This document shows positions 1-64,000 of a stretch of 64,000 nt of DNA, in pieces (within the stretch, counting starts at the first letter, position 1; the number at the start of each line of letters is the position of its first letter). Source of the stretch: Eubacterium sp. (GTDB lineage Bacteria > Bacillota > Clostridia > Oscillospirales > Acutalibacteraceae). The stretch lies in assembly GCA_017445905.1 (NCBI GenBank), contig JAFSRX010000024.1, forward strand, positions 106,764 through 170,763. The letters are read 5' to 3'. The notes below the pieces were generated by a model. It saw nothing but the letters and a program-made list of their open reading frames with translations, searched no databases and was not told where the DNA came from. The translations under genes were made by a program, and so were the position numbers.

Positions 1-2
1 AG

Positions 3-752
3 CTTGGTAAACCTTATTGGTACGGCTGTTTTGGACAAAAGTCAACGAAATCGCTTTATGATTCAAAGAAAAGACAGTATCCTGCTCAGTATCAGTGGGT
101 CTGCCCGAATAATCAGATCGGAATAAAAGTTCATGACTGTGTTGGCTTAATCAAAGGTTATCTTTGGTGTAAGAATGCAGAGGATATTTTACCTGAATAT
201 AAAATGTCTCAGGATGTTTCTGCTAACGGGATGCTTGAAAAATGTAAGATTAAAGGCAATATTTCGAGTATGCCCGATATTCCCGGTGTGCTTGTCTTTA
301 TGTCGGGTCATGTAGGTGTTTATATCGGCGACGGAAATGTTGTTGAGGCAAGAGGACATGCTTGGGGAGTTGTTAAAACAAAGCTCAAGGATAGAAACTG
401 GAAAAACTGGGGCAAATGTCCGTGGGTTGACTATATTGAGCTTGAAAATAAGAAAATTGAAAAAACTTCTGTTCCCAAAATTAAACCGGCTAACTATACT
501 CTGGCAAATGTTAGAGGAGTATATAAAGGTTGGGGCTCAGCAACAGGAAGAAAGAAGGTTAAGGATTTAACTGCCGACGGAAAAAAACACGCTGTGAGCA
601 AAAAGGATAACGCAGAAGCATTTTTACTTGCCGGAACAAGGGTAACGGTTAAAGAAACAAAGCTTCTTTCATCGGGAAATCTCTGGGCAAAAATCCCAAG
701 CGGTTATATCTGCGTTTTTGAAAAATCTAAAGAAAAATACTTCCTTAAATAG
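3..752 (+). CDS. NlpC/P60-like cell-wall peptidase with SH3-like C-terminus (5' truncated)
   Basis: The reading frame is open from the first complete codon at position 3, so the true start lies outside the window. The visible part starts with a Tyr/Trp-rich segment. It then has a probable catalytic Cys in HDCVGLI (Cys codon 138-140) and a probable catalytic His in SGHVGVYIG (His codon 309-311). This Cys...His arrangement is typical of NlpC/P60 and related CHAP peptidases that cut peptidoglycan stem peptides. The last ~85 residues are Lys-rich and resemble a bacterial SH3-like wall-binding domain. The gene ends 10 nt before a clear terminator. The internal ATG at 204 is not the real start, because it would remove the Cys. 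Family assignment is from motifs only; a phage or ICE lysin is an alternative. Confidence 0.7.
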   Translation, partial: LGKPYWYGCFGQKSTKSLYDSKKRQYPAQYQWVCPNNQIGIKVHDCVGLIKGYLWCKNAEDILPEYKMSQDVSANGMLEKCKIKGNISSMPDIPGVLVFMSGHVGVYIGDGNVVEARGHAWGVVKTKLKDRNWKNWGKCPWVDYIELENKKIEKTSVPKIKPANYTLANVRGVYKGWGSATGRKKVKDLTADGKKHAVSKKDNAEAFLLAGTRVTVKETKLLSSGNLWAKIPSGYICVFEKSKEKYFLK

Positions 753-761
753 AAAAATCCT

Positions 762-796
762 AAATCACACAGGGATCTGACCCCTGTGTGATTTTT
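762..796 (+). terminator. Rho-independent terminator of the NlpC/P60-like gene
   Basis: A 13-bp perfect stem (762-774 with 782-794, AAATCACACAGGG and its complement) has a 7-nt loop and runs into a T tract. It lies 10 nt after the stop codon. Confidence 0.9.
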
Positions 797-820
797 TAAG
801 GATAATTAAAATATTAGCTC

Positions 821-849
821 TTGCATTTTTAAATGCTTTAATGTATAAT
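821..849 (+). promoter_or_regulatory. Sigma-A promoter of tRNA-Ser
   Basis: TTGCAT (821-826), a 17-nt spacer and TATAAT (844-849) place the transcription start about 10-12 nt before the mature tRNA 5' end at 868. Confidence 0.7.
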
Positions 850-867
850 AACAAGGCGTTTAGAAAT

Positions 868-960
868 GGAGAGTTGTCCGAGCTGGCCGAAGGAGCACGA
901 TTGGAAATCGTGTAACGGGCTACAACCTGTTCGAGGGTTCGAATCCCTTGCTCTCCGCCA
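868..960 (+). tRNA. tRNA-Ser (GGA anticodon)
   Basis: Class II tRNA with a long variable arm. The acceptor stem GGAGAGT (868-874) pairs with the 3' strand ending at 956. The anticodon stem CACGA/TCGTG encloses loop TTGGAAA, giving anticodon GGA at 903-905. The T arm carries GGTTCGAATCC, and CCA is encoded at 958-960. Its last 18-22 nt are copied repeatedly downstream (see the 951-1533 repeat). Confidence 0.97.
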
Positions 961-965
961 AAACA

Positions 966-995
966 AAAAGCACTGCCAATGGCGGTGCTTTTTTT
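966..995 (+). terminator. Terminator of tRNA-Ser
   Basis: AGCACTGCC (969-977) pairs with GGCGGTGCT (981-989) and is followed by a run of T. The same hairpin recurs in every unit of the downstream tandem repeat. Confidence 0.88.
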
Positions 996-1013
996 GGAGA
1001 GCAAGGGATTCGA
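996..1013 (-). repeat. Inverted copy of tRNA-Ser 3' end
   Basis: The 18 nt at 996-1013 are the exact reverse complement of tRNA positions 939-956 (T arm through acceptor strand). The terminator hairpin lies between them, so the read-through transcript could fold into an 18-bp stem around it. Confidence 0.92.
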
Positions 1014-1642
1014 ATAAAATGGGGACCCCCAAAAATCCAAAGATTTGTGGGGAGAGGAGAAACAAATGAAGTGATTGTTAGTATTTTGTTAAGCAAAATG
1101 CTTTAATCACGTAATTTGATTGGACGAGCTCTCCGCCAAAACAAAAAGCACTGCCGACGGCGGTGCTTTTTTTGGAGAGCAAGGGATTCGGATAAAATGG
1201 GGACCCCCAAAAATCCAAAGATTTTTGGGGAGAGGAGAAACAAATGAAGTGATTGTTAGCATTTTGTTAAGCAAAATGCTTTAATCACGTAATTTGATTG
1301 GACGAGCTCTCTGCCAAAACAAAAAGCACTGCCGACGGCGGTGCTTTTTTTGGAGAGCAAGGGATTCGGATAAAATGGGGACCCCCAAAAATTCAAAGAT
1401 TTTTGGGGAGAGGAGAAACAAATGAAGTGATTGTTAGTATTTTGTTAGGCAAAATGCTTTAATCACGTAATTTGATTGGACGAGCTCTCCGCCAAAACAA
1501 AAAGCACTGCCGACGGCGGTGCTTTTTTGAATTTTTAAAATATTATTAGTTTTATAACTGATATAATTTATATTATGCAATGCTTGAAAAAAAGTTTAAA
1601 ATATGTTATTGTTATATTGAAATAATCTGCGGAGATGATATT

Positions 1643-2899
1643 ATGCCCAATAACAGAAATTTCGGTTACGGATTTAATAAATCTGATTCATCCGAGAGTG
1701 GGAATGAAAACAAACCTATTAATCAATCAAAATATCTAAGAAAACCCGGTGAGAAGAAAACCTCAAAATATGTTCGCGATAAGAACGATACAAGACCTCA
1801 GAGTAAGTATCTCAGAAACAAAAACGAAGAACGTGAACATCATTATAATCTTGCCAGAAACTATAGAGAAGATGAGGAAATATCCGAAGATATTACTGAC
1901 GAAGAACTTGACGAAACTCAGATTGCTGAAAATGAAACTGCTGAAACTTCTGATGTTGAAAGCGTTGAAAACGATGTTGAAGCAAGTGAAAATGATGTAG
2001 TTTCAGAAGAACCCGAAAACGCTGATGAAGTTATCGACGGTGAAAACGATGAGCTTAAATCGGTAGAGGAATATGCTAAAGAGCATGGCGGCGAAGAAAC
2101 AGGTAAATATTCCGATGAAGTTGCCAATATGTTCTCCCACAGTAAGCTAAGCAAGGAAACAACCGTTGCTCAGAATGGAAACGAGGAAGAGCAAAGGCGC
2201 AAACTTATTATTATGACCGTTATTGTAATGGTTGTTTTATCCGTTATTTCATATGCGTTGTTCTTTGCAAAGATTCGCTTACCCCATACACCCGATATGC
2301 TTAATTTTGAGCTTTCAATAGTTCCTGAATTAATAGCATCTCTTGCTTACGGTCCGCTCTTCGGAATACTCATCATTATTATTAAAACTATAGTTTTGCT
2401 GTTTACTTCAGATACGGCGTATGCAACTCTTTTTTCAGGCTTTATTCTTGATTCTATATTTGTATTTATCTGCGGATGGTTTTATTCAAGAAGAATGTTT
2501 TCGCTTAATCCTAAAAAGAGTCTCAAACCGACATCAAAAGATAAAAGAAGAGGAAGAATATTTATTGGCGGAATTATCGGAAGCGTTGTAACAACCTTTA
2601 TATCCTTCTTCCTGACGAGATTTGTCAGTTATCCGATGCTAATCTGGCAGTACGGTGAAAAGTTTGGTGTGAATAATTATTATATTCTTGAAAATTATCA
2701 GAAAGGACTTGACTCACTTAATACTGCATTGCCCGAAACAATCAGTAGCACAATAACTAAATTTACCGGTTTAACTCAGGCAATACTGTTTTACAATGTT
2801 CCGCTTACGTTAATTAAACTGTTTATCATAACTGTTGCAACTGTGGTTTTCTATCCGATTTTCAGCCCTTATATACATTTTAGAAAGAATTCAAAATAA
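1643..2899 (+). CDS. ECF transporter S component-like membrane protein with long acidic N-terminus
   Basis: The start at 1643 is chosen because GGAGATGATATT immediately precedes this ATG; an upstream ATG at 1580 has no ribosome site. Residues 1-190 are hydrophilic, with three SKYLR/SKYVR repeats near the start followed by a strongly Glu/Asp-rich stretch. Residues ~190-418 form a five- to six-helix membrane domain. Its segment LIASLAYGPLFGILI resembles the substrate-binding S component of energy-coupling-factor vitamin transporters (RibU-type). No ATPase or EcfT partner is nearby, which is normal for group II ECF systems whose module is encoded elsewhere. Substrate unknown. The acidic extension is unusual for this family. 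Confidence 0.68.
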   Translation: MPNNRNFGYGFNKSDSSESGNENKPINQSKYLRKPGEKKTSKYVRDKNDTRPQSKYLRNKNEEREHHYNLARNYREDEEISEDITDEELDETQIAENETAETSDVESVENDVEASENDVVSEEPENADEVIDGENDELKSVEEYAKEHGGEETGKYSDEVANMFSHSKLSKETTVAQNGNEEEQRRKLIIMTVIVMVVLSVISYALFFAKIRLPHTPDMLNFELSIVPELIASLAYGPLFGILIIIIKTIVLLFTSDTAYATLFSGFILDSIFVFICGWFYSRRMFSLNPKKSLKPTSKDKRRGRIFIGGIIGSVVTTFISFFLTRFVSYPMLIWQYGEKFGVNNYYILENYQKGLDSLNTALPETISSTITKFTGLTQAILFYNVPLTLIKLFIITVATVVFYPIFSPYIHFRKNSK

Positions 2900-2900
2900 T

Positions 2901-3611
2901 ATGAAATTTTGTGTTAATTTTTCAAATCTCAATATAAAGGTCAATTCGATTTACGAATATGCCTATAATTTCTGCAGGGAGTTTATCTGCGATGAAAATC
3001 AGATTGATTTTGAGGTTGAAACAACCGAGGAAAAAATTGACGCTGAAATTAATTCCGTAGATTTTAACCCGCCGAGGGGATATGCTGAAAGTATTTGTAT
3101 ATACCGAGAAATCGCCGAAAAACTGCCAATATATAATCGTTGCGTTTTCCATGGTGCTGTGTTAGAATATAAGCAGAAAGGTTATCTTTTTACTGCTCCC
3201 AGCGGAACAGGAAAAACAACTCATATAAGGCTTTGGAAAAAGTTTCTCGGCGACAGCGTTGAAATTGTAAACGGAGACAAACCGATTCTTCATATTGAAG
3301 AAAACAATGTTACCGCTTTTTCAACGCCATATGCGGGAAAAGAGAATTATCATAATTTATCATCAGTTAAGCTTAGCGGAATTTGTATCATAAAAAGAGG
3401 GAAAGAGAATAAAATTGAGAGGGTTAATCCGGGAGATTATATAAGCGAAATAATCGCTCAGATATATATGCCGTTTGAACCCGCTCAAAGTATTAAAACA
3501 CTTGAATTACTCGATACTCTTCTTAAATCTGTACCGCTTTATGTTCTTTATTGCGATATCAGTGAAGAGGCGTTTAAAACATCATATGGAGAACTTGTAA
3601 ATGAAGATTAA
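2901..3611 (+). CDS. HPr kinase-like P-loop protein
   Basis: The start at 2901 lies 1 nt after the preceding stop codon. An in-frame ATG at 2835 would overlap the upstream gene. The core has a Walker A motif APSGTGKTTH near residue 98, then VNGDKPILH and YAGKENYH segments typical of the HprK/P C-terminal fold that is found beside PqqD-like proteins in Firmicutes. The N-terminal ~70 residues are not recognised. It overlaps the PqqD-like gene by 11 nt, so the two are translationally coupled. Homologues of such pairs occur in RiPP (ribosomally made peptide) loci, but no radical SAM enzyme, transporter or clear precursor is seen here. The phosphorylated target is unknown. Confidence 0.65.
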   Translation: MKFCVNFSNLNIKVNSIYEYAYNFCREFICDENQIDFEVETTEEKIDAEINSVDFNPPRGYAESICIYREIAEKLPIYNRCVFHGAVLEYKQKGYLFTAPSGTGKTTHIRLWKKFLGDSVEIVNGDKPILHIEENNVTAFSTPYAGKENYHNLSSVKLSGICIIKRGKENKIERVNPGDYISEIIAQIYMPFEPAQSIKTLELLDTLLKSVPLYVLYCDISEEAFKTSYGELVNED

Positions 3612-3867
3612 AAAAGGCTTTGCAAAAAGAAAAATCGGCTTGAGATACGTTGTTGTTGCAACGGGTCAGCTCAGCCGTGAGATGAATATTATTATTGAAA
3701 TGAACGATACTTCAAGTGATATCTGGAATATGCTTGAAAAAGAAAAAAGCGTTGAGGAAACTGCTTCTTTTCTTGCTGAAAAATACGGTATTGATTATGA
3801 AAAAGCACTCAGTGATACCAACAAACTTGTTCAAAAGATGAAGGAAACAGGTATTTTTGAAGACTGA
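3601..3867 (+). CDS. PqqD-like (RRE fold) small protein
   Basis: This 88-residue protein has the PqqD pattern: a basic N-terminus, RYVVVATG, a hydrophobic strand ending in MNDTSSDIWNMLEK, and a C-terminal helix-rich half. PqqD-type domains bind leader peptides in RiPP pathways. The start overlaps the kinase-like gene by 11 nt. A GGGGATGG ribosome site for the following secreted protein comes 18 nt after its stop, so the three genes probably form one transcript. Function in this setting is inferred. Confidence 0.72.
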   Translation: MKIKKGFAKRKIGLRYVVVATGQLSREMNIIIEMNDTSSDIWNMLEKEKSVEETASFLAEKYGIDYEKALSDTNKLVQKMKETGIFED

Positions 3868-3893
3868 TTTAATAACAAAAAGGGGATGGTAAA

Positions 3894-4421
3894 ATGAAAA
3901 GAAAAACAGTTTTTTCAGTTGCACTCTGCGCTTTGCTTTGCTTTGCGTTTTGCTTTATTGCGTTTGCTGACGGCCACGATACCCCTGTAATCCCCATTCA
4001 TACAAAGCATACCTACAGGTCGAGCATTACTGCTTTTCCGACTTGCACTCAGGAAGGCGAAAGAACATATACATGTTCAGTATGCGGCAATACATATACA
4101 GAGGTTATGCAGCCATATGGACATCTGTTATATTATAACGGAAACCAAACCTGGGAGGGCATTGAGCTTAAGTGTTCATATTGTGATGAAACCGAGGTCT
4201 GCACTGCCGCCTCCTTGGAAGAAAAATGGAATATTGATTATGTAAACGATGTTCCTTACAGGACGGGTTATAATGATTCAGGCTATCTTGATTTAGATTG
4301 CAACGGATTAATCAACGGCAAAGATTATGCGATGATTTTGAAACTTCGCAACAATGAAGAAAAGCTGATTGAAAAGCACGAACGTTCGCTTATCGGAAGT
4401 GAAACACAAGAAGAACTATAA
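3894..4421 (+). CDS. Secreted protein with CxxC motifs and a single dockerin-like loop
   Basis: The N-terminus is a classical signal peptide (MKRKTVFSV..., cleavage likely after ALCFAFCFIAFA). Mature residues include two CxxC pairs, CSVCGN and CSYCDE, of the short zinc-ribbon-like kind common in Clostridia surface proteins. Near the end is DLDCNGLINGKDYAMI, which matches one calcium-binding F-hand of a dockerin. A true dockerin has two such loops and this protein has only one. The CotH protein ending at 19125 carries the same single loop. It follows the PqqD-like gene by 26 nt. It could be a cell-surface effector or, less likely, a substrate of the kinase/PqqD pair. Confidence 0.62.
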   Translation: MKRKTVFSVALCALLCFAFCFIAFADGHDTPVIPIHTKHTYRSSITAFPTCTQEGERTYTCSVCGNTYTEVMQPYGHLLYYNGNQTWEGIELKCSYCDETEVCTAASLEEKWNIDYVNDVPYRTGYNDSGYLDLDCNGLINGKDYAMILKLRNNEEKLIEKHERSLIGSETQEEL

Positions 4422-4446
4422 TAAGTGCATATTTAAGAATACTTAA

Positions 4447-4490
4447 CAAAAAGAGCTTTTGATACTCAAAGTATCAGAAGCTCTTTGTTT
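4447..4490. terminator. Bidirectional terminator between convergent genes
   Basis: The stem AAAGAGCTT (4450-4458) pairs with AAGCTCTTT (4478-4486), with a further TGATACT/AGTATCA inner stem. It is flanked by A and T runs. The hairpin contains the stop codon of the convergent peptidase gene (4466-4468). Confidence 0.85.
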
Positions 4491-5539
4491 ATTGTTGAAA
4501 TGTTTTCGTTGCCGGTTTCAGTAACTACGCAAACATCTTCAATTCTGATTCCAAATTTATCGGGAAGATATATTCCGGGCTCGATTGAGGTTACGTTACC
4601 GATTTCATATGTATCAGTGCTTCTCGGTGATGCGTTGAAGCCTTCGTGAATTTCAATTCCAACTCCGTGACCGAGTCCGTGGCGGAAATACTGAGCCATA
4701 TTCTTTTCGTTGAGAACATCATATGAAGCCTTATAAACATCAGCGCATTTTGCGCCTGCTTTAAGAGCATTAATTCCGGCTTTCTGAGATTCCAAAACGA
4801 GATAATACATCTCTCTCATCTCATCGCTTGCACTGCCGAGAGCAACAGTTCTTGTCATATCCGAGTGATATCCTTTATATGTTGCGCCGAAGTCAAAGAG
4901 AACAAATTCATCTTTTTTGATTTTTCTCTCTGACGGAATTCCGTGGGGCATTGAGGTGTTTGGCCCTGAAACGAGAATTGTTTCAAACGATAGTCCATCT
5001 GAGCCGTTCTTAGCCATAATGTAATCAAACTGCGCTGCGAGTTCTTTTTCAGTTCTGCCTTCTTCAACGAAGTTCAATATTTCAAGAAATGATTTTTCAG
5101 CAATAGCATTAGCTTTTTTCAGAAGCTCGATTTCCTCAGGCTCTTTTCTGTTTCTCAGTCTCATAAGCTTATCATCAAGCTTTATAAATTCAACACCGCT
5201 GAGAGCTTCTCTTAGCTTCTCATAAATTGCAAAGCTGATGGTTTCATTTTCGAAAACAAGCGTCTTAATGCAGTGTTTATCTGTTAGCTTTTTAATCTCA
5301 TCAATAAATGCTTTATCAATTTCAATAACTTCAAGACCACTTTCTTTTGAGTGGTTCTGAGCGGTTTCAGTGTATCTTGAATCAACAATATGATATGCCG
5401 CTCCGTCTTTTGTTATAATAATTCTTCCTTCGCTTGGCGAGAAAGAACAAATGTAGTGCATATTTGCCTCATCACTGAGAATAAGCGCATCCGCACTGAG
5501 TTCGTTTAATAATTCAATACATTTTTTTATGTTGTTCAT
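4466..5539 (-). CDS. Xaa-Pro aminopeptidase/dipeptidase (M24B family)
   Basis: This cytoplasmic metallopeptidase removes N-terminal residues or splits dipeptides before proline. The 357-residue length fits the short PepP/PepQ form. Residues ~1-120 are the creatinase-like N domain. The pita-bread catalytic domain follows, with all five metal ligands visible: Asp216 (FDFGAT), Asp227 (YHSDMTRT), His291 (HGLGHGVG), Glu320 (SIEPGIY) and Glu334 (IEDV). A promoter lies about 35 nt upstream, and the gene is monocistronic. PepP and PepQ activity cannot be told apart from sequence alone. Confidence 0.92.
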   Translation of the reverse strand: MNNIKKCIELLNELSADALILSDEANMHYICSFSPSEGRIIITKDGAAYHIVDSRYTETAQNHSKESGLEVIEIDKAFIDEIKKLTDKHCIKTLVFENETISFAIYEKLREALSGVEFIKLDDKLMRLRNRKEPEEIELLKKANAIAEKSFLEILNFVEEGRTEKELAAQFDYIMAKNGSDGLSFETILVSGPNTSMPHGIPSERKIKKDEFVLFDFGATYKGYHSDMTRTVALGSASDEMREMYYLVLESQKAGINALKAGAKCADVYKASYDVLNEKNMAQYFRHGLGHGVGIEIHEGFNASPRSTDTYEIGNVTSIEPGIYLPDKFGIRIEDVCVVTETGNENISTINKELLIL

Positions 5540-5572
5540 TACTTTTTTCCTTTGCTGTAGTTTTTCTAAACG

Positions 5573-5600
5573 ATTATATCACAATTAAAAAATTTTTCAA
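5573..5600 (-). promoter_or_regulatory. Promoter of the Xaa-Pro peptidase gene
   Basis: On the minus strand TTGAAA, a 16-nt spacer and TATAAT lie about 35 nt before the start codon. Confidence 0.65.
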
Positions 5601-5713
5601 CCCGACTGATTTAAATATGCCTTGTGCGCTATGCACTAACTAAATGTTGACTTTAATCTGATAATATGTTAACTTTAAAACATAAAATAAATATCGATAT
5701 GAGGTACTCCGAG

Positions 5714-7204
5714 ATGGAAAAATACTTAATCAACCCCAATCAGAAAATTGCTAAAATCAGCAAAGACATCTATGGCAATTTCTCCGAGCATTTAGGTCGC
5801 TGTATCTACGGCGGAATATTCGTCGGAGAGGATTCAAACATCCCGAATGTAAACGGAATGCGCTGTGATGTAATCGAAGCGCTCAAAGAAATGGGTCTTC
5901 CCGTTCTTCGTTGGCCCGGCGGTTGTTTTGCCGATGAATACCATTGGAAAGACGGTATCGGCAAAAAAGAAAATCGCAAAAAGATGATTAATACCCACTG
6001 GGGAGGGGTTGTTGAGGATAATTCCTTTGGAACTCATGAATATTTCGAGCTTTGCCGCCAGCTCGGATGTGATACATATATTAACGGAAACGTTGGTTCA
6101 GGAACAGTTCAGGAAATGAACGAATGGATGGAATATATGACTTTTGACGGCGTTTCACCTATGGCACAGCTCAGAGCAGAAAACGGTCATAAAGAGCCGT
6201 GGAAGGTTGACTACTTCGGTGTTGGCAACGAAAGTTGGGGTTGCGGCGGAAATATGGACCCTGAATACTATGGCTGCCTTTTCAAGAGATATAATACCTA
6301 TGTCCGTGATTATCAGGAAGGCTTCCATACAAAGAGAATTGCCTGCGGTCCTAACGATAATGATATGCATTGGACGCATAAGGTTATGGATAAGGTTAAA
6401 CACCATGCCGACGGTATTGCTCTTCATTACTATACTATTCCAACGGGAAACTGGCATCATAAGGGCTCGGCTACTGAATACGACGATGATGAATATATCT
6501 CAACAATCTGCAAGGCATATAGAATGGATGAGCTTATTAAAAATCATCTCGCTGTTATGCACGCGGTTAAGCCTGATGCAAAAACAAAGCTTATTGTTGA
6601 CGAGTGGGGAACATGGTATGATGTTGAACCGGGAACAAATCCGGGCTTCCTCTATCAGCAATCAACAATGCGCGATGCAATTGTTGCAGGTGTAACTCTT
6701 AACATTTTCAATAAACATGCGGAATCGGTTATGATGGCAAATATTGCTCAGACGGTTAACGTCCTTCAATCAGTTATCCTGACCGACGGCGAAAAGATGG
6801 TTAAAACGCCAACCTATTATGTTTTCAAAATGTATAAAGAGCACCAGGAAAACACTCTTATAGGCTCATATATTACAACTCAAGAAATTGAATCGAAAAA
6901 CGACGGAAACAGAAAGTTCCCGAAGCTTACTGAATCTGCTTCAGTAGATGAAAACGGTGTTATATATTCAACTGTTTCAAACGCATCTCTCAACGAGGGA
7001 AGCGAAATAAAATGTCAGATAGCTGATACCGAGATTAAATCTCTCAGAGCTGAAATAATAACCGCTCCTGCAAGAGCTAAAAACGATTTCGGCGAGGATG
7101 AAAACGTAAAGTGTGAAGCCTTTACGGATTTTGAAGTAACAAAAGACGGCTTCAAAGCAAATATCCCGGCATGCTCAGTTGTTAAATTCGTTATTAATGA
7201 ATAA
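5714..7204 (+). CDS. Alpha-L-arabinofuranosidase, GH51 (first copy)
   Basis: Removes terminal alpha-L-arabinofuranose from arabinan or arabinoxylan fragments. It has no signal peptide, so it acts inside the cell on imported oligosaccharides. Acid/base Glu173 is in [11 protein letters not shown] and the nucleophile Glu297 is in [11 protein letters not shown]. The N-terminal signature [16 protein letters not shown] is typical of GH51. I chose 5714 because GAGGT lies 8 nt before it and the product then has the usual ~496 residues; ATGs at 5666 and 5699 only add a poorly conserved extension. It overlaps the next small gene by 8 nt. The second GH51 gene at 59006 is a diverged paralogue, not a recent duplicate. 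Confidence 0.92.
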
Positions 7205-7451
7205 TTGTAAAAAATGTCTTCTGATTGAAGCAGGTGAAAGAGTAACATACGACGAAATAATGCAGTATGTTGCAACTCTTGATGAAAAAGACCTTGTTTC
7301 TCAGAATGAATTTAATGAAAGAATATCATTTTGCAGAGAATGCGAAAATCTCATTTCGGGCATGTGTTTGAAATGCGGCTGCTATGTTGAAGTAAGGGCG
7401 AAGCTGAAAGACGCATTCTGCCCGGATTTTGATAACAAAAAATGGAACTAG
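7197..7451 (+). CDS. DUF6171-like small Cys-rich protein
   Basis: This 84-residue protein starts MNNCKKCLL and has three further Cys clusters ([27 protein letters not shown]). The spacing suggests two zinc-binding knuckles. I recall the same pattern in the DUF6171 family of Firmicutes, whose function is unknown. The start overlaps the GH51 stop region by 8 nt, so it is translated with that gene, but no link to arabinose metabolism is evident. Confidence 0.68.
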
Positions 7452-7478
7452 TATAATAGCCGACCGCAGGTCCCTCAA

Positions 7479-7506
7479 TTCGTAATTCGTAACTCGTGAT
7501 TCGTAA
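7479..7506 (+). repeat. Heptad array before phosphoesterase gene
   Basis: Four consecutive 7-mers TTCGTAA, TTCGTAA, CTCGTGA, TTCGTAA fill most of the 74-nt spacer. The array ends 20 nt before the next start codon, just upstream of its AAGGAG site. Confidence 0.85.
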
Positions 7507-7525
7507 TTTCAGTAAGGAGAATATT

Positions 7526-8890
7526 ATGACCCCTTTCAGCTTTTATCTGATAACAGATACTCATTATTTTAAAAACTCCCTCGGTGCAAGAGGCGAGGCA
7601 TACGATGAATTTATGCGCTATGAGCAGAAATGCTTTGCTGAAACTCAGTGTATTAATGAAGCGGTATTTGAATGGCTAAAAAATGCCCACGACGCAGAAA
7701 CTCTTCTTATTGCAGGCGACTTATCTTTCAATAGTGAGAAAGAAAGCCATATTGAGTTTATAAAGCACCTCAATGAACTCAAAGAGAGTGGCAAAAAGAT
7801 TTACGTTGTAACCGCTGACCATGACTTCAAGGATAACCCTGAGGACTGCTTTGCAATGGATGAAACAGGGTGGCTTCATCCCGAAAGCACAAAGAGGGAA
7901 GAACTCTTTGATATGTACTATGAGTTTGGCTTTAAGGATGCCATCGCAGTTGATAAACAGCATCTTTCATATGTTGCTCAGCTTGCTGACGGAGTTCGTC
8001 TTTTAGCGCTTAATAACGACGGTCCCGAAGGCGGCGGACGTTTCTTTGATGAAAAACAGATGCAGTGGATTAAGGAGCAGTGCCAGAAGGCGAGAGAAGA
8101 CGGTCAGATGATGTTTGCGATGAACCATTATCCGCTTCTTCCGGGTCAGCCGATTCTTTCGGTTGTTAACACCTCTTATCAGAAGCATTCAATAGACGCG
8201 CTTAATCTTCTTGCTGATGAGGGTGTGCACCTTGTATTTACAGGACATATGCATAACCAGAGCATAAATGTTCACGAAACTGAAAATGGCAATAAGATTT
8301 ATGATGTCTGCACAGGCTCGATTATTGCCGACCCGTCTGTAATCCGTCTTGTTAATATCGAAAGCGAAGATACTGTTGATATCAAAACAATTCCCGCTCC
8401 TGATTTTGACTGGGATACAAACGGAAAAACCTGCACTCAGTATCTTAAAGACCTTTTCGACAATATGATTCTCAATATGCTCGGCGATATGAAAGACGAT
8501 CCCGAGAGAATTATGAGAAAGCTCGGAATGGGAGATAAAAAGAACCTTAAACCAATAGTTAAATTAATCGGAAAAAGACTCAATAAGGTAACAGTCGGTC
8601 ATCTTTGCCGAGTTCTCTTCATCAAGTGTGACAAGAGCATAAAGAAGATGAAATTAAAGGATTTTGCTGCAGAACTTGTCCGCCAGGTGTTTGAGGGTAA
8701 CCAGAGCTTTAAAGAGGGAACTCCAAAGGGTGATGTTTTCCTTAAATTCTTAAAGAAAATCAGATTTATACTCAAGAAAATCAATGCCAAAGGCTACGAC
8801 GGAAAACCCGTTGATATGTTTGAGGCGCTTAAAAATTCAGCAGGAAACTATGGTATTGATGACTATAACGCAACATTAAAGCTATTTTAG
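7526..8890 (+). CDS. Calcineurin-like metallophosphoesterase
   Basis: A 454-residue cytoplasmic enzyme. The dimetal site motifs of the family are visible: DTHYF near the N-terminus, GDLSFN, the NHYPLL segment (usual GNHD/H position) and GHMHN. The C-terminal ~150 residues are Lys-rich and helical and are not recognised. The start at 7526 follows AAGGAGAATATT; an in-frame codon at 7496 lies inside the heptad array. Substrate unknown; phosphodiester or nucleotide hydrolysis is possible. It is followed after 37 nt by the membrane protein gene. Confidence 0.86.
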   Translation: MTPFSFYLITDTHYFKNSLGARGEAYDEFMRYEQKCFAETQCINEAVFEWLKNAHDAETLLIAGDLSFNSEKESHIEFIKHLNELKESGKKIYVVTADHDFKDNPEDCFAMDETGWLHPESTKREELFDMYYEFGFKDAIAVDKQHLSYVAQLADGVRLLALNNDGPEGGGRFFDEKQMQWIKEQCQKAREDGQMMFAMNHYPLLPGQPILSVVNTSYQKHSIDALNLLADEGVHLVFTGHMHNQSINVHETENGNKIYDVCTGSIIADPSVIRLVNIESEDTVDIKTIPAPDFDWDTNGKTCTQYLKDLFDNMILNMLGDMKDDPERIMRKLGMGDKKNLKPIVKLIGKRLNKVTVGHLCRVLFIKCDKSIKKMKLKDFAAELVRQVFEGNQSFKEGTPKGDVFLKFLKKIRFILKKINAKGYDGKPVDMFEALKNSAGNYGIDDYNATLKLF

Positions 8891-8927
8891 TTTAATAGTA
8901 TTTGCTTTGTTCTGACAATAGAATAAA

Positions 8928-10181
8928 ATGTTAAAAACGGCAGATAATAGGCTTATGAATACTTTGTTTATAAGGCTGAAAAATCTGCCGTTTTATTTAT
9001 GCCCTGCGTTTATTTTTACTGCAGGAACAATGATTTTTATTAATCTTTTAACCCTGATTCCGTCGGAAAATATGAATGCGCTGTATGACGGCTTACATTC
9101 GGGAATTACTGCGCTTTTTGCGTTTTCAGGCGCAACCTTCATAATTTATTTCATATGCAAAAACACAAAAAAGGCTGTTGCAGCAGGCTATTGCGTTCTT
9201 CTTTTTGACGCTGTTATTTATAGCATTTGCAAGGTGCATATAAGTTTTGTTTTTGTTGTAATTCTATCGTTAATTTTCTCATTCTTTTTTGAAAGAGGCT
9301 CTCTTCTTGCAGCGTTTTCAGTGTGCTCTTTAATCAGCGTTATTACTGCTCTTTCAATCGGAATAAGTTATGAATATTTATTTGAATTATTAAAAGCTTT
9401 CTGTTCATCATTAAAGGGCAAGGGAGCTCTTTTCGGAATAATAAACAACGCATATTCTCTTCTCTTTTCCGATAATCTTTCAAAGCTCTTTTATCACAAG
9501 GACTATTCGGGAACTGCCTTTGTTAATTCGGAAATTGTTACGGGAGTAATAGATATTTTCAAAGCGCAGAAGGTTGCGGGAATTGGTGTTTCAAAATATA
9601 TGACGGGTAAGTATTTTGTTAATATATTTGTTTCATCAGGTCTGTTCCTTCTGCTTTATCAGAGATTTGAAAAAGAGCAAAAAATGGCGTTTTTACTCTG
9701 TTTTGCTATTGCCGTTGTTTTCGGAGACGTAAGACTTTTTGCGCTATTTTTGCTTTTATATAATCCTCTTATGTATCTTGGCTATCTGTTTTTGATTGCT
9801 GTTTCATATTTATCGTCATATCTTCTTGATATAAGAATTGTATTCTTAAAATCAGGCTCACTTATAGAGCTTTTCAGATATCTTAATAAACCTGTTTACT
9901 TTATTTTAGCAGGCTTGGTAATAACTGCTTTAACCTATTTTTCTGAGAGCATAATTCTCTCAAAATTCGATTTTCAAAACAGAAGAATTTTTCCCTACGG
10001 AGTTAAAAAGCTGATTGCCGCTCTGGGAGGGGAGAGAAATATTGAAAGAATAAAAGAAAACGAGCTTACCGTAAGAAATCCCAATCTGATAAATATTCTT
10101 GCCCTCGACTGCGAGATTAAAGGCAATACCGTAACTCTTTACCCCGATGATATATCCGCCCTGAAACCGTTTTTTGAATAA
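8928..10181 (+). CDS. Degenerate PTS EIICB-like membrane protein
   Basis: A 417-residue protein with about ten hydrophobic segments and a soluble tail. Helix order and several motif positions follow the glucose-type PTS EIIC. YMTGKYFVNIFVSSGLFLLLY matches the site where EIIC has a conserved FGLPAAALAM-type segment, and VFGDVRLFALFLLLYNPLMY sits where GITEPIEF...P.LY is expected. The last ~60 residues (KKLIAALGGERNIERI...) look like EIIB, but the phosphorylated Cys in CATRLR is replaced (KENELTV). The sugar-contact Glu is also missing. It is therefore unlikely to be an active phosphotransferase; a membrane sensor or an evolving permease is possible. Not a frameshifted pseudogene. Confidence 0.6.
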   Translation: MLKTADNRLMNTLFIRLKNLPFYLCPAFIFTAGTMIFINLLTLIPSENMNALYDGLHSGITALFAFSGATFIIYFICKNTKKAVAAGYCVLLFDAVIYSICKVHISFVFVVILSLIFSFFFERGSLLAAFSVCSLISVITALSIGISYEYLFELLKAFCSSLKGKGALFGIINNAYSLLFSDNLSKLFYHKDYSGTAFVNSEIVTGVIDIFKAQKVAGIGVSKYMTGKYFVNIFVSSGLFLLLYQRFEKEQKMAFLLCFAIAVVFGDVRLFALFLLLYNPLMYLGYLFLIAVSYLSSYLLDIRIVFLKSGSLIELFRYLNKPVYFILAGLVITALTYFSESIILSKFDFQNRRIFPYGVKKLIAALGGERNIERIKENELTVRNPNLINILALDCEIKGNTVTLYPDDISALKPFFE

Positions 10182-10269
10182 TCAGCAGTTTTTTATTTTG
10201 TAATACTACTTTAAAAATATCCAATTTTATAATACTGTAATAAAAAACTATATTAGTATATATTTTAAT

Positions 10270-10298
10270 TTGATTTTTTATAACTAAGGTTATATAAT
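10270..10298 (+). promoter_or_regulatory. Promoter of the VTC/CotH operon
   Basis: TTGATT (10270-10275), 17 nt, TATAAT (10293-10298). The spacing to the TTG start at 10334 gives a short leader. Confidence 0.7.
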
Positions 10299-10333
10299 CA
10301 ATTTTGGGATAATTTGTTTTTGGTGGTGATAAT

Positions 10334-11119
10334 TTGGCAATAGCGACTTTTAAGAGATATGAAAAGAAATATCTCATAACAAAAGATAAGCTTGATGAGA
10401 TTATGCCCGTACTTCTTGAATATATGGAACTTGACCCCTATTGCATCGGTGGAAAAGAATATCGAATATACAGTATTTACTACGATACTGTAAACCATGA
10501 TATTATCAGACATAATTCATCAAAGCCTTATTATAAAGAAAAAATGCGAATCCGCTCTTATTATGATAAATGCTCGCCCGATGATACGGTTTTTATGGAG
10601 CTGAAGAAAAAAAGCAACGGAGTCGGAAACAAGCGAAGGATAAAAATAAAGTTTAAGGAAATTGAGCCCTTTGTTAATGAAGGGATTTTGCCCCAAACAA
10701 ATGATTATCTTTCATCCCAGGTTGCAAAGGAACTGAAGTATTTTCTTTCGAGAAACAAGGTAGCCCCAGCACTTTATGTTCAGTATGACAGGCTGGCGCT
10801 TTTCGGAAAAGAGGATAAAGATTTTCGAATGACCTTTGATAGAAATCTGAGAACTCGACGAAGTAATTTCGTTTTGGGAGAAAGCGATGAAGATGAACTG
10901 CTTTTGCCCGAAAATACATATATTATGGAGATAAAAATTCTCGGCTCAATGCCGATGTGGCTTGCTAAACTGCTCAGCGAAAATGAGCTTTACAGCCGAG
11001 GCTTTTCAAAGTACGGTCAGGTTTATAAGCGAGATGCCAAAGAGGGAAGACTCGTCTATGAACTTGAAGATATAAACGGAAATAAAATCGATTTTGATAA
11101 TTTTGAGGAGGAAGAATAA
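10334..11119 (+). CDS. VTC-domain protein (polyphosphate polymerase-like)
   Basis: A 261-residue soluble protein with the tunnel-fold VTC pattern: RYEKKYLI, YYDT, KMRIRSYY, FMELKKKSNGVGNKRR, MTFDRNLRTR and IMEIKI. Basic residues line the channel that in yeast Vtc4 makes polyphosphate from ATP. The start codon is TTG, preceded by GGTGGTGAT; no ATG is available nearby. It is the first gene of a four-gene unit (stop/start overlap with the DUF4956 gene). Activity is inferred from the family; bacterial versions in this context have not been proved to make polyphosphate as far as I know. Confidence 0.86.
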   Translation: MAIATFKRYEKKYLITKDKLDEIMPVLLEYMELDPYCIGGKEYRIYSIYYDTVNHDIIRHNSSKPYYKEKMRIRSYYDKCSPDDTVFMELKKKSNGVGNKRRIKIKFKEIEPFVNEGILPQTNDYLSSQVAKELKYFLSRNKVAPALYVQYDRLALFGKEDKDFRMTFDRNLRTRRSNFVLGESDEDELLLPENTYIMEIKILGSMPMWLAKLLSENELYSRGFSKYGQVYKRDAKEGRLVYELEDINGNKIDFDNFEEEE

Positions 11120-11823
11120 TGAACGATTTTTTATATGCTTTAACAAGTGGTGACTACGCCAGAGAAATAACATGGCAGAATGTTTTAACTGTTGTTTTAT
11201 CAGCAGCGGCAATAGGACTGGCAATTAGCCTTGTTTATTTGTTTACCCATAAAAAAGAGGGATATTCCCAGGCTTTCTGTGTATCTCTCATACTTTTAGC
11301 TCCCATTGTCGGTATGGTAATTTTTGTAATAGGAAATAATGTTGCAACCGCATTTTCACTTGCAGGCGCATTTGCACTTGTTCGTTTCAGAAGTGCGCCT
11401 GGTGACCCGAAGGATATCGCTTTTGTTTTCCTCAGTGTAACAATGGGATTGGCCTGCGGTCTTGGCTATTGGATTTGGGGTGCAATGGCAACAGCACTTC
11501 TCATTTGCATTATTCTCGTTCTTCATTTCACAAATTATGCGGGCAAGCATAAGGAGGTTTATGAACTCAGAATAACTGTTCCCGAAACACTCAACTATGT
11601 TGGAGCATTTGATGAAACTCTTGGAAAATATACTACTACATATAAACTTAAAAGAGTTAAAAGCGTTGATTTCGGAGCACTCTTTGAGCTTACCTTTGCA
11701 GTAACTCTTAAAGATACAAATGATATAAGAAAAATGATAGACGATTTAAGAGCTATGAACGGCAATCTTAAAATTATGCTTTCAACAGAGGAAAGCGCAG
11801 TAAGAAGCTTTCATTTTCAATAA
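11119..11823 (+). CDS. DUF4956 membrane protein
   Basis: A 234-residue protein with four predicted membrane helices between residues ~20 and 135 and a soluble ~95-residue C-terminal domain. The segment SLAGAFALVRFRSAPGDPKD is characteristic of DUF4956, which nearly always sits beside VTC-domain genes. ATG overlaps the VTC stop codon (position 11119 shared). Proposed role: a membrane partner or channel for the VTC-like enzyme. This is inferred only from co-occurrence. Confidence 0.88.
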   Translation: MNDFLYALTSGDYAREITWQNVLTVVLSAAAIGLAISLVYLFTHKKEGYSQAFCVSLILLAPIVGMVIFVIGNNVATAFSLAGAFALVRFRSAPGDPKDIAFVFLSVTMGLACGLGYWIWGAMATALLICIILVLHFTNYAGKHKEVYELRITVPETLNYVGAFDETLGKYTTTYKLKRVKSVDFGALFELTFAVTLKDTNDIRKMIDDLRAMNGNLKIMLSTEESAVRSFHFQ

Positions 11824-11848
11824 ATAATAACCGAAAGAAGATATAGAA

Positions 11849-13825
11849 ATGGAATTAAAAAAACTGAATGCAATAATACTTTGCATATGCTTGATAATAT
11901 CTTTTGCAGCGTGTACTAAAAAAGCTCAGCCTGCAGCAGTAACAACTGCTCAGACTGAGAAAGCAACTGCTGCTGAGGTAACCGCAGCAATAGTTCAGGT
12001 TGCAAGTGAGGAAATATCCTTCTATGATGCAAAGGATTCAAAAGGCAATAACCTTAAACTTTCTCCGATTTATTCAAAGGACGGAAAAACGGTTGTTGCT
12101 GCATACATAATTTCAGTTACAGATAAGAATAATAAAACTCTTGATTCAAAGGTGTTTCCGCTTCTTAACAGCGTTGTTGCAGCAAAAAGCGATGATAAGG
12201 GAATAACTCTCAGCACCGATTCTGCGCAAAATCTTATAAAGATTGAAACATATGCCGACAAAAGCGGCAATATGATTGCAATAAAGGATGTTAATGATTT
12301 AAACGGAAACAAGAATAAGGAAGAATTTCTTAAACTTTTAAAAAAGACTAATAAAAAGGGCTCTGTTCATTATCTTTTAACCGATGAAGCTGTTGAGGTT
12401 AAAAAGGAAAACGGAAAAACTCTTGTTGTTGAAAAAGGAAAGAAAATCGAGGTTAAAAAGGTTGATTCAAAAAACAAAACCGTTGCCAACAAAACCGAGA
12501 AGGATACCGCTTCAACATCTGAGAAAAAAACAGTAGAAAAGAAACAGAAGGAAGAAAAAGAGACCGGTGAAAGCAAAAAGACCACAAAAAAGGCTGATAC
12601 CGAAGAAAAGGTATATACAGATATCGTTTTAAAGAAAAACGGAAAAGCCTCCTGTTCTTCAAAGAATGTTAAAACTAATACAAACGAGGTTATTATCAGC
12701 GCAGCAGGTGAATACAGAATAACTTCCCAAACAGATGTCTGGCACGGAGGAATAAAGGTTGAATTAAAAAATACCGAGGAAGCCGAGTTGCGTTTTGAAG
12801 ACGTTGATATTTCTTATAACAGAGGAAATATTATTCAGCTTATTGATAAATCCGATACAACAAATAGAAGCTTTATTGAAGTTGAAGCATCTGCAGGAAG
12901 TGTCGCCGATGACGCTATTGAAGAACTTGCTGACAGAGATTCAGCGCCAAATGTAAGTCTTTCATTCCCAACAGGAACAAAAAGCACTTTCACCAATACC
13001 GCTAATGTTTATACAGGTGTTATTTATAACGAATCAAAACTAACGATTAAAGGTAACGGAAAGGCAGCATTAAAAGCTGATGTTAATGCCAATAATGTTA
13101 TTTCTTCATCAAAAGCAATAACAATCAAGAATGTTGATTTATCACTTGAAACCGCTGCGGCAGGAGTATCAAGTAAGCTCGGCGGTGCAAAGGGAATATA
13201 TTCATACGGAAAAGTAAATCTTGAATCAGGCTCGCTTAGAATTAATTCAAATGGTGATGCTATAAGATGTGACGAATATAATCAGTCCGGTGGAAGTGCA
13301 AATATTATATCATCAGCCTGTGACGGAATTGACGCAGATGATTTAATAATTATAAGCGGCGGAACAACTAAGGTTAAGGCGCTTGAAAAAACCTCTCTCA
13401 AAGTCAGAAGAGTTAATAATCAGGACAGACTTGATTCTTATATTGCTTCGGGTCAGAAAGTCAACGATGAATATAAGAAATTCTGTATCCGAAGCGGAAA
13501 GGGTGACGGATTTAAAATAAACGGCGGAAAAGTTGTTTGCGAAAGCTATAAGGTGTCAACACCGAGAGATTCAAGCCAGAAGGTTATTATCTGCAAGGCT
13601 TCAAAACAGACAAAGGGTAATGACGATGAAAGTAAGAAGCCTGTTAGATGGAAGATTTCAGGACTTGGCTCAAGCGAGAATGAATGTATAAAATTCTTCT
13701 ATTCCTCTTCCTCTGTTACACAAAAGGAATACTCAATAACAGTTAACGGCTCAAGTAAGGAAACAACCTGGAAATGGGCTGATGGCGTTGGAGTTGCAAA
13801 GGTTGTTTCTTCAACAACAGTTTAA
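11849..13825 (+). CDS. Lipoprotein with carbohydrate-binding beta-helix domain (DUF4353/Cthe_2159-like)
   Basis: The N-terminus has a lipobox (ISFAAC, Cys at residue 22), so it is a membrane-anchored lipoprotein. Residues ~190-255 are a Lys/Glu/Thr-rich linker. The following ~400 residues contain repeated short strands (TIKGNGKAALKADVNA, ITIKNVDLSLE, GKVNLESGSLRINSNGDAI, CDGIDADDL) typical of the right-handed beta-helix family that includes Clostridium thermocellum Cthe_2159, a cellulose/pectin-binding protein. Same operon as the VTC, DUF4956 and CotH genes. It probably displays a sugar-binding surface outside the cell. Confidence 0.82.
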   Translation: MELKKLNAIILCICLIISFAACTKKAQPAAVTTAQTEKATAAEVTAAIVQVASEEISFYDAKDSKGNNLKLSPIYSKDGKTVVAAYIISVTDKNNKTLDSKVFPLLNSVVAAKSDDKGITLSTDSAQNLIKIETYADKSGNMIAIKDVNDLNGNKNKEEFLKLLKKTNKKGSVHYLLTDEAVEVKKENGKTLVVEKGKKIEVKKVDSKNKTVANKTEKDTASTSEKKTVEKKQKEEKETGESKKTTKKADTEEKVYTDIVLKKNGKASCSSKNVKTNTNEVIISAAGEYRITSQTDVWHGGIKVELKNTEEAELRFEDVDISYNRGNIIQLIDKSDTTNRSFIEVEASAGSVADDAIEELADRDSAPNVSLSFPTGTKSTFTNTANVYTGVIYNESKLTIKGNGKAALKADVNANNVISSSKAITIKNVDLSLETAAAGVSSKLGGAKGIYSYGKVNLESGSLRINSNGDAIRCDEYNQSGGSANIISSACDGIDADDLIIISGGTTKVKALEKTSLKVRRVNNQDRLDSYIASGQKVNDEYKKFCIRSGKGDGFKINGGKVVCESYKVSTPRDSSQKVIICKASKQTKGNDDESKKPVRWKISGLGSSENECIKFFYSSSSVTQKEYSITVNGSSKETTWKWADGVGVAKVVSSTTV

Positions 13826-13834
13826 AAAATTATC

Positions 13835-13855
13835 ACTGGCAACTGACCACTGAAA
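13835..13855 (+). repeat. Heptad array before cotH-like gene
   Basis: ACTGGCA, ACTGACC, ACTGAAA stand in tandem, directly before the ribosome site GGTGAT of the next gene. Confidence 0.7.
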
Positions 13856-13866
13856 TGGTGATATTT

Positions 13867-16800
13867 ATGAAAAAATCTAAAAAAATTATATCCATAATCT
13901 TAACACTGGTGCTTTCAACGAGCGCTTTCTTCGCTGTACCTATGACATCTTCAGCGGTTTCAAAGGCGGGCGATCTGGAGAGCGCAGGACTTGAATTTTG
14001 GGCGGATCCCGAAAACAGTTTAACCGTTAGTGATATAAATGCATTTATAGGTAATCAAAGCAAAACAACTATGACGGGCGCCGTTGGGGTTTATAAGAGA
14101 AGTACAAGTTCGGATTATTACTATCTTTTTCTTCCGAGTAATGCCGATTGCAGTAATCTTAAAGTCTGGTTTACCGCAGCAAGCGCATCTGTTAACGGAA
14201 AAACGGTCGAAAGCGGAAAAAATACCGATGTTTTCAAAGATATTGATGAAGGTGGATTTAAGAAGGACTATACTTTAAAACTCAATTCAACATCATATAA
14301 TCTTGTAGCGATTAAGTCGGGCGATGTCGGAACGATATATGTTGATACCGAATCGGGCTCAATAAAAAGCATAAACGGAAGCTCCGACCACAGTGTCAGC
14401 GAAGCGGGAAGTGTTCTTGTTATAAATCCACAGGGCGAGGTTGAATACGACGGCGATATGGAGAGCTTCAAGGGCAGGGGAAATGCAACCTGGTCAACGG
14501 GCAGTACTAAAAACCCCTACGGTCTCAAACTCGCTCAGTCAACAAGTCTTATGGGACTCGGCAAGGGCAAAAAATGGGTTTTGCTCGCAAACTCAAATGA
14601 CTCAAACTCACTTTTGAAAAATCAGATTATTTATGACTTTTCTAAATATATCGGCATTAATTATCAGCCGACCTGCCATCCTGTTGACCTTTATGTTAAC
14701 CAACAGTATTACGGCTCGTATCAGCTTTGTGAAAAGGTTGAAATCAAATCTGCAAGGGTTGATATAAACGATTCATATGAAGCACTCGAAATTGCCAACG
14801 GAACTTCGGACCCACAGACTGGAGCAATAACCCCAGCCGATTTCTCAACAATGAGCAATTTCACAACGAGAGTGTTTAATGCTGACGGCAGCAGAAACAC
14901 TAATAGTGCTTCGGGCGCAAATTCATATGCCCATACAGTTGGAACAAGAAAAGTCAGCGGAACAACGAGCGGCTTAAGCTTTAATGATCTCAATGATCCG
15001 ATTGACATAACGGGCGGATATGTTTTTGAAATGGAGATTTCAAACAGATGGGCGAATGAAACAACAGGTTTCTGCGCCTACAACCGTCAGGGCTGGGTTG
15101 TTAAGAGCCATGATTATGTCAGCAGAAATATGGCGAATTATTGCTACGATTTATTGTATGCCCTCGGTTCAGCGATATATAACGGCGGAACTGTTCCTTC
15201 AACTTCAACAACAACAACCTGCTCATCGCTTTCAAACTTGTCAGTTATAAGTTATGGCGCAAAGTCGGTAACAAACCCCGCACCTGCCGAGCAGTATCAG
15301 GGAAAGCGCTGGAGCGATATTATGGATGCTGATTCAGCTACCCGTAATTATTGGATTCAGGAATTCTTTAAAAATATTGATGCATCAATAACCTCAAACT
15401 ATTTTTATAAGGATTCAGATTCCTTCGATTCAAAGCTCTATGCGGGTCCTGCATGGGATTTTGATAATGCGCTTGAGTATGACCGCAGTGGTCAGTACCG
15501 CTGGGGTATGAACCGTTCGGATACGAGCGGATGGTATGCAAAAAATTCAAGAATATACAGCTGGCGTGAGGGTGACCATTCAACCGCATATACAAGCAAC
15601 AATCAAGCGCCGCTTGGTTTCTATGCTGCGCTTGCAACAAACTGCTCCGATTTTGATTTGATGGCAAAAAGTGAGTGGTATTCAAATGTTGCGCCTGCCA
15701 TTGATGTTCTTCTCGGCAATAAGACAGACCCGAATGGCGTATTGAAAAGTACTGCTGAATATGCAGACGCAATCAAGAAAACGGGAACAATGAACAATAT
15801 TCGCCATGATAAGAATTCAAGCAACGAATACGATGTTTCTTCAGTAACAAACGGAATTAATAACTGGGTTTCAGAAAGAAGAACCTGGATAAATAATGAA
15901 TTTGGAACTGTTTCAATTTCTAACTGTACTGTTGATGCAATAGACGAGCAGAGTGTTACAGGAAGAGAAATAAAACCCGAAGTTAAAGTCAGCTATAAGG
16001 GCGTTGAACTAAAAAAAGGTAAGGATTATTCTGTTTCATATTCGAATAATATTTCCTCGGGAACAGCCAATGTTGTTGTAAGCGGTATGGGTTACTATTC
16101 GGGAGAAAGAACCGAGCATTTCACAATTAAAGCCGGAAGCCTTATTGGAACAAGCGTTACTATAAGAGAGGGCGCATATAAAGACGAAGTTCTTATTCCG
16201 AGAATAATTGATAAGGAAAATGTTGAGATAAATGACTTTATCAATTATCAGTGGTATTCTGATGATACAGCAATCAGCGGCGCAACTGACAGGGAATATA
16301 CCGTTAAGGCAAGCGATGCAGGAAAAACTTTAACGCTTAAAATAACTGGTGACGGAGTCAATCTTGATGAGCTTACTATAACCTCAAATCCCTGTACAGT
16401 TTACGCAGGTGAAAAGCCTGAGAATTATACTGAAACGCTTGCTTCATGGGATTATGACTATATTTCAGATACCTCAAATCTTGTTAACGCAGATGAAAGC
16501 GGCGAAACATACTACTATAACGCAACCTCGGGGATGAATGCTCAGAGTGCTAAGCTAAGAGGATCGGTTAATGCAACTGATTCTTCTAAAATTAAGTGGA
16601 GCGGAATTGGCGAGGAGTATAAAAATGGCTCGCCCTCTGGTAAAGCACAGGTTCCTTTGATGGGAACAAGCAAGAGCGATAATATAGCCTGGGGAGAATA
16701 TCCTTATTTCGAAGCATCTGTTTCAACAAAACAGTATGAGAATATAACCTTCTCGGCTAAACTCGGAGGAACAAAGAAAGGTCCGCGTGACTGGAAACTC

Positions 16801-19125
16801 CAGTATTCAGTTGACGGAAAAACCTTTAAGGATGTTTCGTCTGCAACATATTCCTTAACTGCAAATAAGGACATGCAGCAGGCATTTAATAATGTTCAGC
16901 TGCCGGATGAATGCGACGACAGAAATCTTGTTTATATCCGTGCTATCGTGAACGGTGATATTGCAATAAACGGAATAAATGCAATTATCGGGGAGCTTTC
17001 CGGTGATGCAGCAATTAATAATGTTCAGATAACGGGAGCTAAGATAACTGCAATAACTCAGCTTGATGCACCCGAAATAAGCTCGAATACAACATTTGAA
17101 GATAATTCTCTTGTTTTCGATACTGACTCAGTATCAATAAAAGATACAAATGGTGGCGCAGAGGTTTATTATTCGGTTGACGGCAGCGAATTTGAACTCT
17201 ATAAAGGCAAATTCAATCCGTTTTCAGAATCTGCAAAAGCAGGGGATAAGGCAGTTGTTAAAGCTTATTCATATTTCAATGAGATTTATTCGGAAACCGT
17301 TAGAACAACCTTTACCTATGCGGGCGATAATATTAATCAGTTCTCGTTTGATTCTTTCAGCGAAAACGTTTATGAGGGCAAGGTGTTCTCAAATGGCGGT
17401 GCATTCGGAAAAAGCGCAAGGATGAGCGCATATGCCGACGGTCAGAATCTCTATGTTCCTCTCTGGAATGATGAGAAAAAAGCCTTTTCAATAGCTCCTG
17501 ATGATGGCGCAAAATGGAGCGAGTATTCAGGCTTTACCTTTGAACTTTCAACGGCAGGATATAAGAATATTCGTTTGAGTATGAAAGCATATACAACGAA
17601 TCTTGGACCGTTAAGCGTTTCTCTTGACTACAGCTTGAACGGAAATGATTGGCATAATATTGTTCAATATGCCGACCTTTACGCAAACGGTAATCTCAAT
17701 CAGCTTTTCAGTAAAGAATTACTCCCGGAGGAATGCGATAATAAAACAAAGGTTTATTTAAGAATAAGAACTGAGGAAAACGAAACATTTTCTCACGAGG
17801 TTCTTCATAACAACCAGTCAAAGGGCAATCTATATATCAACGATGTTTTCTTCAGTGGTGATGAAAACTCAGATATCAAAATGCCATACACTAATAAAAC
17901 CTCAGATTACTTCGGTGATTCGGGAACAATTAAGTATTATTCTGTTGATGATTATCCGATGTTCTATACTGTATCTGACACAACTGGCAAAACGATTCTA
18001 TCCGGAAGATACAGCGAAAGCGGAATTTCAATTACATCTGCTTCTGCATTCAGTAAACTGCAGACTGGCGGATATAAAGTCAGCGTAAGAGCAGGGGACG
18101 ACGATGATTCAAGTGCAACGAACGTAAGAACATATTATTATAAGGGAAGCAGTATCGCTGAGTTTGATTTCGACGGTAAAAATACTCTGATTGAAGATTA
18201 TCTTGATGCTGAGTCAACAACCGTTTCAAATAGCGGAGGAAGTGTTGCATCAACGTTATCGTTCTATCCAAATGCTGCCGATAAAACAGCTTTTTCCTAT
18301 GGCGATAAATATGGAATTAAATCTTCTTATACTGTAGAAAATCCTTTCGTTGCAACAAAGAATCTCGATAATCCGTCGGGTAACGGTTATTATCTGATTA
18401 AAACAAATACAAAGGGATATCATAGCATAACCCTGGGTGCTGAACAGATTTGCTCGAATAAAGCTCCGAGGGATTGGGGAATTGCTTATTCAACAAACGG
18501 AACAAACTATACTTTTGTTGAGAAGTCTAACGTAAGAGCCGTCAGCAACGATGCATTTGATTCAACAGTTGAAACCTATAATAATTTCAGACTTCCGAGT
18601 CAGTGCGATGATAAAGATGAGCTTTATATTAAGATATTCATCAACGGTGGCGAAGCTGTTGACGGTACTGAGCTTGCCGACGTAACAAAGGGTAACTGCG
18701 GAATTAATAATGTTGAAATAAGCGGCGTTGAGATTCCGAAGGAAGTCAGCGTTACCATCGATACTTTCCTTCTTGAAAGCAAGGATAAGATGAACGAGAG
18801 TTGCCCCGTTTCATCAACTATAACAATTAATGATGAAACAGTCAGCGAGCATAAAAACAGTGTTACGTTAACTCTTATTGAGGGCGAAAAATACACTGCT
18901 TATATCTCAGCAAATAAAACTTTCGAAAAGAAAGTAACTTTCACTGCTGAAAAAGATTTAGTTCTCAGCGAGGGCATTATTGCGCTCGATCTCGACGGTA
19001 ACGGCGTTATCAATGCCAAGGATTATTCCCGTATTATAAGAATAACCAATGATGCTCAGGAAAAAGCCTTTGAAGAAGCTTTTGAAAACTTCATCAATAA
19101 AAAATCAGATGGCTTTAGCTACTAA
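13867..19125 (+). CDS. Giant secreted CotH-kinase-family protein with repeated modules
   Basis: A 1752-residue surface protein. The start at 13867 follows GGTGATATTT. A signal peptide covers residues ~1-30. The CotH kinase domain (~180-620) has KKWVLLANSNDSNSLLKNQ near 236 and the catalytic-type AGPAWDFDNALEYD near 526; CotH of Bacillus phosphorylates spore-coat proteins. Next come an Ig-like domain (~690-770) and three related ~100-residue jelly-roll modules (~958-1060, 1231-1330, 1516-1624), each with a W/LxYSxxG core and an LP-x-CDD/N segment. A chitobiase-type Fn3 domain is interspersed. The C-terminus has one dockerin-like loop, LDLDGNGVINAKDYSRI. The terminator follows at once. Substrate protein unknown. 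Confidence 0.87.
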   Translation: MKKSKKIISIILTLVLSTSAFFAVPMTSSAVSKAGDLESAGLEFWADPENSLTVSDINAFIGNQSKTTMTGAVGVYKRSTSSDYYYLFLPSNADCSNLKVWFTAASASVNGKTVESGKNTDVFKDIDEGGFKKDYTLKLNSTSYNLVAIKSGDVGTIYVDTESGSIKSINGSSDHSVSEAGSVLVINPQGEVEYDGDMESFKGRGNATWSTGSTKNPYGLKLAQSTSLMGLGKGKKWVLLANSNDSNSLLKNQIIYDFSKYIGINYQPTCHPVDLYVNQQYYGSYQLCEKVEIKSARVDINDSYEALEIANGTSDPQTGAITPADFSTMSNFTTRVFNADGSRNTNSASGANSYAHTVGTRKVSGTTSGLSFNDLNDPIDITGGYVFEMEISNRWANETTGFCAYNRQGWVVKSHDYVSRNMANYCYDLLYALGSAIYNGGTVPSTSTTTTCSSLSNLSVISYGAKSVTNPAPAEQYQGKRWSDIMDADSATRNYWIQEFFKNIDASITSNYFYKDSDSFDSKLYAGPAWDFDNALEYDRSGQYRWGMNRSDTSGWYAKNSRIYSWREGDHSTAYTSNNQAPLGFYAALATNCSDFDLMAKSEWYSNVAPAIDVLLGNKTDPNGVLKSTAEYADAIKKTGTMNNIRHDKNSSNEYDVSSVTNGINNWVSERRTWINNEFGTVSISNCTVDAIDEQSVTGREIKPEVKVSYKGVELKKGKDYSVSYSNNISSGTANVVVSGMGYYSGERTEHFTIKAGSLIGTSVTIREGAYKDEVLIPRIIDKENVEINDFINYQWYSDDTAISGATDREYTVKASDAGKTLTLKITGDGVNLDELTITSNPCTVYAGEKPENYTETLASWDYDYISDTSNLVNADESGETYYYNATSGMNAQSAKLRGSVNATDSSKIKWSGIGEEYKNGSPSGKAQVPLMGTSKSDNIAWGEYPYFEASVSTKQYENITFSAKLGGTKKGPRDWKLQYSVDGKTFKDVSSATYSLTANKDMQQAFNNVQLPDECDDRNLVYIRAIVNGDIAINGINAIIGELSGDAAINNVQITGAKITAITQLDAPEISSNTTFEDNSLVFDTDSVSIKDTNGGAEVYYSVDGSEFELYKGKFNPFSESAKAGDKAVVKAYSYFNEIYSETVRTTFTYAGDNINQFSFDSFSENVYEGKVFSNGGAFGKSARMSAYADGQNLYVPLWNDEKKAFSIAPDDGAKWSEYSGFTFELSTAGYKNIRLSMKAYTTNLGPLSVSLDYSLNGNDWHNIVQYADLYANGNLNQLFSKELLPEECDNKTKVYLRIRTEENETFSHEVLHNNQSKGNLYINDVFFSGDENSDIKMPYTNKTSDYFGDSGTIKYYSVDDYPMFYTVSDTTGKTILSGRYSESGISITSASAFSKLQTGGYKVSVRAGDDDDSSATNVRTYYYKGSSIAEFDFDGKNTLIEDYLDAESTTVSNSGGSVASTLSFYPNAADKTAFSYGDKYGIKSSYTVENPFVATKNLDNPSGNGYYLIKTNTKGYHSITLGAEQICSNKAPRDWGIAYSTNGTNYTFVEKSNVRAVSNDAFDSTVETYNNFRLPSQCDDKDELYIKIFINGGEAVDGTELADVTKGNCGINNVEISGVEIPKEVSVTIDTFLLESKDKMNESCPVSSTITINDETVSEHKNSVTLTLIEGEKYTAYISANKTFEKKVTFTAEKDLVLSEGIIALDLDGNGVINAKDYSRIIRITNDAQEKAFEEAFENFINKKSDGFSY

Positions 19126-19140
19126 TTAAATATTCAGATA

Positions 19141-19180
19141 AAATAAAGGATGTCTCACTTAGTGAAACATCCTTTATTTC
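19141..19180. terminator. Bidirectional terminator after cotH-like gene
   Basis: AAATAAAGGATGT (19141-19153) pairs with ACATCCTTTATTT (19167-19179). It separates the convergent CotH operon from the small minus-strand gene. Confidence 0.9.
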
Positions 19181-19186
19181 ATCTTC

Positions 19187-19345
19187 TTATCTGCATCTTA
19201 CCCAGAAGGCAAGCTCACCGAGCTCGCTTCCGCTAAGCTCTCTTTTGAACGCAAAGCGAACAATATCTTTTCCATTTTTGCTAACGCTTACAACATAGTC
19301 CTTATGTTGGGTAACAGTATAACCGTTTTCAATTAATGTTGACAT
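19187..19345 (-). CDS. Small conserved-looking protein, 52 residues, downstream of lexA
   Basis: The protein runs MSTLIENGYTVTQHKDYVVS... to ...FWVRCR and ends 7 nt before the terminator. A perfect AAGGAGG site stands 7 nt before the ATG, stronger than at most genes here. The composition is balanced, with alternating beta-strand-like segments, and is not a shadow of another frame. It lies on the same strand as lexA, after a 170-nt spacer rich in hairpins. Family not recognised. It may be an SOS-linked small protein, but nothing in the sequence proves this. Confidence 0.6.
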   Translation of the reverse strand: MSTLIENGYTVTQHKDYVVSVSKNGKDIVRFAFKRELSGSELGELAFWVRCR

Positions 19346-19484
19346 AATCTTTCCTCCTTAAAATGTTGGGGTCGGCGTCCTTGGCGACCCATTAAAATCG
19401 GGTGCGGGTTATTCCCCTGCTAGGGGAAATGTCGAGCTTGCGAGACAAAAGGGTCTGGCGCCCGCTCCAAGGGTCCCGCCCGAA

Positions 19485-19512
19485 AACTCGGAACTCGGCA
19501 CTTGGGGCTCGC
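19485..19512 (-). repeat. Heptad array after lexA stop
   Basis: Read on the plus strand: AACTCGG, AACTCGG, CACTTGG, GGCTCGC. On the minus strand it begins right after the lexA stop codon (19516-19518). The adjoining 19360-19480 also holds a perfect TTCCCCT/AGGGGAA hairpin (19412-19428). Confidence 0.8.
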
Positions 19513-19515
19513 AAC

Positions 19516-20118
19516 TTATAAATCTTTAATAACTTTAACCGCAACACCCTGGATTATTAAATCTCCTTCAATGATTATATCATTGAGTCTTTCATTTTCG
19601 GGGTGAAGAATGAAGCGGTGATTTGCTCTGTCTGTATAAAATCTTTTGAGCGTTGTATCATCGCCGTAAAGGGCAACAACTATATCTCCTTCTCTTGCAG
19701 TCTGCTGACGTCTTATAACAACTAAATCGCCGTCATCAATTCCCGCGTTTATCATCGAATCTCCGCTTGCTCTGAGCATAAAGAATTCGCCGCTTCCAAG
19801 CATGGAGTAGGGGAGAGAGAAATAATCGGTTATGTTTTGCTCTGCGAAATTAAGAGGTCCGCAGGATATTGAACCAACAAGACCAACGGAAACGCATTGC
19901 TGATTATACTTCTCAGTAACCTCGGTTTTAATACTTCTCTCACCGCTGTATTCAATCTTGCCGGCGTCACGCAGTCTTTCAAGATATCTTTGAACAGTTG
20001 ACTTTCCGACTCCTAACTGAGAAGCGATTTCCCTTACTGTCGGAGATACTCCGTTTTCAAGATAAAACCTTTCAGCATAATCTTTTATTTCTGTTAAAAG
20101 TTCAGTATTTATGCCCAT
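19516..20118 (-). CDS. lexA: LexA SOS repressor
   Basis: A 200-residue repressor and self-cleaving serine protease. Residues ~1-65 form the winged helix (VSPTVREIASQLGVGKSTVQRYLERL). The cleavage site is Cys86-Gly87 (GSISCGPL) rather than the textbook Ala-Gly. The catalytic pair is Ser121 (ASGDSM) and Lys158 (DTTLKRF). I chose the ATG at 20118, which has GGAAG 8 nt upstream; a GTG at 20127 would abut that site. A 17-bp palindrome between promoter and gene suggests autoregulation. The next gene on this strand is the 52-residue protein. Confidence 0.94.
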   Translation of the reverse strand: MGINTELLTEIKDYAERFYLENGVSPTVREIASQLGVGKSTVQRYLERLRDAGKIEYSGERSIKTEVTEKYNQQCVSVGLVGSISCGPLNFAEQNITDYFSLPYSMLGSGEFFMLRASGDSMINAGIDDGDLVVIRRQQTAREGDIVVALYGDDTTLKRFYTDRANHRFILHPENERLNDIIIEGDLIIQGVAVKVIKDL

Positions 20119-20138
20119 TTTAAACACTTCCTTTAAAC

Positions 20139-20155
20139 TGGGACAATGTGTCCCA
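20139..20155. promoter_or_regulatory. Palindromic operator candidate of lexA
   Basis: TGGGACA-ATG-TGTCCCA is a perfect 7+7 palindrome lying between the -10 box and the ribosome site of lexA, an ideal position for autorepression. It does not match the Bacillus-type SOS box (GAAC-N4-GTTC). I found no second copy in this window. Confidence 0.6.
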
Positions 20156-20164
20156 TCTGAGATT

Positions 20165-20192
20165 ATTATAGCATGAATTATGAAATTGTCAA
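20165..20192 (-). promoter_or_regulatory. lexA promoter
   Basis: On the minus strand: TTGACA, 16-nt spacer, TATAAT. The operator palindrome begins 9 nt after the -10 box. Confidence 0.8.
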
Positions 20193-20268
20193 TACCTTTT
20201 TTACATTTTTTTGTAAATATTGTAACTTATTTGTAATTCTTTGTCAGACTATTGAGAAGGGTGCAGAA

Positions 20269-20328
20269 TTTCATTTTCTTGCGAGGGGGAGCTGTACAAT
20301 GGTACCGTCCCCCGAGCAAAAAATGAAA
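20269..20328. repeat. 60-bp palindromic element with GGGGGA/TCCCCC core
   Basis: An imperfect ~22-bp inverted repeat spans TTTCATTTTCTTGCGA...GAGCAAAAAATGAAA. The inner part pairs GGGGGA (20285-20290) with TCCCCC (20308-20313) and GTAC with GTAC around AATG. Similar in size to the GGGGACA elements at 56902 and 60849. No coding potential. Confidence 0.65.
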
Positions 20329-20334
20329 AACGCC

Positions 20335-20367
20335 AAAAACCCGAGAACGTTGAGTTCTCGGGTTTTT
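20335..20367 (-). terminator. Terminator of the SGNH hydrolase gene
   Basis: AAAAACCCGAGAAC (20335-20348) pairs perfectly with 20354-20367 around a 5-nt loop; A and T runs flank both sides. Apart from this, the lexA control sites and the palindromic element, the 20119-20484 gap holds nothing I can support. Confidence 0.9.
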
Positions 20368-20484
20368 AAGATAGATATCTTTATCAGGTGTATCAAATGC
20401 GGGTTGTCCGCCGACCTCTACAATTTGTGAACTTAACAATATCGGCGTGTTTATGCCTTTTGCCGAAAATCTGAGAGCGGGGGA

Positions 20485-21450
20485 TTAATCCTGCTCTTCT
20501 TTTTCTATAACTGTTGTTGAAGTTGTTGTTTTCTTGGCTGTCGTTTTAACCTTTATCTTTTTTAGTCTCTTTCTCAGATTTGATTTAACCGTGCTTTTTT
20601 CAAGCTTGTCAACAAGTTTTTTAGCTGCCTTAACCTTCTTTTCGGTTTTGCTTTTTTCCGCAGCCTTAACAGCCTTTTTAGCTTCGCTCTCCTTGAGCAT
20701 GAGTTTATCGGTGTATTTAACAAGCTGATTTGTCCATATTTTGTAAGCAGAATTTGTTAGATGGCAGTAATTGTCGCTTGCGTACTTTTTCTTGAGATGA
20801 CCTTTTTTATCATTAAGCTTTGATGAAACATCAATAAAATACATATCCTTATGCTCTTTGCAATATTCTTTCAGCTTTTCATTGAGCTTTTTGATATTCT
20901 TTGAATTAAGATATTTTCCCTGATGACTTGATGTAACACTCGTTGTGCTCTCAATAAAAATAACAACCTTCGGGTTAGCTTTTCGAATTCCTTTAAGATA
21001 TTCAACATAATCATCAAAAACAACATTTGCGTTTCCGTGGAAATCATTAGTTCCCATTGCGATGAAAACTCGATTGCATTTGCATTTCTTTATCGCTTTT
21101 TTAGCCTGCATCGGAGTTCCTTTATATGTAACCATCCATTTGCTTCGTGAGTGTTTATCATTATAAAAGGAATAGCATCCGCGAACAAGCATTGTCGGCT
21201 TGCCAACGGTTTTATATCCCTCGCTGTCGAAATACATTCTTTGACCAACGCCGATAGAGCTTCCGATGAATGCAGCCTTTTTAAAAAATGCCTTTCTCTG
21301 TTTTGATGTAACTTTTTTCTTTTTGCTGCTCATTAATAACGACTGAGTATAAGACAAAACTTCAGATCCCTGAGCGCTTGCATTAACAACTGCTCCAAAA
21401 GCAGAAATCATCATAATAACAGCTAAAAAAACAGATAAAACTTTTTTCAT
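20485..21450 (-). CDS. Secreted SGNH/GDSL-type hydrolase
   Basis: A 321-residue exported esterase-like protein. The signal peptide covers residues ~1-25 (MKKVLSVFLAVIMMISAFGA). Block I reads FIGSSIGVG, so the nucleophile is likely Ser65 in GSS instead of GDS. Block III is AMGTNDFH (oxyanion Asn), and the late Asp/His pair is in SDNYCHLT. Residues ~245-321 are a Lys/Glu-rich, probably coiled-coil or wall-binding tail. Such proteins often deacetylate cell-wall or exopolysaccharide sugars, but the substrate is unknown. Monocistronic, with its own consensus promoter and a terminator. Confidence 0.82.
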   Translation of the reverse strand: MKKVLSVFLAVIMMISAFGAVVNASAQGSEVLSYTQSLLMSSKKKKVTSKQRKAFFKKAAFIGSSIGVGQRMYFDSEGYKTVGKPTMLVRGCYSFYNDKHSRSKWMVTYKGTPMQAKKAIKKCKCNRVFIAMGTNDFHGNANVVFDDYVEYLKGIRKANPKVVIFIESTTSVTSSHQGKYLNSKNIKKLNEKLKEYCKEHKDMYFIDVSSKLNDKKGHLKKKYASDNYCHLTNSAYKIWTNQLVKYTDKLMLKESEAKKAVKAAEKSKTEKKVKAAKKLVDKLEKSTVKSNLRKRLKKIKVKTTAKKTTTSTTVIEKEEQD

Positions 21451-21484
21451 ATAATTCTCCAGAACATATTTATAGTTTAAAAAT

Positions 21485-21513
21485 ATTATATCAGTTATTT
21501 ATATTAGTGTCAA
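21485..21513 (-). promoter_or_regulatory. Consensus sigma-A promoter of the SGNH hydrolase gene
   Basis: TTGACA, 17 nt, TATAAT on the minus strand, matching the full consensus. Confidence 0.85.
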
Positions 21514-21543
21514 ATAACATAGGAATTGAGATAATAAAGATCA

Positions 21544-21571
21544 TTGACAGTTTGTTTTTGACTGCTACAAT
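21544..21571 (+). promoter_or_regulatory. Promoter of the restriction-modification pair
   Basis: TTGACA (21544-21549), 16 nt, TACAAT (21566-21571). It is divergent from the SGNH promoter. Confidence 0.65.
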
Positions 21572-21660
21572 AATAGACAATATGTGTTTCAGACTGATTT
21601 TTAGTTGAAAAGAAATAGTGATTATGATAAAATGATAGTAATAATATATTGGAGGATTTT

Positions 21661-22748
21661 ATGGAGTATCGCGATTGTATTAGAAAACTAGTAGAAAGGG
21701 TTGATATAAATTTGGCAGACTTTAGTTCAGAGAGAATTAGAGGAAATATGCCAACCCAAATATCTAGTGAGTTTTTAACTAATAAAGAGCAAGGGGATTG
21801 GGCAGAAAATACTCTGTTAAACGGAATTAACAATAATTCTAATAATCTTATTGCCGTCCATTACGGAAAAATGATGATATTAATGCTGGAGATGATGGAT
21901 TTAAAGAGTTCTTTGATGATTATCAGAATGAATTAGATACAATAGGCAAAAGACCAGATATTCTTATTTTTGAAAGAAAAGACTTTCCGTATGATACCTT
22001 TGATATATCGGGTTTTTCAAATGAACTTCTTGACTCATTGGTGCCAAAAGCAAAATGTGGTATTGAAGTTAGATCCAGTGCTTTTTTAATAGATAAGTAT
22101 GATAGTTATATGAATAAAAAGATTTCTGATGCTATCGAATCTGCTATGGAATCCAGAAACATAATTCTAAATCATTATAAAGATTTATTGATTTCGAAGG
22201 ACAAGGCTCTATTTGATGTTATTCAATCAATTTCACCTGAAAATATTCATGTCATTTCTTTTAAACACTATCCTTGGAAATCTACAAAGGAATTGTCTGA
22301 GTTATCAAATGAAATTAAAAAACTGAAATTAAGTATTAATGAAATATCAAAGAGAACATTCTTAAGTATTACACCAAAAGTTGAAGATTTAAAAGTTGTA
22401 TATACATGGGTTCAACGATATAATGTTCCACATTATTATATTCAGGTTTTCTTTGACAAAGCATTCGGAATTTCATTTGAGAAAATTCTAACTTTAATTG
22501 GCAATCCAAAGTTAGAAGGCAAAGAATACTTCATAGAATCCGATGTCAAAAATCAGGGGAAAACTACAATTAAAATTAATGCAAGTAATGAACATAACGT
22601 TTTAGAAAAAATATATCTTCCTGAGCATTATAGCGAAATGAAGGAATTAAACAGAGGAAGATTGTTATTTTATGTGAAATTTAAGGATAGCTTTTCTGTT
22701 ATTAATAAAGCTGAATTTGAAGAACTTTTAGGTTTTAAAATGGAGTAA
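21661..22748 (+). pseudogene. AccI-like type II restriction endonuclease, frameshifted
   Basis: The ATG at 21661 has GGAGG 5 nt upstream. The frame breaks at an A5 run (21866-21870, after codons for HYGK). One extra A restores a continuous product of 362 residues that reads on as GKNDDINAGDDGFKEFFDDYQ and joins the downstream frame ending at 22748. Downstream motifs KRPDILIF and CGIEVRSSAF resemble the Asp...Glu-x-x core of AccI-type PD-(D/E)xK nucleases, and the repaired length fits that family as I remember it. The methylase follows by 3 nt. Base composition is visibly AT-richer than its neighbours, suggesting transfer. A single-base sequencing error cannot be excluded. Confidence 0.68.
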
Positions 22749-22751
22749 AAA

Positions 22752-24266
22752 ATGAAATCTAAAAAGAAAGAATTAGGTCAATTCTTCACAGATCCGATAC
22801 TATCAGATTTTATGGTTAAATTGACAATTACAAAAGAAACTAAAAAAATGCTTGATCCTGCTGTTGGATTGGGTGCTTTTCCAAATACGGCAATTTCATA
22901 TAATCCTAATTTACAAATAACAGCTTGTGAAATTGATAGTACTATATCTGAAGAATTTGTTTCTAATAAAAGATACCCGTGTGAATTATTAGTTACTGAC
23001 TATCTGTCAACATCATTTGATAAAAAATTTGATGCAATTATTTGTAACCCACCTTATAACAAATTTCAACAGATTGAGAACAGAAAAAACTACATCTCTG
23101 ATTTTAAAAGCAAGTACAATATATCTTTGAGTGGATATTCTAATCTTTGTGTATATTTCCTTATAAAAAGCCTGAACGAATTAAATAAAGGAGGTTTATG
23201 CTGTTATATTATTCCATATGAATTTTTCAATACTGGTTATGGAGTAATAATAAAAGATTATATATTAAAATCTAATATGCTTAAATCTGTATATAGATTT
23301 GATAATTCGCTAAACCTATTTGATGATGCTATTACAACATCGTGTATTTTACTGTTTGAAAACAAGACACATCAAGAAATTGAATTTGTTAATATTTTGA
23401 ATATTGATGAGTTAAGATCGGGTAGGTTTGAGAACAAAAAAACATACAAATATACAAACCTTATAGCTGAAGAAAAATGGTTAAATTATTTTAATGTTTC
23501 AAATGATAAAACCAATTATAACAATATGGTAAAACTTTCAACTTTTGGAAGAGTTTCAAGAGGTATTGCGACAGGCGCAAATAGTTATTTTGCTTTAAAT
23601 AAAAGCCAAATCAATGATAACAAATTAAGCGATGCAGTTTGTTATCCCTGTATAACAAAAGCTCCTGATGTTAAAAATATGGTCTTCACTAAAGAAGATT
23701 TTGCAACACTTGTCAATTGCAATAAAAAGGTGTTTTTGTTTAAAGGTGTTAATGCAATTACTAAAGAAGATTATGAATATATAAAATATGGCGAAAGAAT
23801 AGGTGTTAACAAGACGTACTTAACAAGTCACCGACATCCTTGGTATTCACTAGAAAATAAAGATATTGCACCAATATGGATATGTGTATTTTGTAGAGGA
23901 AAACTAAAAATAATTCGGAACGAGGCAGGGATAAATAATTTAACAACTTTTCATGCTCTATACTTGTATAATAATGAATCTGACTTCTCAAATATTATGT
24001 TTTGCTATTTATTAACTCCATTAGCGCATGAGATATTTAAAGCATCAAGGAGAGAATATGGGGCTGGATTAACTAAGTTTGAACCAAATGACTTAAATGG
24101 TGCTAAAATGCTGGATTTAAGACTTTTATCTGGCTATGACAAAAATAGAATACTTAGTATCTACTCTCAAATTAAAAAGAATAATGACGAATCTTTAGTT
24201 TTAAAACTGGATGAAATTTTTAGAAAATACACTATGTTTCCAAAATCACAGAAAGATATTGTTTAA
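22752..24266 (+). CDS. N6-adenine DNA methyltransferase of a type II R-M system
   Basis: A 504-residue methylase. Motif I LDPAVGLGAF lies near residues 34-43, the acidic motif II Glu in CEIDS near 60-63, and catalytic motif IV NPPY at 99-102. The C-terminal ~250 residues should hold the target-recognition domain, as in Eco57I/AccI-like gamma-type enzymes. It protects host DNA from its partner nuclease, whose gene directly upstream is frameshifted here. The gene is intact, so host DNA would still be methylated. AT-rich like its partner. Recognition sequence cannot be read from the protein. Confidence 0.86.
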   Translation: MKSKKKELGQFFTDPILSDFMVKLTITKETKKMLDPAVGLGAFPNTAISYNPNLQITACEIDSTISEEFVSNKRYPCELLVTDYLSTSFDKKFDAIICNPPYNKFQQIENRKNYISDFKSKYNISLSGYSNLCVYFLIKSLNELNKGGLCCYIIPYEFFNTGYGVIIKDYILKSNMLKSVYRFDNSLNLFDDAITTSCILLFENKTHQEIEFVNILNIDELRSGRFENKKTYKYTNLIAEEKWLNYFNVSNDKTNYNNMVKLSTFGRVSRGIATGANSYFALNKSQINDNKLSDAVCYPCITKAPDVKNMVFTKEDFATLVNCNKKVFLFKGVNAITKEDYEYIKYGERIGVNKTYLTSHRHPWYSLENKDIAPIWICVFCRGKLKIIRNEAGINNLTTFHALYLYNNESDFSNIMFCYLLTPLAHEIFKASRREYGAGLTKFEPNDLNGAKMLDLRLLSGYDKNRILSIYSQIKKNNDESLVLKLDEIFRKYTMFPKSQKDIV

Positions 24267-24283
24267 TTGTTAAATAATGATAA

Positions 24284-24467
24284 AGACGGGACTTTATTCT
24301 CAACTACGAAACAGGTCGTCGAAGAGAGAACGACCATCCGACCAACGGTTCCCAAAATTTGTTATCGGCTTGGAGCGCCGACAGATTTTGACCATTCGGC
24401 AGTTCTTATTGCTCCCTTCATCTGCCACTGGCAGCGGTCGCAAACGAACCATTTCAAGTCCCGTTAT
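24284..24467. repeat. Inverted and direct echoes of the tRNA-Leu T arm
   Basis: AGACGGGACTT at 24284-24294 equals tRNA-Leu positions 24520-24530 (direct copy). CAAGTCCCGT at 24457-24466 is the reverse complement of the same arm (inverted copy). Between them is hairpin-rich sequence, for example CTGCCACTGGCAG and GGTCGT...ACGACC, with no protein I can support. Confidence 0.75.
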
Positions 24468-24475
24468 AGAAAGAA

Positions 24476-24511
24476 AAACACCAAACATCCGAATGGATGC
24501 TTGGTGTTTTT
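24476..24511 (-). terminator. Terminator of tRNA-Leu
   Basis: An imperfect stem AAACACCAAACATCC/GGATGCTTGGTGTTT around GAAT, with T runs, lies directly after the tRNA 3' end on the minus strand. Confidence 0.85.
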
Positions 24512-24595
24512 GGTGCGAGAGACGGGACTTGAACCCGTACGAGTCGCCCCACACGCCCCTCAAACGTGCGCGTCTGCCGATTCCGCCACTCTCGC
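24511..24595 (-). tRNA. tRNA-Leu (GAG anticodon)
   Basis: Class II tRNA on the minus strand beginning GCGAGAGTGGCGGAAT. The anticodon stem CACGT/GCGTG encloses TTGAGGG, giving GAG. The T arm has GGTTCAAGTCC, and CCA is encoded (24511-24513). Its T arm is echoed downstream in inverted and direct form. Confidence 0.95.
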
Positions 24596-24656
24596 GTCAA
24601 CGATAGAAATTATATCAAATGAATCGGTAATTGTCAACACTTTTTTTGAAATAAAA

Positions 24657-25328
24657 TCAAAAGTTTAACTGATCAATGATTTTTGTTATTTCTTCGGGAT
24701 TATCTATGATGAAAAACGGCTCTTCTTTTTCGAGCTCTTCCTTTGATCTGAAGCCCCAGGTAACGCCTATGGATTTAATACCTGCGTTTCTCGCTGTCTG
24801 CATATCAACATTGCTGTCGCCGATATAAATTGCTTCTTCACCCGAAATGCCCAGTGCTTTAAGTGTGTTCAGCGTACTGTCCGGTGCAGGCTTATGGGGA
24901 ACGCCTTCTTTAGCGCCGGTTATTAAATCAAAGGTGTTTTCATCAAACAGGTGATAAACCATGTCTTTTGCTGCGATGTCGGGCTTATTTGTTACAACTG
25001 CGAGTTTTATCTCTCTTTTTCTGAGAAGCTCTAACTGTTCTTTGATCCCGCTGTAAGCTTGTGCGTTATCGAGCTTGATTTTTGAATAAATTTCGCTTGT
25101 CTTTTTAAAAGCTGTATCAAGCTCGCTTTCGCTTAGAGTGTAATCAAAAGACCTTTCAACAAGTTTTTTCAACCCGTTGCCAACAAATCTTTTGTAATCT
25201 GAAACGTTCCAGTTATAATTCCTGCCATATTCATTTAAAACTGTATCGCAGGCGTTTTTTAAATCATCAATAGTATTAACGAGTGTTCCGTCTAAATCAA
25301 ATATAATTGCTTTAATCTTGTTTTCCAT
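24657..25328 (-). CDS. HAD-family phosphatase (phosphoglycolate phosphatase-like)
   Basis: A 223-residue HAD hydrolase. Motif I IIFDLDGTLVNT carries nucleophile Asp, motif II VVTNKP, the motif III Lys in PHKPAPD, and motif IV YIGDSNVDMQTA. The cap lies between residues ~15 and 85, as in Gph/PpaX proteins. It could hydrolyse phosphoglycolate or pyrophosphate. I use the ATG at 25328; a longer in-frame codon at 25367 falls in the heptad spacer. It is downstream of potD on the same strand and may share the operon transcript. Confidence 0.85.
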   Translation of the reverse strand: MENKIKAIIFDLDGTLVNTIDDLKNACDTVLNEYGRNYNWNVSDYKRFVGNGLKKLVERSFDYTLSESELDTAFKKTSEIYSKIKLDNAQAYSGIKEQLELLRKREIKLAVVTNKPDIAAKDMVYHLFDENTFDLITGAKEGVPHKPAPDSTLNTLKALGISGEEAIYIGDSNVDMQTARNAGIKSIGVTWGFRSKEELEKEEPFFIIDNPEEITKIIDQLNF

Positions 25329-25356
25329 AATTAATTGTCCGAGCGAAGCGAGTAAC

Positions 25357-25391
25357 CAAAACTCCACTTTCCGCTCTCAACATTCCAAACT
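25357..25391 (-). repeat. Heptad array after potD stop
   Basis: On the minus strand AGTTTGG, AATGTTG, AGAGCGG, AAAGTGG, AGTTTTGG follow, starting at the potD stop codon. Next comes CTCGCTTCGCTCGG, the small hairpin-like motif seen beside other heptad arrays. Confidence 0.7.
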
Positions 25392-26647
25392 TAATAAAGG
25401 TCGGATAAGTCCTGTTCCTTGCTTTTTCTTTTTTTGTTCATAATTGAAAAAATTAGAATAATGATAACGGAAAGTGCGATTATTGCCGAGGCAGTATAAA
25501 TCTTTCTTTCCTGTTTTTTGCTGTTAGATGAAAGCTTTCCGCTTTTAATCTCGGACCAAAGTGTGTTCTGAAGCTCAAGAATATTCTGAGGAAGGTTTTT
25601 GAAAACCTGGGATTTCGGAATCTTTTCAGGATATATAGCCTTACTTCCGTAAAGTGAGGATTCTTCGTTTTCAGAAACGGTTTTGTTTGGGGAGGCGTAA
25701 TAGATGTATTCCGCGTTATCAAATGCAACCGCAGGCTCGTGCATAAAGTTTATGAAAGCCTCTGCGCCTTTTTTGTTCTGTGAACATTTAGGAATACAAA
25801 AGGCATCAAAAAACTCGTTAACACCCTCGTCGGGGAAGCAGAAGCCGAGGTCGGGATTGTTTTCAATCATAAGCTCATAGTCGCCGGCATAGTAGGTTGC
25901 AAATGCGTATTCGCCGCTTTCCATAAGATTGAAAACCTCATCCATAATATAAACGGGATTAACGGAATCTTTCTGCTTTGCAAGAAGCTCCGCCGCCTTA
26001 ACCCAGTCGGCTTCATTCGTTGAGTTGAGGTCCTGATTCAGCATTGCCTGAGCAATGGCGAAAGCATCCCTTGAATTGTTGAACATCAAAACCTTGTTTT
26101 TGTACTGCTCATCCCATAAAACCGACCAGGAATGGGGCTCAGTTTTAACAAGTTTTTTATTATAAATCAAAACTGTTCTTCCTGTATTGAAACAAACTGT
26201 GTATTTCTGTTCAGAGTCAAAAAACAGCTTTTTATAACTATCGCTGATATATTTCATATTAGGAATATTGCTGTAGTCAAGTTCAAGCAGCATATTCTCA
26301 TCAATAAGTCGCTCAATCATATAGTCCGACGGAGCAATAACATCATACGAAACACCGCCGCCGATAAGTTTTGAATACATATTTTCATTTGATTCAAAAT
26401 TGGTGTAGTTAACATTTGCGCCCGTAAGACGTTCAAATTCAGTAACAGCATCCATAAGTCCATCGCTACCGTCTGCAATATATTCGCCCCAGTTATAAAC
26501 ATTAACTGTTGTTCCTTCAAGACCGAGGCTTTTATAATATTCTATAGTTTCATCGCTGAAATACTTATCCTTTGCAGATGCAAAAGCAGGGGACAAAACG
26601 CTTATAACAAGAAGTACCGAGCAAAGAAGGGATAACAGTTTTTTCAT
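25391..26647 (-). CDS. potD: Spermidine/putrescine-binding protein PotD, membrane-anchored
   Basis: Extracellular substrate-binding component of the polyamine ABC importer. A signal peptide covers residues ~1-25. The mature part has NVYNWGEYI, FERLTGANVNYTNFESNE and YDVIAPSDYMIERL, typical of PotD/PotF. Unusually it is anchored by a C-terminal helix (IYTASAIIALSVIIILIFSI) and a basic tail instead of a lipobox. ATG overlaps the potC stop codon by 4 nt. Last gene of potABCD. Confidence 0.92.
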   Translation of the reverse strand: MKKLLSLLCSVLLVISVLSPAFASAKDKYFSDETIEYYKSLGLEGTTVNVYNWGEYIADGSDGLMDAVTEFERLTGANVNYTNFESNENMYSKLIGGGVSYDVIAPSDYMIERLIDENMLLELDYSNIPNMKYISDSYKKLFFDSEQKYTVCFNTGRTVLIYNKKLVKTEPHSWSVLWDEQYKNKVLMFNNSRDAFAIAQAMLNQDLNSTNEADWVKAAELLAKQKDSVNPVYIMDEVFNLMESGEYAFATYYAGDYELMIENNPDLGFCFPDEGVNEFFDAFCIPKCSQNKKGAEAFINFMHEPAVAFDNAEYIYYASPNKTVSENEESSLYGSKAIYPEKIPKSQVFKNLPQNILELQNTLWSEIKSGKLSSNSKKQERKIYTASAIIALSVIIILIFSIMNKKRKSKEQDLSDLY

Positions 26648-27462
26648 TTCTTGCCCTCCTTTTTATCCGCCCTGCTTTGAGCGATATTCATAAATATGAG
26701 AAGTATTAAAATAACAATAAACATAAGGGTTGAAAGCGCAAACATATCGGGCTTAACCCTCTTTTTTGTAAGCGAGAAAATATAAATCGGAAGTGTCTGG
26801 AAAGACGGTCCGTTTGTAAAATACGAAATGATGAAATCATCAAGGGAAAGGGTAAAGCTCATAACAGCACCCGTTATAATTCCGCTCATAATTTCGGGCA
26901 TAACAACCTTGAAAAAGGCTTTAAGCGGTCTGCAGCCGAGGTCAACCGCCGCCTCATAAACATTCATATCAAACTGCCTAAGCTTAGGAATAACATTTAG
27001 TATTACATAAGGCAGACAGAAGGTAACGTGGGCAATAAGAAGCGTTGTAAAGCCTAAAACTTCATTCTGATGGATAAGAGTTCCCGCAAAAACAAAGAGA
27101 AGCATCATTGAAATACCCGTTACAATTTCAGGATTCATAAGCGGAATATTTGTTGCGCTCATCATTGCTCTTTTATATAGCTTATTTTTTGACAAAAAGA
27201 GTCCCACAGCCGCAAGTATTCCCAAAACAGTAGAAACCAAAGCGGTTACAACGGCAAGAATAACTGTGTTTTTTAGAGCGTCCATTGCAGCAGCATCGTG
27301 GAACATCTCTTTCCACCAGTAAGTTGAAAGTCCGCTCATCTGATAGGTGCTCGAGGATTTGTTGAAAGAGAAAACCGTCATAACAACTATCGGAGCATAG
27401 AGAAAAATGAATATCAAGCCCATATAGAGCTTTGATGTGAGAGAGGATTTTTTCTTTGTCAT
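26644..27462 (-). CDS. potC: Polyamine ABC transporter permease PotC
   Basis: A 272-residue integral membrane protein with six helices and the EAA loop EAAVDLGCRPLKAFFKVVMPEI that contacts the ATPase. It ends with a basic tail. It overlaps both potB and potD by 4 nt, so the operon is translationally coupled. The order potA-potB-potC-potD is the usual one. Confidence 0.93.
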   Translation of the reverse strand: MTKKKSSLTSKLYMGLIFIFLYAPIVVMTVFSFNKSSSTYQMSGLSTYWWKEMFHDAAAMDALKNTVILAVVTALVSTVLGILAAVGLFLSKNKLYKRAMMSATNIPLMNPEIVTGISMMLLFVFAGTLIHQNEVLGFTTLLIAHVTFCLPYVILNVIPKLRQFDMNVYEAAVDLGCRPLKAFFKVVMPEIMSGIITGAVMSFTLSLDDFIISYFTNGPSFQTLPIYIFSLTKKRVKPDMFALSTLMFIVILILLIFMNIAQSRADKKEGKK

Positions 27463-28280
27463 ATAACAACGCCCCCCTCATTTCCGTCATCAAAGTGATT
27501 CATAACACCGAGGCATATGAAAATTAATATCATTAAAACGAAACTGAGCGCAGCACCGAGATTATAGTTGTTTGCGCTCTGGAACTGCGATTCAATAACA
27601 TCACCGATTAAAACAATCTGACCTCCGCCGAGCTTCTGGGTTATATAGAAAGTTGAAACGCAGGGAACAAAAACCATTGTTATTCCGCTGAGAGTTCCCG
27701 GAAGGGATAGGGGAAGAACAATTCTTCTGAAGGTGTGGGCTTTGTTTGAGCCAAGGTCCTGTGCCGCTTCAAGAAGTGAATTATCCATTTTTGAAAGAAC
27801 TGAATAAATCGGAAGAATCATATACGGAAGAAAGTTATAAACCATTCCGAGAATAACCGCACCCGGTGTGTTAATCATATGCCATTTCCCAATATGCAAA
27901 GCTGAAAACATACTGTTTAAAACTCCCGTATCTCCGAGAATAGTCATAAGGGAATATGTTCTTATAAGAAAGTTCATCCACATCGGAAGCATAACAAGAA
28001 GAACAATAGTTCTCTGCGTTCTTTGGGTGTGTTTAGATAAAAAGTATGCAAAAGGATAACCGAGCAGCAGGCAGATAACCGTTGCTGCAAGTCCATAGAG
28101 TATTGAAAGAAGTATTGTTGAAAAATATTCGGGTATCTGAGTTAAACTCCCTATTGAAAACGCACCGCTCTTATCGGTTAATGCGTAGTATAAAACCATA
28201 ATAAGAGGCGCAATTATGAACAGAAGAACCCAGATGAGATAAGGCTTATCAAGAAGCTTTGATCTGACAGTATTATTCAT
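27459..28280 (-). CDS. potB: Polyamine ABC transporter permease PotB
   Basis: A 273-residue permease with six helices and EAA loop [21 protein letters not shown]. The start is taken at the second of two adjacent ATGs (28280), 6 nt after GGGAGG; the first ATG (28283) is only 3 nt from that site. It overlaps the end of potA by 8 nt. Confidence 0.92.
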
Positions 28281-29406
28281 CATCTTCCTCCCAGTTATAT
28301 TCCGCGTCGGAAATATGGTCCATTTCGTCTGAGAAAGAAGAATAATCGCCAAATTCACCCGAATATTCGCTTCTTTTCATAATGTGGATTGCGTCGGGCT
28401 CTATATACATTCCTATAACTTCGCCCTCTTTAAGGTTTTCCTGAGTTGTCTGAATCATCCATATGAATCCGCCAACATCAACTAGAATTTCAAAGTGAAC
28501 GCCTTTAAAAGTAACAGATGTTATAGTTCCTGTTAAAGCAGCGCTTGCGCCGGGTTCAACGATTTTTATATCCTCGGGACGAACAACCGCCTCAACAAAT
28601 TCGTTCTTCTCAAAACCTTTATCAAGACATTTGAATCGAACTCCGCCAAAGGTAACATAATAATCCTCAAGCATAATTGCATCAACGATATTACTCTCTC
28701 CGATAAAGTCGGCAACAAAGGCGTTAACAGGTTCATTATAGATATCCTCAGGAGTTCCTATCTGCTGAATTTTTCCCTTATCCATAACAACAACTGTATC
28801 GCTCATTGAAAGCGCTTCTTCCTGGTCGTGGGTAACATATATAAAGGTTATTCCGAGTTCCTGCTGAATACTTTTAAGCTCTCTTTGCATATCCTTTCTC
28901 AGCTTTAAATCAAGTGCTCCGAGCGGCTCGTCAAGAAGAAGAACATGCGGATTATTTGCAAGTGCCCTTGCGATTGCAACTCTCTGCTGCTGACCTCCGG
29001 AAAGCGAGTCAATAGTTCTTTTTTCAAATCCCTTGAGGTTAACAAGCTCAAGCATCTGAGCAACTTTTTTTCTTATTTCGCTTTTGCTCATTTTCTGAAG
29101 CTGAGGTCCGAATGCTATATTTTCATAAACATTTAAATGAGAAAAAAGAGCATAACGCTGGAATATCGTGTTAACCTTCCTCTTATGGGGCGGAACATCA
29201 TTAACAACCTTACCTTCAAAAATAACCTCACCACAATCGGGCTTAATAAAGCCTGCAATGGCGCGCAGGGTTGTTGTTTTTCCGCAGCCTGAAGGACCGA
29301 GAAGCGTTATAAACTCTTTTTCATTAATGTATAAATTCAAATTTTCCAAAACGGTATTGTCGCCGTAGCGAACCGTTATATCCTTTAAATCAATTATTTT
29401 TTTCAA
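28273..29406 (-). CDS. potA: Polyamine ABC transporter ATP-binding protein PotA
   Basis: Drives polyamine import. Walker [10 protein letters not shown] sits at residues ~37-45, Q-loop QRYALFSH, signature [10 protein letters not shown], Walker [13 protein letters not shown] and the switch His in THDQEEA. The C-terminal ~140 residues form a TOBE-type regulatory domain. I chose the TTG at 29406 because GGAAGAGG stands just upstream; the GTG at 29451 lies inside the palindromic operator region and has no ribosome site. First gene of the pot operon. Confidence 0.93.
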
Positions 29407-29427
29407 TATCCTCTTCCTTTTCTTTAA

Positions 29428-29445
29428 ACACAATTTTAATTGTGT
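29428..29445. promoter_or_regulatory. Palindrome in the pot leader, candidate operator
   Basis: ACACAATT-TT-AATTGTGT is a perfect 8+8 inverted repeat, followed by the GTGTACAC palindrome. It lies between the promoter and the ribosome site of potA. The regulator is unknown. Confidence 0.5.
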
Positions 29446-29481
29446 ACACACGATTTACAAATTTATTATTTGCATACCATC

Positions 29482-29510
29482 AATATATATTTTTTGATAT
29501 CTAAAGTCAA
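29482..29510 (-). promoter_or_regulatory. Promoter of the pot operon
   Basis: On the minus strand: TTGACT, 17 nt, TATATT. It is placed 75-105 nt before the potA start. Confidence 0.72.
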
Positions 29511-29549
29511 TAAAAATTAACTAATTTTTATATTACAATTTCTGTAATA

Positions 29550-29579
29550 AATAATAGCCACATTGCTGTGGCTATTATT
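29550..29579 (-). terminator. Terminator after the DUF4364-like gene
   Basis: AATAATAGCCACA (29550-29562) pairs with TGTGGCTATTATT (29567-29579). The stem includes the last codons of the gene and separates it from the pot promoter. Confidence 0.85.
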
Positions 29580-30201
29580 GGTTGTTAAATATTGCTTCTA
29601 TTAGTGTTTCATAAACTTTTATTGGGTCTGAAATGAATTTTTCTTTAATCATTTCAGCCTGTTCCTTTGTTGTGGCAAAGAGATTCAGCGAAAGAAAATC
29701 AGTGTCTTTATCGCTGATATTAAGATTTACGGCAAAACCGTTATTTTTCGGGATAATTTCAACCTTGTTTTCTCTTCTGTATTTCTCTTTTGCAATGATT
29801 TTCTGACAGAGCTTTATGCTGTTTTCTCTGACGGTTAAGGGCAAGTCCATCTCTATAAGCTCAATATTCGCTTTTGAGGTATTTATAAGAGTCAGCGCTC
29901 CGTTTTCATCCTCGCTTATAACTCCGCTTTTTTTGAGCTTTGAAATGGCATCGGAAACCTCAAAATGATTTGCGAACATACCTTCGTCCATTGTCTGAGT
30001 TATGTTATCAGCTGTAACCCTGCCGTTTATGTTTGCGATAATATAACAGACTATAAGCGAAATTGAGCTGACGGAACGCAGTCCGCCCTCCTGAATTCCC
30101 GCAGTGAAAGCGTCAAAGCGAAGCTTAGGGTCAATCTCATTGAGCGACTTTTTTTCTATATCATTTTCAATATCAAAATTGTTATTGTCTTTTGTGTTCA
30201 T
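29575..30201 (-). CDS. DUF4364-like winged-helix regulator
   Basis: A 208-residue soluble protein. An N-terminal acidic stretch is followed by a helix-rich region (GGLRSVSSISLIVCYIIANI) and a winged-helix-like segment (FEVSDAISKLKKSGVISEDENGALTLINTSK). The layout resembles DUF4364 proteins, putative DNA-binding regulators common in Clostridia. The C-terminal half is alpha/beta and unassigned. Monocistronic; divergent from trmK. Function unknown. Confidence 0.6.
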   Translation of the reverse strand: MNTKDNNNFDIENDIEKKSLNEIDPKLRFDAFTAGIQEGGLRSVSSISLIVCYIIANINGRVTADNITQTMDEGMFANHFEVSDAISKLKKSGVISEDENGALTLINTSKANIELIEMDLPLTVRENSIKLCQKIIAKEKYRRENKVEIIPKNNGFAVNLNISDKDTDFLSLNLFATTKEQAEMIKEKFISDPIKVYETLIEAIFNNQ

Positions 30202-30355
30202 AGTAACTCCTGAAAATATATTAATAATATATTACCACATAATTATCAATCTTGCAAACTTTAATTAAATAATATATAATATGAAACGGATTAGTGTATA
30301 AAGCCTTCCTGTGAGCGGAAGGCTCGCTGTGGATGAGGTGTGTAAAATCAATAAA

Positions 30356-31009
30356 ATGATTAAACTAAGCAAAAGGCTGAGCGCTGCTGCGAATTTGGTA
30401 AGACAGGGGAGAACTCTTGCCGATATCGGATGCGACCACGGATATGTTCCCGTTTCATTAGTATTAAACGGAAAGATTAATTCCGCTGTTGCGAGCGATA
30501 TAAATGAAGGCCCTCTTAATTCCTGTATCAATCTTGTGAAAGAATATGAGCTTGAAGATAAAATCAAATGTGTTTTGTCAAACGGGCTTGAAAAAATCAA
30601 TCTTGATAAGGTTGATGATATTCTTATTGCAGGAATGGGCGGTCAACTCATTGCCGAAATTCTATCTTCCTGTTCCTTTGAAGAACTGAAAACAAAGCAT
30701 GTTATTTTAAATCCGATGACTCATCCTGAGGATGCGAGAAGATATCTTTTTGAAAACGGATTTGAAATTAAGAATGATATTATTGTTAAAGACGGCAAGC
30801 ATTATTACAGTGTTTTCGATGCCGTTTATACCGGAAAATTAAAAGACTTTTCAAACAGCGATTTGTTTATCGGAAAAATCGAAATAAGAGAAGAAAACAA
30901 AGGATATTTCATTCACCTCTTAAATTATCTTAAAAACAAGCAGAAAAGCGGAGAAAACTTTGAAGAGGTTATCTCGTTAATTGAGGAGAAAATCAATGAC
31001 AACTGTTAA
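30356..31009 (+). CDS. trmK: tRNA (adenine(22)-N1)-methyltransferase TrmK
   Basis: A Rossmann methyltransferase that methylates A22 in the D-loop region of certain tRNAs. SAM-binding motif LADIGCDHGYVPVSLV, then ASDINEGPL, and catalytic-region AGMGGQLIAEIL; the NPMTHPEDARRYL segment is typical of TrmK. 217 residues from the ATG at 30356; upstream in-frame GTG codons fall in the dispersed repeat at 30300-30340. It overlaps the Nif3-like gene by 14 nt, the usual partner of trmK in Firmicutes. Confidence 0.9.
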   Translation: MIKLSKRLSAAANLVRQGRTLADIGCDHGYVPVSLVLNGKINSAVASDINEGPLNSCINLVKEYELEDKIKCVLSNGLEKINLDKVDDILIAGMGGQLIAEILSSCSFEELKTKHVILNPMTHPEDARRYLFENGFEIKNDIIVKDGKHYYSVFDAVYTGKLKDFSNSDLFIGKIEIREENKGYFIHLLNYLKNKQKSGENFEEVISLIEEKINDNC

Positions 31010-31745
31010 AAATATTTATGATTATATAAACAGCATTGCTCCTTTTGAATCCCAGGAGGAATGGGATAATTCAGGGCATCTAATCGGCGATTTCAGAAAA
31101 GAGGTTAAAAAATGCGTTTTGGCGCTTGACGGAACAAAAGAGGTCTGCCGTTTTTCAAGGGATATCGGCGCGGATTTGCTTTTAACCCATCATCCGATTA
31201 TCTTCGGCGGTATTGACTGTGTTAAATCCGACAGCGCTGTATATATCCTCGCAAATTCCGGAATTGCCCAGATAAGCGCCCACACCAATTTTGATATTTC
31301 CGACGGCGGAATTAATGATAATCTTGCTGAAATTCTTGAACTTAAAGAAACAAGAAAAATTGAAGGCTCGTTTATAAGAATCGGCGAGCTTGATATGGAA
31401 ATGAGTATTGATGATTTTGCCGAGTATGTCAGCGATAAGCTCGGTTGCAGCGGTATAAGATTTACCAATACCGATAAACTGATTAAAACTGTTGCTCTTG
31501 GCGGCGGTGCATGTGAAGAAGAAACAGAAATTGCAATTAAAAATGCAGACTGCTTTTTAACAGGAGATATGAAATACCATAAAATGCTCGATGCCTCAGA
31601 AGAAGGCTTTGCTGTTATCTCAGCAGGTCATTTTGAAACTGAGAATAAAGCCTTCTTAATGCTCAAAGATAAACTTGAAAAACTGTTTACGGATGTTGAA
31701 TTTATAATTGCACCGTATGATAATCCAATTCAAACAATAGATTAG
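30996..31745 (+). CDS. Nif3-like dinuclear metal-center protein (YqfO/YbgI family)
   Basis: A 249-residue protein with the family metal-binding motifs LLTHHPIIFGG, SAHTNFD and GHFETE. GAGGAG lies just before the ATG at 30996 and inside the trmK coding region. Family members bind two metal ions in a toroidal hexamer. They are often labelled GTP cyclohydrolase I type 2, but their physiological role is unsettled. Confidence 0.9.
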   Translation: MTTVKNIYDYINSIAPFESQEEWDNSGHLIGDFRKEVKKCVLALDGTKEVCRFSRDIGADLLLTHHPIIFGGIDCVKSDSAVYILANSGIAQISAHTNFDISDGGINDNLAEILELKETRKIEGSFIRIGELDMEMSIDDFAEYVSDKLGCSGIRFTNTDKLIKTVALGGGACEEETEIAIKNADCFLTGDMKYHKMLDASEEGFAVISAGHFETENKAFLMLKDKLEKLFTDVEFIIAPYDNPIQTID

Positions 31746-31773
31746 TTGCGAGCCCCGAGACCCGAGTTTTTGG
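31746..31773 (+). repeat. Heptad array after the Nif3-like gene
   Basis: TTGCGAG, CCCCGAG, ACCCGAG, TTTTTGG begin on the base after the stop codon TAG. Then comes CTCGCTTTGCTCGG. The same order of sequence follows lexA on the minus strand. Confidence 0.8.
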
Positions 31774-31817
31774 TTTCTCGCTTTGCTCGGTCAATAATTA
31801 TTAGGAGGCATGATAAA

Positions 31818-33131
31818 ATGAAAAAGATTCTTTATGCTGTTTTATCAATAGCCATAGTTATATCTCTGATTTTTCCATTTAATGCATTTGCCACCCAATA
31901 CATTTTTGGCTATGATGTTTCGCATAATAATCAGATAATAAACTGTATTGAAGCAAAGGAAAACAATAAAAGCTTTTATATGATCAGGCTTGGTTATTCA
32001 ACAAATCATCTTGATAAAAATTTTTGGGAAAATGTAAAACAAGCCTGTGAAAATGAAATGCATTTTGGAGTTTATTTATATAGTTATGCTTATAATGATT
32101 CCGAAGCAAAAGAGGATGCGGATTTTGTTATTAAAACTCTTTCAGCCCTTGGCGAATATTCAAAGTTCTTCAATAAGAGCGTTGCATATGACCTTGAAGA
32201 TACAACACTTTCAAAGATAGGAAAAGCTCAGATAACAAAACAGGCTAATATTTTTTGCGATGCAATTCTTAAAGCGGGCTATGCTCCGATGATTTATGCT
32301 AATACCTATTGGTTTGAAAACCTTATTGATATTTCTGCAATAAGCTCAAAGGGATATAAGCTTTGGTATGCGTATTATCCTAAGGAAGTACCTGATTTTT
32401 CTTCAAAAATCAAGATTGGCTCAACCGGTTACTATGCAGATATGTGGCAGTATAAAAAGGGTGACGCGCCAAAAAATATTCTTGATGAAAATGTTGCATA
32501 TGATTTTGAAGATTTAAGTCATATCTGGAGAGTATCAAAAACAGAAAAAGCAACGCTTTCAAAAGACGGGAAAATAACATATAAATGCGCTCTTTGCAAT
32601 AAAGAAAAAACTAAAACTGTAAGCAAGATAAGCAGCATTTCTCTTTCAACACTTTCCTATACATATAACGGAAAAGAGAAAAAGCCCTATGTAACAGTTA
32701 AAGACAGCAAGGGAAAAACTGTTTCAAAAACTAATTATTCAGTTACATACAGCAATAATAAATATGTTGGAAAAGCAAGCGCAAAAATCTCTTTTAAAGG
32801 TAATTACAGCGCAAGTAAAACTCTTAGCTTTAAAATAATCCCGAAAACTACTGAGCTTTTGAGTCTTTCTTCTTCAAAAAAAGCAATAACTGCAAAATGG
32901 AAGAAGCAAAGCACTCAGACAATGGGTTATCAGCTTCAGCTTGCAACTGATAAGAGTTTTACAAAGAATAAGAAACTCATCACTGTTTCAAATAACAAAA
33001 CCGTTTCAAAAACAATTAAAAAACTTTCTGAAAAGAAAAAGTATTATGTCAGAATAAGAACATATAAAACTGTGGGATCAACAAAGTATTATTCTGATTG
33101 GAGCAAATCAAAAGCTATAACAACTAAATAA
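31818..33131 (+). CDS. Secreted GH25 muramidase-like protein
   Basis: A 437-residue exported protein; ATG at 31818 follows AGGAGG. Signal peptide residues ~1-25. The GH25 barrel (~28-225) shows GYDVSHNN, GVYLYSYAYND, the catalytic-type AYDLEDT, IYANTYWFEN and MWQYK. A short CALCNKEKTKT Cys pair follows, then an Ig-like/Fn3-like tail (~285-437) with YNGKEKKPYVTVKDSKG and YQLQLATDKSFT. It probably cuts peptidoglycan glycan strands at the cell surface. Confidence 0.86.
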   Translation: MKKILYAVLSIAIVISLIFPFNAFATQYIFGYDVSHNNQIINCIEAKENNKSFYMIRLGYSTNHLDKNFWENVKQACENEMHFGVYLYSYAYNDSEAKEDADFVIKTLSALGEYSKFFNKSVAYDLEDTTLSKIGKAQITKQANIFCDAILKAGYAPMIYANTYWFENLIDISAISSKGYKLWYAYYPKEVPDFSSKIKIGSTGYYADMWQYKKGDAPKNILDENVAYDFEDLSHIWRVSKTEKATLSKDGKITYKCALCNKEKTKTVSKISSISLSTLSYTYNGKEKKPYVTVKDSKGKTVSKTNYSVTYSNNKYVGKASAKISFKGNYSASKTLSFKIIPKTTELLSLSSSKKAITAKWKKQSTQTMGYQLQLATDKSFTKNKKLITVSNNKTVSKTIKKLSEKKKYYVRIRTYKTVGSTKYYSDWSKSKAITTK

Positions 33132-33162
33132 AAATTGAAATATTTTGTGCGAAGCACCCTGT

Positions 33163-33190
33163 AACTCGGAGCTTGGCACTCGGAAATCGA
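33163..33190 (+). repeat. Heptad array before rqcH
   Basis: AACTCGG, AGCTTGG, CACTCGG, AAATCGA stand in tandem, ending 18 nt before the rqcH start and preceded by GTGCGAAGCAC (hairpin-like). Confidence 0.8.
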
Positions 33191-33208
33191 AACTATAAAA
33201 GGACTTAT

Positions 33209-34891
33209 ATGGCACTTGACGGAATATTTTTATACCATCTGAAAAACGAAATAATAAATGAACTCCAAGGCTTCCGCGTTGACAAGATTTATCAGCCGTC
33301 ACGCGAGGAGCTCCTGTTTACGTTTAAAACCTTTAGCGGTAATAAAAAACTTCTTTTTTCAGCGAGACCGGAAAGCGCAAGAGTTCAGCTGACTAATCAG
33401 TATGTTGAAAATCCTGCAAAGCCGCCAATGCTTACAATGCTTCTGAGAAAGCACCTCGGGGGCGCTAAGCTCAGAAATATTGAGCAGGACGGCTTTGAGA
33501 GAATACTGACCTTTATTTTTGATTCAACAAATGACCTCGGCGACCCTGTAACATTTAAACTCATAATAGAAATTATGGGGCGCCACAGTAATATCATTCT
33601 TGTAAACGAAGAGGGAATGATTGTTGAATGCGTAAAAAAGATTGATGAATATGTTTCAAGCTATCGTCGGGTGCTTCCGAATATCAAATATGTTCTTCCG
33701 CCGCAGCAGAACAAAATGAATGTATTAACGGAGGATAAATTTGAGATAAATTCTGCAATTAATGCGCTTGATATGAAAAAATCAAAGGCAGTCAGCGAGG
33801 TATTGCAGGGTATTTCACCGATAGTTGCAAGAGAAGTTGAGTTTGGTATGAGCATTGAGGAACTCAGAGGGCATATCTATAACCCGGAGCCGACTGTTAT
33901 TTTTCTCGACGGACCAAAGGATTTTACTTATTTTAGACCGAAACAGTATGGCGAGCTGTGTGAATATAAGTCTTTTGAAACCTTTTCCGAGCTTATTGAT
34001 TTTTATTACTATGAGCAGGTGCGATTCGAGAGAATTAAGCAGAGAAGCAATGATTTATTCCATCATTTAACAACCCTGCAGGAAAGAGCGGTAAGAAAGG
34101 CAATAAACCGCGAGCACGAGCTTGAGGATTGCAAGAATAAAGAACAGCTCAAAGTCTATGGCGATTTGATTAATTCAAATTTATACCGCCTCGAAAAAGG
34201 CTCGCTGTTTTATGACCTTGAAAATTTCTATGATAACAATAATATAGTGCGTATTCCTGCTGATGCAACTTTAACTCCTGCTCAGAATGCTCAGAAATAC
34301 TATAAGGAGTATAGAAAAAAGCAGATTGCTCAAACAAAGCTCAATGATTTTATAAATCAGGCAAAGGAAGAGGCAAAGTATCTTGAATCGGTTATTGATT
34401 CGCTTTCCCGCGCTCAGACAGATAGTGAAATAAGCGCAATAAGAGCTGAGCTATATGCAGCAGGCTTTTTGCATAAAAGAGTTGATAAAAAGAACAAACC
34501 AAAAAAACTCGAACCAAAGAAGTATATATCTTCCGACGGCTTTGTTATAAGAGTCGGAAGGAATAATGTTCAGAATGATGAACTGACTTTAAGAATGAGC
34601 AAAAACTATGATTTATGGTTTCATGTAAAAGATGCAGCGGGAAGCCATGTTGTTGTCAGTACCGATAAGGAAAAACCGGTAACAGATAAGCTCATTCGTG
34701 AGGCAGCGATGCTCGCAGCGGCAAATTCAAAGGCTGCTTCTTCATCGAATGTTGCCGTTGACTATACAATTATTAAAAATGTTCATAAGCCAAACGGCGC
34801 AAAATTCGGAATGGTTATTTATGATAATTATAAAACCGAGTATGTAACTCCCAACGAAGAGGAACTGAAAGAGGTGAAACAAGTTGAGTAA
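33209..34891 (+). CDS. rqcH: RqcH/NFACT-family ribosome quality control protein
   Basis: A 560-residue cytoplasmic protein that in Bacillus adds C-terminal alanine tails to chains stalled on 50S subunits. NFACT-N domain: MALDGIFLYHLKNEI, FRVDKIYQPSREELLF, GRHSNIILV. A central coiled coil (~270-420) follows, then the NFACT-R domain with DLWFHVKDAAGSHVVV and MLAAANSKAASSSNVAVDYT. ATG at 33209 has AAAGGA upstream. It overlaps ispD by 8 nt. Older annotations call it fibronectin-binding protein. Confidence 0.92.
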   Translation: MALDGIFLYHLKNEIINELQGFRVDKIYQPSREELLFTFKTFSGNKKLLFSARPESARVQLTNQYVENPAKPPMLTMLLRKHLGGAKLRNIEQDGFERILTFIFDSTNDLGDPVTFKLIIEIMGRHSNIILVNEEGMIVECVKKIDEYVSSYRRVLPNIKYVLPPQQNKMNVLTEDKFEINSAINALDMKKSKAVSEVLQGISPIVAREVEFGMSIEELRGHIYNPEPTVIFLDGPKDFTYFRPKQYGELCEYKSFETFSELIDFYYYEQVRFERIKQRSNDLFHHLTTLQERAVRKAINREHELEDCKNKEQLKVYGDLINSNLYRLEKGSLFYDLENFYDNNNIVRIPADATLTPAQNAQKYYKEYRKKQIAQTKLNDFINQAKEEAKYLESVIDSLSRAQTDSEISAIRAELYAAGFLHKRVDKKNKPKKLEPKKYISSDGFVIRVGRNNVQNDELTLRMSKNYDLWFHVKDAAGSHVVVSTDKEKPVTDKLIREAAMLAAANSKAASSSNVAVDYTIIKNVHKPNGAKFGMVIYDNYKTEYVTPNEEELKEVKQVE

Positions 34892-35555
34892 TATTGCAAT
34901 TATTCTCGGTGCAGGAAGCGGCAGCAGAATGAAGATTGATAAAAGCAAACTTCTGCTTGACCTCGGCGGTAAAACAGTTATTCAGAGAAGTGTTGACGCG
35001 TTTTTGGATATTTCGGATATTGATGAAATAATCGTAACTCTGAGAGAGGAGGATGTTGATGAGTTTTCTTCTCTTATAACTGATGAAAGAGTGAGTTTTG
35101 TTATCGGCGGAAAAACAAGACAGAAAAGCGTTAAAAACGCCGTTGACACCATTGATGAATGCGATTTGATTATAATTCACGATGGTGCAAGACCTCTTGT
35201 TAAGAGTGAGGATATCGAAAAAGCAATAAGACAGGCTAAGGATTTCGGTGCAGCCTCACTCGGAGTTAAGGTTAAGGATACAATAAAGGTTACTGATAAA
35301 GACGGCTTTGTTGTTTCCACTCCCGACAGAAGCACTTTGTTTTCTGTTCAGACTCCACAGATTTTTAACTTTGCGTTATATAAACAGGCAATAGAAAAAG
35401 CAGAAAAAGAAAATAAGGATTTCACCGATGACTGTCAACTCATTGAATATATCGGGCATAAGGTTAAAATGGTTGAAGGCTCTTATTCGAATATAAAAAT
35501 AACAACTCAGGAGGATATACCTCTTGCAGAAAGCTTTTTAAAAATGAGAAATTAG
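34884..35555 (+). CDS. ispD: 2-C-methyl-D-erythritol 4-phosphate cytidylyltransferase IspD
   Basis: MEP isoprenoid pathway: joins MEP and CTP. CTP-binding loop AIILGAGSGSRM, plus IIHDGARPLV and the C-terminal NIKITTQEDI typical of the family; 223 residues. The start codon is TTG, with GAGGTG 7 nt upstream, inside the end of rqcH. The ispF gene follows after a heptad-bounded 118-nt spacer. Confidence 0.94.
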   Translation: MSNIAIILGAGSGSRMKIDKSKLLLDLGGKTVIQRSVDAFLDISDIDEIIVTLREEDVDEFSSLITDERVSFVIGGKTRQKSVKNAVDTIDECDLIIIHDGARPLVKSEDIEKAIRQAKDFGAASLGVKVKDTIKVTDKDGFVVSTPDRSTLFSVQTPQIFNFALYKQAIEKAEKENKDFTDDCQLIEYIGHKVKMVEGSYSNIKITTQEDIPLAESFLKMRN

Positions 35556-35652
35556 GAGTTAGGAATTAGGAGTTTTGGGTGCTGCGCACGAAATTATAAA
35601 TCGGGTGTGGATGTCCCAGCAAAAATTCCTCATTTCTCACTTTCAACTCCTA
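35550..35652 (+). repeat. Heptad element with mirrored arms between ispD and ispF
   Basis: The left arm AATTAGG, AGTTAGG, AATTAGG, AGTTTTG includes the ispD stop codon. The middle holds GGTGCTGCGCAC. The right arm ATTCCTC, ATTTCTC, ACTTTCA, ACTCCTA (35625-35652) is a degenerate reverse complement of the left arm and ends just before the ispF ribosome site. Confidence 0.82.
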
Positions 35653-35673
35653 AATTAAAGAAAGGGAAAATTT

Positions 35674-36159
35674 ATGAGAATAGGTCATGGATACGATGTT
35701 CATAAGCTTGTTTCAGGCAGAAAACTGATTGTTGGCGGAGTTGATATTCCGTATCAGTACGGTCTGCTCGGTCATTCAGATGCGGACGTTCTTCTTCATG
35801 CGGTAGCTGATGCTCTTCTTGGGGCTGCTGCGCTTGGAGATATCGGAGGTATGTTTCCCGATACGGATGAAAAATGGAAGGGCGCAAATTCTTTAATGCT
35901 TCTTCGCGCGGTTGCCGAAAGGCTTGAAGCAGAGGAGTATTATATTGAAAATATTGATTCAACAATAATTGCTCAGGCTCCGAAAATGAAGCCGTTCATT
36001 GAAATTATGAGGGATAATATTGCAAAAGCCTGTATGATAGATATTTCTCAGGTCAGCGTTAAGGCAACAACAGAAGAAAACTTAGGCTTTACAGGCAGGG
36101 GCGAAGGCATTTCCGCTCACGCAGTAGCTTTGATAGAAAAGAGGACTTATGTTGATTAG
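35674..36159 (+). CDS. ispF: 2-C-methyl-D-erythritol 2,4-cyclodiphosphate synthase IspF
   Basis: Next MEP-pathway enzyme, a zinc-dependent trimer. Metal ligands are in GHGYDVH and the [13 protein letters not shown] segment; the CMP/substrate region [15 protein letters not shown] is intact. 161 residues, as usual. The last 11 nt overlap the start of the GH31 gene, coupling isoprenoid and sulfosugar genes. Confidence 0.95.
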
Positions 36160-38134
36160 ATTTGAAAAAGAATACTGTAAGCTGAATATCTTCCTTGATG
36201 AAAAGAAGATTTTCACCCTTGATGATTCAACTCTTGCAGTAGGAATTGGTGAAAACAGCTTTAATATGAGTCACGGCAGTTTCAGAATACACGATACAGT
36301 TTCCCTGAAAACAGCCGTTGCAATAAAAAATATTGAGATTAAAAACGATAAAGCAACGCTTATAACCCGCTTCGGCAAGGTTTTTGTTGAAAACGATGGA
36401 AAAAGAATTAAGGTATCCTTTGACGGCTTTGCTGAATATAACAGACTATTTCTTATTCTCCCTGCTCTTGATGATGAAAAAGTCTATGGAAGCGGTGAAA
36501 TATTCTCAGAATTTAATATTATAGGTGAAAGAGCAAATGTCTGGGTTGCTGAGCATATCAACGCAATTCAAATTGCTAAAAAGCTGATTAAACAGATTGG
36601 CGGAATAAAGAATACAAAGAGAAAACAGGCTTTCAGGAAATATGAAACCTATTATGCTCAGCCAACCTTTATAAGCTCAAGAAAGTATTATTTTCATTCG
36701 CTCAATACTGCAAGAGCTTCTTTTGATTTCAGTAACAAAGGAATCCACAGAATTAAGCTTGATGAAATTGCTCCGTTTTATATCGGCTTCGGAAAAGACT
36801 TTGAAGAGATAATGCAGGGCATAACTGAGCTTGTCGGACGTCAGCCCGAGCTTCCCGATTGGGTATATGACGGTCAGATTATTGCAACTCAGGGCGGAAG
36901 TGAAAGACTTCTTGAAGCAAATAATATTTCTAAAGAGAATAATCTTAACTCGGTAGGCTACTGGATACAGGACTGGGAAGGCAGACGTGTTACTGCAGCA
37001 GGCAAACAGCTTTATTGGAACTGGGAATGGGATAGGGAATTATACCCGAATCTCGATAATATTATTAAAGAACTCAATTCCGAGGGTAAAAAGGTTTTAG
37101 GCTATATAAATCCGTTTCTTGCGGTAGAAAAGCCGCTTTATAAAGAAGCGAGCGAAAAGGGATATTGCGTTAAGGCAAAGGACGGAAGCGATTATCTTGT
37201 TACAATAACAACCTTTCCTGCAGCAATGGTCGATTTTACCAATCCCGATGCTTATAACTGGATTAAAAACATAATCAAGAAAAATATGATTGAATTTGGA
37301 CTTTCGGGCTGGATGGCTGATTTCGGTGAATATCTTCCAACGGATTGCGTTTTGTTCAGCGGCGAAAATCCCGAACTTGTTCATAATACATGGCCTGCAA
37401 TATGGGCAAAAATTAATAGGGAAGCGCTTGAAGAAACAGGAAAGCTCGGCGAAATTCTGTTCTTTACAAGAGCCGGTTATTCCGATACTCCGCGTTATTC
37501 AACAATGATGTGGAACGGCGATAATCATACCGATTTTTCGATTGATTTCGGTTTGCCGTCGGTTATTCCTGCAATGCTCAGCTTATCAGTCTGCGGTTTC
37601 GGACTTTCGCATAGCGATATAGGCGGATATACATCTTTCTTCAACCTGAGAAGAAGTGAAGAGTTGTATATGCGATGGTGTGAAATGAATGCGTTTACTC
37701 CGATTATGAGGGGTCACGAGGGACTGAATCCCGATTTGAATGCACAGTTCGATTCAAGCGTTGTTGTTCTTGCTCACGGTGCTAAAATGGCAAGAATACA
37801 TAAAAACTTAAAACCGTATCTCAAAGAGGCGGTTAAGTATAATTCAGAAACAGGCGTCGGCGTTATAAGACCTCTTTTCTTCTACTATGATGAAGAAAGG
37901 GCGTATAATGAATGCTATGAATATTTGCTCGGACGCGATATCCTTGTTGCACCCGTTATTACTCAGGGTGCAACAAAGAGGGAAGTTTATCTCCCCAAGG
38001 ACGAATGGATTCATCTATGGAGTAAAAAAGAGTACTCAGGCGGTAACTTCACCGTTGATGCACCGATTGGTGAAATACCTGTTTTTGTCAGAAAATCAGC
38101 TATAAATTTAATTGATATATTATTGGAGGACTAA
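36149..38134 (+). CDS. GH31 glycosidase of the sulfoquinovosidase (YihQ) group
   Basis: Releases sulfoquinovose (SQ) from plant sulfolipid headgroups, in this reading. 661 cytoplasmic residues align by eye with E. coli YihQ over their length. Nucleophile Asp391 ([11 protein letters not shown]), acid/base Asp458 (WNGDN), and the SQase signature residues Gln248 (ATQGG), Gln274 (WIQDW), Trp290 (LYWNW) and Tyr494 (IGGYT). The signature Arg that contacts the sulfonate in YihQ is Gln287 here (GKQLYW). GAGGA lies 5 nt before the ATG inside ispF. Its neighbours (transaldolase, SLA reductase, TauE-like exporter) support the SQ role; a neutral alpha-glucosidase cannot be fully excluded. Confidence 0.82.
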
Positions 38135-38136
38135 AA

Positions 38137-38823
38137 ATGAAGTTTTATTTGGACAGTGCAAAAATTGACGAAATCAGAGAGGCATATGATACCTTCGGAA
38201 TTGACGGTATAACAACTAACCCGAATCATATTATGAATTCGGGAAAACCGTTTTATACTGTTATTGAAGAGCTTGCAAATTTCGTTAAAGAAAAGGGTAT
38301 TGAAGGATGGGAAAAATTCCCGATTTCAGTTGAGATAAATCCCCATCTTGACGATGTTAATGAAATGATTGAAATGGGAACAAAAATTGCATCAATGAGC
38401 AAGAGCTTTGTTATAAAAATTCCTTGCACGCCTTCGGGAATAACAGCGGCAAAAAAGCTTGAAGAAAAGGGAATAAGAACAAATTTAACACTTGTTTTCT
38501 CACCCTCTCAGGCGCTTATAGCCGCTAAGAATAATTCTCTCTTTGTATCTCCCTTTATCGGATGGAAAGAAAACAGCGGTGAGGATTGCAAGGAGTATAT
38601 TGACAATATTGTTAAAATCTATAAAAACTACGGTTTCTATGGCAAAACAGAAATTATCTGTGCCGCAGTAAGAAACGGAAAGCAGATTGTTGATTGTGCA
38701 GTTTCGGGCGCAGATATTGTAACAGCGGGGCTTCAGGTCTATAAAGACAGCTTCTATCATCCGTTCACAGATTACGGACTTGAGAAGTTCCGGAATGCGT
38801 GGGATAAAACTGCGTTAAGTTAA
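38137..38823 (+). CDS. Transaldolase of the sulfoglycolysis type (SF transaldolase)
   Basis: A 228-residue short transaldolase-fold protein with Asp6 (YLDSA), the Schiff-base Lys94 (FVIKIPC), and TNLTLVFSPSQAL. Where ordinary transaldolases read SPFVGR it has SPFIGWKENSG, a change at the phosphate-binding end that fits a sulfonate substrate. Proposed reaction: 6-deoxy-6-sulfofructose plus glyceraldehyde 3-phosphate gives 3-sulfolactaldehyde plus fructose 6-phosphate. It starts 2 nt after the GH31 stop, with a GGAGG site. Role assigned from the cluster. Confidence 0.82.
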   Translation: MKFYLDSAKIDEIREAYDTFGIDGITTNPNHIMNSGKPFYTVIEELANFVKEKGIEGWEKFPISVEINPHLDDVNEMIEMGTKIASMSKSFVIKIPCTPSGITAAKKLEEKGIRTNLTLVFSPSQALIAAKNNSLFVSPFIGWKENSGEDCKEYIDNIVKIYKNYGFYGKTEIICAAVRNGKQIVDCAVSGADIVTAGLQVYKDSFYHPFTDYGLEKFRNAWDKTALS

Positions 38824-38852
38824 GAATTAAGAGTGAAGAATGAAGAATTGAG
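38818..38852 (+). repeat. Heptad array at the transaldolase stop
   Basis: AGTTAAG, AATTAAG, AGTGAAG, AATGAAG, AATTGAG: five units starting within the stop codon, followed by GTGGGCTATGCCCAC, a 6-bp hairpin with a 3-nt loop. Confidence 0.85.
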
Positions 38853-38894
38853 GGTGGGCTATGCCCACACCGGATAATAATATGAGGTGGAGCT

Positions 38895-39758
38895 ATGAAA
38901 ATAGGTTTTATCGGGCTCGGAATAATGGGCGAGTCCATGTGTGAAAACATTGTAAAAAAACATAATGACAAAGTCTTTTGCTCGGATTTAAACAAAACGC
39001 AGGTCGAAAAGCTTGCATCAATCGGCGCAATTGGCTGTGAAAATAATATTGAGGTTGCAAAAAATGCGGATGTAATCATTTCTATGGTGCCGAAATCAGA
39101 GCATGTTAAGGCGCTTTATGAAGAACTTTTACCGTATATCGATGAAACAAAAATCTGTATTGATATGAGCACGATTGACCCGTCTGTTTCAATAGAGGTT
39201 TCAAAAATGATTAAGGCAAAGGGCGCTCAGTTTGCTGACGCACCCGTTGTTAAATCAAAGCCCGCCGCAATAAACGGAACTCTCGGAGTTCTCGTAGGAT
39301 GTGATGAAAGCCTTTTTGATACCATTGAGCCGATACTTAAATATATGGGCTGCAACGTTATAAGAATGGGTGAAAACGGCAGGGGACTTTCAATGAAAAT
39401 CTGCCATAATACTCTTTGCGCTGAAATTCAGAACGGCGTTAATGAAACGCTCCTTCTCGCTCAGAAGATGGGTATTTCAGCAGAGGATTATCACACCGCT
39501 GTTTCCTATGGCGGAGCGCAGAACTTTTATCTCGATGCTCAGTGGGAGAATATTTCAAACGAAAACTGGGCAACTGCATTCTCTCTTGAAAATGAGCATA
39601 AGGATCTGGGAATTGCTCAAAGACTTTCAAAAGAGCAGGGCGTTGATATGCCGGGAATGCAGCTTGTTAAGTCCATCTATGATAAAGGAATGGAAGCAGG
39701 CATCGGAAAAGAGGACTGGAGAGCAACCTATAAGATAGTAAGAGGAGATGTAAAATGA
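38895..39758 (+). CDS. 3-sulfolactaldehyde reductase-like beta-hydroxyacid dehydrogenase
   Basis: A 287-residue NAD(P)-dependent reductase. The Rossmann motif is GFIGLGIMGESM and catalytic Lys168 is in GLSMKICHN. The substrate loop, DAPVSGG in hydroxyisobutyrate dehydrogenases, is DAPVVKSKPAAINGTL (Lys120/Lys122) here. That resembles E. coli YihU, which reduces sulfolactaldehyde to 2,3-dihydroxypropane-1-sulfonate (DHPS). Anaerobes that use this pathway regenerate NAD+ this way and excrete DHPS. ATGA overlap with the next gene. Confidence 0.8.
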   Translation: MKIGFIGLGIMGESMCENIVKKHNDKVFCSDLNKTQVEKLASIGAIGCENNIEVAKNADVIISMVPKSEHVKALYEELLPYIDETKICIDMSTIDPSVSIEVSKMIKAKGAQFADAPVVKSKPAAINGTLGVLVGCDESLFDTIEPILKYMGCNVIRMGENGRGLSMKICHNTLCAEIQNGVNETLLLAQKMGISAEDYHTAVSYGGAQNFYLDAQWENISNENWATAFSLENEHKDLGIAQRLSKEQGVDMPGMQLVKSIYDKGMEAGIGKEDWRATYKIVRGDVK

Positions 39759-41089
39759 GTTTCAGAGCAGTATATATCCCGATAGGTGTTCCAACCTTTC
39801 ATCTTGAAAGTGCTCAAAAGGAATTTGAAAAATCAATAGCCCTTTTAAAGAGTATTGATGAAACAACATCCGTTCCCGATGAAATGCTTCTTTCAGCTGA
39901 TAAGCTAAATGCTTTTCTTGAAGACAAAAATCCCGATTTGCTCATTGTTCAGAATGTAACCTTTGCAAATTCGGCATATATCAGCGAGGTTTTAAGAAGG
40001 TTTAATGCTCCCGTTTTGCTCTGGACTCTTCGTGAGCCGGTTATCGATGGCGGAAGATTAAGACTAAATTCCTTAACAGGCGCATATTCAGCGGCAAACG
40101 CATTAAAATTCTTCAATCGACCCTTTGAATACATATTCGGTTCACCTGACGAAGAAAGAGTAAAATCAAAAATCAGCGCTGTTTACAGCGCAGCAAAGAT
40201 CAGAAAAGAACTGAAAAGCCTTAATATACTTCAAATCGGACATACTCCTCAGGGCTTTGGCTTCGGAAGAGCGCTCGACTCGGAAGTGATGACAGTTTTC
40301 GGATCAAATCTTCTATCAATAGAGGCAAGGGAACTTATTGATAACGCAAAGTCATTTTCAGATGATGAAATAAAAGAATACCTGTCAGATGCAACGGAAA
40401 GAATAAACGGTCTTGATGATATAGACGAAAAAAATGTTCTTGATTTTGCAAGACTCTATAAAGCATACAGCGACTATGTCAAGACGAATAATATCGGCGC
40501 ACTTTCATCGAGATGCTGGCCCGATTTCTTTGTTTCCTTCGGAACTCCTGTTTGTTCGGTTCTCGGAATTCTCAATGATCTGGGCGTTGCATCAGCTTGT
40601 GAAGCAGATACATATGGCGCACTTTCAATGTTCATCGCTCAGAAATTAACTAATAAATCCGTTTTCTTCGGCGACCCCGTTTCAATGGATGAAAACGAGA
40701 ATACCTTAACCTTCTGGCACTGCGGAATGGCTCCTTGTTCATTGGCAAGAGAGGATACAGGCGCATGTGCAGGACTTCATTGCAACAGAAAAATAGGACC
40801 GACTCTTGAGTTCGGTTGCAAGAGTGAAGAAAAGGTTACTGTTTTGAGAATCGGAAAGAAACCCGACGGCTCCTTCAGAATGTTTATAAGTTCAGGAGAA
40901 GCTCTCGATAAGCCTAAACAGTTTTTCGGAACTTCAATAGTTGTTAAAACGAAAAATAACGCCTTTGATATTCTCAACAGCTCGGTAACATCGGGATGGG
41001 AGCCTCATTTTGCTGTTGCAATGGGCGATATTGAAGAAGAACTCAAAGCGCTCTCAAATATGCTCGGTATAGAGGTAGAAGAGTATTAA
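39755..41089 (+). CDS. Fucose/arabinose isomerase-fold protein, probable sulfoquinovose isomerase
   Basis: A 444-residue protein with the L-fucose/L-arabinose isomerase fold. Probable metal ligands are Glu283 (ACEADTYGAL), Asp307 (FFGDPVS) and His418 (WEPHFA), matching the Glu/Asp/His set of FucI. It would convert SQ to 6-deoxy-6-sulfofructose, the one step otherwise missing in the cluster. It overlaps the reductase by 4 nt and the exporter by 1 nt. An isomerase for an ordinary aldose is the alternative. Confidence 0.75.
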   Translation: MSFRAVYIPIGVPTFHLESAQKEFEKSIALLKSIDETTSVPDEMLLSADKLNAFLEDKNPDLLIVQNVTFANSAYISEVLRRFNAPVLLWTLREPVIDGGRLRLNSLTGAYSAANALKFFNRPFEYIFGSPDEERVKSKISAVYSAAKIRKELKSLNILQIGHTPQGFGFGRALDSEVMTVFGSNLLSIEARELIDNAKSFSDDEIKEYLSDATERINGLDDIDEKNVLDFARLYKAYSDYVKTNNIGALSSRCWPDFFVSFGTPVCSVLGILNDLGVASACEADTYGALSMFIAQKLTNKSVFFGDPVSMDENENTLTFWHCGMAPCSLAREDTGACAGLHCNRKIGPTLEFGCKSEEKVTVLRIGKKPDGSFRMFISSGEALDKPKQFFGTSIVVKTKNNAFDILNSSVTSGWEPHFAVAMGDIEEELKALSNMLGIEVEEY

Positions 41090-41835
41090 TGGATTTTAAA
41101 GATATACTTTTTTTGCTTGTTGTTTTCGTTTCAAATGTTATTCAGAGCATAACGGGATTTGCAGGAACAGTTCTTGCAATGCCGTTTTCGATAATGCTTG
41201 AGGGCTATTCGGTTGCAAAGCCGATACTCAATGTTCTTGGAATAGTTGTTTCAATCGGCGTTGTTTCAATCAACCGAAAAGCGCTCAACAAAAAGCAGTT
41301 TTTTAAAATGATAGGGGTTATGCTAATTGGAATGATTGGCGGAATTCTCTTTTCAAATCTCTTTCATATCAGCGCAAAACTGCTTTACCGTGCGCTCGGA
41401 ATAATCGTTATTTCGTTTATGATTCTCGGCTGTTATCATTCGTTTTCAAAAAGCTATAAGGAAAAAGAAAAGAAAGAAAAAACAAGCATCTGGTCATATA
41501 TTGTTTTAGTTTTTGCAGGCATTGTTCACGGAATGTTCGTCTGCGGCGGTCCGCTGCTCGTTGTTTATGCATCTGAGAACATCAAAAAAAGAGATGAATT
41601 CAGAGTAACAATCTCAGCAGTATGGGCGGTTTTAAATACAATAATTCTGTTTTCGGATATTCGTTCGGGTTATTTTAATCCTAAACTGTTTTTGCTTCTC
41701 GGAATATCGGTTGCAGTTCTGTTTTTAGCGCTCTTTCTCGGAAGTGTTATTCTCAAGCATATCAATAAAAAATGGTTTATGATAATAACCTATGTTTTAA
41801 TGGGAATAAGCGGAGTATCGCTTATACTCAAATAA
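41089..41835 (+). CDS. TauE/SafE-family sulfonate exporter
   Basis: A 248-residue membrane protein with seven to eight helices and the family pattern SITGFAGTVLAMPF near the N-terminus and GIVHGMFVCGGPLLVVY in the second half. TauE/SafE proteins export sulfite, sulfoacetate and related C2/C3 sulfonates. Within this operon it probably exports DHPS. The ATG overlaps the isomerase stop codon. Confidence 0.87.
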   Translation: MDFKDILFLLVVFVSNVIQSITGFAGTVLAMPFSIMLEGYSVAKPILNVLGIVVSIGVVSINRKALNKKQFFKMIGVMLIGMIGGILFSNLFHISAKLLYRALGIIVISFMILGCYHSFSKSYKEKEKKEKTSIWSYIVLVFAGIVHGMFVCGGPLLVVYASENIKKRDEFRVTISAVWAVLNTIILFSDIRSGYFNPKLFLLLGISVAVLFLALFLGSVILKHINKKWFMIITYVLMGISGVSLILK

Positions 41836-41844
41836 AAACTCTCA

Positions 41845-42010
41845 TACCTTCCCCTTGAGGGGAAGGGGGACCGCTTGCGGTGGATGAGGTGTGTTGCCGT
41901 AAGAGCACAGTTAATTAATTTTTCGCCGAAAGCAGTCAAAACTTATAGTCACCTCATCAGTCTGCTCCAAGTGTCCGCAGACAGCTTCACCTCAAGGGGA
42001 AGCCTTGATA
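41845..42010. repeat. Composite dispersed repeat between exporter and permease genes
   Basis: CCTTCCCCTTGAGGGGAAGG (palindrome) is followed by CCGCTTGCGGTGGATGAGGTGTG. An opposing copy of the same parts is at 41950-42010 (CACCTCATC...CACCTCAAGGGGAAG). Related pieces lie at 30300-30340, 58925-58965 and 60570-60810. The 207-nt gap holds no gene. Confidence 0.85.
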
Positions 42011-42042
42011 GGTTTGACTGATTATATTTGGAGGTAAAATTT

Positions 42043-43476
42043 ATGTCGGAAAAAGCATTAACCCACGGCATTAAGCTGAAAGACAAAATCGGATATGCAC
42101 TCGGCGATATGGGAGGACTTTTAACCTTCTCTCTTATCGGTGCATTTCAAAACAAATTCTATACTGACGCACTCGGTATCAGTCCGTCAAAAATTGTTGT
42201 TTTAATTCTTATTGCAAGAATCTGGGACGCAATTAACGACCCGCTCTGGGGTGCGTTTATTCAGTCGAGAAAACCGAAAAAGAGCGGTCAGTTCAGACCC
42301 TGGATACTCGGCTTTTCAATTCCGCTGGCAATTTCAGCAATCTTTATGTTTTTAAAAATACCGGGTCTGACTTCAGGTAAGTATCTTGTTTATGCATATA
42401 TAACCTATATTATGTATGGAATGATGTACACCGCCGTAAACATTCCCTATGGCTCTCTTGCTTCGGTTGTAACCGATGACGAGCTGGAAAGGTCCTCACT
42501 TTCAATGTGGCGTTCAATCGGTGCAGGCGTCGGCGGACTTCCCGGAACAATTATCCTTCCAATGATTGTTTATACAACAACAAAAACCTTCGCCAACGGT
42601 CAGAAGCTCCAGTCACTTGATGAAAACAAGCTTTTCTGGTGCGTTGTTGCGCTTTCCGTTTTCTCAGTTCTGATTTATTTCCTTCACTATAAGATGACAA
42701 AAGAGAGAATTGCTCCTCAAAAGAAGGTTAAGGAAGAGGGCTATAACGCATTTGCAACCCTTAAAGAGCTTTGCAAAAACAGAGCTTTTGTTATGCTTTG
42801 CATTGCTTCAATGCTTTTAATTGCATTCCAGTTCTATTATCAGTCAACCTTTACATATCTCTTTGCCGATTACTACGGAAAAGCAGGGCTCTATGCAATG
42901 GTTTCAATCTGCACCTATCTTCCAATGGCAATATTCATTCCCGTTATGAATAAGCTCATTCCGAAATTTGGTAAAAAAGAGCTTTGCGCATACGGAATGT
43001 GTTTTGCTTCAGTTGCATGCTTCATTCTCTATTTCTTAAGAGGTAGTTCACTTGCGCATAATCCCTATGTTTTCCTTGGATTTACCTTCCTTTCAGGTCT
43101 CGGTCAAACATTCCTTGTTCTTGAGGTCTGGGCGCTTGTTATGGATGTTATTGATTACCATGAGGTAAGAACAGGCAAGAGGGAAGAGGGAATGGCATAT
43201 GCTTTCTTCTCATTCACAAGAAAACTCGGTCAGACTCTTGCAGGAGTCGGACTCAATGCACTTTTAGCATATATCAGCTACGACGGTGAGCTATCAAAGA
43301 AGGGAATTGCCCTTGGCGAAGACGTTTTATCAAAGCTCTATGATATTTCAACTCTTGTTCCGGCAATAATGCTTGCAATAATGGCAATAACACTCTTCTT
43401 CGGCTATGACCTTTCAAAGAAAAAGCTTGCCGAGATACACTCTCAGCTTGAAGTAATGCGTCAGGAGGAAGAATAA
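42043..43476 (+). CDS. GPH-family (MFS) sugar-cation symporter, probable SQ importer
   Basis: A 477-residue permease with twelve membrane helices. The N-terminal GYALGDMGGLLTFSL and DAINDPLWGAFIQSRK signatures are those of the glycoside-pentoside-hexuronide family, which includes YihO/YihP of the E. coli SQ locus. It probably imports SQ or its glycerol glycoside. The ATG at 42043 follows TTGGAGG; it overlaps the next gene by 1 nt. Confidence 0.88.
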   Translation: MSEKALTHGIKLKDKIGYALGDMGGLLTFSLIGAFQNKFYTDALGISPSKIVVLILIARIWDAINDPLWGAFIQSRKPKKSGQFRPWILGFSIPLAISAIFMFLKIPGLTSGKYLVYAYITYIMYGMMYTAVNIPYGSLASVVTDDELERSSLSMWRSIGAGVGGLPGTIILPMIVYTTTKTFANGQKLQSLDENKLFWCVVALSVFSVLIYFLHYKMTKERIAPQKKVKEEGYNAFATLKELCKNRAFVMLCIASMLLIAFQFYYQSTFTYLFADYYGKAGLYAMVSICTYLPMAIFIPVMNKLIPKFGKKELCAYGMCFASVACFILYFLRGSSLAHNPYVFLGFTFLSGLGQTFLVLEVWALVMDVIDYHEVRTGKREEGMAYAFFSFTRKLGQTLAGVGLNALLAYISYDGELSKKGIALGEDVLSKLYDISTLVPAIMLAIMAITLFFGYDLSKKKLAEIHSQLEVMRQEEE

Positions 43477-45974
43477 TGAAAGAAAACAAAATTCATGTTG
43501 CCTTTGGCTTCCATGTTAATTGCTATCATTCCTACAGAGGAGATACAAATGATAATTTCGGCTTCGGCTCGGATATAAGAATTATAAGGCAGATTATTGA
43601 TGTTCTCAATAAATGTAATGAAGAAGGCATTCCTGTTAAAGGAACCTGGGATAGCGAAAATTTCTTCTCTCTTGAACAAATCCTTCCTGAATATGCTCCC
43701 GATATCATTGAGGGAATGAAAGAAAGAGTTAAAAAATACGGCGATGAAAATATCATAATGGGCTATTCAAACGGTGCTCTCGGCGCAATGAACAGCGAGG
43801 AGTTTGAAGCATCTATTGAGCTTGCCGTAACAAATGAACAGGGAAGCGGACTTCAGGATATTTTCGGCGAATATGAAAAAATTGTTCGTCCGCAGGAGGT
43901 TATGTTTACTCCTTCTCAGGTAAGCCTTTATAATAAAACCGGCGTTAAAGCGCTTTGCCTTTATTATTCCTGCGTTCCCTTTGATGCTTTCAGAACAATA
44001 GTTCCAAAACTCCCCGATGAAATTGCTTTCAACCCCGTTAAATATACCTATAATGGCGAAAGTATGACCATTATTCCAACCTATTCAAACTCGGATGTAT
44101 GCGATGCAGGCTGCCTCAGAGCTTGGGTTAAGGAGCTTCATGCAAAGCAGGAAAGCGGCGAGATAAACAGAGATATGTTTATCTTCATAAATATGGACGC
44201 AGACAGCGTTTTCTGGGAGCCGATGAACATTCCGCTTATTAAAGGCAAAGTTGCCAATACAGACGGAATAAACGGTCTTGTTCGTGAAATTTCAGATCTT
44301 GACTATATTGTCTATGATACCCCGGGCGGATATATTAAGGACCACGAAACAGTTGGCGAAATCAACTTCACCCACGATACTGCCGACGGCAACTTTGCAG
44401 GCTATGCTTCTTGGGCTGAAAAACCGTATAACAGGAAAATTTGGACTTCAATCGAAAGAGCAAGAGCAATGAGCAAGGTTAATTCAAAGAGTGATTTTGA
44501 TTCACCTTCATTTAAAGACAGAGTTCTTCTTCTATCAACAACTCATTTCGGTCTTGCAACTCCGGTTTTGAATATTCAGCGAGAGAAAAAGGCGAATGAG
44601 CTTGCAGGAAAGATTATTGAAGAGGAAAGCTCAGCGCTTGAAAAAACTGAAAAGCTGACACTGAATAATATAACTAATTCAGATTTTCAGTGCGTTCAAC
44701 TCAAAGTGAATGCCGATATCAAGGACGCTTCTCAGATTAAACTGAGTTCAAAAGGACTAAGCGATTATGCTGTTATCCCTATGGATGACGATATGAACAG
44801 CGTTTTTGCGCTTATGAAATTCAAGAGCGTTAAGGATAAATATGAAATCGGCGTTTCACTTAAAAAATCCGAGATAACTCCAGATGCCGATTATTCGCTT
44901 AAAACCGATAATCTTGAAATAAGATTTTCAGTTCACGGAAATATTTACGCTGTTTATTCAAACGGTAAAAAAATAGGCGATGAAACCTTCTTAAAAGGCT
45001 TTATCACCTATGATAAAACTGAGTATGATTTTGAAAATGTAAGTGCTTCGCCTCTCACTCTCGGAGGCTCGGGAAAAGGAATAAGAGTCAGCGGAATTAT
45101 AAATCTACCCGAACAGACGGAGCAGGGCAATTTCACCTTTGATTTCTTCACCATGGATTCAAGCAATGCAATCTTTGTTAAATCAACTGTTAATTATCCC
45201 TATACTCCCGAAACAACCTCAATTTCAACCGAAAATTCATCACTCGGAAGATTTTCAGATATGAATTGGAAAGAGGCTGTTCCTTTCCAGATAACCCCGA
45301 AATTAGACGGCGATATTTCAGTTATAAAGCGCAACTTTATGGGTGATATTTCATCCTTCAGAACTCAGTCCTTCCCTGAATGCGATGAGAAAAACAAAAA
45401 GGTTTATTCCTTTAATCATCAGCTTACAGCAGGACTTGTCGGCTTAACCAATGGCGAAAACGGAATTGCCCTTGCAAATGCCCGCCAGGTGCTCGGCTCA
45501 ATGGCTCAATGCCCGATGCGACTTGATGAGGATAAAACCGTTCATATGAGTCCCTTCGGAACATACTACGGACCTCAGCGCCATCATTGGGGCAGGGCAA
45601 ATGATGAAATTCTCGCAACCTATACCCTCGTAACGCCTCAGGGAAAATCGCTTGCGCCCGCATATAACGGAAACAGTGAAACGGCTTTAATGGGAATATA
45701 TTCCTTTGAGGGAGCTCAGCCCGAGGGAGAACTGCTTGATGAAATTCTTGCATTTGCCGACGGCGCAGTTGCAACGGATAATGAAGACGGAATCTTAACT
45801 CCGTTTTATGATGATAATGTTAAATTCAAAGAGGCAAAAGCTGACTCAATAGATGAAAGCAAACTTAAAAACCCGATAATGACAGGCTTTGCAGGAAATC
45901 TGAAAAACTATGTCACCAAAGGCTCAAAAGCAATTTTCCATATCATCAAAACACAAATTAAATCAAAAAAATAA
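43476..45974 (+). CDS. GH57/GH38-like putative glycoside hydrolase of the SQ operon
   Basis: An 832-residue cytoplasmic protein that I cannot place in a named family. The N-terminal ~330 residues look like a (beta/alpha)7-type barrel: HVAFGFHVNCYHSYRGD, GTWDSENFF, IIMGYSNGALGAMN, FTPSQVSLYNKTG, FIFINMDADSVFWEP. This general layout is seen in GH57 and GH38 enzymes. The remaining ~500 residues are beta-rich, like GH38 C-terminal domains. It shares a stop/start base with the SQ permease gene and is the last gene of the operon, so it may process a sulfolipid-derived glycoside. Catalytic residues are not identified. Confidence 0.55.
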   Translation: MKENKIHVAFGFHVNCYHSYRGDTNDNFGFGSDIRIIRQIIDVLNKCNEEGIPVKGTWDSENFFSLEQILPEYAPDIIEGMKERVKKYGDENIIMGYSNGALGAMNSEEFEASIELAVTNEQGSGLQDIFGEYEKIVRPQEVMFTPSQVSLYNKTGVKALCLYYSCVPFDAFRTIVPKLPDEIAFNPVKYTYNGESMTIIPTYSNSDVCDAGCLRAWVKELHAKQESGEINRDMFIFINMDADSVFWEPMNIPLIKGKVANTDGINGLVREISDLDYIVYDTPGGYIKDHETVGEINFTHDTADGNFAGYASWAEKPYNRKIWTSIERARAMSKVNSKSDFDSPSFKDRVLLLSTTHFGLATPVLNIQREKKANELAGKIIEEESSALEKTEKLTLNNITNSDFQCVQLKVNADIKDASQIKLSSKGLSDYAVIPMDDDMNSVFALMKFKSVKDKYEIGVSLKKSEITPDADYSLKTDNLEIRFSVHGNIYAVYSNGKKIGDETFLKGFITYDKTEYDFENVSASPLTLGGSGKGIRVSGIINLPEQTEQGNFTFDFFTMDSSNAIFVKSTVNYPYTPETTSISTENSSLGRFSDMNWKEAVPFQITPKLDGDISVIKRNFMGDISSFRTQSFPECDEKNKKVYSFNHQLTAGLVGLTNGENGIALANARQVLGSMAQCPMRLDEDKTVHMSPFGTYYGPQRHHWGRANDEILATYTLVTPQGKSLAPAYNGNSETALMGIYSFEGAQPEGELLDEILAFADGAVATDNEDGILTPFYDDNVKFKEAKADSIDESKLKNPIMTGFAGNLKNYVTKGSKAIFHIIKTQIKSKK

Positions 45975-45983
45975 TTGTTTCCC

Positions 45984-46034
45984 AATAAAATTAATCCAAT
46001 ATATGCCTCAGGCTTATGTTGGATTAATTTTATT
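45984..46034 (+). terminator. Terminator of the sulfoquinovose operon
   Basis: AATAAAATTAATCCAA (45984-45999) pairs perfectly with 46019-46034. The inner TGCC/GGC pairing closes the loop. Confidence 0.82.
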
Positions 46035-46039
46035 CTATA

Positions 46040-46993
46040 TCAAGCAAAGCGGATGAACTCCGGAAACAGTTTCTTTCCGTTCTTGATGAAGCAATCAGCA
46101 ACCTTGAAAAAGGGGTTGAGGTTGAACTTGAAACGAAACACAGTATAAGTATTTTAAAAGGGGAAAAAGGAGATTACGGAATCGGTGTTGTCCTTGATAC
46201 AAATATTTTTTATAATGTTAAACCTCGCAACTGGGGAAAAGTATTAAATAAATATGTTTATAACTACCTTGCAGGTTCTAATGTTATTGTTTATGACGAA
46301 GATGGTAACGAAGAAACAATTTCTTTTTCGAAGAAAAATGAGAGAGTAAAGAAAAACGGGAGCAATAATGAGCGAAAAGTTATTGACAAACTCGCCCGAA
46401 AACAAGGAATGCACGAACAACTTGCTGTTGCTCATGCAATTGGATTAATTTCTGTTTCTGAAAAAGAAAACCGATATTCGTCGGATAACACTCATCAGTG
46501 GTTGGATGAAAACGGTTGGGAACACAGAAATGTATATATTCAGGACAATAAATCAAAAGAAATTTATTCTGCTGAATTAAATATAGCAAATACGAAAGAC
46601 GGCAGAAAGATACTTTATGACGTTAACAAAGTAAAAAAAGTTGATGACGGCGCCGTTGCCTCTGTTCCGACAAAAAATGTCGGAATGGGCTCGCCCAGTA
46701 CATCAACTTCTAAACATAATATATCACAACCTTCATCAAAAAGCAACACCAAAAAATCCCTTGATGTTAATCATTATATGACTGCAGCAGAGAACGGTGA
46801 CGAGAAAACCGCTCAGAAATATGTTGACAAAGCGGCAATGAAATGGGGAGCATACTCCGTTGACGGCAAAACTCCGCTAAAGTTTTATCACGGAACGCAG
46901 AAAAAGCAAGCTGAAGGCTTTATCGTTCACAGCTTTTATAATCGGAGCGAAGCAACCAGAAATTTTCCATTTTCAATTATCGATAGATCTTAA
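46040..46993 (+). pseudogene. Relic of a phage MuF-type / polyvalent protein
   Basis: The frame is open from 46040 to 46990 but has no credible start. Its sense codons (SKADELRKQFLSVLDEAI..., ELNIANTKDGRKILYDVNKVKK, WGAYSVDGKTPLKFYHGTQK) resemble the C-terminal part of prophage minor head or large polyvalent proteins. FYHGTQ is the usual beginning of an ADP-ribosyltransferase-like toxin domain. The toxin domain stops ~10 residues after that motif, where a heptad/dispersed repeat element begins at 46937, so the 3' end is lost too. No other phage gene is nearby. The terminator of the SQ operon lies just before it. Confidence 0.62.
46937..46978 (-). repeat. Heptad element after ylmH, truncating the phage relic
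   Basis: On the minus strand AATTGAA, AATGGAA, AATTTCT begin at the ylmH stop codon. Then comes GGTTGCTTCGCTCCGATTAT, nearly the same as the segment after the 60494 array. Confidence 0.75.
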
Positions 46994-47708
46994 CTTCAAC
47001 AACAATTCTCTCTTTTTTAGTCTGTCTGAGTTCGAAGCAGAAAATGAATCTTCCTTTGTGACGGACTGAAACAATATCATTTTCTTTAAGAAAAACAGAG
47101 GGCTTTGTTACTGTTTTTGAATTTATAAAAACTCTTTGCTGATTAAAGAGCGAAGAAACTTCATTTCTTGATAGCTTATAAACCGCTGAAATAATTGCAT
47201 CCGCTCTTATTGATGAAACAATTATCTCTTTTGTTTCGGGCTCATTTATAATCATATCGGTTAATGAGCTGACTTTTTTGCATTTAACAGAGGTATGCTT
47301 AACCCTTGAAAGATTCTCAATAATATAATCGCTGATACTTTCAAGACAGAAAAGGTATCCCGAATTTTCATTGATAATGATATCTCCGAGAGTGCTTCTG
47401 TTTATTCCGAGATTCATCAGCGAGCCTAAAAAATCTCTGTGTGTGAGCTTATCTGCAAACTTCTGCTTTAAAGGCTCGATTTTAATGCAGCAAATCGGGA
47501 AATCCTCATTAATGATATCATTGCCAAAACCGATAACGCACCTTTCAGCGTTTTCATATCCTCCGAAAACAGAGCAGGGCAGTTTTAAATTCAACGCTGT
47601 GCTGAGTTCATCAAGATTGAGAAACTCCGAAAAGGTGTTGTATCCTCTTTCAAAAGCTCTGTTATAAAGCTCAGTTATTCTTTTTTCAAGTAAGTCTTTT
47701 TCGTTCAT
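46977..47708 (-). CDS. ylmH: S4-domain RNA-binding protein YlmH
   Basis: A 243-residue protein of the YlmH family. The N-terminal part contains the segment THRDFLGSLMNLGINRSTLGDI typical of YlmH. The C-terminal S4 domain (~175-243) reads SSLFNQQRVFINSKTVTKPS and ENDIVSVRHKGRF. Bacillus and pneumococcal homologues act in ribosome quality control and near cell-division genes. Here it is alone beside trmO, 2 nt apart. Confidence 0.88.
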   Translation of the reverse strand: MNEKDLLEKRITELYNRAFERGYNTFSEFLNLDELSTALNLKLPCSVFGGYENAERCVIGFGNDIINEDFPICCIKIEPLKQKFADKLTHRDFLGSLMNLGINRSTLGDIIINENSGYLFCLESISDYIIENLSRVKHTSVKCKKVSSLTDMIINEPETKEIIVSSIRADAIISAVYKLSRNEVSSLFNQQRVFINSKTVTKPSVFLKENDIVSVRHKGRFIFCFELRQTKKERIVVEVKIYR

Positions 47709-47710
47709 AA

Positions 47711-48364
47711 CTAATCTATGCTGATAACTTTCAATATATCCTCTTTAACCTTAAACTTTATTTCTTTATTTGCAAATTTAAATCCGTAAATCCTGTTATC
47801 ATCATTATGATATGCAGGGCGGGGATCGTTTTTAAGAATTTGCAAAAGTGTTTTTTTCTGCTTGTCGCTGAGCTTATTGCAAAGTTCTTCATCAAATTCA
47901 ACTTCAAGCATATGAAAATCTCTTTTATCCGTAAAACCGCCCTTTGCATTTTCTTTGCTATCGCTGTATGGAATATAAGGCTTAATATCATATATAGGCG
48001 TTTCATTAATTAAATCAGCGCCACTGACTATTAATTCACCTTTTTCAATTCCTTTTAACTCAACGCAAGATAAACCAAGATTATTAGGTCTGAAGGGCGA
48101 ACGGCTTGCAAAAACGCCGACTTTTTCGTTTCCTCCGAGAAGAGGAGGGCGAACAGTTAAAGAATGCTCTTCTCTGATGTTTTCTGAAAAGCCCCAGATA
48201 ATCCATAAATGGCTGAAATCCTCAATTCCCTTGAGAGCAACAGGGTCGCTGTATTCATTTTCAAAAACAATCCTCGATTCAATGTCGGAAAGTCCGCTCT
48301 GACGGGGAACTGCGAATTTATCAGAAAAATCATTTTTTATTTTTGCGATGGGCTTTATCTCCAT
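47711..48364 (-). CDS. trmO: tRNA threonylcarbamoyladenosine methyltransferase TrmO (TsaA domain)
   Basis: Methylates t6A37 in certain tRNAs. TsaA-domain motifs VPRQSGL, HLWIIWGF, ASRSPFRPNNLGLS and YDIKPYIPYSD are all present. Start placed at 48364 (MEIKPIAKI), matching the family length; an upstream ATG at 48406 lies at the probable -10 region. It ends 2 nt before ylmH. Confidence 0.85.
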   Translation of the reverse strand: MEIKPIAKIKNDFSDKFAVPRQSGLSDIESRIVFENEYSDPVALKGIEDFSHLWIIWGFSENIREEHSLTVRPPLLGGNEKVGVFASRSPFRPNNLGLSCVELKGIEKGELIVSGADLINETPIYDIKPYIPYSDSKENAKGGFTDKRDFHMLEVEFDEELCNKLSDKQKKTLLQILKNDPRPAYHNDDNRIYGFKFANKEIKFKVKEDILKVISID

Positions 48365-48493
48365 TTTTATGCTCTTTTCATCATTTTTTTCAATAGTATA
48401 ACACATATTTTAATAAATTCATAAAAAATTTATTGAATTTGTCAGGCTTTTATTGTATTATTAATAAGTAAAACAATTTTAAGGAGTAAAATT

Positions 48494-49435
48494 ATGGCTA
48501 AGGTGAAAGCAAAAACAGGGCTCAGCAAATTCAATAAAGCTTTGTTTATAATCTTTATTATTCTTTTGGTTGCAACAATAGTTGTTGTTGCAATGTCTCC
48601 TGCAAAGGTTGCTGTTGTTCAGAAAGAAGCGGGCGAATTTGTTGATGAGGTTAAAATTGATGAATTCAAAGCAGGAACATATGGCGGTGTTGCTTTCAAC
48701 AGCGTTGAGGATGTTGTTAAGTTCTATGTTGAATGCATTAACTATAATAAAACCTTAACAGCTGATTATACTGAAAACGGAGAAGCAAAGAAATATTATA
48801 AGCTCCTCGGTGATGAGAATATTGATATTCAGAATCTTCTTGTTGAAGGTCAGGCGAATGCAACAATCAACAGACTTGTTCCGAGTATTCTCGGCGGTAT
48901 CTTCAAGGGCGCACCTAAGGGACTTCCTCCCGCAGCAAACAGAGACCCTGTTTATGATATTCGTGACGACGGTCCAAACGGAACAAAACTCGACGAAAAA
49001 GAATCCCACTTAACTGCTGATGATGTTCTCGCTTGCAATGTTGTTGATAACGGCGACGGAACAATCAATATAACAATTCAGCCTAAGGCAGCCTATCTGT
49101 CAATGCCTGATCAGGATTCTCAGGGACGTTTCTTCAATGTTCTCGGCGATATATCGGGAACAGTTGAAAAAATCAGCGTTCTTTCCTTCTCACAGGGAAC
49201 AATCGATGAAAACTTCGTTGTTAACTATGCAGGCGGTTCGGGAACAATAACTGTTGACCCGAAAACAAAGGAAATAACAACAGCTGATTTTGAAATGGAT
49301 GTTCATATCGATGTTCAGCACGCTAATGTTACTGTTATTAAAGACAAGAGCGCATCTCTCGATATTATTTATACCAACCATTTCCCGGCATCAGATGAAT
49401 TCCTTAAGGAATCAAGAAATATTACCAGAAAATAA
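48494..49435 (+). CDS. Membrane-anchored extracytoplasmic protein of unknown function
   Basis: A 313-residue protein. A single membrane helix at residues ~14-34 (FIIFIILLVATIVVVAM) is followed by a soluble beta-rich domain with no Cys ladder. The second half contains repeated amphipathic strands (GDISGTVEKISVLSFSQGT, GTITVDPKTKEITTADFEM), resembling DUF-type lipocalin or START-like secreted proteins. I do not recognise the family. AAGGAG lies 8 nt before the ATG. Monocistronic, with its own terminator. Confidence 0.65.
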   Translation: MAKVKAKTGLSKFNKALFIIFIILLVATIVVVAMSPAKVAVVQKEAGEFVDEVKIDEFKAGTYGGVAFNSVEDVVKFYVECINYNKTLTADYTENGEAKKYYKLLGDENIDIQNLLVEGQANATINRLVPSILGGIFKGAPKGLPPAANRDPVYDIRDDGPNGTKLDEKESHLTADDVLACNVVDNGDGTINITIQPKAAYLSMPDQDSQGRFFNVLGDISGTVEKISVLSFSQGTIDENFVVNYAGGSGTITVDPKTKEITTADFEMDVHIDVQHANVTVIKDKSASLDIIYTNHFPASDEFLKESRNITRK

Positions 49436-49442
49436 TTATACA

Positions 49443-49480
49443 TCTGCCATCTCTTATGAGGTGGCAGAAAATTTTTTATT
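49443..49480 (+). terminator. Terminator after the membrane-anchored protein
   Basis: TCTGCCATCTC (49443-49453) pairs with GAGGTGGCAGA (49458-49468), followed by a T run. Confidence 0.88.
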
Positions 49481-49485
49481 ATGTC

Positions 49486-49514
49486 TTGATTTTATAAATA
49501 TTATATAGTATAAT
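49486..49514 (+). promoter_or_regulatory. SRP RNA promoter
   Basis: TTGATT (49486-49491), 17 nt, TATAAT (49509-49514), just after the previous terminator. Confidence 0.78.
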
Positions 49515-49529
49515 AAGTATCCGAAAAGA

Positions 49530-49674
49530 GTGCTTTTGCGCCTTTTATGTAGCGTATGGGCCCTGTGCGACGGGATGCTACGAACCTTGTCAGGCGGGGA
49601 ACCGAGCAGCAATAAGTGGATTATTCTGTGTGCCTCAGACAAGTCTGTACGTTACGTAAACGGCGTAAGGGTGC
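49530..49674 (+). ncRNA. ffs: Signal recognition particle RNA
   Basis: The conserved helix 8 core is present: GTCAGGCGGGGAACCGAGCA contains the GGAA tetraloop and AGCAGCA. The ends pair as a 13-bp helix (GTGCTTTTGCGCC with GGCGTAAGGGTGC, several G-U). About 145 nt long, so longer than E. coli 4.5S. Its position just upstream of dnaX is typical of Firmicutes. A T run after 49674 may end part of the transcripts. Confidence 0.9.
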
Positions 49675-49701
49675 TTTTTTTAAAAAACGGGGAGGAATAA
49701 T

Positions 49702-51396
49702 ATGTATCAGGTTTTATATAGAAAATACAGACCTCAGACTTTCAGTGATGTCTATGGTCAGGAACATGTTACTTCAACTCTTCAAAACGAAATAAACCAG
49801 GGAAGAATTTCTCATGCATATCTTTTCACCGGCTCAAGAGGAACTGGAAAAACAACCTGCGCAAAAATACTTGCTAAGGCTGTTAACTGCGAAAATCCTC
49901 GCGGCGGCGAGCCATGTAATGAATGTGAAGTATGTAAAGGACTCGATAACGGCTCTATTTATGATGTTGTTGAAATCGACGCAGCGTCCAACAACGGCGT
50001 TGATAACATAAGAGACCTTAGAGAAGAAGCAAACTATACTCCCTCAAGAGGTAAATATAGAGTATATATAATCGACGAGGTGCATATGCTCTCAACAGGT
50101 GCGTTTAATGCACTTTTGAAAACTCTTGAAGAACCCCCTGCACATGTTATTTTTATTCTTGCAACAACCGAGGTGCATAAACTTCCCGCAACAATTCTCT
50201 CTCGTTGCCAGAGATTTGATTTCAGAAGAATTCAGCCCGAAACTATGGCTAAAAGACTTAATCAGGTATCTGAATTTGAGGGAATTAATCTTGACAGTGA
50301 TGCAGCAATACTCATTGCGAGAATTGCCGACGGAGCTCTCAGAGACGGTCTTTCAATTCTTGATCAGTGCGCTTCAAGAAGCAAGAATGTAAATAGTGAT
50401 CTTGTAAGCGAGGTTGCAGGGCTTGCAGGAAAAGAAGCTCTTTATAAGCTTTCTGAATGTATTTCAGGCAAGAGGACAAATGATGCTATAAATATCATTT
50501 CTGAGCTCTATCAGAACAGCTTTGATATGGAAAGACTCTGCGTTGAAATGATTAATCATTTCAGAAATTTCTTAATTGTTAAAACTGTTAATAAGAGCAG
50601 GGAACTGATTATCTGCACGGATAACGAATATAACAGTATTCTTGAAGGGGCAAAGGGCTTTACTCTTGAAGGAATAATTTATGCTATTGACCTTCTTCAG
50701 AAAACCCTTATTGAAATAAAAAAGGGTGCAACTGCAAGAATTGAGATAGAAATGGCTTTTGTCAGACTTTGCAACCCGAAAACCGAGGAAACTGTAAAAG
50801 CAGTGTTGCAGAGAGTTTCAGAACTTGAAAGCAAAATTAAAACAGGCAGTTTTGTAACTGAAAAAGCGCCTGTTGAAGAGAATAAACAGGAAGAAGCTCC
50901 CGCGCTTTTCATTAAAGAAGAGGCTCAGAAAGAAAAGGAAAAAGAAATTATCCCGCCTTCTGCTGATATGGAAATGCCCCCTGTTGAACAAAAGGAAGAG
51001 CCGAGCGAGAATATTCCTAAGCCTGAAACTCAACCGACTGAACCTTCCGCACCGAAAATGCAAAACGATGAAGTAAATCAGTTCGAATTTATGCAGTGGG
51101 GAGACTTTATGGAAGTTCTTCATAAAGAGGATATTGCTCTTTTCGGTGTTTTAAGCGGAGCAAAGGGCTTTATAAGAGGAGAATATTTCTTAATAGACAG
51201 TCCTAATGCAACTGTTCGCGATTTTATTAAGATACCAACTCACTCAAAGGCAATTAAAAAAGCGCTTTATGAGGTAACTCAGAAGCAGTATAAACTCGGT
51301 CTTTTCAAAAGAAAAGATAACTCACAGGTAAAAAGAGATCCGCTTGAGGATTTAATTGCTCAGGCGCAGGGTAATATAAATATAGAAGTTAAATAA
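49702..51396 (+). CDS. dnaX: DNA polymerase III subunits gamma/tau
   Basis: Clamp-loader ATPase of the replisome. Walker A GSRGTGKT at residues 44-51, zinc module with Cys63, Cys72, Cys75 and Cys78, DEVH at 125-128, and sensor 1 in ILATTEVHKLPATILSRCQRF. Residues ~375-455 are a Glu/Lys/Pro-rich linker, and the C-terminal ~110 residues form the tau-like end. 564 residues. First gene of dnaX-ybaB-recR; GGGGAGG lies upstream. Confidence 0.96.
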   Translation: MYQVLYRKYRPQTFSDVYGQEHVTSTLQNEINQGRISHAYLFTGSRGTGKTTCAKILAKAVNCENPRGGEPCNECEVCKGLDNGSIYDVVEIDAASNNGVDNIRDLREEANYTPSRGKYRVYIIDEVHMLSTGAFNALLKTLEEPPAHVIFILATTEVHKLPATILSRCQRFDFRRIQPETMAKRLNQVSEFEGINLDSDAAILIARIADGALRDGLSILDQCASRSKNVNSDLVSEVAGLAGKEALYKLSECISGKRTNDAINIISELYQNSFDMERLCVEMINHFRNFLIVKTVNKSRELIICTDNEYNSILEGAKGFTLEGIIYAIDLLQKTLIEIKKGATARIEIEMAFVRLCNPKTEETVKAVLQRVSELESKIKTGSFVTEKAPVEENKQEEAPALFIKEEAQKEKEKEIIPPSADMEMPPVEQKEEPSENIPKPETQPTEPSAPKMQNDEVNQFEFMQWGDFMEVLHKEDIALFGVLSGAKGFIRGEYFLIDSPNATVRDFIKIPTHSKAIKKALYEVTQKQYKLGLFKRKDNSQVKRDPLEDLIAQAQGNINIEVK

Positions 51397-51408
51397 AGGA
51401 GAATAATC

Positions 51409-51756
51409 ATGAAAGCAAGACTTCCTAAGGGAATGGGCGGTGGAGGACCGCAGAATATGCAGGCAATGCTCAAGCAGGCTCAGAAAATGCAGGAGCTAAT
51501 TGAACAGAAAAAAGCAGAGCTTGAAGAAAAAGAATACGTTGTATCCTCAGGCGGAGGAATGGTTGAAGTAACTATGACAGGAAAGCATGAGGTTAAGGCA
51601 ATCGGAATTAATCCCGAGGTTGTTGACCCCGAGGATGTTGAAATGCTTGAGGATATGCTTGTAGCCGCTCTTAATGAGGCAAACCGTCAGATAGACGAGG
51701 AAGCTGAAAGAGAAATGGATTCCGCAACGGGCGGACTCAATATACCCGGACTGTAA
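51409..51756 (+). CDS. YbaB/EbfC nucleoid-associated protein
   Basis: A 115-residue DNA-binding dimer. Gly-rich start, [13 protein letters not shown] helix, then the [18 protein letters not shown] beta region and acidic C-terminal helix. It lies between dnaX and recR, the conserved arrangement, with 12- and 16-nt spacers. Confidence 0.94.
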
Positions 51757-51772
51757 AATTTGGAGAATAACT

Positions 51773-52372
51773 ATGTCATATAATCTTGCACCGCTTCAAA
51801 ATTTAATAGACCAGTTTGAACGAATGCAGGGAATTGGAAACAAAACTGCCCAGAGAATGGCGTTTTATGTTCTTTCGCTTTCTGATGAAGAAGCAGAAGT
51901 TTTTGCAAAAGCAATAACGGATGCACATACTAAGATAAAGCAGTGCAAAATCTGCTGTGACCTTGCCGATGAGGAGCTTTGTCCTGTTTGTAAGGATGAG
52001 AGTAGGGATAGAAGCGTTATCTGCGTTGTTGAAGACCCGAGGGATGTTGTTGCAATCGAGAGAACTCATGAATATAACGGAATGTATCATGTTCTCCACG
52101 GAGCTATTTCTCCTATGGATAATATCGGACCCGACCAGATCAGAATAAAAGAGCTGATTTCAAGGCTTGGCGACGGCGTTTGTGAAGAGATAATTATGGC
52201 AACTAACCCGACTGTTGAGGGAGAAGCAACAGCAATGTATATTTCAAGACTTCTAAAACCAATGGGAATAACTGTTAGCCGTCTTGCATATGGTGTTCCT
52301 GTTGGAGCAGACCTTGAATATGCTGATGAAGTAACTCTTTCAAGAGCGCTTAAAGGCAGGTCATTGATATAA
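51773..52372 (+). CDS. recR: Recombination protein RecR
   Basis: A 199-residue recombination mediator. HhH motif [17 protein letters not shown], zinc finger with [16 protein letters not shown], and Toprim domain with [17 protein letters not shown]. It helps load RecA at gaps with RecF/RecO. The C-terminal [20 protein letters not shown] is the family signature. Confidence 0.96.
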
Positions 52373-52394
52373 AACAAAAACGGAGGTGATGGGC

Positions 52395-52850
52395 TTGAAA
52401 GAGGAAGTTCAGACTATTGCAAGAAACAAAAAGGCCTATCACGACTATTTTGTTCTTGAAAAATATGAAGCAGGAATCGAGCTTTTCGGAACGGAAATAA
52501 AATCAATCAGAGCGGGAAGAGTAAATCTTAAAGACTCCTATTGTTCTGTTGACGGCGGAGAAATGTTTGCACTTGGAATGCATATTTCGCCATATGAAAT
52601 GGGAAACCGCTTTAACCGTGACCCGATGAGAAAGAAAAAGCTGCTTCTTCATAAAAGAGAAATAATGAAGCTCTTCGGTCAGTCAAAACAGCAGGGACTT
52701 TCTATAATTCCGCTTGAACTTTATATAAAAAACGGAAGAGCAAAACTCGAAATAGGACTTTGTAAAGGTAAAAAGCTTTACGATAAAAGAGCAACCGAAG
52801 CAAAGAAAAGCGCAGACAGAGAAATGGAAAGAAATCTCAAAGCAAGATAA
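52395..52850 (+). CDS. smpB: SsrA-binding protein SmpB
   Basis: Partner of tmRNA in ribosome rescue. ARNKKAYHDYFVLEKYEAG, the EIKSIRAGRVNLKDSY core and the basic C-terminal tail KKLYDKRATEAKKSADREM are typical. The best start is the TTG at 52395, 7 nt after GGAGGTG, giving the normal 151 residues; the GTG (52386) and ATG (52389) lie inside the ribosome site. tmRNA follows 165 nt downstream. Confidence 0.94.
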   Translation: MKEEVQTIARNKKAYHDYFVLEKYEAGIELFGTEIKSIRAGRVNLKDSYCSVDGGEMFALGMHISPYEMGNRFNRDPMRKKKLLLHKREIMKLFGQSKQQGLSIIPLELYIKNGRAKLEIGLCKGKKLYDKRATEAKKSADREMERNLKAR

Positions 52851-52855
52851 ATGTA

Positions 52856-53012
52856 GGGTACGATGCCCCACATCGTGCCGAATAAGTGATATATTGCTTC
52901 GCAATGCGATATTAATTTGCGCAGCAAATTAGTGATATTTTTCGCTTCGCTCAAAGTGATATTTTCTTTTCTTCGAAAAGAAAGTTTAAAATTTTTTCGG
53001 AGAAAAAATTTT
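52856..53012 (+). repeat. Array of mini-hairpins separated by AGTGATAT
   Basis: Five perfect or near-perfect hairpins occur in a row: GGTACGATG/CATCGTGCC (52857-52879), ATTGC/GCAAT (52893-52905), AATTTGC/GCAAATT (52914-52930), TTTCTTTTC/GAAAAGAAA (52963-52983), AAAATTTTTTC/GAAAAAATTTT (52988-53012). Most have 3-nt loops. Between them stands AGTGATAT or a one-base variant (52885, 52906, 52931, 52955). The array fills the smpB-ssrA spacer. Confidence 0.85.
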
Positions 53013-53014
53013 AA

Positions 53015-53362
53015 GGGGATGAAAGGCTATCGACAGGTTCGGTGAGGCTTGGTCAGCGAGTAGCGGAGTTGCACCGCTTTAAAAGTAACACTTTAAAAAT
53101 AACTGACAATAATAAAACAGTTCTTCGCGCTGCCTAAGTGCAGTGCCGTCCTGATTAAGAGTGCCGCGGCTTAATTAAGGGCGTCGATCAGCGGCGCACA
53201 TGAACGGGGGATTGTCTCGGCTCCCGTCAGGAATAAGAGACTACCGTAGCTGAAAGGTTGTTTGCCATCGTTCAGTGAGGGGAATCCCAACGACAAACTA
53301 CACTCGTAGAGCCCTTGAGGAACTGAGTTTGGACGCGAGTTCGATTCTCGCCATCTCCACCA
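53015..53362 (+). ncRNA. ssrA: tmRNA (SsrA RNA)
   Basis: The acceptor GGGGATG (53015-53021) pairs with CATCTCC near the 3' end, and ACCA is encoded. The T arm reads GAGTTCGATTCTC. The tag frame after AATAACT is GAC AAT AAT AAA ACA GTT CTT CGC GCT GCC TAA, giving tag (A)DNNKTVLRAA by analogy with Bacillus, where the resume codon also follows AATAACT. Pseudoknot-rich 3' part. Located after smpB as usual. The 3' end is echoed downstream. Confidence 0.93.
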
Positions 53363-53369
53363 AATGAAT

Positions 53370-53395
53370 AAGCACCCCTTTGAGGGTGCTTTTTC
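53370..53395 (+). terminator. tmRNA terminator
   Basis: AAGCACCC (53370-53377) pairs with GGGTGCTT (53384-53391), followed by T residues. Confidence 0.88.
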
Positions 53396-53404
53396 ATTTG
53401 GATT

Positions 53405-53577
53405 GGAGATAAGAATCGAACAGGGCAATTTCGCAGAAATAGAAACAGTCCGGGGGACTGTTTCGGTGCCTGCGTGCGTGTCGGCGAGCGCAGAAGCGAG
53501 CCGAGCGATTCTCGCCATCTCACGAGTAACAATAGCAATTTAAATTAAGATTAAAAAGAGATGAGTTTCTCGCCATC
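53405..53577. repeat. Inverted and direct echoes of the tmRNA 3' end
   Basis: GGAGATAAGAATCGAAC (53405-53421) is a slightly shortened reverse complement of the tmRNA T arm/acceptor. CGATTCTCGCCATCT (53506-53520) is a direct copy, and TTCTCGCCATC (53567-53577) a second partial one. A perfect hairpin GAAACAGTCC-GGG-GGACTGTTTC lies between. No gene is present between tmRNA and the coat gene. Confidence 0.82.
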
Positions 53578-53590
53578 ATAAAAGTTTCTT

Positions 53591-54190
53591 TTATTTATCA
53601 AAACTTGGATTATTGATATAATAATTCTTTGAATCAAGTTTGTCTGTTATAACTCTAAGACCTTCGCCAAAACGCTGATAGTGAACGATTTCGCGCTCTC
53701 TGAGGAATTTTATCGGCTCGATAATATCGGGATCATCAACAAGACGAAGAATGTTATCATAGGTAACTCTTGCTTTCTGTTCTGCAGCTAAGTCCTCGTT
53801 GATATCTGCTATCGGGTCGCCCTTAACCTGCATACTTGCTGCGCTGTAGGGGAAACCGCTTGCGGCAGTCGGATAAACTCCTGCTGTATGGTCAACGAAA
53901 TATGCGGCGAAATTCGGGTTATCTTCAATCTGTTTTTCAGTAAGATTTCTTGTCAGCTGATGAATCATTGTTCCAATCATTTCAAGGTGACCAAGCTCTT
54001 CAACGCCTATATCTGTGAGCAAGCCCTTAAGCTCTGCATATGGCATTGAGTATCTCTGGGATAAATACCTCAGACTTGCGCCCAATTCACCGTCTGGACC
54101 GCCATATTGACTTATGATAATAGCAGCAGCCTTCGGGTCGGGATTTTTAATATTAATTGGATATTGTAATTTTTTAATATATTGAAACAT
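53591..54190 (-). CDS. CotJC-like manganese-catalase-family spore coat protein
   Basis: A 199-residue ferritin-like protein. Metal-ligand pattern: Glu near PDGELGASLRY, EELGHLEMIG, then DHTAGVYPTAASG, DLAAEQKARVTYDNILR and REREIVHYQRFGE. Such proteins form the CotJC layer of the inner spore coat in Clostridia and Bacilli and may detoxify peroxide. AAGGAG precedes the ATG at 54190, but that site is locked in a 14-bp hairpin. Suggests the organism makes spores or descends from a spore former. Confidence 0.88.
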   Translation of the reverse strand: MFQYIKKLQYPINIKNPDPKAAAIIISQYGGPDGELGASLRYLSQRYSMPYAELKGLLTDIGVEELGHLEMIGTMIHQLTRNLTEKQIEDNPNFAAYFVDHTAGVYPTAASGFPYSAASMQVKGDPIADINEDLAAEQKARVTYDNILRLVDDPDIIEPIKFLREREIVHYQRFGEGLRVITDKLDSKNYYINNPSFDK

Positions 54191-54232
54191 AAAATCACTC
54201 CTTACTTCAAGATATGAATAAGGAGTGATTTT
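54191..54232 (-). promoter_or_regulatory. Hairpin sequestering the cotJC ribosome site
   Basis: AAAATCACTCCTTA (54191-54204) is the perfect complement of 54219-54232. In the mRNA the AAGGAGTG site of the coat gene forms the 3' arm of a 14-bp stem that ends directly at the AUG. Confidence 0.8.
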
Positions 54233-54236
54233 GTTA

Positions 54237-54269
54237 ATGTACAAATGGGGTACGACCCCATTTGTACAT
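54237..54269. repeat. 15-bp perfect palindrome between tex and cotJC
   Basis: ATGTACAAATGGGGT (54237-54251), ACG, then its exact complement (54255-54269). No strong T tract, so more likely a REP-like or regulatory palindrome than a terminator of tex. Confidence 0.75.
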
Positions 54270-54320
54270 AGGTGTAATATTATTTTGTATAAAATAAGAG
54301 AAAAATATACAAATAGTATA

Positions 54321-56465
54321 TTATTTTGGATTTTTCATTGTGAGTGAGATTCTGTTTTTCTTTGTGTCAACGCCCAAAATCCAGACGTCAACAATATCGC
54401 CGACTTTGAGAACTTCGCTCGGGTGCTTGATATATCTGTTTGTTATCTGACTAATGTGAACAAGTCCGTCCTGATGAACACCGATATCAACAAATGCACC
54501 AAAATCAATAACGTTTCTGACAGTTCCCTTGAGCTGCATTCCTTCCTTCAAGTCATCAATGCTCATAATATCGCTTCTGAGCATCGGGCGGGGAAGCTCA
54601 TCTCGGGGATCGCGTCCGGGTTTCGAAAGCTCGCTTACAATATCAACAAGCGTTGGCTCACCGATACCGAGCTCGGCAGCAAGAGCAGAGGTCCCTTCAA
54701 TTTTTAGCTTTGCACTGAGCATTGCAATGTTGCCTTGCCTAACATCATCATCGCTGACGGAACATAGTTTTAGAAGACCTTTGGCAGCCTTATAACTTTC
54801 GGGATGAACAGCGGTATTATCAAAAACATTATCACTCTCGGCAACTCTGAGGAACCCTGCGCATTGTTCAAATGCTTTTGGTCCGAGTTTGTTTACCTCA
54901 AGAAGCTGATTTCTTGATTTGAAACTTCCGTTTTTCTCACGATAATCAACAATGTTTTTTGCAACCGCACCCGAAATACCTGCAACTCTTGATAGAAGCT
55001 GAGGAGAGGCAGTGTTAAGGTCAACGCCAACTGAGTTAACGCAGTCCTCAACAACACCGTCAAGAGCAGAATTAAGCTCTTTTTGGGGCATATCGTGTTG
55101 ATACTGACCAACGCCAATCGCCTTCGGGTCAATCTTAACAAGCTCTGCAAGCGGGTCCTGAAGTCTTCTCGCTATGGAAACAGCGCTTCTGAGTGAAACA
55201 TCAAACTGGGGAAATTCCTGAGCGGCGAGTTTTGATGCGCTATAAACGGATGCACCTGCTTCGCTTACAACCATATATTCAATTTTTCCGCCGATTTCCT
55301 TAATTGTTTCAGCAGCGAATTCCTCGGTTTCATGGGAGGCAGTTCCGTTTCCTATTGCAAATAGTGTAACCCCGTATTTTGCAACAAAATTCTTGATGAT
55401 TTTCTTTGCCTCATCAATCTTTTTGTGTGGCGGAGCAGGATAGATAACGCCTGTATCAAGAACCTTTCCTGTTTCATCAACAACCGCAACCTTGCAGCCT
55501 GTTCTGTATCCGGGGTCAAGACCTATGGTAACTCTTCCTTTAACAGGGGGCTGCATAAGAAGCTGTCTTGTATTTTCGCCGAAAACCTTAATTGAGCTTT
55601 CTGAGGCAATATCTGTCAGCTCATTTCTTATTTCTCTTTCTATTGAGGGGAAAATGAGTCTTGTGTATGCATCGTCTATTGCTTCAAAAACCTGTTCAGC
55701 GCAGGGAGAATTGTTCTTTTTATGAAGGTTAACAAGCATATCAACGGCAAGATTTTTGTCGTATTCAACGCTCACTTTAAGATAATCTTCCTTTTCACCT
55801 CTATTGATTGCAAGAACTCTGTGGCGCGCAATTTTGCTTACCGGCTCGCTGTATTCTTTGTACATCTCATAAACGCCAAGATCCTCTTTTGCGCCTTTAA
55901 CAGTTATAATTCCGCTTTTTTTGATTGCATATCTGAGAAGCTTTCTTCCCTTCGGGTCATCCGAAACGCTTTCAGCAATGATATCTCTTGCACCCTGAAG
56001 CGCATCCTCGATTGTTTCAACCTCATCACTGAGATATTTTTCAGCAAGAACTTCGGGAGCAGGGGAATTTACTTCCTGAGCAAATATCTCATCGGCAAGT
56101 CCGCCAAGACCCTTTGCCTTTGCAACGGAAGCCCTTGTTTTTCTCTTAGGTCTGAACGGACGGTATATATCCTCAAGCTCAGTCATTGTTTTTGCTGCAT
56201 CAATGGAAGCGAGAATTTCATCAGTCATAAGCTCCTGCTCAGTGATTGATGCAACAACCTTTTCTTTTTGCTCTTCAAGATTGCGAAGATAATTAAGTCT
56301 GTCGCTCAGTTCTCTTAAAAGCTGGTCATCGAGTGAGCCCGTTGCTTCTTTTCTGTATCGGGCGATAAACGGAATTGTGTTTCCGTCATCAATAAGTGAA
56401 ACTGTGTTTTCAACCTGCCACGGCTTTAGCGAAAATTCAGTTTCAAGTTGTTTTGCAATGTCCAT
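54321..56465 (-). CDS. tex: Tex-family S1 RNA-binding protein
   Basis: A 714-residue nucleic-acid-binding protein. N-terminal helix-turn-helix region with IPFIARYRKEATGSLDD, then the YqgF-like domain (VTIGLDPGYRTGCKVAVVD), two HhH motifs (NTASPQLLSRVAGISGAVAKNI) and a C-terminal S1 domain (GTVRNVIDFGAFVDIGVHQDG). Implicated in transcription-coupled processes and toxin gene expression in several bacteria. Monocistronic. Confidence 0.95.
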   Translation of the reverse strand: MDIAKQLETEFSLKPWQVENTVSLIDDGNTIPFIARYRKEATGSLDDQLLRELSDRLNYLRNLEEQKEKVVASITEQELMTDEILASIDAAKTMTELEDIYRPFRPKRKTRASVAKAKGLGGLADEIFAQEVNSPAPEVLAEKYLSDEVETIEDALQGARDIIAESVSDDPKGRKLLRYAIKKSGIITVKGAKEDLGVYEMYKEYSEPVSKIARHRVLAINRGEKEDYLKVSVEYDKNLAVDMLVNLHKKNNSPCAEQVFEAIDDAYTRLIFPSIEREIRNELTDIASESSIKVFGENTRQLLMQPPVKGRVTIGLDPGYRTGCKVAVVDETGKVLDTGVIYPAPPHKKIDEAKKIIKNFVAKYGVTLFAIGNGTASHETEEFAAETIKEIGGKIEYMVVSEAGASVYSASKLAAQEFPQFDVSLRSAVSIARRLQDPLAELVKIDPKAIGVGQYQHDMPQKELNSALDGVVEDCVNSVGVDLNTASPQLLSRVAGISGAVAKNIVDYREKNGSFKSRNQLLEVNKLGPKAFEQCAGFLRVAESDNVFDNTAVHPESYKAAKGLLKLCSVSDDDVRQGNIAMLSAKLKIEGTSALAAELGIGEPTLVDIVSELSKPGRDPRDELPRPMLRSDIMSIDDLKEGMQLKGTVRNVIDFGAFVDIGVHQDGLVHISQITNRYIKHPSEVLKVGDIVDVWILGVDTKKNRISLTMKNPK

Positions 56466-56549
56466 AGTGTTAGTCCTTTACAATGTAATAAATATATAAT
56501 ATCAAAATAATTATTATTTTTCAATATATATAATTAAAATAAATAATTA

Positions 56550-56578
56550 TTGACTTTAAACACAATATATGCTTTAAT
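56550..56578 (+). promoter_or_regulatory. glmS promoter
   Basis: TTGACT (56550-56555), 17 nt, TTTAAT (56573-56578), about 50 nt before the ribozyme cleavage site. Confidence 0.65.
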
Positions 56579-56633
56579 TTTATAGGAGATATTTTCAATT
56601 AAATCTTAAGAAAGGAGTTAAAAACTGAATTCA

Positions 56634-56815
56634 AGCGCCAGAGCCCAAGGCAGTGAAAGATAAGAACTTCGACATTTTTGTTTTTGCTTTGAGCTGACGA
56701 GGCAAAGAGTTATCGAATTTTTCGGCGGATGCTCTTTCGTATCCCTTTGATGCGTTATGAAAAGGCAAAACTAATCGGAAACGGTTTCGACAAATTCTTT
56801 TCAGCAAAGGACATA
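56634..56815 (+). ncRNA. glmS ribozyme (glucosamine-6-phosphate-activated)
   Basis: The conserved core is present: AAGCGCCAGAGCCC (cleavage between 56634 and 56635), GAGCTGACGAGG, GAGTTATCGAATTTTTCGGC and CGGATGCTCTTTCG, plus a 3' domain ending near AAGGACAT. It self-cleaves when glucosamine 6-phosphate is abundant and lowers glmS expression. The exact 3' boundary is estimated. 232 nt separate it from the glmS start, longer than usual, because a 60-bp palindromic element and a heptad array lie in between. Confidence 0.92.
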
Positions 56816-56901
56816 GAATTGATTATATCCTAATTTTTATATTACCAAAATCTGAGAATTGATATAGCAAATAAATATTGAGCGTTTTCTCTTCGACACA
56901 C

Positions 56902-56961
56902 GGGGACATTCCTCGCCCTTACCGAACCGTTTTTATTAGAATTACGTAGAGGTTTGTCCCC
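56902..56961. repeat. 60-bp GGGGACA element, copy A
   Basis: GGGGACATTCCTCGCC starts and TTTGTCCCC ends it. About three quarters of its bases match copy B (60849-60909) read on the opposite strand, including CCGAACC and TTTTATTA in the middle. It lies between the glmS ribozyme and the glmS start. Confidence 0.85.
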
Positions 56962-57008
56962 ATGGCGTACGAATAGACGTTATGTTTTTTGTTCAGTTTC
57001 GGCGAACA

Positions 57009-57029
57009 ACTGTCAATTCTCAATTAAAA
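57009..57029 (+). repeat. Heptad array before glmS
   Basis: ACTGTCA, ATTCTCA, ATTAAAA, ending 18 nt before the start codon and next to the GAAGGAG site; preceded by TTTCGGCGAAC as in other elements. Confidence 0.65.
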
Positions 57030-57047
57030 CGACGAAGGAGTTTTACT

Positions 57048-58856
57048 ATGTGCGGAATTATTGGCTACACCGGATACAGTGAAGCAAGAGGAATCTTGCT
57101 CAAAGGATTAAAAACACTTGAATACAGGGGATACGACAGCGCAGGTATTGCAGTTTATCACCCTGAATTTAAAGAGGTTCTCGTTTCAAAATGCGAGGGA
57201 AGAGTTGAAAAGCTCGATACAAAATCAAAGGATGTTAAAGGCGTTGCAGGTATTGGTCATACTCGCTGGGCAACTCATGGCGGAGTTAGTGATAATAACT
57301 CCCATCCCCATAAATTCGGAAGCGTAACCCTTGTTCATAACGGCATTATTGAAAACTATGCAGCAATTAAAAATCAGCTTGGTATTGCAAATAAGCTCAA
57401 GTCACAGACTGACTCAGAGGTTGTTGCAGCGCTTGTTGATTATTATTATAACGGCGATGCGAGAGAAGCAATAATCAGCGCAGTTAAAGAGATAAGTGGA
57501 ACATTTGCGCTTGCAATTATGTTTGACGATATTCCGAATAAGATTTTCGCAGTTCGTAATGTTAGCCCGATTGTTTGCTGCTCAAATGAAAACGGCGCTT
57601 ATATCGCGTCTGATATTATGGCAATCGGCGAATACAGCGAGGATTATTTCGTTCTTCCCGAGCTTACTATTGCCGAAATAACAGAAGAGGGAATTGAGGT
57701 TTCTGATTTCTCAGGGAATAAGGTTGAGCCAAAAATCTTAACTCTTGACTGGGATATTAAAAACAGCGGAAAAATGGGCTATCCATTTTATATGGAAAAG
57801 GAAATTATGGAGCAGCCTGATGTTATCGAAAAAACAATTTCATCAAGAATTAAGGATGATTTGCCCGATTTCAGCGCTGAAAATGTTGACGACAGTATTT
57901 TCACTCAGTGCGATAATATAACGGTTATTGCATGCGGAACTGCCATGCACGCTGGTCTTATCGGAAAGCATATTATTGAAAAAACCTGCGGCGTTCCCGT
58001 AACCGTTAATATGGCGAGCGAGTATATGTACAATCAGCCGATTATCAATGAAAGAACTCTCGTTATCTGCGTTTCTCAGAGCGGGGAGACCATTGATACT
58101 CTTGAAGCGCTTAAATATGCAAGAAAGAGGGGCGCACGCTCACTTTCAATTGTTAATGTTAAAGGCTCAACTATCGCAAGAGAGAGCGAAAATGTTGTTT
58201 ATACAAATGCAGGACCTGAAATTGCTGTTGCATCAACAAAGGCATATACAACTCAGGTTGCAGTTTTCTATCTCATAACCGCTAAAATGGCTTTATTAAG
58301 AGGAAATCTCAGTAAAGACGGGGTTATTTCGTTTATTAAAGAGCTCAAAAAAATACCTGATGCTGTTGCTTCAGTTCTTGAAAGAAGAAGCGAAATCCAC
58401 CATCTTTCAAACGGAATGCTGACCGCAGAGCATACATTTATGATAGGAAGAGGTCTTGATTATCCAGCTCTTCTTGAAGCGTCTCTCAAACTCAAGGAAA
58501 TCTCATATATCCATTCAGAAGCCTTTGCATCGGGAGAACTCAAACACGGAACTATTGCGCTTATAACTGAAAAAACTCCTGTTATAGCTCTTATGACTCA
58601 GAGTAATCTTATGAGCAAGCAGGTATCAAATATAAGAGAGGTTCAGTCAAGAGGCGCAGATGTTTTAACCTTTGTTAAAAAGTCTCTCATAACAAAGGAT
58701 GTTGATTGTTCATTTGACCTTCCTGATTTAGAAGATGACTTTATGGCAGTTCCCGCAATTATTGCAATGCAACTCCTTGCATACTATGTTTCATCGGATA
58801 AAGGACTTGATGTTGATAAGCCAAGAAATCTGGCGAAGGTGGTGACGGTTGAATAG
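57048..58856 (+). CDS. glmS: Glutamine-fructose-6-phosphate aminotransferase
   Basis: Makes glucosamine 6-phosphate for cell-wall precursors. Cys2 (MCGIIGY) is the N-terminal nucleophile of the glutaminase domain (~1-235). Two SIS isomerase domains follow (~285-425, with ITVIACGTAMHAGLIGKH and VCVSQSGETIDT-type loops; ~455-590). The C-terminal LAKVVTVE is typical. The start at 57048 follows GAAGGAG; upstream in-frame ATG 56982 would bury the essential Cys. Controlled by the ribozyme upstream. Confidence 0.96.
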   Translation: MCGIIGYTGYSEARGILLKGLKTLEYRGYDSAGIAVYHPEFKEVLVSKCEGRVEKLDTKSKDVKGVAGIGHTRWATHGGVSDNNSHPHKFGSVTLVHNGIIENYAAIKNQLGIANKLKSQTDSEVVAALVDYYYNGDAREAIISAVKEISGTFALAIMFDDIPNKIFAVRNVSPIVCCSNENGAYIASDIMAIGEYSEDYFVLPELTIAEITEEGIEVSDFSGNKVEPKILTLDWDIKNSGKMGYPFYMEKEIMEQPDVIEKTISSRIKDDLPDFSAENVDDSIFTQCDNITVIACGTAMHAGLIGKHIIEKTCGVPVTVNMASEYMYNQPIINERTLVICVSQSGETIDTLEALKYARKRGARSLSIVNVKGSTIARESENVVYTNAGPEIAVASTKAYTTQVAVFYLITAKMALLRGNLSKDGVISFIKELKKIPDAVASVLERRSEIHHLSNGMLTAEHTFMIGRGLDYPALLEASLKLKEISYIHSEAFASGELKHGTIALITEKTPVIALMTQSNLMSKQVSNIREVQSRGADVLTFVKKSLITKDVDCSFDLPDLEDDFMAVPAIIAMQLLAYYVSSDKGLDVDKPRNLAKVVTVE

Positions 58857-58991
58857 GAGATAGGAATTAGGAGTTGATGTTACTCGCTCCGCTCAGATTA
58901 TTTTTTCGGCGAACGATAAAACCTCAAACCTTCCCCTCAAGGGGAAGGTATGAGGTTTATCGTATTATTCATCGAAACTCACAACTAAATT
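58851..58991 (+). repeat. Composite heptad element between glmS and the second GH51 gene
   Basis: Left arm GAATAGG, AGATAGG, AATTAGG starts inside the glmS stop. Then CTCGCTCCGCTCAG, TTTTTTCGGCGAACG and the palindrome CCTTCCCCTCAAGGGGAAGG. Right arm ATCGAAA, CTCACAA, CTAAATT (58971-58991) ends just before the next AAGGA site. Confidence 0.8.
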
Positions 58992-58993
58992 AA

Positions 58994-60810
<1,817 letters not shown>

Positions 60811-60840
60811 TCCTTCCATCAGTTGGTAAGCCCAACAGTC

Positions 60841-60917
60841 AAATCAATGGGGACACACTTCTGTGCAAATGTAATAAAAGTGGTTCGGTTATGGCGAGGA
60901 ATGTCCCCATTGATTTG
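60841..60917. repeat. 60-bp GGGGACA element, copy B, with 15-bp terminal inverted repeat
   Basis: AAATCAATGGGGACA (60841-60855) is the exact complement of 60903-60917. The core 60849-60909 corresponds to copy A (56902-56961) in reverse orientation. It contains GGTTCGGTTATGGCGAGGAA. Confidence 0.88.
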
Positions 60918-60942
60918 TGTGAACACGCATCACTCACCACGA

Positions 60943-60980
60943 AAAAGCAGACTTTTGTCCATTAAAGGTCTGCTTTTTGT
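60943..60980 (+). terminator. Terminator before the beta-helix gene
   Basis: AAAAAGCAGAC (60943-60953) pairs with GTCTGCTTTTT (60969-60979). Insulates the following promoter from read-through. Confidence 0.88.
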
Positions 60981-61033
60981 TGTTTACAAAAAATTTACAA
61001 ATTCATAAATTATTCAAAATTTTACAAAAAGTA

Positions 61034-61062
61034 TTGACATATATTAAAATTCTTTATATAAT
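61034..61062 (+). promoter_or_regulatory. Perfect-consensus sigma-A promoter of the beta-helix gene
   Basis: TTGACA (61034-61039), 17 nt, TATAAT (61057-61062): both boxes and spacing match consensus, indicating strong expression. Confidence 0.9.
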
Positions 61063-61068
61063 AAGGTG

Positions 61069-61217
61069 AATTTTAATATGGGCGGGTTGCGGAACAGACT
61101 AAAGTTTTAACAAAATTTGCTTAGTGTGGTCAGCTGGAAAGCGCTCATAACCCAGTTAAAATCAATATTTTATTAAATCACATTCCAAAAAATTTAAAAA
61201 GAAAGGATTTGATTAAA
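61069..61217 (+). other. Long structured 5' leader
   Basis: About 150 nt between the predicted start site and the ATG. GGGTT (61083-61087) can pair with AACCC near 61150, enclosing GACTAAA/TTAGTGTGGTC and AGCTGGAAAGCGCT. The segment GCTCATAACCC equals the anticodon arm of initiator tRNA in many bacteria. I cannot match it to a known riboswitch class. Confidence 0.4.
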
Positions 61218-63851
61218 ATGAGAATTTCAAAGAAAATTCTTGCCGGCGTTCTCGCAGCTTTAATGGCAATTTCAATGATGCCGTTCACAGCATTTGCATA
61301 CACTGCAACAGGCGAAACTTTTGAAAAAGAATTATCCATTTACGGCGAAAATGCTGATTGGACTGACTATACTTTTGATATAATTAACGAAACTCCTGTT
61401 ACTGATTCTAATGTGTTCGGTAATGTTCGTTGGGAAATCATGGAGGATATTGTAGTAACATCTCCTATCGTAATTCCCGCAGGCGCTGATGTTCAGATTA
61501 ACCTTAATGGTCATAGCATTAGCGGCAATATTGCTGATGAGGATGGCAAAAAACTGTTTCAGGTTAGCGGTAATCTTCAATTTATCGGTAATAACGGCGG
61601 ATGCATTTATAACACAAATGATGCAAGTCAGGGTCATGCAGCTTGCCAGGTTCTTTCAGGCGGAACAGTTATCGTTAATGCGCCGATAACATTCGGAGAT
61701 TCTGATGAAATCAGAGACAATGCAAATAATGTTAACCGTGGTTGCGGTATTCAGAATAACGGCGGTACATTAATTATTAATGACGGTTATTATACTGCTA
61801 TCGACGCTAACTATTCAACAGGCGCTTGGGCATACGCAATTCTTAACGTAGAAGGCGACACCACAATTAACAACGCAACTGTTTATGGTAATGCTCTCCA
61901 CGGTGCTTTAGGCTGTGAAGGAGGAACACTTATAGTTAACGACGGTACATTTGCGGTTAACGGTGTTAATAACTATTACAGCCTTTACAATGCAGGTGGC
62001 GTTATCACGGTTAACGGCGGAACATTTACAAATAACGGTAACAAAAATAGAGGCGTAGTCTATTCAGTAGCAGACGCAGAGACCATTATCTCAGGTGGTA
62101 GCTTTACATTATCTTCAGAAACTCCGTTTGTTCAGAAGAGTTCAAAGTCTAATCCTGTTGTAACCGGCGGTACATTTAACAAAGATGTTTCCAAATATCT
62201 TGATGAAAGCTGCGTTCAGGATTCAAACGGAACAGTTGTTCAGACATATGTTGCTAAGGTTGGCAATGTTAAATACGAAGATCTTGAAGCTGCAATTGCT
62301 GCTGCAAACGCAGGCGACACAGTAACTCTTATTGCTGATGTTGATTTAACTGCTTACGCTCCTAAGGGACAGCATCGTATTGATGTCACAGATATTACGA
62401 TTGATCTTGGTGGTCATACAATTACCACTTCAGGTCGTTGGGGCGTTATTTTTACAGGAACAAACGCAACATTCAAGAACGGTACAATGGAAGCAATTGA
62501 TAACTCTGATGCTCCCGGATATCAGTATGGTATCTATGTATGGGGCGGAGACGATGCTAATGAAATGCCGGATCCAGCTAAAAAGGCTTCTGCAACATTA
62601 GAGAATGTTACATTTAACTATGGTATTCACCTTTATAATTCTGAAGTTACAATTAAGGATTGTAATGTAACAGGTAGCTCTAAGTATTACGCTGTATGGG
62701 CTGATATAGAAGGAACTGCTAATATTGAAAGCGGTAACTTTACTACAGGCGGTGCTGCAGTTGTTGGTGCAGCACAGTACCAGAACACATATTTTGGACA
62801 CATCAATATCAGTGACGGTGACTTTGTAGTTCCTGCAGGCAAGAAGCTTGTTCAGACAGGCAGCAGTTCTGTTCCTGCAAACGTAATTGCTTCAGGCGGT
62901 TTCTATCACAATGCTGACGGTTCTGTTTACGCTGTTCAGGCTGTAAACCTTGCTAACGGCTACATCCAAGATATGACAACAGGTGAAGTTATTGCTAACA
63001 ATGATGTTGACACCATGAGCATCACTGTTGAGGAAAGTGTTGACCTTAACATCTATGTTGCAGACCCTGCAGACGAGATTGAAACAGTTGAATTCACATA
63101 TAATTCAACTCCTAATAAGGAAGATAACACTCCTGTAACAAAGACCGTTCCTGCAAAGAAGAATGCAGACGGAAAGATTGCCCTTAAGGTTGATCTTGCT
63201 CCCGCGCAGATGAAAGACGAAATCACTGTCGTTGCTAAGAATGAAAATGGTGGAGAGGTTAAGTCCTTCACAACTTCTGTTGCTGATTATTGTAAGACAA
63301 TTATCAACAGCACAGGCTTCTCTGCAGATCTTAAGGACCTTGCAAAGGCAACTCTTGATTACGGTAAGGCTGCAGCTAACTACTTTGATTACAATACTGC
63401 TGCATATACTGACTCTAACTATTTAGATGCTCCTGTCTTTGACGCAGACGATTATGATACAAATGCAGCTGATTTACCGATTAATTCTGTTTCATATGTT
63501 GCAACCTCAGTTCCCGAGCTTCGTTTCTATATAGATCCTGCATACTCAAGAGAGTTTACAGACATAGGTGCAAGATATAACGAAACTATTGAATCCAACA
63601 TCGGAACAGCTAAGTTTGTTAAACTTGAAGGAACAAATCAGGTTATTCTTCAGATAAAGAATATTCCTATAACTGATTTCGGTAAGCAGATTATTGTAAC
63701 CTATAATGACGGTTACGAGGATATGCCTATTCTTAAGTACACCCCAATTAAGTGGGTTATCGGAGCACAGAGTGTTGGCGGAAGCCTTGGCACACTTGCT
63801 GATGGAATCGGAAACTACTATGCAAAATCAGTTGCATACTTTGAAGCTTAA
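61218..63851 (+). CDS. Secreted beta-helix surface protein
   Basis: An 877-residue exported protein; ATG at 61218, AAAGGA upstream, signal peptide ~1-27 (MRISKKILAGVLAALMAISM). Residues ~70-600 have many short repeats of the form GGTLIINDG, GGTLIVNDGTF, GGVITVNGGTFTN, VTGGTFN, typical of a right-handed parallel beta-helix. A short YVAKVGNVKYEDLEAAIAAANAGDTVTL module (in parts) introduces the second helix at ~355. The C-terminal ~250 residues are Ig-like then mixed. Strong promoter, so probably an abundant surface protein. Ligand unknown; pectin-type sugars or host mucin are guesses. Confidence 0.78.
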   Translation: MRISKKILAGVLAALMAISMMPFTAFAYTATGETFEKELSIYGENADWTDYTFDIINETPVTDSNVFGNVRWEIMEDIVVTSPIVIPAGADVQINLNGHSISGNIADEDGKKLFQVSGNLQFIGNNGGCIYNTNDASQGHAACQVLSGGTVIVNAPITFGDSDEIRDNANNVNRGCGIQNNGGTLIINDGYYTAIDANYSTGAWAYAILNVEGDTTINNATVYGNALHGALGCEGGTLIVNDGTFAVNGVNNYYSLYNAGGVITVNGGTFTNNGNKNRGVVYSVADAETIISGGSFTLSSETPFVQKSSKSNPVVTGGTFNKDVSKYLDESCVQDSNGTVVQTYVAKVGNVKYEDLEAAIAAANAGDTVTLIADVDLTAYAPKGQHRIDVTDITIDLGGHTITTSGRWGVIFTGTNATFKNGTMEAIDNSDAPGYQYGIYVWGGDDANEMPDPAKKASATLENVTFNYGIHLYNSEVTIKDCNVTGSSKYYAVWADIEGTANIESGNFTTGGAAVVGAAQYQNTYFGHINISDGDFVVPAGKKLVQTGSSSVPANVIASGGFYHNADGSVYAVQAVNLANGYIQDMTTGEVIANNDVDTMSITVEESVDLNIYVADPADEIETVEFTYNSTPNKEDNTPVTKTVPAKKNADGKIALKVDLAPAQMKDEITVVAKNENGGEVKSFTTSVADYCKTIINSTGFSADLKDLAKATLDYGKAAANYFDYNTAAYTDSNYLDAPVFDADDYDTNAADLPINSVSYVATSVPELRFYIDPAYSREFTDIGARYNETIESNIGTAKFVKLEGTNQVILQIKNIPITDFGKQIIVTYNDGYEDMPILKYTPIKWVIGAQSVGGSLGTLADGIGNYYAKSVAYFEA

Positions 63852-63866
63852 AGGAGGGCGAAAAAT

Positions 63867-64000
63867 ATGAAAAAATTTGAATATAAAGAGCCTGAATTTA
63901 AGGTTGTTTCAACAAACGCACAGGATGTTTTAACCGCCTCACTTGATATCGTTTCAGATGCTTGGGACACAGGTTCAAACAATCACGGCGGCGGAATCGC
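63867..64000 (+). CDS. Small protein gene, cut by the window end
   Basis: ATG at 63867 with AAGGAGG 9 nt upstream, 15 nt after the beta-helix stop. It begins MKKFEYKEPEFKVVSTNAQD, followed by VLTAS and a Gly/Asn-rich SNNHGGGI. No signal peptide. Short proteins of this form (MKK-x-Y-x-x-P-E-x-x-V...DVLTAS...) are frequent in gut Clostridia and look like peptide precursors, but their role is not established. The rest lies outside the window. Confidence 0.65.
   Translation, partial: MKKFEYKEPEFKVVSTNAQDVLTASLDIVSDAWDTGSNNHGGGI

Follow-up and report, generated by a model that had tools for sequence, protein, structure and literature searches.

In the window (the whole stretch of 64,000 nucleotides from Eubacterium sp. 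that was analysed), the tmRNA gene is followed by a short insert whose two ends are copies of the gene's own 3′ part, one inverted and one direct, on either side of a structured core. The same layout, in which the gene is followed by CCA, a terminator, its own T-arm in inverted copy, a structured core and a direct copy of its own 3′ end, was found complete or partial at 16 of the 32 tRNA/tmRNA genes of this genome by reading the oriented 3′ flanks. It is known from an E. coli tRNA locus; here it occurs at many genes and differs between related species. The features of the three loci in the window are as follows.

53015..53362, + strand: tmRNA gene with the tag DNNKTVLRAA, whose 3′ end is the one copied (ARAGORN; Rfam RF00023, 146.1 bits)
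53360..53401, + strand: CCA and terminator-like hairpin, a palindrome that includes the CCA (inverted pair with 18-nt arms, 94% complementary; putative terminator function)
53404..53421, + strand: 5′ arm, the T-loop/T-stem/acceptor strand of the tmRNA in inverted copy, with a short internal stretch missing (own tail ranked 1 of 29)
53422..53505, + strand: structured core of type C with three hairpins (alignment of 8 sequences, consensus fold)
53442..53464, + strand: recurring hairpin GAAACAGTCC-GGG-GGACTGTTTC inside the tmRNA core
53506..53521, + strand: 3′ arm, a direct copy of the tmRNA 3′ end from C56 (repeat search, 16/16 nt)
53564..53579, + strand: second, decayed direct copy of the tmRNA 3′ end (12/16 nt)
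868..960, + strand: tRNA-Ser(GGA)
950..1528, + strand: tandem array behind tRNA-Ser, 178 nt × 3.3 (terminator, inverted tail, core of type B, short direct tail)
24511..24595, − strand: tRNA-Leu(GAG)
24453..24464, − strand: inverted copy of the tRNA-Leu T-arm (own tail ranked 1 of 29)
24284..24294, − strand: direct copy of the tRNA-Leu 3′ part, behind a core of type G (own tail ranked 1 of 29)

The inverted copy behind the tmRNA gene (TGGAGATAAGAATCGAAC) lies 42–59 nt beyond its 3′ end, and the direct copy stops short of the terminal CACCA. The tails of 29 RNA genes were cross-tested against 29 3′ flanks of the same genome, and own scores were compared with foreign ones. In both orientations the tmRNA's own tail ranked first of 29: the inverted match scored 22 (foreign mean 14.2, sd 3.2), which exceeds the 95th foreign percentile (20) and not the 99th (24.9), and the direct match scored 33 (foreign mean 13.8, sd 3.7, 99th percentile 23). 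It is unlikely that the tmRNA arms arose by chance. A first-pass annotation had described an inverted copy, two direct copies and a hairpin between the arms; the inverted copy, the hairpin and an exact first direct copy are indeed present, while the second is degraded here and better preserved at a locus of a relative (L055). Its claim that the tmRNA, tRNA-Ser and tRNA-Leu genes of the window have one layout in common also holds, given the 178-nt array behind tRNA-Ser and the arms found at tRNA-Leu. Within the array, the direct tails are at 1128, 1306 and 1484, and each is short (GCTCTCCGCCA).

The draft genome (G000) comprises 2.27 Mb on 75 contigs; its 31 tRNA matches and the tmRNA make up the 32 RNA genes. 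The carriers of the layout are L001, L003, L004, L005, L010, L011, L013, L014, L016, L018, L026, L027, L028, L030, the tRNA-Ser of the window and the tmRNA. When a score of at least 20 was required of each arm, both arms passed at nine of the 29 genes scored (L010, L013, L016, L018, L026, L027, L028, L030 and the tmRNA) and a single arm at six (inverted at L001, L003, L005 and the tRNA-Ser of the window; direct at L011 and L014). The flank of L004 was too short for this scoring, and L009 passes only through a neighbouring tRNA and its insert inside its flank. Of the own-matches in the 29 × 29 cross-test, 7 inverted and 10 direct ones lie above the foreign 99th percentile. Reversed flanks of 44 tmRNA loci from the genus gave 0 inverted matches and 1 direct match at the threshold, and chance or mere conservation of the T-loop is ruled out by the own-versus-foreign tail tests together with the reversed-flank controls.

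The first-pass annotation had also seen separate sequences, each derived from its own RNA; this applies to the arms, which match their own gene, and not to the cores, which are recurrent types across RNA genes. Type A consists of ACGAACTCC, a hairpin, GGGAG, a hairpin with AACAGTCC-RGT-GGACTGTT, and CGATAG, and in this genome it lies behind Arg, Trp, Pro, Ser and Tyr genes. Type C follows the tmRNA and two tRNA-Gly genes (the covariance model R2 gives 3 matches here), and type B, assigned by reading, follows the tRNA-Ser of the window, L026 and L027. Type G was found behind the tRNA-Leu of the window and on the 5′ side of one tRNA-Ser, as well as behind a Tyr-type inverted arm in another species; one of its three cores in this genome has no nearby RNA gene by ARAGORN. 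No known Rfam family was found at the elements tested. This third type-G copy (G000:C57:7243-7266, L321) sits inside a TTACGAG repeat, this core type not being confined to RNA genes. Upstream of the tRNA-Ser of L026 (the same locus as L045 and L098), a type-G core lies within a partial 5′ tRNA copy with the intact gene downstream, in the order tRNA bases 1–18, core, bases ~21–31 and an inverted copy of ~21–31, an arrangement that is the 5′-half counterpart of the 3′ layout.

Compensated changes were observed in 12 of the 22 pairs tested for type A (28 sequences; 3–7 in slid controls), and 8 of these are within the outer arm helix, in which 8 of 10 pairs are compensated and 81.8% of cells are paired. 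The arm pair, for which a covariance check had been suggested, thus does covary; with a single tail as the source of both arms the outer helix must do so, and its covariation is therefore weak support for a function. In type C, 10 of the 30 predicted pairs are compensated (8 sequences, consensus fold), and the internal core hairpins are better evidence for function than the arm helix. Opposite positions 57/58, the 5′ arms of 125 type-A elements show mostly Watson-Crick pairing or tandem GA (GA/GA in 50, TT/AA in 39, TC/GA in 23 and other combinations in 13).

The boundaries of the inserts are described in the tRNA numbering that we presume from reading (T54, R57 and T-stem 61–65). In the 99 type-A elements that have an RNA gene next to them, the inverted arm starts at the complement of T54, and its contiguous match ends at positions 63–68 in 82, most often at 65, the last T-stem base; longer inverted arms, to about position 73 or beyond, occur at L310, L317 and L212. 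The direct arm begins at R57 of the T-loop and could be placed in 87 of the 99; its R57 agrees with that of the gene in 85 of these 87, and 55 are identical through the CCA. In the cleanest inserts, a duplicated segment extends from R57 to roughly where the terminator T-run ends (48/48 bp at L241, 50/51 at L062), and near-complete duplication (at least 90% kept, at most 2 mismatches) is limited to 10 of 79 elements. These cleanest copies have the R57-CCA-terminator segment of about 50 bp on either side, which leaves the upstream RNA gene intact. Self-priming at the terminator hairpin is not favoured as the source of the inverted arm, since most inverted arms skip positions 66–76.

Related genomes show the same slot in different states. 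The tmRNA survey covered 49 genomes of the genus with 20 distinct tails, and 44 loci had at least 250 nt of flank; at a score of 20, at least one arm was found at 16 of them (13 inverted, 11 direct, 8 both) and neither arm at 28. The own tail ranked first of the 20 tails for 12 of the 13 inverted and 7 of the 11 direct matches. By reading, the slot is occupied, according to species, by types A, B or C, by another type in tandem (G045), by truncated forms or by nothing, and the arms fit the local tmRNA variant in G042, G023 and G034, with the exception of G029, whose arms suit another variant. No clean same-locus pair of empty and occupied sites was found in Clostridia; as an example, the occupied tmRNA locus of G003 and the empty ones of G031 and G020 differ by ~470 nt, which also hold other sequence. 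A divergent tRNA-Ser pair bears an insert on each tRNA in G007 (C10, L240) and none in G000 (C59, L024/L029), its flanks being exchanged as if the pair had been inverted; this comparison suggests that the distal copy is the native one, and it gives a suggestion only because the flanks are swapped between the species. The empty-site comparison proposed in the first-pass annotation has yielded occupied and insert-free loci in relatives, with a clean pair solely at E. coli RtT, and the ordinary prophage or ICE scars that it had named as the opposite outcome did not appear.

Type A was traced with a letter pattern that requires conserved letters, so that conservation within it reflects the query; among 98 genomes, own and relatives together, it occurs in 11, and these belong to a single genus. 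The type-A covariance model R1 matches in 37 of 60 genus genomes and in 12 of 393 genomes across the class, own included. A set of 125 distinct type-A elements was taken from selected loci, mainly the best-scoring ones; in 99 of them a tRNA or tmRNA lies at most 450 nt upstream, 17 have no recognised RNA gene despite at least 450 nt upstream and 9 are too close to the sequence end; several of the 26 elements without an assigned gene still show a tRNA-like tail and CCA by reading. Type C has an RNA gene upstream at 23 of 30 loci examined, and in these 23 the inverted arm matches the local gene in 20 (score at least 20) and the direct arm in 18 (score at least 24). Across the genus, many different tRNAs and tmRNA are followed by cores of one and the same type, whose arms fit each local gene. 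Records with the type-A motif comprise 43 stretches titled Eubacterium, Oscillospiraceae, Ruminococcaceae or other Clostridia, many from ruminants.

Beyond the genus, five other families of the class have weak R1 matches that adjoin tRNAs and carry own-tail arms (L089 and L109; L091/L102; L093; L094/L105; L097). The own tail ranked first of 8, both inverted and direct, at seven of these class loci and at the E. coli locus; these seven were assessed by score, and L091, the second unit of the L102 array, by reading. Of the 25 foreign class loci viewed, 8 are beside tRNAs; loci without an RNA gene nearby were seen in G089, G479, G410, G425 and part of G142, G166, several of them being intergenic repeats with the same hairpin. 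An ACAGTCC-NGN-GGACTGT hairpin was observed in intergenic-looking repeats of other genera (G089, G479, G425; loci L087, L088, L099, L100, L107, L092, L103 and L110), with no RNA gene within ~1.5 kb.

The tyrT repeats of E. coli have long been treated as a local curiosity. The first-pass annotation knew of no named family with the present description, which proved mistaken, since the RtT RNA of E. coli (rttR, tyrT/tyrV locus, RF00391) shows the same layout, with tandem 178-bp units that likewise lie behind a tRNA. At tyrV of MG1655, each unit ends in a direct tail equal to the last 19 nt of the tRNA (19/19 at +159, +337 and +515), and an inverted T-arm copy (GGGGAAGGATGAGAA) lies at +59, as in the Clostridia inserts. 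The features common to both are a unit behind a tRNA that holds its 3′ end and an inverted T-arm with an outer helix, the latter being an RtT feature read here from the E. coli locus; rttR is annotated as ending at the CCA of the direct copy. The copy number of RtT varies, a 91-nt query matching 4692 of 5426 E. coli genomes at 1–10 places (median 3), and in E. coli AH50, which has no RtT at the locus, the tRNA tail is joined to the flank that follows the last direct copy of MG1655. By model, in contrast, the RtT core is unrelated (R1 against the E. coli locus, best E 1.8). RF00391 gave no match in the window at gathering score, none in 12 element loci (E ≤ 1) or in further Clostridia loci (E ≤ 5) and none above the cut-off in 293 Clostridia genomes, with one below it. 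The Clostridia inserts are thus not RtT by Rfam's model, and the likeness is one of working rather than of shown membership. A Clostridia tRNA-Tyr (G194, L270) has a sub-cut-off RtT match (29.1 bits, cut-off 45) with its own inverted and direct arms by reading; this RtT-like unit, seen at a single locus, comes from another family of the class.

Other differences concern the surroundings. By reading, RtT has no terminator hairpin between tRNA and unit, whereas the Clostridia inserts usually have one, and the latter use many tRNAs and tmRNA with several core types, RtT being read here at the tyrT locus. According to a passage of PMC4986893, many tRNA operons of E. coli give rise to RtT RNAs. Like the inserts, tRNA-integrated genomic islands (tyrosine recombinase) have the tRNA 3′ end duplicated at their far side; unlike them, the inserts have no room for genes, carry an inverted arm and have target-matched ends for many tRNAs. 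REP/BIME sequences are likewise small, hairpin-rich, non-coding and multi-copy, and we know of no REPs with ends copied from a target gene. A passage of PMC2965389 reports rtT-like sequences among BIMEs. A description of the general pattern was not found in the open-access papers searched, passages of PMC2658671 and PMC4710047 included.

Several observations bear on how the inserts move and recombine. The cores of L026 (Ser) and L027 (Tyr) in this genome are 97.7% identical and their arms differ. The nearest core lies in the same genome for 23 of 99 type-A elements (500 label shuffles: mean 8.1, highest 23), and overall the distance between cores of one genome is hardly smaller than that between cores of separate genomes (medians 0.291 versus 0.322); within-genome spread gains little support as the main mode. 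At L042, L036/L064, L106, L228 and L254, the 5′ arm comes from the local gene and the 3′ arm resembles another tRNA, L042 being a chimera with poorly paired arms. Between L106 and L043, which belong to different species, identity is 96% as far as the T-loop end of the core; beyond it L106 has a Pro-like, not a Leu, tail, homology being lost within about 5 nt of R57. One tRNA-Arg gene of two species shows 94% identity from the gene onward and about 75% upstream; its tail and direct arm share four substitutions, and the T-stem part of the inverted arm is unchanged. At L011, the second tRNA-Gly of this genome, both arms fit the tail variant of relatives and not the gene's present tail. From the tail changes at tRNA-Arg and L011, the arms look captured at insertion, and direct copies seem exchangeable afterwards.

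We propose, as a reading to which we give an even chance, that the inserts are a selfish or semi-selfish structured element copied into T-loops, with ends rebuilt from the target in an RtT-like manner. In its anatomy, the core adjoins the T-loop end of the copied tRNA/tmRNA 3′ segment, and the left end is the inverted T-loop/T-stem strand (54 to ~65, sometimes 73). The T-loop stretch is common to nearly all tRNAs and tmRNA. The core would spread by copying (template switching or gene conversion), and each new copy would take its arms from the target because the T-loop would act as crossover on both sides. Later, arrays could grow, shrink and swap distal halves by homologous recombination, the inverted arm would not need to track later tail changes, and the conserved hairpins may serve copying or a released RNA. 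This proposal is supported by own tails outscoring foreign tails in the flanks, by shared cores and by the same slot in different states, and further by the RNA gene upstream of 99 of 125 type-A elements, the constant arm boundaries, the clean duplications, the loss of homology near R57 in L106, the joint change of tail and direct arm at tRNA-Arg and the empty site of E. coli AH50. Against it stand the 17 of 125 type-A elements and one type-G core without a recognised RNA gene nearby, the few clean duplications (10 of 79), the cores hardly closer within a genome and the lack of a clean Clostridia pair; neither a copying event nor any machinery came to light, and the conserved, compensated structure exceeds the needs of passive copying, which counts against a copied insert. 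The earlier suggestion of one recurring process, with a small element at tRNA-like 3′ ends, stands insofar as target-made ends recur in the genome and the genus, the copying event itself being inferred. A wider and rather doubtful extension is that a phylum-crossing class of transposase-less selfish inserts would use the universal T-loop as a landing site and have both ends rebuilt from the target, each copy being disguised in this way as the 3′ end of its host gene and E. coli RtT being its first known, unrecognised case.

One rival reading is a functional RNA cassette, as proposed for the rtT RNA of E. coli: it would be transcribed from the tRNA promoter, with selection keeping the arms complementary, the direct arm serving as a tRNA-like 3′ end for processing and the inverted arm closing the helix. 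Both the cassette and these details have, in our view, a minor though real chance of being correct. Compensation in the outer helix and the core hairpins and the annotation of rttR to the CCA of the direct copy speak for it, as does the mostly Watson-Crick or tandem GA pairing at 57/58, tandem GA being reported for RtT RNA in passages of PMC7657543 and PMC8250186, from which its position is taken (GA facing GA was counted here in type A only, 50 of 125). However, a terminator-like hairpin usually separates gene and insert in Clostridia by reading, both arms are absent at threshold in 28 of 44 tmRNA loci, arms at times keep an old tail after a gene change (L011, tRNA-Arg), the poorly paired chimera of L042 exists and the outer-helix covariation is automatic with a single source tail. 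For the same reason of a terminator between gene and insert, a stem that competes with 3′ processing, another earlier suggestion, is weakened for Clostridia. Alternatively, the 3′ part of the primary transcript, from the T-loop to the end of the terminator, would be reverse-transcribed with the core and placed behind the terminator, a route that we consider improbable. Clean duplications do span the T-loop to about the end of the T-run, the presumed transcript end, and some copies are cut short on the distal side of the core; nevertheless, no RVT_1 was found in G000, G002, G007, G031 and G032, which have 13, 35, 20, 17 and 16 type-A matches (drafts, 88–97% complete). RVT_1 is present in 16 of 60 genus genomes, including G051 and G048 (17 and 14 type-A matches), and a reverse transcriptase as driver was set aside, as its presence does not fit copy number in these draft genomes.

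Scars or minimal satellites of tyrosine-recombinase elements (prophage, ICE) at tRNA 3′ ends share one trait with the inserts, namely a distal native 3′ end and a proximal copy that completes the gene, as in classical tRNA integration. They are a poor fit and very unlikely: the ~85-nt cores are too short for a recombinase gene, and a single core type is used at many tRNAs whose tails differ, whereas an attP is generally specific to one tRNA. Such scars are not known to include an inverted T-arm copy. The exact type-A core pattern occurs in 0 of the viral contigs scanned, and a prophage origin was rejected on this ground; the E. coli RtT unit gave one match in 50,697 phage records, a 515-kb Salmonella record in which RtT is annotated. 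Hardly more than a slight chance is given to a REP/RAYT-like or IS200/IS605-like single-strand transposase moving hairpins in trans. The cores are rich in hairpins and RAYT-length Y1 transposases occur in G000, G002, G051 and G032, but the drafts of G007 (20 type-A matches) and G048 (14) have no Y1_Tnp match, and the core hairpin was found at 0 of 6 RAYT-type loci examined (ten fetched), the three scanned for repeats being flanked by other palindromes. A Y1 transposase as driver was discarded, since its presence does not track copy number and the loci examined carry other palindromes. At L277, L278 and L279, genes for RAYT-like Y1 transposases are flanked by palindromes of their own (TAGGTACAGGGGACGG..., TGGGGACAGTCCCCA).

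That this layout recurs in another phylum, at many tRNAs and at tmRNA, with empty and occupied sites and matched ends, points to a general process. It raises the question of how a short insert obtains ends that match its target, which is testable in E. coli, and it may explain odd tRNA-tail repeats that confuse the annotation of att sites and small RNAs.

Other elements were noticed nearby. The window contains a glmS ribozyme at 56623–56812 (RF00234, 89.1 bits). Near the tRNA-Gly of L010, positions 1213–1285 and 1106–1170 gave two matches to Rfam Gut-1 RNA, one of 63.1 bits (cut-off 50) and the other weaker, and similar hairpin repeats were seen by eye at 52885–52990 of the window; Gut-1 looks like another hairpin repeat of these genomes.
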